DNA of 23,387 nucleotides from a virus. Shown here one piece after another: positions 1 to 23,387 of the stretch (within the stretch, counting starts at the first letter, position 1; each line of letters opens with the position of its first letter). A model generated the notes under the pieces. The model was not told the DNA's origin. It ran no database searches and saw only the letters and a program-made list of their open reading frames with translations. A program made the position numbers and the translations under genes. The stretch lies in the IMG/VR virus record IMGVR_UViG_3300024507_000245, positions 1-23,387 of that record, one strand, 5' to 3'.

Positions 1-108
1 ACGAGGTTGCTGATTGTCGAAGACGAAGTAAGCGTACCTGTAGGAATTGCCACTTATCTTGCCTTTCGGATAGGTTCGGTTAGAGTCCAGACGCTCTAAT
101 GATTTCAT
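1..108 (-). CDS. Unknown small protein, N-terminal part (cut by window edge)
   Basis: An ATG at 108 opens a frame that stays open for 36 codons to the left edge. The visible part starts MKSLERLDSNRTYPKG and continues with an aromatic-rich stretch (YRYAYFVFDN). It overlaps the last 29 bases of the scaffold-like gene, in line with the tight packing of the whole module. No strong Shine-Dalgarno sequence is seen, only a purine-rich GAAGAATTGG. I do not recognise it. In the usual order a capsid gene follows the scaffold, but this peptide gives no support for that. It is real only if the frame continues left of the window. Confidence 0.45.
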   Translation of the reverse strand, partial: MKSLERLDSNRTYPKGKISGNSYRYAYFVFDNQQPR

Positions 109-544
109 CCAATTCTTCGCGGCTATTTGCGTTCATCAACTTCTGATGAATCTGTGCTTGGAACTCAGGAGTAACTCCCTGTTCTACAGCATTAGTCATC
201 CGCTGATATGCAGCAGCCTGTTTTGGATCTACATTAGGTTTCGCCTGGTTTGCCTGAGTTTCTACACCGAATACATCGGCATAGTCCTCAAGCCATTTAG
301 ATACAGACTCTTCAGTTGGGTCTATATCCTGTGGGATAAACGCTGCAATTTTGCTGTTTACCCCGCGACTAGCGAGGGCATCTTTGATTGCTCGTTCTCT
401 GTTTGCTTTTGCAAGTGACTCATACTGCGCCTTTAGTTCGGCGAGTTCTTTGTCTTTTGCTTTTGTTGCTTTACGCAACTGCTTGACGAGATCATTACTG
501 GTATCAGTATCAAAGTCGTCGTCTTCGTAGTCGTAGTTGGACAT
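80..544 (-). CDS. Putative capsid scaffolding protein
   Basis: Protein of 154 residues. The N-terminus is strongly acidic (YDYEDDDFDTDT), followed by a charged heptad-like helix (about residues 17-50, KATKAKDKELAELKAQ) and a helical C-terminal half with a short basic or polar end. Acid-rich N-terminus, coiled coil and small size are typical of phage scaffolding proteins, which form the core of the procapsid and leave before DNA packaging. I chose the ATG at 544 because AGAAGGA lies just upstream; an in-frame start at 583 has no such signal. It sits last in the visible leftward virion operon, separated from the gene before it by 119 bp that carry two inverted repeats. The assignment rests on composition and position, not on a diagnostic motif. 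Confidence 0.55.
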   Translation of the reverse strand: MSNYDYEDDDFDTDTSNDLVKQLRKATKAKDKELAELKAQYESLAKANRERAIKDALASRGVNSKIAAFIPQDIDPTEESVSKWLEDYADVFGVETQANQAKPNVDPKQAAAYQRMTNAVEQGVTPEFQAQIHQKLMNANSREELDEIIRASGL

Positions 545-580
545 AGGTCCTTCTCCCTTGTTAGTTGGTTGCGTAGACCT

Positions 581-658
581 CATACAGATTCGGGGACTCT
601 CTGTATGGCTTCTACTACTGGTGTTTGTGTCGCTCTAACGGGCCAGTCGTTCCGTTAG
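581..658. repeat. Two inverted repeats before the scaffold-like gene
   Basis: The only sizeable gap in the leftward virion operon holds two stem-loops. The first pairs CATACAGA (581-588) with TCTGTATG (600-607). The second pairs CTAACGG (635-641) with CCGTTAG (652-658). Neither is followed by a U-run on the minus strand, so they are poor terminators. They are better placed as mRNA processing or translation-control elements ahead of the scaffold-like and presumed capsid genes. Confidence 0.5.
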
Positions 659-663
659 CAGGC

Positions 664-2013
664 TTAGAATTGACCAGCTCTCTCGCGCCCTAGCGCTGTG
701 CCAGCCATACCGCTTGTGCCAGAGAATGATGCTTGCTCAAGCGAAGTTAGTTTCCTACGCTGCTTGGCTGCTTCTGTTGCTCCAGCAAGTCCAAAGACTT
801 CTTGTTCTGCGGTTGTTTGTGTATAGGCAGGTTCTCCATAGATAGAAGCGAGTTGACCGCCTCGTGGAAGAATATCTGCGATTGTCTGGAAACCTTGCTG
901 TGCTTGTTCTTTGGTAACACCATAGGAAGCAAGTTCTGTGGCACGCTGTAATCCAGTCTGAAGACCAGCCATAGTAGCGCCTGCTCCAATTTCAGCAGCA
1001 GTAATCTTACGCTTGAGTTCTGGTAGTGCGCTCTTAGGATCAAGAACATAGGCAAGAATATCGCCATTAGTAATACCAGGATAAAACTGACGTAGAGTAT
1101 TTGCCACCTCTGGGTTGGCATCAAAGACTCGTGTTTGTGCGGTCTGAATGCGGTCTTCTAATTCAACAGGTGATACATCGAAGCCAATAAACTTTTCAAA
1201 TCCTGACTGAGTTCCTAGGTCATTTTTCTTGTAATAAGATTCTGGCATACCATAACGGCGCATAATGTCTTGATACTGGTCTTCAAGACCAATGTATTCA
1301 GCTTCTGATAGCGCACGAAGACCCTGGTTGACACGTGCTGCATTGGCAGCAAAACGCTTCTTGTAGGCATCTGTTTCGCGTAGACGAATCGTAAACTCTG
1401 ATGGAGATACACCCTCAGTAATAAGATTCTTCAGAGGCTCAACCAAAGACTGTAGTCCGTATTGAGCAAATTGACTGTAGAGCAAATCATATGCAGACTT
1501 ACGCTCGCCCATTGCCTTATCTAATGTTGCTTGGTAGGCAACATACGCGTCTGCATTAGTAAAAGTTTTACCATCCGTAGCTCTATATGTTCCAGGTGTA
1601 GAGCCATTTCCACCGCCACCTCCGCCTCCACCACTAGCAGACATAGGAGTTGCGGGGATTATATTTCCTGAAGCGTCTTTTTTATACTTTGCTCCCAGAA
1701 AAGAAAAATTACCAGGTGCGGTTTGAACAATAAACTGTCCAGTCTTCTCATCAAAAACATATCCTTGTGCTGTAGAGAATGGGTTATACCCTCCACCGCC
1801 ACCAAGAAGAGCTTTGACATTTTCTGGTAAGTTTTCATAACCTTTACCAGTTTGTGTAACATCAACAGCGCGAGAACCAGGAACATAAGTGATTCCAGTT
1901 TTTTTATCTTCTACTGGATCTACTCCCTCTGGATTGATTACAACGACATTTGGCTTGTTGTATAAACGTCCACCAGGTAAGTAGTCTTCTGGTTTTACTG
2001 TGAACTCTGCCAT
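664..2013 (-). CDS. Virion-associated protein, probable internal or minor structural protein (449 aa)
   Basis: Protein of 449 residues without a recognised enzymatic motif. The N-terminal 120 residues are beta-rich and glycine-rich. A linker of eight consecutive glycines follows near residue 130, then a helical domain containing PSEFTIRLRETDAYKKRF and AEYIGLEDQYQDIMRRYG, and a helical C-terminus. The F..RLR.TDAY..RF pattern is one I associate with unassigned structural proteins in actinophages. It follows the 532-residue gene with a two-base gap, so they are probably translated together. Its position between portal and scaffold and its lack of enzymatic features suggest a virion protein carried inside the head or at the vertex. 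Function is not established. Confidence 0.6.
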   Translation of the reverse strand: MAEFTVKPEDYLPGGRLYNKPNVVVINPEGVDPVEDKKTGITYVPGSRAVDVTQTGKGYENLPENVKALLGGGGGYNPFSTAQGYVFDEKTGQFIVQTAPGNFSFLGAKYKKDASGNIIPATPMSASGGGGGGGGNGSTPGTYRATDGKTFTNADAYVAYQATLDKAMGERKSAYDLLYSQFAQYGLQSLVEPLKNLITEGVSPSEFTIRLRETDAYKKRFAANAARVNQGLRALSEAEYIGLEDQYQDIMRRYGMPESYYKKNDLGTQSGFEKFIGFDVSPVELEDRIQTAQTRVFDANPEVANTLRQFYPGITNGDILAYVLDPKSALPELKRKITAAEIGAGATMAGLQTGLQRATELASYGVTKEQAQQGFQTIADILPRGGQLASIYGEPAYTQTTAEQEVFGLAGATEAAKQRRKLTSLEQASFSGTSGMAGTALGRERAGQF

Positions 2014-2015
2014 TA

Positions 2016-3614
2016 TTACCCCTGCAATCCGAAGTTACGTGCAACAGTTAGCACTGCGTTGGATACATCTTCACGAGCATTATTTGTATACTGCCAACGT
2101 GGGTCCTTACGGAGCATACGTTGGTACTCATAAAGGGAAACTTCTTTATCTGGCCCAATGCCAGCACGAAGTGTTGGATCGTTTAGATCGATTGAATCTG
2201 GATTGAGTTCAAGAACTGCACCCATAATTCTCTTATATGGACTATAAATAGTTTCAAGGTCTACACCTTGATCTAAAAGACTTGCAACTCTATCTGGCAA
2301 ACCAGCCTTTGCTGTATTGCGAATAACACTCTTGAATGTCTCAATCGATTCACCCTTGGCAATTTTGTCAAGCCAAGTATCAATAGAGTCTTTGAACATA
2401 GTGTCAAGATTTAGGCCATTTGCACGAGCTACTGCTCGTAAAGTTGCTAGGTTCTGACCAGCAGCACCGCTAACAATGCCCTTACCAGCGCCAAATGTCC
2501 CAGCACCTAGAATTGCATTACGAATCTTGACTGCATCATCTTCATTGGCATAGTCATAGATACCAGCAGCAATAACTCTTAGGTCATCATCGCTGATTTG
2601 TCGACCAAGTTTAGTTGCATTCTCGCGCAATAGTTCTATTACATCCTGCAATCCGCGACCATAGGAGGATGTACGATTGAGTTCATCAATCTTAGCCTTG
2701 TAGTTAGGGTCATCTGTCTTGAGTTTCTTGACAAGTGCATCATATTGACGCTTCTCAAAACCACGTTGACGGATAGGTCCAGCATTGGATTTATACCAAG
2801 TTGTGTTCTGCAAAAGATTGATGAATTGATCTTCATCCATATCATCTTTAGCAGTGGCAGGATCTCCGATTGCGCGAGTAAGAAGGTTCTTGAGTTCATC
2901 ATTACTTGCAAAGATTTCATCAATACCGCCATAAAGTTTGACGGCTTCTGCCATAATCTTTTCAAATGGAGCATTGAATGTTGCTGGTATAGCAGTAGGC
3001 TTTGCAGCACCTGTAGATGCTTCTTCACCCATACGCACTCGTGCTGGATTGAAACCTGCGCCAACGGCTACACCAGGTCCAGTTGGACCACCTGTAGGAA
3101 CTGATGGCATAGAGCCAGTAGTTGCTGGAGTTGTTGGAGTTCCACCTTTAGCGCCTGAAACTTTCTTAGTTGTAACTTCAGTTACTGCCTGACCTTTAGT
3201 ATCCCACTTTTGAGTGCCAGATTCCCAATTACCAGTAACAGTATTGAACTTAGCATCTTTTGGAACACCTGCTGGACGATTATCTTTTGCTCCTCCAGTT
3301 TGTGTAATACCAGCAAGATTTGCTGTTGTGGTTTCAGCAGCATCAATATCTTTGAGAACTTTATCAAGTTGGTCTAGTAAACTGGAATTACGTGGATTAT
3401 TTACTCCACCACTATTAGCAATTTGCTGTACTAAAGTATTACGAGTCTTATTCCATTCAGCAATTCTTTTGGCAAGTTCTAATTGACCATATTTTTTTAG
3501 GTCAGCAATCTGATTTTTGGTAGCTTCTTCTTGTGCTGTCAGGCGAATTTTACGATTTTTAGCACTTTCGTTTTGGTATTCCTCAACGAGTGTTTTAGCA
3601 TCTTTCACTGCCAT
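2016..3614 (-). CDS. Probable internal or minor virion protein with N-terminal coiled coil (532 aa)
   Basis: Protein of 532 residues. The first 60 residues are a charged coiled coil (LVEEYQNESAKNRKIRL onwards). Residues about 100-190 are low-complexity Pro/Thr/Gly/Val. The rest is helical, with DEDQFINLLQNTTWYKSN near residue 265, a motif resembling the F..LR.TDAY stretch of its downstream neighbour. Its ATG overlaps the stop of the 245-residue gene (TAATG), indicating translational coupling. The modular coiled-coil, linker and helical layout fits a structural protein rather than an enzyme. No catalytic residues could be identified. Alternatives are a tail-associated or a head-to-tail protein. 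Confidence 0.55.
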   Translation of the reverse strand: MAVKDAKTLVEEYQNESAKNRKIRLTAQEEATKNQIADLKKYGQLELAKRIAEWNKTRNTLVQQIANSGGVNNPRNSSLLDQLDKVLKDIDAAETTTANLAGITQTGGAKDNRPAGVPKDAKFNTVTGNWESGTQKWDTKGQAVTEVTTKKVSGAKGGTPTTPATTGSMPSVPTGGPTGPGVAVGAGFNPARVRMGEEASTGAAKPTAIPATFNAPFEKIMAEAVKLYGGIDEIFASNDELKNLLTRAIGDPATAKDDMDEDQFINLLQNTTWYKSNAGPIRQRGFEKRQYDALVKKLKTDDPNYKAKIDELNRTSSYGRGLQDVIELLRENATKLGRQISDDDLRVIAAGIYDYANEDDAVKIRNAILGAGTFGAGKGIVSGAAGQNLATLRAVARANGLNLDTMFKDSIDTWLDKIAKGESIETFKSVIRNTAKAGLPDRVASLLDQGVDLETIYSPYKRIMGAVLELNPDSIDLNDPTLRAGIGPDKEVSLYEYQRMLRKDPRWQYTNNAREDVSNAVLTVARNFGLQG

Positions 3615-4351
3615 TAGCTAACACCTAGCGCTCTCTTGAAGGCATTGTAAAAACCAAAGACCTTGTTAGCCTTAGCTTCATCAGTCTTGGCAATCTGCTG
3701 GAATAGGTACTCTTTTGGTTCAAACGCTGGAGTTACCTCTTGGAAAGTTGTTGTCTCACCCTGCGGTGTATAGGTAGTTGTAGCAAAATTACTTGGCTTT
3801 GCCAACTGTGCATTGATTTTGCCAGACCATTTTGCAATTTCTTCTGCGGTGGCACCACGACCAGTGTATGAACGGACTACTTCATCGATTGTAGACTCAA
3901 GAGTTTCAGGACGGATATTGGTCTTAGTAATGTACTTGGATGGTTTACGACCCTCTTTACCAGCGCCAGCAGAACGCTGACCAAGGAATGTTTCAAGGTC
4001 AATCTTACCTTCTTCAAGAGCAGCAGGATCGTTGGTACGAAGGTAATTGATTTCAGCGCTAAGGTCGCTTGAAGCATCTAAGAAAGCCTGGCGTACTGCG
4101 GCATTGTATTGGTCAGTAACAGGTGTCTGATAGCCAGCATCCTTGAGTTTTTGTGACAAAGCACGACGCATAGCAGGAGACATCTTGCGGTACTGCTCAA
4201 TGAGTTGCTTTTGGCTTGAGACAGTAAACTGAGACTGCTTTGCAAGACCACCTGCAAGTGGGACTCGTGCGCCCTTTGGATCTGGTGTGGATGATGTAAT
4301 GATGCCAGTACCAGAAGCACGACCTGTTGGGTCAAAACCTTGTAGGCTCAC
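3614..4351 (-). CDS. Unknown virion-module protein (245 aa)
   Basis: Protein of 245 residues starting at GTG immediately after the TAA of the 1591-residue gene (TAAGTG), so the two are coupled. The first 40 residues are Gly/Ser/Thr-rich and probably disordered. The remainder is helical and charged, with FLGQRSAGAGKEGRKPS as a basic loop and RSYTGRGATAEEIAKWSGK as a helix pair near residue 170. No family was recognised. Neighbours on both sides are large presumed internal virion proteins, and its size and charge would suit a small partner of those, but this is inference. Confidence 0.5.
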   Translation of the reverse strand: MSLQGFDPTGRASGTGIITSSTPDPKGARVPLAGGLAKQSQFTVSSQKQLIEQYRKMSPAMRRALSQKLKDAGYQTPVTDQYNAAVRQAFLDASSDLSAEINYLRTNDPAALEEGKIDLETFLGQRSAGAGKEGRKPSKYITKTNIRPETLESTIDEVVRSYTGRGATAEEIAKWSGKINAQLAKPSNFATTTYTPQGETTTFQEVTPAFEPKEYLFQQIAKTDEAKANKVFGFYNAFKRALGVS

Positions 4352-7300
4352 TTAGTCTCCTCTCAAGAAGTTACTAAACAGGATGTCATAAACACCGCTG
4401 GCGTTTGGATTTGTTGCTGCAATATCTTGCATTTCTGAAAGTGTTGCTGTGCGAAGAATCTCTCGTGACCTGATGTCTGATTCGCTACGGCTGTTATAGA
4501 CCGTATCAATCTGCAACTTATAGTCTTCATATAGTTGAACCATCTTACGGATTGCTGAAGTTGCTGGTGAGGCTATCTTAGTTTCATCAAGCATCTTCTT
4601 GAGATCCGTGTAGGCAGCCATACGCTTGACATTATTAGCTGCTGAGTTAGCAAACTCTTCTTGTAGAAGCGGTCTGGTTTGCTTGAACTCCTTGGACCAA
4701 GCATCCCAACGCTCATTGATTAGCTTGCGCTCGCGGTCAGTTCCAGCGTTCTTGAGTGCTTCTTCATATACATCGCGCTGGATGTAATAGAACTGCTTGG
4801 ACTTTGCTACGAAAGTTTCCTTGAGGAAGTCACCAACGAGTTTAGTCTCGCGGTATCCGTTATCCTTGAGGAACTGGTAAGCCTCCCACGAGAATGTTCC
4901 AGACTGTGGCATCAAGAATGCTGCACCTTCTGGGTACTTCTTGATGAGTTCGCTGTTCTTATCCACCCAGTTTGCTGCGGCATTGGATGTCTTGACTCGT
5001 GCTTGGAATACTGGGTCGGACTCATTGATAACATATGGAACTTGTTCTGGGTAATACTTGACCCAATCACGCATAGCATTTCCAACAGGATCATTGGTAT
5101 CGCTGTACTGGTCAATCAACTTAGAGAATACTTGCTTGAAGTTGACGCGACCATTCTCACGAACCCACTCAGCCATATCGCTCTTGAGTGTTGTTGTAGG
5201 TGATGCTGGTGAGATAAAGCCTAGAACGAAACGAGTACCTAGAATTGCAGTAATGGTTGACTTCAACTTCTTCTGGTATTCAATAAGTTCACCAGGAGTT
5301 GCTGTTGCAGATGGTGTGTGACCGCCTGCCTCTAAATAAGTAACTGCTTTGCGGAATGCTGAGGCGTATTGGCTGTCACGTTCATCCTTATCCATTACGG
5401 CAAGGAGACGATTGACGTGACCAGGCAGTGCTGACTGGAAGAACGATTGTCCTTCTCCAATATCGCCAAGGGTATAACGCTCTGTGAGTTTGATTTCCTT
5501 GGCAACCTTAGCCATTACTGGAATGTCAGACTCTGAAGCAAAACCTGCGATGTTATAGATAGTCTTGAGTGCTAGACCAGATAGCGGACCTGAGAATGTA
5601 GGCAACCACGAATCAGGGTTTGCAGATGGTGTGAGCATCTTGAGAGATGAACCAAACTGCAATGGCATTGGAGCTACAAACTTGTCTCCAAGACCAAAGA
5701 CGTTGAGCATCTTGTTTACAGCGCCGTAAACTGGAGCCAAACCTGGGTAGATGAAGTAAGCCTCACCTTGGTCGTCGCGTTGTACGAATCCTGAGTGGCT
5801 TACACCTTCATAAGTCAAAGCAAGTTTCTGCAAAGCCTCTGGATTGTACTTAGCTGTACGGTATGCACGACGGTAAGCATCTTCAGTCGCACGATAGAAA
5901 CGTGCAAAGTTACGCATAGACCACGCCATTTGCGTACGAACGGCTGGATTATCTACGAACGCCATCACTCGTTCAATAGCAAGGTTTTGCGACATCTCAA
6001 TAATTTGCTGAGTTGCAGCCTTCTCGCCTACCTTCTTAGATAGATCATCAAGATATGGCTGTAGTTCCTTGCGAATATCAAAGGCAGCGTCAAGAACTAG
6101 CTGGTCACGTGACAAACGTGCGTTTGCATCGCCAAGCCAGTCCCATAGACGGGTATTGAGGTCAGAGATAATGTTCTTTGACTGTGTTGCTGGGATAAAA
6201 AGCGGTCCACTGATGGTCGCTGGTACATCTGCACGTGTCTTTGGTAGCCACTCAAGTTTGAAATCCTTCATATTGATAGCGTAATCGCCATCATCCTTGA
6301 GGCTTACCAGCTTATTGAGCAAATCTTCATTGATGTTTCCATCTGCTTTGCCAAGCATCGTAGCCAAATCATCATAGATGACTGCTGCGTGCTGCTGAGA
6401 TGTGTATGTCTCGTCAACATAGCGGTCAAAACGTGGCTTCAACTTGGAAATACGCTCATCTGTATCAATCTTCTTAGCAAGAGCGTTGATAAATCCTGTG
6501 CGATCACCCTTATATTGGGCAAGAAGTTTCAATCCTTCAGAGCCAATTTCATCATTTGCCTTGGCTGCAATCTGGAAAGCCCAAGCAAGACGACCTTCTT
6601 GGCTTAGTGGTGAGAGTTCTGTGAAAGAACCATACGCACGCTTGTAAGCCTCGCCATCTACCTCAAAGTCTACGACCTTACCGTGTTTACGGCTAAGGCG
6701 CTTTGCGCGAGAGAAGAAGTCATTACCAGCATTGAGGTTGTATGCGCCTTCTGATGCACCCTTGAGAAGGTTCTCATAGTCACCGAACATTGCAAACTCA
6801 TAGGCATAGCGGTCAAAGTCGCTACCGAACTTGCCGATCTGTGCATCATTGAAGTTCTCACGAAGAAGGGCTTCAGCCATAACTTTACGCTTGGCTTCTT
6901 CCTTTTGGGCTGGTGACTTGAATACGTCTTCTACTTTATCCCACGTCTTATTTGTAGCGTTCCAACGTAGTTCTGATCCGTTATCAATAGCGTTCATACG
7001 GGCTAATAGATTGTCCGTATCTTTAGCCTTGGCATAACGGTTGAGAACTGCAAAGTTCAAATCTTCGCTAGATTGGATAACTTTCTTGGCAATTTGTCGT
7101 GCCTTGACAATATCTCTAACGCTGCGAATTGCTCCACGTCCGTTAGCAAGACCGAATAGATAATCTTCGATTGCGTTACGTAGCGGGAATCGAGGACCTG
7201 CAAGAGTACCTGTAACGAATGTGGATACTGCATCGTCTGCAGCCTTGGAGTACTGAGCACCCCAGACTCGTGCTAAGAATCCATCACGAGCACCAAACTT

Positions 7301-9127
7301 ATCTAGTTGCTCTGGAGTAATAAACGCTAGTCGGTCATTGAGTTGATAGGCATATGCAGCAGAATCAACGCCATTGACTTGTGACGGAATGATTCCATCT
7401 GGGTTATCTGGTGTAATAGCGCGGTTGGTATAGACGGCATCACGGCCTACTGCACCAAGAGAATCTAGAAGTCTACGTCCACCCTGTGTGCCACGCAATC
7501 CACGTAGTTCACCTACGGCAGACTGCAGACCAATGAACATCTCACGACGTTGACCGATGTTGGCTTGCTTGTAAATATCACCAAGAATACGACTTGAATA
7601 ACGACCGTAAACTATGCGAGCATAACGCTCGAATGCCAAAGCAGATTTCTCTGATGTGAAGTTGCCTAGTTCATCCATATCTGGAATGAGAGCAAACTTG
7701 CGAGTAAAATTATCTAGGCGTTTATTGATACCTGCGATAGAAAAACGAGCCAACTTTTGCTCTGACTCTGCCTTAGATATACGCTCTGCGGTGCGAGCAC
7801 CTGCCGCAATAGCGGACTCACCTTCACGTCCCATAATAGAACGACGTGCTGCTTCTACTCCTGAAATGCCTTGGGCATCTGCCTCATCAAATACGATGTT
7901 ACGCAGGAAGTTTGCAGAGTCTTTATTGAGATCAAAGACTGCTCCAGCTTTGTCATAGACCGCAAGTTTAGCCTTGCGTGCTGGCGACAAGATAGGCATA
8001 ACTTTGGTTCTGAAACCAGGCTGTCCATAGAAAATCGGCTCAATGCGTTGTGCGTTAGATAGAAAAGCCTTGGCAGTATTGACATCAATAATTCCACCAA
8101 AGTCTTCATCGGCAAACTTGATAAGAGCACTATCTACGCCGTTCTCGGTAAAAGCTGGATTGAGAGTGCGTAATCTTCCAGTGGCACGACCAATACCCAG
8201 TTCATCTCCGTTGCGACGAGCATCACGTAAATCTTTTGTACTCTTTGTAAACTCTGTCCAGAAGTTTTCAATACCTCTGTTTTTGAAAGCATCTTCTACT
8301 TTTTCAGCAGTACCGACTGTCTTATCAAGAGCATACTTCATACCTAGATAACCCTTGCGTGCTTTACCAAGCAAGATTGTTGGGTCTAGGAAGATACGAA
8401 ATGCAGCATCTGCAGTTCCTGAAATCCACGAATAAAGTCCAGACTTACCTTCTAGGTCATCTGGTAAAAAAGCATTAGCAAGTTGGCGACCTGGAGAATA
8501 CTTAGCAGCATTGACTTTTGCTACTGCTTCTTCTGTAAGTTTGTCGCCTTCTTTGGAGCCAGCGGCAAATGCGAGAGCCTTCTCATTCTCAGTCTGTGCT
8601 TCACGAATGATTTGGTCTAGCGGAATACCTGCAGAAATCTTCTTAGCGATATTTGCGCGGTCACGTCCGTAGGTTTCTTCAACCTTTTGGATTCTACCTG
8701 GGTCAAATACTTGCTCGCCGTTAGCGCCAGATTTCTTCCACGCATCTGCAATATCTACACCTTGTGAGATACCAATAGCTCCAGCACGATATGCACGAGT
8801 TACTTGGTCTGATGCCCAACCTGCTGCCTTGAATACAGCCTTGACTGGCTCTACGATAGGACGCGAAATAATATAAGCGGCTTGACCAATGAATCCACGC
8901 TTGGGATCTGTGTCATCAATGCCACCAAAGAAATCTGCTTGTGCCTTTTGTTGGTCAATAGGCAACTGACTAAACTCATATGCACCAACAGATGGCGGCA
9001 GGTTATTGAGTCGCACGTGCTGTGAATACATATCTGTCAATGAGTTTATTTTCTGAGTCTGTTGAGGAGTCAGATTGGCTCGCTTGGCAGCTTGGTAAAT
9101 GTTTCCCTTGTTGATATTCTGGGACAT
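4352..9127 (-). CDS. Giant helical virion protein, probable internal or ejection protein (1591 aa)
   Basis: The largest gene of the window encodes 1591 residues. It is mostly alpha-helical and charged, with many Ala/Lys/Arg/Glu segments and a few amphipathic stretches such as YPGLAPVYGAVNKMLNVFGLG and FVLGFISPASP in the last third. No Walker motif, protease triad or glycosidase motif was found. It has neither the low-complexity heptad pattern nor the position of a tape-measure protein, because it lies directly downstream of the portal group and upstream of the scaffold. Large helical proteins in this kind of place in other phages (for example the gp15/gp16 class of podoviruses) sit inside the capsid and are ejected with DNA. 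That comparison is by size and context only. The ATG at 9127 overlaps a TAA stop (TAATG) of the original reading frame of the upstream gene. Confidence 0.6.
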   Translation of the reverse strand: MSQNINKGNIYQAAKRANLTPQQTQKINSLTDMYSQHVRLNNLPPSVGAYEFSQLPIDQQKAQADFFGGIDDTDPKRGFIGQAAYIISRPIVEPVKAVFKAAGWASDQVTRAYRAGAIGISQGVDIADAWKKSGANGEQVFDPGRIQKVEETYGRDRANIAKKISAGIPLDQIIREAQTENEKALAFAAGSKEGDKLTEEAVAKVNAAKYSPGRQLANAFLPDDLEGKSGLYSWISGTADAAFRIFLDPTILLGKARKGYLGMKYALDKTVGTAEKVEDAFKNRGIENFWTEFTKSTKDLRDARRNGDELGIGRATGRLRTLNPAFTENGVDSALIKFADEDFGGIIDVNTAKAFLSNAQRIEPIFYGQPGFRTKVMPILSPARKAKLAVYDKAGAVFDLNKDSANFLRNIVFDEADAQGISGVEAARRSIMGREGESAIAAGARTAERISKAESEQKLARFSIAGINKRLDNFTRKFALIPDMDELGNFTSEKSALAFERYARIVYGRYSSRILGDIYKQANIGQRREMFIGLQSAVGELRGLRGTQGGRRLLDSLGAVGRDAVYTNRAITPDNPDGIIPSQVNGVDSAAYAYQLNDRLAFITPEQLDKFGARDGFLARVWGAQYSKAADDAVSTFVTGTLAGPRFPLRNAIEDYLFGLANGRGAIRSVRDIVKARQIAKKVIQSSEDLNFAVLNRYAKAKDTDNLLARMNAIDNGSELRWNATNKTWDKVEDVFKSPAQKEEAKRKVMAEALLRENFNDAQIGKFGSDFDRYAYEFAMFGDYENLLKGASEGAYNLNAGNDFFSRAKRLSRKHGKVVDFEVDGEAYKRAYGSFTELSPLSQEGRLAWAFQIAAKANDEIGSEGLKLLAQYKGDRTGFINALAKKIDTDERISKLKPRFDRYVDETYTSQQHAAVIYDDLATMLGKADGNINEDLLNKLVSLKDDGDYAINMKDFKLEWLPKTRADVPATISGPLFIPATQSKNIISDLNTRLWDWLGDANARLSRDQLVLDAAFDIRKELQPYLDDLSKKVGEKAATQQIIEMSQNLAIERVMAFVDNPAVRTQMAWSMRNFARFYRATEDAYRRAYRTAKYNPEALQKLALTYEGVSHSGFVQRDDQGEAYFIYPGLAPVYGAVNKMLNVFGLGDKFVAPMPLQFGSSLKMLTPSANPDSWLPTFSGPLSGLALKTIYNIAGFASESDIPVMAKVAKEIKLTERYTLGDIGEGQSFFQSALPGHVNRLLAVMDKDERDSQYASAFRKAVTYLEAGGHTPSATATPGELIEYQKKLKSTITAILGTRFVLGFISPASPTTTLKSDMAEWVRENGRVNFKQVFSKLIDQYSDTNDPVGNAMRDWVKYYPEQVPYVINESDPVFQARVKTSNAAANWVDKNSELIKKYPEGAAFLMPQSGTFSWEAYQFLKDNGYRETKLVGDFLKETFVAKSKQFYYIQRDVYEEALKNAGTDRERKLINERWDAWSKEFKQTRPLLQEEFANSAANNVKRMAAYTDLKKMLDETKIASPATSAIRKMVQLYEDYKLQIDTVYNSRSESDIRSREILRTATLSEMQDIAATNPNASGVYDILFSNFLRGD

Positions 9128-9263
9128 TACAATCCTCTAGCTACGGCCTGCTCGTATAAAGCAGCAATTTCTCCATTGGTATCGTATTGAACCATTGTGG
9201 CAAGGATGGATGAAAGCGATTCTGTCTGTTGTCTAGCACCAAGAACTTCTGGTCCAGGCCAGG
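9127..9263 (-). other. Displaced C-terminal coding segment of the upstream gene
   Basis: In the frame one base back from the 131-residue gene, this segment encodes a sensible ending: PEVLGARQQTESLSS, then ILATMVQYDTNGEIAAL, then YEQAVARGL and a TAA. That TAA overlaps the ATG of the giant virion gene. Removing one copy of a five-base CCTGG tandem duplication (9254-9263) would join it cleanly to the N-terminal part as GPGPEVLG. It is therefore most likely the lost C-terminus of the gene at 9141-9536. Confidence 0.65.
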
Positions 9264-9536
9264 GCCTTGTGCAATACCTGAAGTAACAGGTTCATCCTTA
9301 CGCTGTGATGGAGCATAGAGTTCTGTTATTGGTTCACGTGTTGCTGCTTGACGGACTTCTGTAGCAGTAGCACCGCGAACATCTGGTGTCTTTGCAAGAG
9401 GTTGCGCTTCTCTGAGCATTTTATTCTCAATACCTTGACCATAGTAATCTGATTGGAAATTGAGTTGATCTGTGCGTGTGGAAAATGGTCCAGGACCTGC
9501 GACTCCAGCCAACGGATTCATTGGTTGTTCAGCCAT
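9141..9536 (-). CDS. Portal-adjacent protein of unknown function, apparently frameshifted (131 aa as read)
   Basis: As read, the protein has 131 residues. The first 92 are polar and probably disordered (MAEQPMNPLAG to SGIAQGPG) and resemble small actinophage proteins that follow the portal. After residue 92 the sequence (LDQKFLVLDNRQ onward) looks unlike coding for the family. The frame one base back gives a regular helical ending that stops with TAA overlapping the next gene's ATG. The break falls on a CCTGG tandem duplication at 9254-9263. The original product was probably about 134 residues. The start ATG overlaps the end of the upstream gene by eight bases. Possible explanations are a real disrupting mutation, an assembly or sequencing error, or regulated frameshifting. 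I favour one of the first two. Confidence 0.6.
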   Translation of the reverse strand: MAEQPMNPLAGVAGPGPFSTRTDQLNFQSDYYGQGIENKMLREAQPLAKTPDVRGATATEVRQAATREPITELYAPSQRKDEPVTSGIAQGPGLDQKFLVLDNRQNRFHPSLPQWFNTIPMEKLLLYTSRP

Positions 9537-9747
9537 TGTTGTCCTCCATCTTCTCTAAATCTGATGTGAATTGTTCCCACACTCTGGAAACTTTTGTTTT
9601 TCTATTTGCGTTATACACTGCTAAATCTAATAATTCTGAAGTGAGCATCTCTATGGCTCTAACTATGTTTACTGCGAATCCTGATATGACTACTAAAAAA
9701 TCTGCGAAAGTGACAGAACGTGGTACATAGTCTTTATCTTCGTCCAC
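9529..9747 (-). CDS. Small conserved portal-adjacent protein (72 aa)
   Basis: I place the start at GTG 9747, preceded by GAAAGGA at good spacing; a TTG at 9762 has no such signal. The product is about 72 residues: an acidic N-terminus (DEDKDYVPRSVTFADF), a moderately hydrophobic helix (about residues 16-40, LVVISGFAVNIVRAIEML) and a charged C-terminal helix ending KMEDNNG. Short proteins with a YVP..VTF.DF opening and one or two helices are common between portal and capsid genes in actinophages. Their role is unknown to me. The hydrophobic helix is probably an amphipathic packing helix, though a membrane segment cannot be excluded. Confidence 0.6.
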   Translation of the reverse strand: MDEDKDYVPRSVTFADFLVVISGFAVNIVRAIEMLTSELLDLAVYNANRKTKVSRVWEQFTSDLEKMEDNNG

Positions 9748-9768
9748 GCTCTGTCCTTTCAAATAACA

Positions 9769-9900
9769 CTAAGCCTTCTTGCCTTTGCGAGCTTTGCCTG
9801 CATAGCCAAGTTCTAGCTTTCCGCCTTTTGGCATTGGAGCCTTCTTTGAGCCTTCAGTTGGCTTCTGGACCGAAGCCTTTGCGCGACCACCTTTTTTCAT
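9769..9900 (-). CDS. Lysine-rich basic mini-protein (43 aa)
   Basis: ATG at 9900 with a strong GGGAGGTG ribosome-binding site. The 43-residue product is very basic: KKGGRAK at the start, GSKKAPMPKGGK in the middle and GKARKGKKA at the end, with almost no acidic residues. It lies 12 bases downstream of the portal gene in the same operon. A nucleic-acid-binding role in the head is a reasonable guess from charge alone. No family was recognised. Confidence 0.7.
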   Translation of the reverse strand: MKKGGRAKASVQKPTEGSKKAPMPKGGKLELGYAGKARKGKKA

Positions 9901-9912
9901 ATTACACCTCCC

Positions 9913-11640
9913 TTACCCTGCAATAGATGCGAGTAGAGTTGCTATATCTGGACGAGCGCCAGCAGCAGGGGCCGCACCCATTTGTTCTGGAGTTGGCTGC
10001 GAGGCAGGAACGGGGGCCATACCTGCTGCTGGAACTTGTTCGCCCATTGGCACTTCTGGTTGTGGCTCTGGTGCAAACACCTTCTCCACGATTGTTTCTA
10101 ACTGTAAACCTTTTTGACGGCCCTTGATTACTTCGGCGATTCTGGAAACGATTTGAGAAGGATCTTGACCTTGTGCTGCAATCGCAGGAATAGCCTGGGC
10201 GTATTGAGCAACAGCAATACGAAGAGAATCGCGCATCTCTTCAATATCCACACGCTGTTCTTCTTGAGTGACATTTAGCTCCATTGGAATCTCACGACGT
10301 ACATAGTCGCGGCTTACAAGTTTATCGCTACGCATCTGTAGCAAAGCAATGATGGCATTGTTTGGATTCATACCAGACATAATGCCGTAACGAACATCTA
10401 CTCCATACTCACCAGCAATAGCCTTGCTTGGGATGTACTTCATATTGAATGGCGTACCATCATCAACGCCTTTGATTTCTTTGGTCATAGAGCCAAAGAT
10501 TTTCTCATCTGTTTCAAAGCAGAGAGAAACAAGTTCAGTAAATAGGCGTGCAAACTGTGCTTGTGCTGCACGAACCTGAGTATCAAAGCCAGCTTGTAGC
10601 GCTTGAACTCCACGACCTGTGATGATTGATGCGTCAATGTTACCTGAGCGTACTTCTGGATAACGAGCGCCAAGACGGAGTTCGCGTTCTAGTACACCAG
10701 ACTCTGTAAAGACTCCGTTAGGAAGTTCTAGCGGTACACGACGGATTGCTTGTGGATTAGCAGAACGCATAATCGCATCAGGACCGAGAGCAAGTTCTTG
10801 TACATCCTGCGGGATAGCAATAGGTGCCTGAATTGATTTCTCTGCTGCCTGAATTTGAAGAACAGCAAAGCGAGCACGAGCAAGTTGTACAGCCAAAATG
10901 TCATCGAACTGACCGCGTGCTTCTCCATCAATAGATGAACGGACAGCAACACGAGCCATACATTTGCCAGTTGGGTTTGGCAAGTTAGATAAAACTAAGT
11001 TCTCACGATCTGGCAAGAAGACAACATCTTGGTCTTTGTCGTGGTAACGAACCATTGAAATGTAAGGGCTGCCCATTGTGAAAGAAGTCTTAGGCATAAT
11101 CTGGGAAGCAAACTCTGGGTACTGCGATGCCAATGTTTCAGCATCAGTTTGAATAACCTGAGTCAAAGAAATTGTACGACCAAATCTATCAATCTCTGGG
11201 TAAACACCAAATGGATTGAGCAAGCGGATACGAGGATTGTTTGTCTCGTAATCCATCTCTACGATTGCTGGCAACATACCGTAGGTATTGAACCAATCAG
11301 CACCATTGTACATCTGGATTTGTAATTCTGACATTGAGATGTAATGGTTAGCGATACGGGTTCTAGTATCTGCGGCTTTACGTGCTGAGTCTGAAACCAT
11401 ATTGGTAGCAGCGCAGTTGAACGATGGAAGCGGAGCCATAACCTCAGCGAGGTCACGAGCTGCAACATCTACGAAGTTAGCAACGAGAGGCTTGGGATAT
11501 TCCTCTGAGAACATCGCAGGATAAACCTTGCTAATGTCACCTTGACGCACGGATAGCACGTCGCGCATACGCTGGTCGCGGGCAGCGTACTTCGTTTGAA
11601 GACGCGATACCTTAGCGACTACCTCTTTGACTGTAAGCAC
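9913..11640 (-). CDS. Portal protein
   Basis: Protein of 575 residues that forms the dodecameric DNA entry and exit channel at one capsid vertex and docks the terminase. Recognised from the N-terminal stretch ARDQRMRDVLSVRQGD and the following FVDVAARDLAEVMAPLPSF, from RYHDKDQDVVFLPDRENL near residue 200, and from SIITGRGVQALQAGFDTQ near residue 340, all characteristic of actinophage portals. The last 60 residues are Pro/Ala/Gln-rich and probably disordered. Start is GTG at 11640 with AGGAG upstream. It follows the terminase gene after nine bases, the standard order in tailed phages, and length is normal for the family. Confidence 0.93.
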   Translation of the reverse strand: MLTVKEVVAKVSRLQTKYAARDQRMRDVLSVRQGDISKVYPAMFSEEYPKPLVANFVDVAARDLAEVMAPLPSFNCAATNMVSDSARKAADTRTRIANHYISMSELQIQMYNGADWFNTYGMLPAIVEMDYETNNPRIRLLNPFGVYPEIDRFGRTISLTQVIQTDAETLASQYPEFASQIMPKTSFTMGSPYISMVRYHDKDQDVVFLPDRENLVLSNLPNPTGKCMARVAVRSSIDGEARGQFDDILAVQLARARFAVLQIQAAEKSIQAPIAIPQDVQELALGPDAIMRSANPQAIRRVPLELPNGVFTESGVLERELRLGARYPEVRSGNIDASIITGRGVQALQAGFDTQVRAAQAQFARLFTELVSLCFETDEKIFGSMTKEIKGVDDGTPFNMKYIPSKAIAGEYGVDVRYGIMSGMNPNNAIIALLQMRSDKLVSRDYVRREIPMELNVTQEEQRVDIEEMRDSLRIAVAQYAQAIPAIAAQGQDPSQIVSRIAEVIKGRQKGLQLETIVEKVFAPEPQPEVPMGEQVPAAGMAPVPASQPTPEQMGAAPAAGARPDIATLLASIAG

Positions 11641-11649
11641 TTGGTTCTC

Positions 11650-13509
11650 CTAGATGAACTGTCTGTCTTTTTCAGCAAGTAGTTCATCGATATTGATGAC
11701 CATTCGCTTGCCTTTTTCATAACGTGATAAGAATGGATTCTTGAGATGATGCGTCTGGTGAATGCCTTGGTTGAGCCATTCACGTACTTTGATTTCACAG
11801 AACCACAAGGCCATCACCATATCGGTCTTACCCTTAGTGGTAGGTGACCAGGTAATAAGTTGCTCTATCAAACTCTTGATATTTTCTGTCTGGTCAGATG
11901 GAAGATGAATCAGATTATCTCTGTGATGCTTTCCATCAGGTTGCTTGGTTCCAAAGAGTGTGGACATAGAAGCCACACCGAAACCTGCATCCCACTTGTT
12001 ATTACCAGTGTTGTGCTCTCTTAGGACAGTTCCTTTGGATGCAAGGAATTGTCTAATTCCCTCATCTTGCGTGAGAAAAGATTGAAAGGCGTTACGCTCC
12101 ACGATCCATTCCGATGGTGCATATACGTTAGTCCAATCGGTAATGAGTTGTCGGATTTGTGCAGGCGTAGGACGCGTAATCTTGATAGCGTCCACAATGT
12201 AGCGCTTATGAGAAGTCCTATCAACCGCATAACATACTGCCGCTGTGTCTCCGACCATTGCTGGGTCCAGTCCACAAACAAAACTGAAACCGTTGAGGTC
12301 TTTGGGATGACCTGGACTGCCAGGCACCAATCGACCTGCTTTTCGCATTCCATCAATGGAGCCTTTCACGCAGACTGGATCAAAGATTGCATCATCAGAT
12401 ATATCTTGCTGTTGATAAATCAAAGCCCACGTACTAGCGTCCATAGCCTGACGCTCGTTGTAAAGGTTGCGCCCATTCCATCTAGGCCACAAGCCTTCTT
12501 CTGTCTTCTGCTCTTCAGGTTGACCATCAAAGGGTTGGTCTGAATAAGGCCAGAGAGTGACCCACTTATCGGGGTTCTCATTGGCTTCCAATAGGGCTGG
12601 CATCGCTAAATAGGTCCAAGGGACAAGGCCACCAGGGTATCTATCGGGAGAACGTAGTTCTTTGTATAAATCTACAGCAGATACGCGGGTACCGATAACG
12701 ATGAGCTTGCCTGTCGGGTTGAGACGGGATCGTACATCTTGGGTAAGCCACTTGATCTGTCGTTCAAAGTCATTTGCGTTAGACAAGGTAACTGCGTCAT
12801 CTATCAGGATCATATCGGCACGTTTACCGTAAATCTGACCGCCGATACCGACTGCCTCGATATTTGGGTCCTTCTCAGATGACTCTCTGAGTTCATCACC
12901 GAAGGTGACGCGGGTAGCCTGCCAGGAGGCTGTCTTAGATTTGAACCCAACCCCAGCGGCATATGCCTGCTGTAGTTCTTCGTACATTGGATGCGTCAGT
13001 CGCTGCTTGATAGCATAAAGGAAGTCTGCGGCTAGACGCTGGGTTTGGGAAACTATGAGAACTCTAAAGTTCGGGTTATTGACAATCTTCCACGTAACGT
13101 AGTCAACGGTGACCGTAATCGACTTGGCGTGGTTGGGAGGAATGTTGATAAGGATACGGTTATCTGCCAGACCCTTTTCGTACTTCATTGACGGATGGAG
13201 CCAACTGGGGTCTCTGCCTTCAATAACATCTATCAGGTTCTGCTGATGTGGAAAGGTTCTGGAACGCAGGAAGCGTTCACGGAACTGAGCAAAGGTCAGT
13301 TCATCTAAGGTCTTCTCTATAAAGGAAGCCCCACGTAAACCTAGGCGGGTTCTATCAACTTTATCTTTGAAAGCGGGATCGGTACGGCGGTAATACTCAT
13401 AGGACTTGTAGCTCTTACCAGCAGAAGCGACAGCCTGCTCTACCGTCATACCTTCTGCGATAGCAGATAGGATAACTCGCTTGGCTATATCGGAGGTATT
13501 CTCTGGCAT
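11650..13509 (-). CDS. terL: Terminase large subunit
   Basis: Protein of 619 residues, the ATP-driven motor and nuclease for DNA packaging. Walker A-like PPNHAKS is at about residues 124-130, Walker B MILIDD at 233-238 and a coupling motif VIGTR at 271-275. The C-terminal RNase H-like nuclease has D415 (GLDPA), E471 (VERNAF) and D563 (KTDMVMA) as likely metal ligands. The N-terminal 50 residues (VEQAVASAGKSYKSYEYYRR) resemble a helix-turn-helix that may serve the DNA-recognition role of a small subunit. No separate small-subunit gene is seen nearby. ATG at 13509 follows TTAGGATG. It is the first gene of the leftward virion operon. Confidence 0.95.
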   Translation of the reverse strand: MPENTSDIAKRVILSAIAEGMTVEQAVASAGKSYKSYEYYRRTDPAFKDKVDRTRLGLRGASFIEKTLDELTFAQFRERFLRSRTFPHQQNLIDVIEGRDPSWLHPSMKYEKGLADNRILINIPPNHAKSITVTVDYVTWKIVNNPNFRVLIVSQTQRLAADFLYAIKQRLTHPMYEELQQAYAAGVGFKSKTASWQATRVTFGDELRESSEKDPNIEAVGIGGQIYGKRADMILIDDAVTLSNANDFERQIKWLTQDVRSRLNPTGKLIVIGTRVSAVDLYKELRSPDRYPGGLVPWTYLAMPALLEANENPDKWVTLWPYSDQPFDGQPEEQKTEEGLWPRWNGRNLYNERQAMDASTWALIYQQQDISDDAIFDPVCVKGSIDGMRKAGRLVPGSPGHPKDLNGFSFVCGLDPAMVGDTAAVCYAVDRTSHKRYIVDAIKITRPTPAQIRQLITDWTNVYAPSEWIVERNAFQSFLTQDEGIRQFLASKGTVLREHNTGNNKWDAGFGVASMSTLFGTKQPDGKHHRDNLIHLPSDQTENIKSLIEQLITWSPTTKGKTDMVMALWFCEIKVREWLNQGIHQTHHLKNPFLSRYEKGKRMVINIDELLAEKDRQFI

Positions 13510-13527
13510 TTCATCCTAACGGGTTCT

Positions 13528-13540
13528 GGGCAGAATACAC
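13528..13540 (-). promoter_or_regulatory. Candidate leftward promoter element before the terminase gene
   Basis: On the minus strand GTGTATTCTGCCC lies 19 bases before the terminase ATG. It resembles GTGTTATTCTGCTCC at the candidate rightward promoter near 14228, including a following AACC(C)GT. TATTCT could be a -10 element. No clear -35 hexamer is visible, so an extended or non-housekeeping promoter would be needed. Confidence 0.35.
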
Positions 13541-13546
13541 CCAACT

Positions 13547-13569
13547 AAAAGAGGCTCCGCTTGAGCCTC
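13547..13569 (-). terminator. Stem-loop terminator upstream of the terminase promoter (minus strand)
   Basis: GAGGCTC (13551-13557) pairs with GAGCCTC (13563-13569) around a five-base loop. On the minus strand the stem is followed by TTTT. It would stop leftward transcripts arriving from the origin region just before the presumed terminase promoter. Confidence 0.6.
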
Positions 13570-13586
13570 ATCATACGATTCGGCCT

Positions 13587-13672
13587 CGCTCCGCTAGGAG
13601 CGCTCACTGCTACCTCCCTAACGGGCGTAGCGTGAGCGTAGCGTCGCAAATGCCAGTGCGCCCCGCATTTGC
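13587..13672. repeat. Cluster of stem-loops and a direct repeat beside the terminase gene
   Basis: Three elements lie in tandem. CGCTCC/GGAGCG (13587-13592 and 13597-13602) form a six-base stem with a GCTA loop. GCGTAGCGT occurs twice, at 13625-13633 and 13636-13644, eleven bases apart. GCAAATGC (13646-13653) pairs perfectly with GCATTTGC (13665-13672). Such an array next to a terminase gene could be a packaging recognition site or a regulatory region. The sequence alone does not decide. Confidence 0.5.
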
Positions 13673-13695
13673 TCCTCTATACTGTATTAGGCAGG

Positions 13696-13723
13696 AAAAA
13701 AAAGCGGTTTCCCGCTTTTCTTT
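13696..13723. terminator. Bidirectional intrinsic terminator
   Basis: AAAAGCGG (13700-13707) pairs with CCGCTTTT (13712-13719) around TTTC. A-rich sequence flanks the left side and T-rich sequence the right side, so the structure can end transcription in both directions. It separates the leftward structural promoter area from the origin area. Confidence 0.8.
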
Positions 13724-13739
13724 CAAAAATCTTTATATT

Positions 13740-13755
13740 TGTGACTAACGTCACA
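13740..13755. promoter_or_regulatory. Perfect CRP/FNR-type operator (TGTGA-N6-TCACA)
   Basis: TGTGACTAACGTCACA matches the CRP-family consensus TGTGA-N6-TCACA at all ten fixed bases. In Actinobacteria this motif is bound by the cAMP receptor protein or GlxR. It lies at the A+T-rich edge of the origin region, next to TATAACTATACAAT, which offers -10-like hexamers without an ideal -35. The match is seen directly; binding is inferred. Confidence 0.65.
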
Positions 13756-13767
13756 GATATAACTATA

Positions 13768-13785
13768 CAATACGGACAATACGGA
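13768..13785. repeat. Tandem 9-bp direct repeat CAATACGGA
   Basis: Two exact, adjacent copies of CAATACGGA sit between the CRP-type site and the inverted repeats. Short tandem repeats beside DnaA boxes occur in origin unwinding regions. Only two copies are present, so this is weak evidence of function. Confidence 0.6.
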
Positions 13786-13792
13786 AAATGGA

Positions 13793-13828
13793 TCCACTTT
13801 AGTGGAGATATTTGTAGTGGGTACTACA
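13793..13828. promoter_or_regulatory. Two operator-like palindromes
   Basis: TCCACT-TT-AGTGGA (13793-13806) and TGTAGT-GGGT-ACTACA (13813-13828) are perfect six-base inverted repeats whose centres are about 21 bp apart, i.e. two helical turns. Both could bind dimeric regulators on one DNA face. No known operator consensus was recognised. Confidence 0.5.
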
Positions 13829-13833
13829 GACGG

Positions 13834-13860
13834 CCCCACGCGTGCGTAAAAAGCGTGGGG
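13834..13860. repeat. G+C-rich stem-loop beside the DnaA boxes
   Basis: CCCCACGC (13834-13841) pairs with GCGTGGGG (13853-13860) around an 11-base loop. The plus-strand sequence after the stem contains five T residues (13865-13869), so it could act as a terminator, but it also directly abuts the first DnaA box. Confidence 0.55.
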
Positions 13861-13865
13861 TAGGT

Positions 13866-13909
13866 TTTTCCACAGGTCTATCCACAGGTGTGGATAACCT
13901 TGTGGATAA
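13866..13909. other. Candidate replication origin: four DnaA boxes in a dyad
   Basis: TTTTCCACA (13866-13874) and CTATCCACA (13878-13886) each match the DnaA box TTATCCACA at eight of nine bases. TGTGGATAA (13889-13897 and 13901-13909) are perfect inverted copies. Boxes are 12 bp apart within each pair, and the pairs face each other around a centre at 13887-13888. An A+T-rich segment (13725-13790) lies nearby as a possible unwinding element. Host DnaA binding here would start or modulate phage replication. The plus-strand operon starts 380 bp to the right and the primase/helicase operon lies further right. Confidence 0.75.
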
Positions 13910-13917
13910 CTTAGCGT

Positions 13918-13944
13918 GGGGGATAGTGGGGGAAAGTGGTGGGG
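13918..13944 (+). other. G-rich tract next to the DnaA boxes
   Basis: Runs GGGGG (13918-13922), GGGGG (13928-13932), GG (13938-13939) and GGGG (13941-13944) lie nine bases after the last DnaA box. They could form a weak or two-layer G-quadruplex when single-stranded, or give strand asymmetry to the origin. Confidence 0.4.
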
Positions 13945-14013
13945 CTGACTACCCCTTCGGCGCTCTCTCTCACCTAACAATTCTTTTCTCGCCACTAATA
14001 AACGCCTGCAATT

Positions 14014-14167
14014 CCAGGCCGCTTTCACTGTCTCCAGCTTCCGCGCCGCCGCTGGATCTAGGCCATTACCCACCAGGCTTTCACTCTTTCGCCTGGTCCC
14101 TGGATCTTCCAGGCCTGGACCCTGGAAAGCTACGGCCCTGGCGCTTCCTTGGATCCGACAGGCCTGG
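14014..14167. repeat. Dense CCWGG cluster with nested palindromes
   Basis: Nine CCAGG/CCTGG pentamers start at 14014, 14073, 14092, 14099, 14109, 14114, 14121, 14137 and 14163. About 0.3 would be expected by chance in 154 bp. They form nested palindromes, including TCCAGGCCTGGA (14108-14119). CTGGAAAG recurs at 14122 and 14182. The segment could fold as RNA or be a protein-binding or methylation-rich site. No coding frame explains it. Confidence 0.6.
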
Positions 14168-14207
14168 CAGCTTCCGACACGCTGGAAAGAAAAGAATGCG
14201 GCCCCTA

Positions 14208-14236
14208 TTGCCTAGGGTAGGCTCCCGTGTTATTCT
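14208..14236 (+). promoter_or_regulatory. Candidate promoter of the rightward operon
   Basis: TTGCCT (14208-14213) and TATTCT (14231-14236) are separated by exactly 17 bp, four of six matches each to the sigma-70 consensus. It lies 55 bp before the first rightward gene. Transcription from about 14243 would place the stem-loop at 14247-14266 at the very 5-prime end of the mRNA. Confidence 0.5.
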
Positions 14237-14246
14237 GCTCCTAACC

Positions 14247-14266
14247 GTGAGCGCTCCCGCGCTTAC
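14247..14266 (+). promoter_or_regulatory. 5-prime leader stem-loop of the rightward operon
   Basis: GTGAGCGC pairs with GCGCTTAC (one G-U pair) around TCCC. Placed just downstream of the candidate promoter, it may protect the mRNA 5-prime end. It is followed by the GA-rich ribosome-binding segment AAAAGAGAGCTAAAAGA before the ATG. Confidence 0.5.
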
Positions 14267-14290
14267 ACCGTAGAAAAGAGAGCTAAAAGA

Positions 14291-14734
14291 ATGAATACAG
14301 AGACAGAAAAAAAGATCACTTTCGCTTGCACGTGTAACGGCTGCCGCCGCGTGCTGCCTATTGTTAGCCGCGCCTATCACCAGGGAGAACACTATCTCGA
14401 CAGCGTGACAGAAGGCCATTTTTTTAGTCCCGACACTATGCGCTTCTTTAGGTCCAAAATCTCCCACGTGGCCCTATTGAAAGAAGCGGGCGAAAGTGAT
14501 GAAGGCCTGGCCGTAATACTGTCCAATAAGAGAGACAGCGACACGCCACGCGAATATGAGCTGGTGACGATTTGTAAATGGGGACATATAACCAGGGAGC
14601 ACGAAGATTATTCGATCAAGTATTACGACAGCCTACGCCAGGCGCGTAAAGCCCTGGATGTTGCTACCTATCCGACAGGCTGCACGTGTCACGGCTGCAC
14701 GCTGGACCTATCAGAGAGAGCGCAATTAGATTAG
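14291..14734 (+). CDS. Unknown protein with terminal CxCxxC motifs (147 aa)
   Basis: First gene of the rightward operon, 147 residues. It carries matching cysteine motifs at both ends: C13-T-C15-N-G-C18 and C131-T-C133-H-G-C136. Between them is a domain with GHFFSPDTMRFFRSK (residues 42-56) and DYSIKYYDSLRQARKAL, a pattern I associate with small actinophage proteins of unknown function that open with an F-F-S-x-D-T motif. The paired cysteines could jointly hold one zinc or iron-sulfur centre. The leader has a GA-rich sequence rather than a canonical GGAGG. Codons are richer in G+C than those of the structural genes. Confidence 0.8.
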   Translation: MNTETEKKITFACTCNGCRRVLPIVSRAYHQGEHYLDSVTEGHFFSPDTMRFFRSKISHVALLKEAGESDEGLAVILSNKRDSDTPREYELVTICKWGHITREHEDYSIKYYDSLRQARKALDVATYPTGCTCHGCTLDLSERAQLD

Positions 14735-14746
14735 GCCTGGACTATG

Positions 14747-14809
14747 GCGCACGGTATCCCGTGCGCTGTGGCCTATGCCTAACCGCTAGGCCCTGGCAGA
14801 TCGCCAGGG
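14747..14809 (+). repeat. Paired hairpins in intergenic leader A
   Basis: GCGCACGG (14747-14754) pairs with CCGTGCGC (14759-14766) around TATC. CCCTGGC (14791-14797) pairs with GCCAGGG (14803-14809) around AGATC. The GA-rich leader and the ATG of the clamp-like gene follow. Neither stem has a U-run, so simple termination is unlikely. Confidence 0.6.
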
Positions 14810-14830
14810 AATAAAGAAAGAGAGAAAGCA

Positions 14831-15439
14831 ATGAGCACAATTACAGAGAAGAAAGCAGACACGCTTACCGTAAGCGCGGAAAGCGTGCGCGAGCTATTAG
14901 CTGGCGCTGCTACCCAGGCCCACACGAAGGAAGATCTCCCCGCGTTGAATTGCGTGAAGATATACAGCGAGAGCGGCAGGCTGTACGCTGTCGCAACGGA
15001 CCGCTATCGTCTAATTGAAGGCAGCGTGGAAAGTGAAGGAGAGCTAGGCGAGACGATCCTACGCCTGGCAGATATAAAGCGGATCCTGGACCTATTGAAG
15101 GCTAAGAGCCTGGACCGTATGCCTGTCACAATAAACCGCGTCGGAGATCTCGTAAGCGTGGCAGTGGCAGGCGATAGTCTCACGGCCCGCACGTGGGACT
15201 GCAATTACCCGCCGCACGCTCAATTATTCCAGGCTGGCGATCCCGTTGCAGTGGATAAAATTACTTTCAACCCTGCATTCTTCGCCGATTATGCGAAAGT
15301 GGAGAAGCTGGCAGGCCGCAAGGGATCTGCTGGCGTGACTGTCTCCTTCTATGGCGAGCGGAAGCCTATCGGGATACACCTAAACGGGGAGAAAGTGGCC
15401 TGGCGTGCGCTGCTAATGCCTATGCGTACGCAGGCTTAG
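14831..15439 (+). CDS. Shortened DNA polymerase sliding-clamp-like protein (DnaN-like, 202 aa)
   Basis: DnaN clamps encircle DNA and tether polymerase. This 202-residue protein matches clamp signatures: LPALN.VKI, then ATDRYRL (55-61), the position of ATDxxRL in DnaN domain 2; FNPAFF (146-151), like FNPxYL of domain 3; and a clamp-like end LLMPMR (194-199). Bacterial DnaN is about 370-400 residues in three domains. By alignment in the head, this one has about three half-domain repeats, so domain 1 and half of domain 3 appear absent. It may form an unusual ring, bind the host clamp, or recruit host clamp-binding proteins. It is preceded by leader A and a GA-rich ribosome-binding site. Confidence 0.75.
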   Translation: MSTITEKKADTLTVSAESVRELLAGAATQAHTKEDLPALNCVKIYSESGRLYAVATDRYRLIEGSVESEGELGETILRLADIKRILDLLKAKSLDRMPVTINRVGDLVSVAVAGDSLTARTWDCNYPPHAQLFQAGDPVAVDKITFNPAFFADYAKVEKLAGRKGSAGVTVSFYGERKPIGIHLNGEKVAWRALLMPMRTQA

Positions 15440-15457
15440 GGCTTAGGCGCGGACTGT

Positions 15458-15514
15458 CGCGCTCTTCTTTCTACGGGGAAGAGCGCGGCGGCCTGGATCT
15501 AAACCTAGACCAGG
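15458..15514 (+). repeat. Paired hairpins in intergenic leader B
   Basis: CGCGCTCTTC (15458-15467) pairs with GAAGAGCGCG (15478-15487). Further on, CCTGG and TCTA (15492-15501, one bulged A) pair with TAGA and CCAGG (15506-15514). The GCGG linker and the right arm of the first stem recur almost identically in leader C. A GA-rich leader and the next ATG follow. Confidence 0.6.
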
Positions 15515-15535
15515 AGAGAGAAAGAGAGTAAGGCT

Positions 15536-15727
15536 ATGGATACGTTAGCTAAATACACAATTACGGGATACGAGATCGCCTATCCTGCGGACTATTGGGA
15601 AGTTATGAGAGAGCACTATCCGACAGAAGAAGAGCAGCGGACAGTGCAACACCTAGGCTTCGATCACTTCGGCAGGGGAGAGCGCTGCTTCCGCTGTGGC
15701 TTTCTATGCGAAGAGGACGGTGAGTAA
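15536..15727 (+). CDS. Small protein with C-terminal Cys motif (63 aa)
   Basis: Protein of 63 residues starting 21 bases after leader B, with GAGAGAAAGAGAG as ribosome-binding region. The body is acidic and aromatic (YEIAYPADYWEVMREHYP). The end carries C51-F-R-C54 and C58, most likely part of a metal site completed by His residues (H42, H44). Its TAA overlaps the next ATG (TAATG). No family was recognised. Confidence 0.7.
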   Translation: MDTLAKYTITGYEIAYPADYWEVMREHYPTEEEQRTVQHLGFDHFGRGERCFRCGFLCEEDGE

Positions 15728-16017
15728 TGCATACGTTAGAAGAATGCCAATTTACTAGTACAGAATACTTCGATGAATGCCAGGAATGCGGACCGCTGCC
15801 TAGCTGCACGTGCCTATATAGCATTCCACTGCTATCGGATTATGGGATCTACAGACCTAGCGGCAGCGATGTATTTACTTTTACCTATTGGACTATGAAC
15901 GGGCGAAAGGGAGAAGGATCTGCCCTGTCGTATCGTGAAGCAATGGATAAGATCGCGCACGCTGTAAATTGTGAAGAAGTTGCTCGCGCAATAAATTGCG
16001 AAGGAGGAGGAGAGTGA
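15727..16017 (+). CDS. Small cysteine-rich protein (96 aa)
   Basis: Protein of 96 residues coupled to the previous gene by TAATG. The N-terminus has clustered cysteines (ECQECGPLPSCTC, residues 17-29), compatible with a metal-binding knuckle. The middle is beta-rich, and a C-terminal helix carries two NCE repeats (AVNCEEVARAINCEGG). No family was recognised. Confidence 0.7.
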   Translation: MHTLEECQFTSTEYFDECQECGPLPSCTCLYSIPLLSDYGIYRPSGSDVFTFTYWTMNGRKGEGSALSYREAMDKIAHAVNCEEVARAINCEGGGE

Positions 16018-16142
16018 GCGAGATCCTGGGTATTCTTTTCGGTACGCACGTAGCAGGCTGGAAAGCTATGTTGCAATTCTGGATATGGGCTGGCGTGGCG
16101 CTGGCAGTGTCGCTAATATACTTACGTAAGCGCATACGGTAG
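16014..16142 (+). CDS. Single-pass membrane mini-protein (42 aa)
   Basis: GTG at 16014 overlaps the upstream stop by four bases (GTGA) and has a strong AAGGAGGAGG ribosome-binding site. The 42-residue product has one clear membrane helix (about residues 18-37, KAMLQFWIWAGVALAVSLIY) and a basic end (LRKRIR), suggesting an N-out, C-in orientation. It lies in the operon that ends with a lysis-type enzyme, so a holin-like or other membrane role is possible but unproven. Confidence 0.65.
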   Translation: MSEILGILFGTHVAGWKAMLQFWIWAGVALAVSLIYLRKRIR

Positions 16143-16151
16143 GCTGCCTGT

Positions 16152-16195
16152 CGTGCTTTCCGATAAGGAGAGCGCGGCGGGGAGCAGATCGCTCC
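16152..16195 (+). repeat. Paired hairpins in intergenic leader C
   Basis: CGTGCTTTCC (16152-16161) pairs with GGAGAGCGCG (16167-16176), including two G-U pairs. GGAGC (16181-16185) pairs with GCTCC (16191-16195) around the loop AGATC, the same loop as in leader A. The right arm and GCGG linker match leader B, and changes in the left arm keep pairing. Confidence 0.6.
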
Positions 16196-16227
16196 TGTAA
16201 TAAACACCAGAAAGAGAGAGAAAGAGA

Positions 16228-16383
16228 ATGCCTAAGACAAAGAAAAGAGAACTTACCTGTATGGCGTGCAATTCCAATGAAGCGCTGTATATCACGCTAA
16301 GTAATGGCGAGAGATTACCCAGCTTTACTATTCGTATCGGCCAGGGAGTTATCTGTAATGAATGCAAGGAGAATGGGCGATGA
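16228..16383 (+). CDS. Zinc-ribbon mini-protein (51 aa)
   Basis: ATG at 16228 after leader C and the GA-rich AGAAAGAGAGAGAAAGAG. Its 51 residues contain C11-M-A-C14 and C43-N-E-C46, a four-cysteine zinc ribbon with a basic N-terminus (PKTKKRE). It likely binds nucleic acid or protein; the specific partner is unknown. The next gene starts inside its stop codon (ATGA). Confidence 0.65.
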   Translation: MPKTKKRELTCMACNSNEALYITLSNGERLPSFTIRIGQGVICNECKENGR

Positions 16384-16487
16384 AGCAGTCACCATTGGAT
16401 CGCTGGCTTACCAAAGATCCACGTGATAAGGAGCAGGAAGAATACGAAGCGCTAGAAAGAGAGAAGGAGAGTGAGTCCAATGCCTAA
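16380..16487 (+). CDS. Small charged protein (35 aa)
   Basis: ATG at 16380 overlaps the upstream TGA, with AAGGAG nine bases upstream. Thirty-five residues, highly charged and helical at the end (KEQEEYEALEREKESES). No family was recognised. Support is the coupled start, the good ribosome-binding site and the unbroken chain of overlapping genes. Confidence 0.5.
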   Translation: MKQSPLDRWLTKDPRDKEQEEYEALEREKESESNA

Positions 16488-16635
16488 GTGTGGAGTCTGC
16501 GGCTGGACTTTCTCCGATCGCACGCTAACTAAGCACGCCGAAACCCCGTGTGGGGAAGAAAGCGAGAAGGCTAAAGCTCTGGCCTATGGTCCAGAGATCG
16601 ATGATCTCATCAGAATGGAGGAAGAAAGTGAGTAA
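16480..16635 (+). CDS. Zinc-finger-like mini-protein (51 aa)
   Basis: ATG at 16480 with AAGGAG upstream, overlapping the previous gene by eight bases. Residues C4-G-V-C7, H19 and C24 form a plausible single zinc site in the first half (MPKCGVCGWTFSDRTLTKHA). The second half is an acidic helix (EEESE end). No family beyond a general zinc finger can be named. Confidence 0.6.
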   Translation: MPKCGVCGWTFSDRTLTKHAETPCGEESEKAKALAYGPEIDDLIRMEEESE

Positions 16636-16717
16636 GTGTAAAGCGGATAACTGCAAGAATGAAGTAGATATTTTCTATTTCTGTGACGACCACTTTGAGG
16701 AAGGGGAAAGAGAATGA
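16628..16717 (+). CDS. Very small Cys/His protein (29 aa)
   Basis: GTG at 16628 with GGAGGAAGAAA upstream, overlapping the previous gene by eight bases. The 29 residues have C4, C9, C19 and H22 (MSKCKADNC and FCDDH), compatible with one zinc site. It is coupled to the following ATG (ATGA). Confidence 0.5.
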   Translation: MSKCKADNCKNEVDIFYFCDDHFEEGERE

Positions 16718-16893
16718 ATAAGGAATACTATCAAGCGAAGGCAGACCTATGCCGCAATCTAGCAATCAAGCAGATGGTCGAGGGAGACAGTAAGGAAGCG
16801 GGAGCTAATCTAATGAGAATGGTTTCGGCCTTGAATGAATTGAATCTAATCAAATATAAGGAGGAGAAAAGTGAAACTAATAAACTTCTATGA
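16714..16893 (+). CDS. Small helical protein (59 aa)
   Basis: ATG at 16714 with AGGAAGGGG upstream. The 59 residues are predicted mostly helical (KADLCRNLAIKQMVEGDS and MVSALNELNLIKYKEE). It overlaps the next gene by 23 bases in another frame. No family was recognised. Confidence 0.55.
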   Translation: MNKEYYQAKADLCRNLAIKQMVEGDSKEAGANLMRMVSALNELNLIKYKEEKSETNKLL

Positions 16894-17098
16894 AGTAATG
16901 GACCGCAAGGGAGATATTGCTTGGGGAGGATCGGCTCCTAGTGAAGCTATCACCTGGTTTCGTAAAGGCTTGGACAGCACTATCTTCGTATCAGTGTGGG
17001 ACGAGGAGGACGGCGAGGATCCACGCCTAGTTACCGATAAGATAGACGTTACCAATGTAGTCCTGGCTGCCCTGATGAGCGGGAGGTTTGGAGCGTGA
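16871..17098 (+). CDS. Conserved small actinophage-type protein (75 aa)
   Basis: GTG at 16871 with the strong site AAGGAGGAG. The 75-residue product contains APSEAITWFRKGLDSTIFVS followed by an acidic segment and a helix with DVTNVVLAAL. The SAPSEAITWFR stretch is one I recognise from unassigned small actinophage proteins. Function is unknown. The stop overlaps the next start (GTGA). Confidence 0.75.
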   Translation: MKLINFYEVMDRKGDIAWGGSAPSEAITWFRKGLDSTIFVSVWDEEDGEDPRLVTDKIDVTNVVLAALMSGRFGA

Positions 17099-17178
17099 TA
17101 TTCCTGGGAGTAATTGCAGCTACTATTTTGGCGTATCTACTTATAGTGTGGGAGGATAAGCTCAATGAGCGACCTTGA
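17095..17178 (+). CDS. Tiny membrane protein (27 aa)
   Basis: GTG at 17095 with GGGAGG upstream and a GTGA overlap with the previous gene. Twenty-seven residues, of which about 2-19 form a hydrophobic helix (IFLGVIAATILAYLLIVW) followed by a charged tail (EDKLNERP). It is two genes upstream of the lytic transglycosylase. A lysis accessory role is possible. Very short, so evidence is modest. Confidence 0.5.
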   Translation: MIFLGVIAATILAYLLIVWEDKLNERP

Positions 17179-17467
17179 AAGAAGAACTATTAGCGCGGCT
17201 AAGAGAGCCACGTTTCAGCGCAACTATAGACGAGCGCGAGATAGGGCCTTGGTGAAGCTCGCCCAGGCTTACCCCGATCAGTATAGAAATCTACTAGAGG
17301 AGGAGATGGCGAGTGATAAAGCGGAAGGTAAAGCGTGGCCTGATCTTGGTGGCCCTGCTGGCATTCCTGACACTGTACAAATTGGAACACGCCAGCACGC
17401 CGTACTTAGATCCATCGAAACCAACAGTAATGGAGAGAAAGAAAGCAACGATGGAGGAGAAGCGTGA
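17165..17467 (+). CDS. Small basic conserved actinophage-type protein (100 aa)
   Basis: ATG at 17165, overlapping the previous gene by 14 bases, with GGGAGGATAAGC upstream. The first half is basic and helical (SAAKRATFQRNYRRARDRAL, then KLAQAYPDQYRNLLEEEMA), a pattern I know from short actinophage proteins. The second half is polar and probably disordered. It overlaps the transglycosylase gene by 155 bases. Function is unknown; the basic helices could bind nucleic acid. Confidence 0.7.
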   Translation: MSDLERRTISAAKRATFQRNYRRARDRALVKLAQAYPDQYRNLLEEEMASDKAEGKAWPDLGGPAGIPDTVQIGTRQHAVLRSIETNSNGEKESNDGGEA

Positions 17468-17738
17468 AAATAAAAGGATCGCAAAAGAATATGCTTGGGC
17501 TGCGTTTGGTTGGCGAGGAGGAGAATGGAAATGCCTTCTCGCTTTATGGACCAAAGAGAGCAGGTTTGATCACTACGCACAAAACCCAACTTCAACAGCT
17601 TTCGGAATTGCTCAACTCCTTGGAGAGCGATCTAACGATCCTGCAGTCCAAACTTTGCGAGGCTTACGCTACGTGTATGTACGTTTCGGCACGCCTTGCA
17701 AAGCTCTCGCCTATCATAACCGACACAACCATTACTGA
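17313..17738 (+). CDS. Lytic transglycosylase-like lysis enzyme with signal anchor (141 aa)
   Basis: Cleaves peptidoglycan glycan strands. Residues about 9-23 are a hydrophobic signal anchor (GLILVALLAFLTLYK) behind basic residues. The lysozyme-like domain (from about residue 70) has EWKCLLALWTKESRFD with likely catalytic E82, then NPTSTAFGIAQLLGE (91-105) and a C-terminal FGTPCKALAYH. C74 and C129 may form a disulfide. This layout is typical of small actinophage transglycosylases. GTG at 17313 follows GAGGAGGAG. It is the last gene of the rightward operon, just before a strong terminator. Confidence 0.85.
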   Translation: MIKRKVKRGLILVALLAFLTLYKLEHASTPYLDPSKPTVMERKKATMEEKRENKRIAKEYAWAAFGWRGGEWKCLLALWTKESRFDHYAQNPTSTAFGIAQLLGERSNDPAVQTLRGLRYVYVRFGTPCKALAYHNRHNHY

Positions 17739-17786
17739 TGTAAAATAAGACTGCTGGTTCTAACTCTCTTTCGGACCAGCGTAAGT

Positions 17787-17812
17787 AGCCCCGCTTCGGC
17801 GGGGCTTTCTTA
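17787..17812. terminator. Strong bidirectional terminator between convergent operons
   Basis: AGCCCCGC (17787-17794) pairs with GCGGGGCT (17799-17806) around a stable TTCG tetraloop, followed by TTCTTATTT on the plus strand. It ends the rightward operon 49 bases after the transglycosylase stop, and also lies directly after the stop of the leftward FmdB-like gene. Confidence 0.88.
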
Positions 17813-17983
17813 TTTATCAGTTGAATAGAAGCCTGATCCCCTGAAGGCAATCGGGGGAGAGGACCAGACTCTATTCATTAGTTCACCGCAGTCAGCACAG
17901 GAGGGAGTGCTAGCTTCGGCGTGGATTGAACGCTCAGTGAAAGAGGTAACCGAGCAGTTCGGACATTTATATTCGTAGATCAC
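17810..17983 (-). CDS. FmdB-like zinc-ribbon protein (57 aa)
   Basis: GTG at 17983 overlaps the sigma-like gene stop by four bases (GTGA). The 57 residues fit the FmdB family: MIYEYKCPNC at the start, C7, C10, C29 and C32 as zinc ligands, and the hallmark end FRGSGFYSTDK. FmdB proteins are small zinc ribbons, often called putative regulators, with no settled function. It is the last gene of the leftward replication and regulation operon. Confidence 0.85.
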   Translation of the reverse strand: MIYEYKCPNCSVTSFTERSIHAEASTPSCADCGELMNRVWSSPPIAFRGSGFYSTDK

Positions 17984-18612
17984 TGATAAGGACTTTCGCC
18001 ACCGAGATTATTCTGTAATCTGCGTAGAGAATTCTGACATCTACGATCAGCAGTAGAGACGGCGCACTCTAGGTATGAAGCTAACTCTTGAAGAGTAAGG
18101 TTCTCGTGGTATCTCTTGATGAGAATATCTTTATCCACCACATCTAGTTTGAGGTATGCCTTCTTGATGTCAATAAGCGTGGCAAGTAGGTTGCCACCTT
18201 CAGCAGGAGCAGACTGCTTCTTTGGTTGCCCATCGTTGATGAGATTCTGTGCCTGTTCCAACACTGTGTTATCTACTACCGATGCTATGACGTGGGGTAA
18301 GAGCTGGGCTATGACGACAGTATCGTAGAAGGCTTCGTCCCCTGGTTTATATCCTGTGCGTACAGCTTTTTCTTTGCGGGCGTAGCGTTCAGCACTGCGC
18401 TTCATCTGCCACGCGATACGCTTCTCATTGATGACTCGCTGGACTGTGGACTCTTCATTCAGTAGTCCGTCTAGATGAGTTGCTCTAGATAAATACCACG
18501 AGTAGCATTCTTGGATAACATCTTCTCGATCCACATACCCACGAAACCTACGCACAATAACGTTGGCTACGCTGGCTGTTATGTCAGGGATTGCTGGATG
18601 TAGTTCGCTCAT
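17980..18612 (-). CDS. Phage RNA polymerase sigma-like factor (210 aa)
   Basis: Resembles sigma-70 family factors that redirect host RNA polymerase. Residues 16-42 (ANVIVRRFRGYVDREDVIQE and onward) look like region 2. The last 54 residues form a region-4 helix-turn-helix: DVVDKDILIKRYHENLTLQE, then LASYLECAVSTADRRCQ with a recognition helix. The middle has a basic RYARKEKAVRTGYKPGDEAFY linker. The same overall layout is common among actinophage sigma-like proteins. Start ATG at 18612 lies inside the upstream 45-residue gene. It is a likely regulator of late phage genes; targets might carry the TATTCTGC element noted near 13530 and 14231. Confidence 0.8.
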   Translation of the reverse strand: MSELHPAIPDITASVANVIVRRFRGYVDREDVIQECYSWYLSRATHLDGLLNEESTVQRVINEKRIAWQMKRSAERYARKEKAVRTGYKPGDEAFYDTVVIAQLLPHVIASVVDNTVLEQAQNLINDGQPKKQSAPAEGGNLLATLIDIKKAYLKLDVVDKDILIKRYHENLTLQELASYLECAVSTADRRCQNSLRRLQNNLGGESPYQ

Positions 18613-18721
18613 TGGCTCTCTTATTCATCTCTTCAACGTAACGGGCAGCCTTCAGTCTCTTTGCTTCTTGTATCTTCTTGCGGCGCAGCGCCGCCTTGTA
18701 CCACGAATACTTCTCAGTCAT
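18584..18721 (-). CDS. Small basic protein (45 aa)
   Basis: ATG at 18721 overlaps the upstream stop by eight bases; the gene ends inside the sigma-like gene. The 45 residues are a basic helix (KAALRRKKIQEAKRLKAARY). Its codons contain a 15-bp palindrome at 18680-18694. No family was recognised; it could bind nucleic acid. Confidence 0.55.
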   Translation of the reverse strand: MTEKYSWYKAALRRKKIQEAKRLKAARYVEEMNKRANERTTSSNP

Positions 18722-19130
18722 TAGGAAGCTCGGGCCAGTTCTTATCGAGCACCATAATCGCAATGGCAGAGTAGTTCAATAAATCTACAAAGGAATCTCG
18801 AAGTGATTCGTTACTTGGCTTCACTCCATTATCAAGTAAATTATTTATCCTCGCTACCTTATCCCACATTCTTACACGAAGACCATTGAGTGGGCCACCA
18901 GGAGAACGTGCCACATTGAGGGGCCCGTAATCGTTGTGCTTACGAAGCAGAATCGTTCCAGCGGTATCAAACACTCGCCACATATCTTCAATAAACTTTT
19001 CGTTTATTCTCTTGCTGGCATCGGACGGCAGGTTATTATCCCAGTCTTGTAATCTATCGAGACTACTATCATCCCCATATCCGTCAATAATCTGACTGCC
19101 TCTTCGATGTCCTTTTTCTTGCTCACTCAC
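18714..19130 (-). CDS. DUF1599-like protein (138 aa)
   Basis: Protein of 138 residues with KHNDYG (64-69), N72, GLRVRMWDKVARI (83-95), and an ESLRDSFVDLLNYSAIA end. These match the conserved pattern of DUF1599, a domain found in phage and bacterial proteins and sometimes linked to nucleotide or DNA modification. Activity here is not known. GTG at 19130 overlaps the primase stop (GTGA) and has GGAGGAG upstream. Confidence 0.75.
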   Translation of the reverse strand: MSEQEKGHRRGSQIIDGYGDDSSLDRLQDWDNNLPSDASKRINEKFIEDMWRVFDTAGTILLRKHNDYGPLNVARSPGGPLNGLRVRMWDKVARINNLLDNGVKPSNESLRDSFVDLLNYSAIAIMVLDKNWPELPND

Positions 19131-19786
19131 GCTACTCCTCCTACTAGGTTGGCTGTTGCTTCTTTTCCATTCACCAGATAGAAGTCTGTTATGTCCATAC
19201 CTGGTGGTAATTGTACTATTTGTGAGTTTAGTACCTCACCTGCGACACGCCTAGAGAACTCAGCTCCAGGATTGGTGCCGTCTTCCTTGACATCATTGTC
19301 GCCAAGGATATAAACCATATCAAAACCATTGAATAACTTTGTATAAAAAGGTTTCCACGCAGCAACTCCTGGAACTCCTACTGCTGGTATACCTACGACT
19401 GCATCCATAATGATGGCATCGAACTCACCCTCACAGATAACGATACTCTTTGTTGGTGACATCGTTGCTATGACATTGAACAGATGAGACTTCTGTCCTA
19501 CTGGTGAACCATACTTAGGCTTTCCTTCATCAAGTCTTCTGAACTTGAAACCTACACAGATGTCTAACGCTGTGAAGTATGGAATAGAAATCCATCCCTC
19601 GTATCCTTGATGTCCCTCTATCGGATCGGTGATAGTGCCAAGGCGATAGCGAGCAGCAACCTCTTCAGATATTCCACGTCCTGCGAGATAGGCTAGAGCC
19701 TCGTCGCTTATTGCCTCCGCGTAATGATGAGCCGCCTCCTGTAACGATTTCGCCTGCTCTTGCGAGAGCATCCTTGAACCCCACAT
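19127..19786 (-). CDS. Primase, TOPRIM catalytic part (DnaG-like, 219 aa)
   Basis: Carries the TOPRIM domain of DnaG-type primases: CEGEFDA (118-124) with the catalytic Glu, and LGDND (161-165) with the metal-binding aspartates, followed by LPPGMDITDFY (193-203). The N-terminal EALAYLAGRGISEEVAARYRLG is the usual linker helix. It lacks the zinc finger, which is in the overlapping upstream frame. The start is uncertain: ATG 19786 or 19771, neither with a good ribosome-binding site. The 122-base overlap with the zinc-finger gene makes a fused product by +1 frameshifting conceivable. Confidence 0.85.
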   Translation of the reverse strand: MWGSRMLSQEQAKSLQEAAHHYAEAISDEALAYLAGRGISEEVAARYRLGTITDPIEGHQGYEGWISIPYFTALDICVGFKFRRLDEGKPKYGSPVGQKSHLFNVIATMSPTKSIVICEGEFDAIIMDAVVGIPAVGVPGVAAWKPFYTKLFNGFDMVYILGDNDVKEDGTNPGAEFSRRVAGEVLNSQIVQLPPGMDITDFYLVNGKEATANLVGGVA

Positions 19787-20042
19787 TCTCTAATTCCATA
19801 ATGACATTGACCGCATTGCCACCCTTGCCACAGGTGTGACAGTAATACAGATTGTTATACGTATCGATGACTGCACTCTTGCGAGAGTCATCGTGCATAC
19901 AACAGCGCACCGATATGTTGCGCCCCTCTTTTACCTCTCCTCCAAAGTGCCTGACTACTTCAGCTATGGAGACTGTGTTTGCATCGGAGTTGGCTTTTGT
20001 CCTCTTCGTACGAACCACCCTGGACCAGTCTTGTGCTGGCAT
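19665..20042 (-). CDS. Primase zinc-finger part (CHC2 type, 125 aa)
   Basis: Zinc-binding module that helps DnaG recognise DNA. Ligands are C47, H50, C68 and C71 (VRCCMHDD and YYCHTCGKGGNAVN), the normal CHC2 pattern. Start ATG 20042 has AAGGAG seven bases upstream, better than a TTG at 20048. The tail after residue 98 (GEIVTGGGSSLRGGNKRRGS) has no family resemblance, while the other frame over the same bases encodes normal primase sequence. Confidence 0.85.
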   Translation of the reverse strand: MPAQDWSRVVRTKRTKANSDANTVSIAEVVRHFGGEVKEGRNISVRCCMHDDSRKSAVIDTYNNLYYCHTCGKGGNAVNVIMELENVGFKDALARAGEIVTGGGSSLRGGNKRRGSSLSRRTWNI

Positions 20043-20140
20043 CCGCAATCTCCTTCGCAGTTCTGGTGAAAATCTTTAGCCATATCGTACTTACCGATAG
20101 TGTTGTGGTGACCTGCCCACATACATTTACTGCAAATCAT
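19964..20140 (-). CDS. Zinc-ribbon-like mini-protein (58 aa)
   Basis: ATG at 20140 overlaps the previous stop (ATGA) and follows GGAGGAAGA. The 58 residues contain MICSKCMWAGHH and NCEGDCGCQH, so C3, C6 and a later cysteine cluster could bind zinc. The end is basic (WFVRRGQKPTP). It overlaps the primase zinc-finger gene by 79 bases in another frame. Confidence 0.65.
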   Translation of the reverse strand: MICSKCMWAGHHNTIGKYDMAKDFHQNCEGDCGCQHKTGPGWFVRRGQKPTPMQTQSP

Positions 20141-20367
20141 TCTTCCTCCATCTTGGCTTTGAGCCTTGAACAAAACGCTTCTGGGTCGTAAGCAAAGTCT
20201 CCATCACTGATAAGTAACGTTGTCTTTAGACTTGGACCATACGCTAGATTGCAGTTATATTTATAGGTGTTTGATTGTAACGCAAGCAAGCCAACTCCAA
20301 CTAAAGCAACCAGAGTAAAGACAAATAAAATAGGCGCTATAAGAGTGACTAAAATATCTTCAATCAT
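20137..20367 (-). CDS. Small membrane protein (76 aa)
   Basis: Protein of 76 residues with a long hydrophobic segment (about residues 5-29, ILVTLIAPILFVFTLVALVG and on) and a polar C-terminal domain with two cysteines (C39 and C66). It probably has one membrane helix. ATGA overlaps at both ends place it firmly in the operon. Role unknown; superinfection exclusion or membrane anchoring are possibilities only. Confidence 0.65.
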   Translation of the reverse strand: MIEDILVTLIAPILFVFTLVALVGVGLLALQSNTYKYNCNLAYGPSLKTTLLISDGDFAYDPEAFCSRLKAKMEEE

Positions 20368-20483
20368 TCTTCTCTCTCTTCTTCTTTCTCTTCTACCTCT
20401 GTTGGTTCTTCTGGTAGTTGCACATCCTGCGGTTCACCTGTCCAGATTTTACTGGTGGTGATATGTCCTTCTGGTATTGGCAT
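20364..20483 (-). CDS. Small acidic protein (39 aa)
   Basis: ATG at 20483 overlaps the nuclease stop by one base (TGATG), and its own stop overlaps the next start (ATGA). The 39 residues end in a very acidic tail (VEEKEEEREE). No family was recognised. Support is tight coupling on both sides. Confidence 0.5.
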   Translation of the reverse strand: MPIPEGHITTSKIWTGEPQDVQLPEEPTEVEEKEEEREE

Positions 20484-20836
20484 CACTTACTCCTATCTAA
20501 TAGCCATTGGTCTAGGTCTTGGATTACCCAAGCCTTCTCCACTCCGTGTTGTCTGCGTTTGACTATGACGAAGGCTGGTGGGTTGACGGGTAGTCCACGA
20601 GCCTTCGCATAGTTGGCTGCCTCAGTCTGGGCTTCTGCCCAGAACTGCGGAAGATTGATTGACTTACGGTTCTTGCACTCCAGAATATAGGTCTGACCTG
20701 CGATTATGGTAACGATGTCACCTTCATCATTGGCCCCAGCCTTGGCTAGGCGTTCAGCAAAGTGACCAAGTTTGCGTAAGTATTTCATTACATCCGTCTC
20801 AAACTTAGATCCCTTGGCTTTGTTATAGCTGCTCAC
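20483..20836 (-). CDS. Holliday-junction-resolvase-like PD-(D/E)XK nuclease (117 aa)
   Basis: Likely cuts branched DNA during phage replication or packaging. The fold signature is E13 (GSKFETDV), D40 (NDEGDIV) and E53-x-K55 (YILECKN), followed by an AEAQTEAANYAKARG helix and a final strand (PPAFVIVKRR). Length and motif spacing fit small archaeal-type (Hjc-like) and actinophage resolvases. GTG at 20836 overlaps the upstream 59-residue gene. Confidence 0.8.
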   Translation of the reverse strand: MSSYNKAKGSKFETDVMKYLRKLGHFAERLAKAGANDEGDIVTIIAGQTYILECKNRKSINLPQFWAEAQTEAANYAKARGLPVNPPAFVIVKRRQHGVEKAWVIQDLDQWLLDRSK

Positions 20837-21002
20837 TACGACCTCTCAGGTATTGTGCTGCTTCAGGAAAACCAGCCTTCTCTAACTCTGCTGCTAGATA
20901 ACTCATATGATATTTATATGCGCTGTCTAGACCAGCATTCCAACCCTTATCAAACTGAGTTGTAGCGTATTGATGATATTCTGGTTTTAGTTTTACACTC
21001 AT
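20823..21002 (-). CDS. Small protein of unknown function (59 aa)
   Basis: ATG at 21002 overlaps the helicase-like gene stop (ATGA). The 59 residues are helical: KPEYHQYATTQFDKGWNAGL, then YKYHMSYLAAELEKAG and a short end. It ends inside the next gene. No family was recognised. Confidence 0.6.
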   Translation of the reverse strand: MSVKLKPEYHQYATTQFDKGWNAGLDSAYKYHMSYLAAELEKAGFPEAAQYLRGRSEQL

Positions 21003-21835
21003 AAAACCCTCGATAGATTTGAGTTGTAGACCATCCTGCCGTAAGCATCGCTGTCATTGATATGACAGGTAGCAAAGTTTACGAAGAGTCCTACGTAATC
21101 CTTGCCGTCAGCTTGGTGTTCTCCAAAACGATTCTTGACTGCTGCAACCCGAAGCGTATGCTCAAACGGGTTGTAGCCAAGAGTAAGTATCATCGCGGGT
21201 AACTGGCTCACCTTGCCGTGAATAGCACGACGTGCTGGTGGTTCAGTCATATCCTTACCATACTCACTCTGTTCTGATACGTGGTGCAGAACAAGCACGC
21301 AGGCTTCTGTCTTGCGTGCCATATCGTGTAGCTCCATCATTATTTGACGTAAGCCTGCCCACTCATTATCAGATTCAGCGACGACGTTCATCAGGTTATC
21401 TATGATAATCAGTTGTGGACTGATCCCATAGAGTTCAATGTAGGCCTTTACCTCTGCCTCAATATCATCAAGGTTCGGTGATGAATCAAAGACCCACTGT
21501 ATATGTGATATGTCCTGTAGGTTCTCATCATAAGCACCAGTATTGATGCTGATTTGATTCTCTACAGTTTCTTGGGTGTGACCTGCTAGATGTGCCGAAG
21601 CACGTAGCATCACAGTAGCGGCATCAGTATCAGCCGAGAAGAACAGAGTAGGCACCTTGGCCTTGATAGCATACACAAGAGCGAACATAGACTTTCCAGC
21701 GTTAGGTGCAGCGGCAACCATACACACTTGACCGCGCCGAAACTTTATGCCCTTTTTGTCTAGGTCTTTCCACACAGTCGGAAGTGGCTGCGCCAATGTA
21801 TGTGCAGTCTTCCAAGCGCGGTCTAACCTAAGCAC
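20999..21835 (-). CDS. DnaB/RecA-like replicative helicase-type ATPase (278 aa)
   Basis: RecA-fold ATPase, probably the phage replicative helicase core. Walker A is APNAGKS (43-49), Walker B LIIID (142-146), a LHH motif near 183-185 and KNRFG (234-238) near the likely arginine finger. At 278 residues it is the ATPase domain without the DnaB N-terminal part, common in actinophages. GTG at 21835 has GGGAGG upstream and overlaps the WhiB gene by eight bases. The primase lies downstream in the same operon. Confidence 0.85.
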   Translation of the reverse strand: MLRLDRAWKTAHTLAQPLPTVWKDLDKKGIKFRRGQVCMVAAAPNAGKSMFALVYAIKAKVPTLFFSADTDAATVMLRASAHLAGHTQETVENQISINTGAYDENLQDISHIQWVFDSSPNLDDIEAEVKAYIELYGISPQLIIIDNLMNVVAESDNEWAGLRQIMMELHDMARKTEACVLVLHHVSEQSEYGKDMTEPPARRAIHGKVSQLPAMILTLGYNPFEHTLRVAAVKNRFGEHQADGKDYVGLFVNFATCHINDSDAYGRMVYNSNLSRVL

Positions 21836-22115
21836 TTTCCTCCCGTCGTAAAACTATATTTCTCTGTCTTCTTATCCGTTTACGGTCGTACTCTGAAAGT
21901 CCACCCCAGATTCCGTAAATCTCATTGTTGATTCCGTACTCTGCACAGTCAACTTGATGCTCACAGTTGTTACAAATACTTCGAGCGTAAACGGCTTCTG
22001 GAGCTTTTCCAAGTCCTTGTTCAGGAAACCAGAAGTCGCCACCTGATTGAGCGCAGAGAGGATTCTCGTATTCACGAGGCTCTCGCATACATCTAGCGAA
22101 CCCAGATAGTTGCAC
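21828..22115 (-). CDS. WhiB-family transcriptional regulator (95 aa)
   Basis: Wbl proteins bind a 4Fe-4S cluster and contact host sigma factor to alter transcription. Here the ligands are C21, C48, C51 and C57 (CAQSGGDFWFPE and CNNCEHQVDC), followed by the hallmark GIWGG turn (68-72) and a basic tail (RKRIRRQR). The start could be GTG 22115, which overlaps the previous gene by 23 bases, or ATG 22088; neither has a strong ribosome-binding site. It supports an actinobacterial host and probably acts in gene control together with the sigma-like factor. Confidence 0.93.
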   Translation of the reverse strand: MQLSGFARCMREPREYENPLCAQSGGDFWFPEQGLGKAPEAVYARSICNNCEHQVDCAEYGINNEIYGIWGGLSEYDRKRIRRQRNIVLRREESA

Positions 22116-22449
22116 ACTTGTCTACCGCACCTTTAGGTGCAGCACACATATAACCTTTCCAAGGACCCTTAGCACTTACGCCTTCTTTGTAAGCCATCGG
22201 TCCGTGTTTACAGACATTACCACCAGATTGTGGTGCAGGTGCAGATGCTACTGGCGCAGCACTACGTACGGGCGCAGCAGTTCCAGCGCCTCCAAATGAT
22301 TGACTAACGCTTCCAATGAGGGCAGAAAAGTCTTGCGCTGCTGTAAGCAGAGCTTCTAATTCCTCCTTGTTAGTAGCATACAAATTGATAAGTGTTCCAT
22401 CAGGTGCTTTGAAGTTTACTTGAAACTTCGTTGACTCTGGTGCAGCCAT
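22093..22449 (-). CDS. Conserved actinophage zinc-ribbon protein (118 aa)
   Basis: Protein of 118 residues. The N-terminal domain (KFQVNFKAPDGTLINLYA, then a helix) resembles small actinophage proteins often found beside Cas4/RecB-like nucleases. An Ala/Pro-rich linker follows (about residues 55-75). The C-terminus holds CKHGPMAYKEGV and MCAAPKGAVDKC, a likely zinc ribbon. A nucleic-acid-binding role is a guess from the ribbon and its replication context. Confidence 0.7.
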   Translation of the reverse strand: MAAPESTKFQVNFKAPDGTLINLYATNKEELEALLTAAQDFSALIGSVSQSFGGAGTAAPVRSAAPVASAPAPQSGGNVCKHGPMAYKEGVSAKGPWKGYMCAAPKGAVDKCATIWVR

Positions 22450-23387
22450 TATTTATCTCCAGTCTTTTTGACGGAAAGCCTTGCGCTTTCCTTTCCTTGT
22501 TTCATCGGCACAAAGCCCAGTGCTTTCTCCACTGCTTCCTTGTCGATGGTATTACTCTGAACAGTAGACCACTTGATCTCATATCCAGTAGTAGTAACTC
22601 CAGTTTTACCAAGCAACTTATCGCGTAGTGCTTGCTTCTTTTCTTCTAATGTTTTTATTTCGGTGTCTATCTGCGTGTAATGCAACGCATCCATCGCAGC
22701 CTCAAAGTCATCAAGCTGAGGTAACTCAGACTTGGTAAGTCCTTTTTTTATACCAACGCATCCCATCTCACCAGAGGCATCATAGAACTTGCAGTAGCTG
22801 GCACAGTAACTCTCGTGTCTTTCAGGCGCGGGAGCTTCCTGTGTAGTCCGAATAGCTTCTAGCCAATTCAGAGCCTCTAGTGCGATGGCCTCGTCATATG
22901 GTTCGGAGTGAACAAGGATATCCCGCTCATCACCGTCACGAGGTATGGCTACAAGATTCACGTTCTGGACCTTCCCCAAGCCAGACTTGTCAATCAGATA
23001 ACCATAGACTTGTACTTGCCAGCGTTGCTGTTCTGACGGAAAGTAAGAAAGGTTTTTTACTTTCGTAGTCTTCCAGTCAACGACATCTCCTGTCCCAGGA
23101 ATGAAGCAATCAACGTGTGCCTTCATACCGCCGTATTCGACAGTCTTCTCCAGAAGTACATCTTGATTGTTGGCAAGCGCATTCTCTATTGCAGCGTGAA
23201 TGGCAGTCCCCATAATCGCTGCGAGTTTTATCTCGTTGTCATTGGTTTCAGGTTGATTATTCAACCGATACCACACCTTACGTCTACATCCACCTAGCTC
23301 TGATGGACCAATTTGAACCTGCGTGGACCTGCCGCGCTTGTTCTCTTTCTCGTGAAGAGCCTTTACAAGTAGTTCTTTTATATCCAT
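22449..23387 (-). CDS. Cas4/RecB-like PD-(D/E)XK exonuclease with Fe-S cluster (312 aa)
   Basis: Nuclease probably used in recombination or replication. H64 (GTAIHAAIE), D104-x-K106 (VVDWKTTK) and Q124-xxx-Y128 (QVQVYG) form the RecB nuclease signature. C34 (GGCRRKVWY), C195, C199 and C210 can bind a 4Fe-4S cluster as in Cas4. The last 80 residues add a charged helix (IDTEIKTLEEKKQALRDKLL) seen in phage versions. No cas1 or CRISPR array is present. The ATG is exactly at the window edge, so upstream genes such as a polymerase are not visible. Confidence 0.88.
   Translation of the reverse strand: MDIKELLVKALHEKENKRGRSTQVQIGPSELGGCRRKVWYRLNNQPETNDNEIKLAAIMGTAIHAAIENALANNQDVLLEKTVEYGGMKAHVDCFIPGTGDVVDWKTTKVKNLSYFPSEQQRWQVQVYGYLIDKSGLGKVQNVNLVAIPRDGDERDILVHSEPYDEAIALEALNWLEAIRTTQEAPAPERHESYCASYCKFYDASGEMGCVGIKKGLTKSELPQLDDFEAAMDALHYTQIDTEIKTLEEKKQALRDKLLGKTGVTTTGYEIKWSTVQSNTIDKEAVEKALGFVPMKQGKESARLSVKKTGDK

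Follow-up and report, generated by a model that had tools for sequence, protein, structure and literature searches.

In this study, we found that a phage genome fragment carries a compact array of four DnaA boxes 5' of its terminase large subunit gene (terL), and that arrays of this type recur at the same place in many related phages. The window, meaning the whole stretch of DNA analysed (23,387 nucleotides), is a 23.4-kb virus record and a fragment. At the level of sequence, the comparison with relatives showed a selected, optional, all-or-none and mostly one-directional DnaA-type array resembling the DnaA sites of host chromosomes, and the array of the window is very probably a real, although predicted, site for host DnaA. 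We suggest, with a probability of roughly 45%, that the array is a docking site for host DnaA that serves as an optional aid when phage replication starts near the genome junction. The array consists of the following boxes.

13866-13874, plus strand: DnaA-like box TTTTCCACA, 8/9 match, inverted relative to the perfect pair
13878-13886, plus strand: DnaA-like box CTATCCACA, 8/9 match, inverted relative to the perfect pair
13889-13897, minus strand: perfect DnaA box TTATCCACA, 9/9, inner half of a direct pair with 12-bp pitch
13901-13909, minus strand: perfect DnaA box TTATCCACA, 9/9, outer half of the same pair

The four boxes form a 44-bp dyad, which is an inverted repeat of 21+21 nt with arms that are 81% complementary and 2 nt apart. 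When boxes with at most one mismatch were counted per 50 bp, four were found within 50 bp, while the maximum was two in 1000 dinucleotide-preserving shuffles of the whole window. The inverted arrangement of two perfect TTATCCACA boxes and two eight-of-nine boxes at 13866-13909, which a preliminary description of this DNA had noted, is therefore present and clustered beyond chance. The regular 12-bp spacing mentioned there was seen inside each half of the dyad, but the pitch over its centre is 11 bp. Both strands of the dyad fold well as RNA (z -4.4), as an RNA-level element, either a hairpin or a bidirectional terminator, would do. However, no T-run follows the dyad, and most relatives have direct pairs only, which are unable to form such a hairpin; the hairpin reading was rejected on this ground, and we regard a role at the RNA level as very improbable.

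The array lies between two divergent arms, as described before, with terL on one side and ORFs from 14291 on the plus strand on the other. The genes that bear on its interpretation are as follows.

11650-13509, minus strand: terL, terminase large subunit (PHROG 38, E 6e-64)
14831-15439, plus strand: short sliding-clamp-like protein of 202 aa (Pfam DNA_pol3_beta_2, E 5e-7), across the array from terL
17980-18612: phage sigma factor
19127-20048, minus strand: primase in two overlapping ORFs (Toprim 19127-19786; zinc ribbon 19665-20048)
20999-21835, minus strand: DnaB-like helicase (PHROG 243, E 3e-76)
21828-22115, minus strand: WhiB-family regulator (Pfam Whib, E 3e-12), a marker of an actinobacterial host

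A Cas4-type exonuclease and a RusA-like resolvase are also encoded, and neither an Rfam family nor a tRNA was found in the window. The best matches of TerL were phages filed as ct2KA10 (46%) and Streptomyces Beephvirinae (42-43%), and the portal matches were confined to these two groups. The ct2KA10 records bear the names LanE43-AprE7 and LanE43-AprF5 and are the Planktophila phages E7 and F5, which were isolated on a freshwater Nanopelagicales host (PMC10202952). They are the nearest cultured relatives and have TerL (46%), portal (50%), whiB, the sigma factor and a freshwater actinobacterial host in common with the window; unlike the window, phage E7 is without clustered TTATCCACA boxes. The window is thus a member of a freshwater actinophage family related to the Streptomyces Beephvirinae and the Planktophila phages. 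Its host is very likely an actinobacterium, and we infer that it belongs to the Nanopelagicales; a search of bacterial genomes with TerL for the host gave no relative.

Relatives gathered by TerL fell into three clades (A, B and C), of which clade C has a TerL only about 45% identical to that of the window, and the 700-1000 bp 5' of terL were compared with sequence elsewhere. In the 55 dereplicated loci of clade A, 19 perfect boxes were found in 38.5 kb 5' of terL against 6 in 489 kb elsewhere; for this comparison, 400 permuted 9-mers of the same composition gave a mean upstream count of 0.34 and a largest count of 11. When all clade loci were taken, the figures were 75 in 70.6 kb against 0 in 271 kb for clade B, and 24 in 68 kb against 0 in 282 kb for clade C. 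At least two perfect boxes stand 5' of terL in 37 of the 135 dereplicated relatives of all sets, so that the earlier remark that few phages show such an arrangement is wrong for the family of the window. In these 37 loci, 90 perfect boxes lie 5' of terL, whereas the 136 kb downstream contain none. Moreover, when all viral contigs were scanned for box arrays without regard to terL, members of the family came up once more, with the array directly 5' of terL. These observations show that the boxes have been selected at this place in the relatives. The open-licence papers searched did not describe DnaA arrays for phages of this family. Host DnaA sites are already known in some phages, but here an oriC-style array is repeatedly gained and lost at one place.

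In the 94 loci without a perfect box, one-mismatch boxes were not enriched either (0.20 vs 0.45 per kb), so that the array is either there or absent. In the family, the boxes usually come as a direct pair; of 52 spacings, 19 have a pitch of 12 bp, more than any other, and 9 have the next most frequent pitch, 20 bp. Among the dereplicated boxed loci, 86 of 94 boxes face terL and 8 face away. The perfect boxes of the window are a typical direct pair of the family, with a 12-bp pitch and facing terL. On the other hand, the inverted imperfect half is a special feature of the window and is uncommon in the family, with similar quads in L059 and in the distant relative L418.

The preliminary description had read the region as a candidate for a compact replication origin, and the patchy distribution of the array bears directly on this claim. 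On the TerL tree, the presence of the array switches at least 22 times, compared with a mean of 32.8 and a minimum of 27 for shuffled labels; by this pattern the array is inherited over short times and often gained or lost. The 37.2-kb contig G001 is close to the window in TerL (96% identical), helicase (97.8%), primase (96.3%) and exonuclease (99%), and it has no box cluster anywhere. In L003, the clamp is 95% identical and the flanks are nearly the same, but the sequence between them is different and lacks boxes. The conservation of the boxes in related phages, which had been put forward as a check, is thus lost in both despite near-identical genes. Three further relatives (G027, G030 and G034), whose contig ends overlap and which are probably complete genomes closing as circles, have no perfect box in the whole contig. 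Since near-identical relatives and circular genomes do without boxes, the array cannot be the required origin of the replication module. It is neither required by that module nor kept with it, and is an optional add-on and not the essential origin of the family, so that the reading as a compact origin fails as stated.

In the window, as in seven long relatives, GC skew followed the orientation of the genes, so that it speaks neither for nor against an origin here. A tie between the clamp gene and the boxes was rejected, because clamps were found both with and without boxes. No gene co-occurring with the array was found among 68 clusters in 17 genomes, a comparison of little power in which the best p value was 0.03 and not significant after correction. 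This best cluster is a C5 cytosine methyltransferase split in two ORFs (L219:1505-2711, L223:11174-12275), which occurred only in boxed genomes (3/6 vs 0/11, not significant).

The array is found in a hypervariable slot with conserved edges, which has the following parts.

13796-13813, minus strand: conserved block AAATATCTCCACTAAAGT, right edge of the slot, resembling AAATTTCCACCATAAAT just past the Beephvirinae terminal repeat
13823-13945: hypervariable slot with the array, predicted direct terminal repeat (edges accurate to about 10 bp)
13834-13860: inverted repeat CCCCACGC / GCGTGGGG, where most relatives have ACCC-N-TGATTAAA
13946-13963, minus strand: conserved block A (GCGCCGAAGGGGTAGTCA, terL sense), left edge of the slot, from the alignment of relatives

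The interior of the slot is about 120-140 bp long and differs between near-identical phages, even in a 95% relative, while the edges are conserved. The ACCC-N-TGATTAAA motif stands, in most relatives, 33-36 nt ahead of the right (terL-side) edge. Six Streptomyces Beephvirinae with deposited physical ends (WRightOn, Manuel, Immanuel3, FlowerPower, Dennebes and Stella) have direct terminal repeats of 253-276 bp at the same place 5' of terL. About 40 nt separate ACCCGGGGGTTGTTAAAC-type motifs from the end of these repeats, after which come AAATTTCCACCATAAATAC and a CRP-type palindrome, the latter located just inside the left arm as in the window. A seventh relative, Abafar, has a deposited repeat of 396 bp, the edges of which are shifted. 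Because its position and edge motifs match those of the Beephvirinae repeats, 13823-13945 is predicted to be a terminal repeat, and the slot holding the array may lie in the terminal repeat of the phage. The predicted repeat differs from those of the Beephvirinae in its length (about 123 bp) and in having a DnaA-box array. Several metagenome contigs close as circles, as would be expected from headful packaging as well as from a terminal repeat. Starts of contigs were also seen near both slot edges, 10-25 nt outside; we rejected them as proof of physical termini, since assembly breaks at a variable region would give the same starts.

This position also fits another explanation, in which the boxes only resemble DnaA boxes, bind a different protein such as terminase or a phage regulator, and serve the formation of DNA ends in the terminal repeat. 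However, the selected word is the exact DnaA consensus, and no one-mismatch variant is enriched in the box-less loci. The terminal repeats of Beephvirinae, moreover, do without a box array, and some relatives with a near-identical TerL are without boxes. We therefore regard it as improbable that a protein other than DnaA is bound.

Between the slot and terL, and at the far edge of the slot, there are several elements other than boxes.

13695-13724, minus strand: hairpin and T-run (GCGGGAAACCGC then T8) 5' of terL (-17.7 kcal/mol, z -4.5), kept in relatives
13740-13755: CRP/GlxR-type palindrome TGTGACTAACGTCACA, inside the A+T-rich stretch
13767-13775 and 13776-13784, minus strand: tandem 9-mers ACAATACGG (CCGTATTGT twice, terL sense), a conserved promoter-like block
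13916-13943, plus strand: G-rich tract (C-rich CACTTTCCCCCACTATCCCCCAC, terL sense), common to box-less relatives

The A+T-rich stretch, the 9-mers and the G-rich tract had been counted as parts of the origin candidate. They are present, but they also occur in box-less relatives and so are not parts of a box-centred unit; the A+T-rich block in particular is not linked to the boxes. The palindrome, the hairpin with its T-run and the 9-mers form a conserved control block whose presence does not depend on the boxes. GTGA-N6-TCAC was found 5' of terL in 97 of 135 relatives, compared with a mean of 2.7 and a best count of 30 for 255 other 4-mer pairs, and the CRP-type palindrome also stands 5' of terL in the Streptomyces and Planktophila phages. 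It suggests control of the late arm by a host regulator of the cAMP-receptor type. At 13671-13724, nearly all relatives have a conserved GCGGGAAA..TTT hairpin followed by CCTAATA-CAGTA, which may combine a terminator with a promoter recognised by the phage sigma factor. In many box-less relatives, C-rich repeats CACTTTCCCCC with a pitch of 10-12 bp were observed at one slot edge, and their other strand is G-quadruplex-capable.

The surroundings of the array also raise the question of whether DnaA acts here as a transcription regulator, which would tune the terL (late) or the rightward (early) promoter and tie phage timing to the DnaA state of the host, beside the CRP-type site. The array is in a divergent intergenic region and mostly faces terL, and the adjoining palindrome points to host regulators. 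In five relatives (L120, L155, L161, L180 and L079), a perfect pair is found at the same position, about -30/-18, where it overlaps the ribosome-binding site of terL; such a placement suits regulation no less than initiation. It is reported that DnaA stimulates transcription at the origin of phage lambda (PMC3985674), where host DnaA sites likewise lie beside the phage promoter/origin region. However, the distance between the array and terL shifts by several hundred bp among relatives, which is unusual for a promoter operator, and no sigma-70 promoter match was found in 13400-14400. We consider this explanation unlikely, but a serious rival. The present case differs from lambda in that no lambda O-type initiator was identified and the array is patchy and confined to a slot 5' of terL.

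A tandem-plus-inverted box pattern adjoins dnaA in a Ca. Nanopelagicales genome (L319: TTATCCACATGCTTATCCACAGGTGTGGAT) and in Rubrobacter (L268), and for this reason the phage array looks like a host DnaA site. The same pattern adjoins dnaB in a Microbacteriaceae genome; in L312, the gene beside the array is dnaB and not dnaA. The recruitment of host DnaA that had been proposed for this region is supported by the sequence data, as the boxes exceed chance, are focused 5' of terL in many relatives and have a pattern that adjoins dnaA in the Nanopelagicales. The box part of the bacterial basal unwinding system consists of two DnaA boxes in direct orientation, separated by no more than 3 bp (PMC8287927). 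The phage array shares with it the perfect TTATCCACA direct pair, with a 3-bp gap, and shares the layout found beside dnaA in the Nanopelagicales. It differs in being dispensable, in lacking a box-linked unwinding element and in showing no DnaA-trios by an insensitive test: a trio after the pair was found in 0 of 38 phage loci, and the same strict test was passed by only 2 of 118 bacterial array loci.

A small dispensable cluster of consensus and one-misfit boxes is also known in the datA locus of E. coli, where two boxes match the consensus and four have one misfit (PMC5835720). By analogy, the phage array could be a small datA-like sink that titrates DnaA, so that the rising phage copy number stops host initiation and the host is taken over, with no role in phage initiation. 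Its make-up of two consensus and two one-misfit boxes is close to that of datA, it is optional and mobile within the region as a sink would be, and the missing DnaA-trios agree with this idea. On the other hand, two to four boxes are few, and a sink requires neither the orientation bias of 86 vs 8 nor the confinement 5' of terL; the array differs from datA in this strong bias and in being phage-borne. We regard titration, too, as a serious rival, although a rather unlikely one.

We prefer the reading in which the host initiator DnaA docks at the four boxes, which occupy a swappable slot within the divergent control region 5' of terL. The functional core would be the perfect direct pair with its 12-bp pitch facing terL, and the imperfect inverted pair may strengthen or extend it. 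Host DnaA would bind the array cooperatively and help to open the adjacent DNA or to load the replisome early in infection. Such docking would be optional help for the phage's own helicase and primase and not an obligatory origin. The absence of a DnaA-trio, although the test is weak, and a replication module that works without the array in relatives both speak against an initiation aid. If the slot is a terminal repeat, as is possible, the packaged genome would have the array at each of its ends, and the circularised genome would have it at the junction. We can go further and suppose that the slot is both a terminal repeat and an exchangeable host-adaptation cassette, in which swapped-in one-directional oriC-style arrays let host DnaA start terL-ward replication at the circularised junction or copy the terminal repeat at packaging. 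This extended reading is quite unlikely. Abundant freshwater actinophages repeatedly gain and lose a one-directional DnaA array while keeping their own helicase and primase. The natural pairs with the array present or absent and near-identical replication genes pose directly the question of what the phage gains from host DnaA, and cultured Planktophila-group hosts and phages make a test feasible.

Some minor observations concern the replication genes and the host arrays. The 202-aa clamp-like protein (14831-15439) has a single recognised clamp domain and may be a cut-down clamp or a competitor of the host clamp. The two-ORF primase is annotated likewise in Beephvirinae, so that the split is not an error; its ORFs lie in different frames, so that a frameshift or a two-subunit primase is possible. 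In other actinobacteria, the same box pattern was found beside a rhomboid gene (also in L274 and L291), with crgA on the far side in the two cases checked (L249:1241-1270 and L295:2898-2927, where the array lies between the two genes). It is possible that this crgA/rhomboid array is a regulatory or titration locus of actinobacterial chromosomes.
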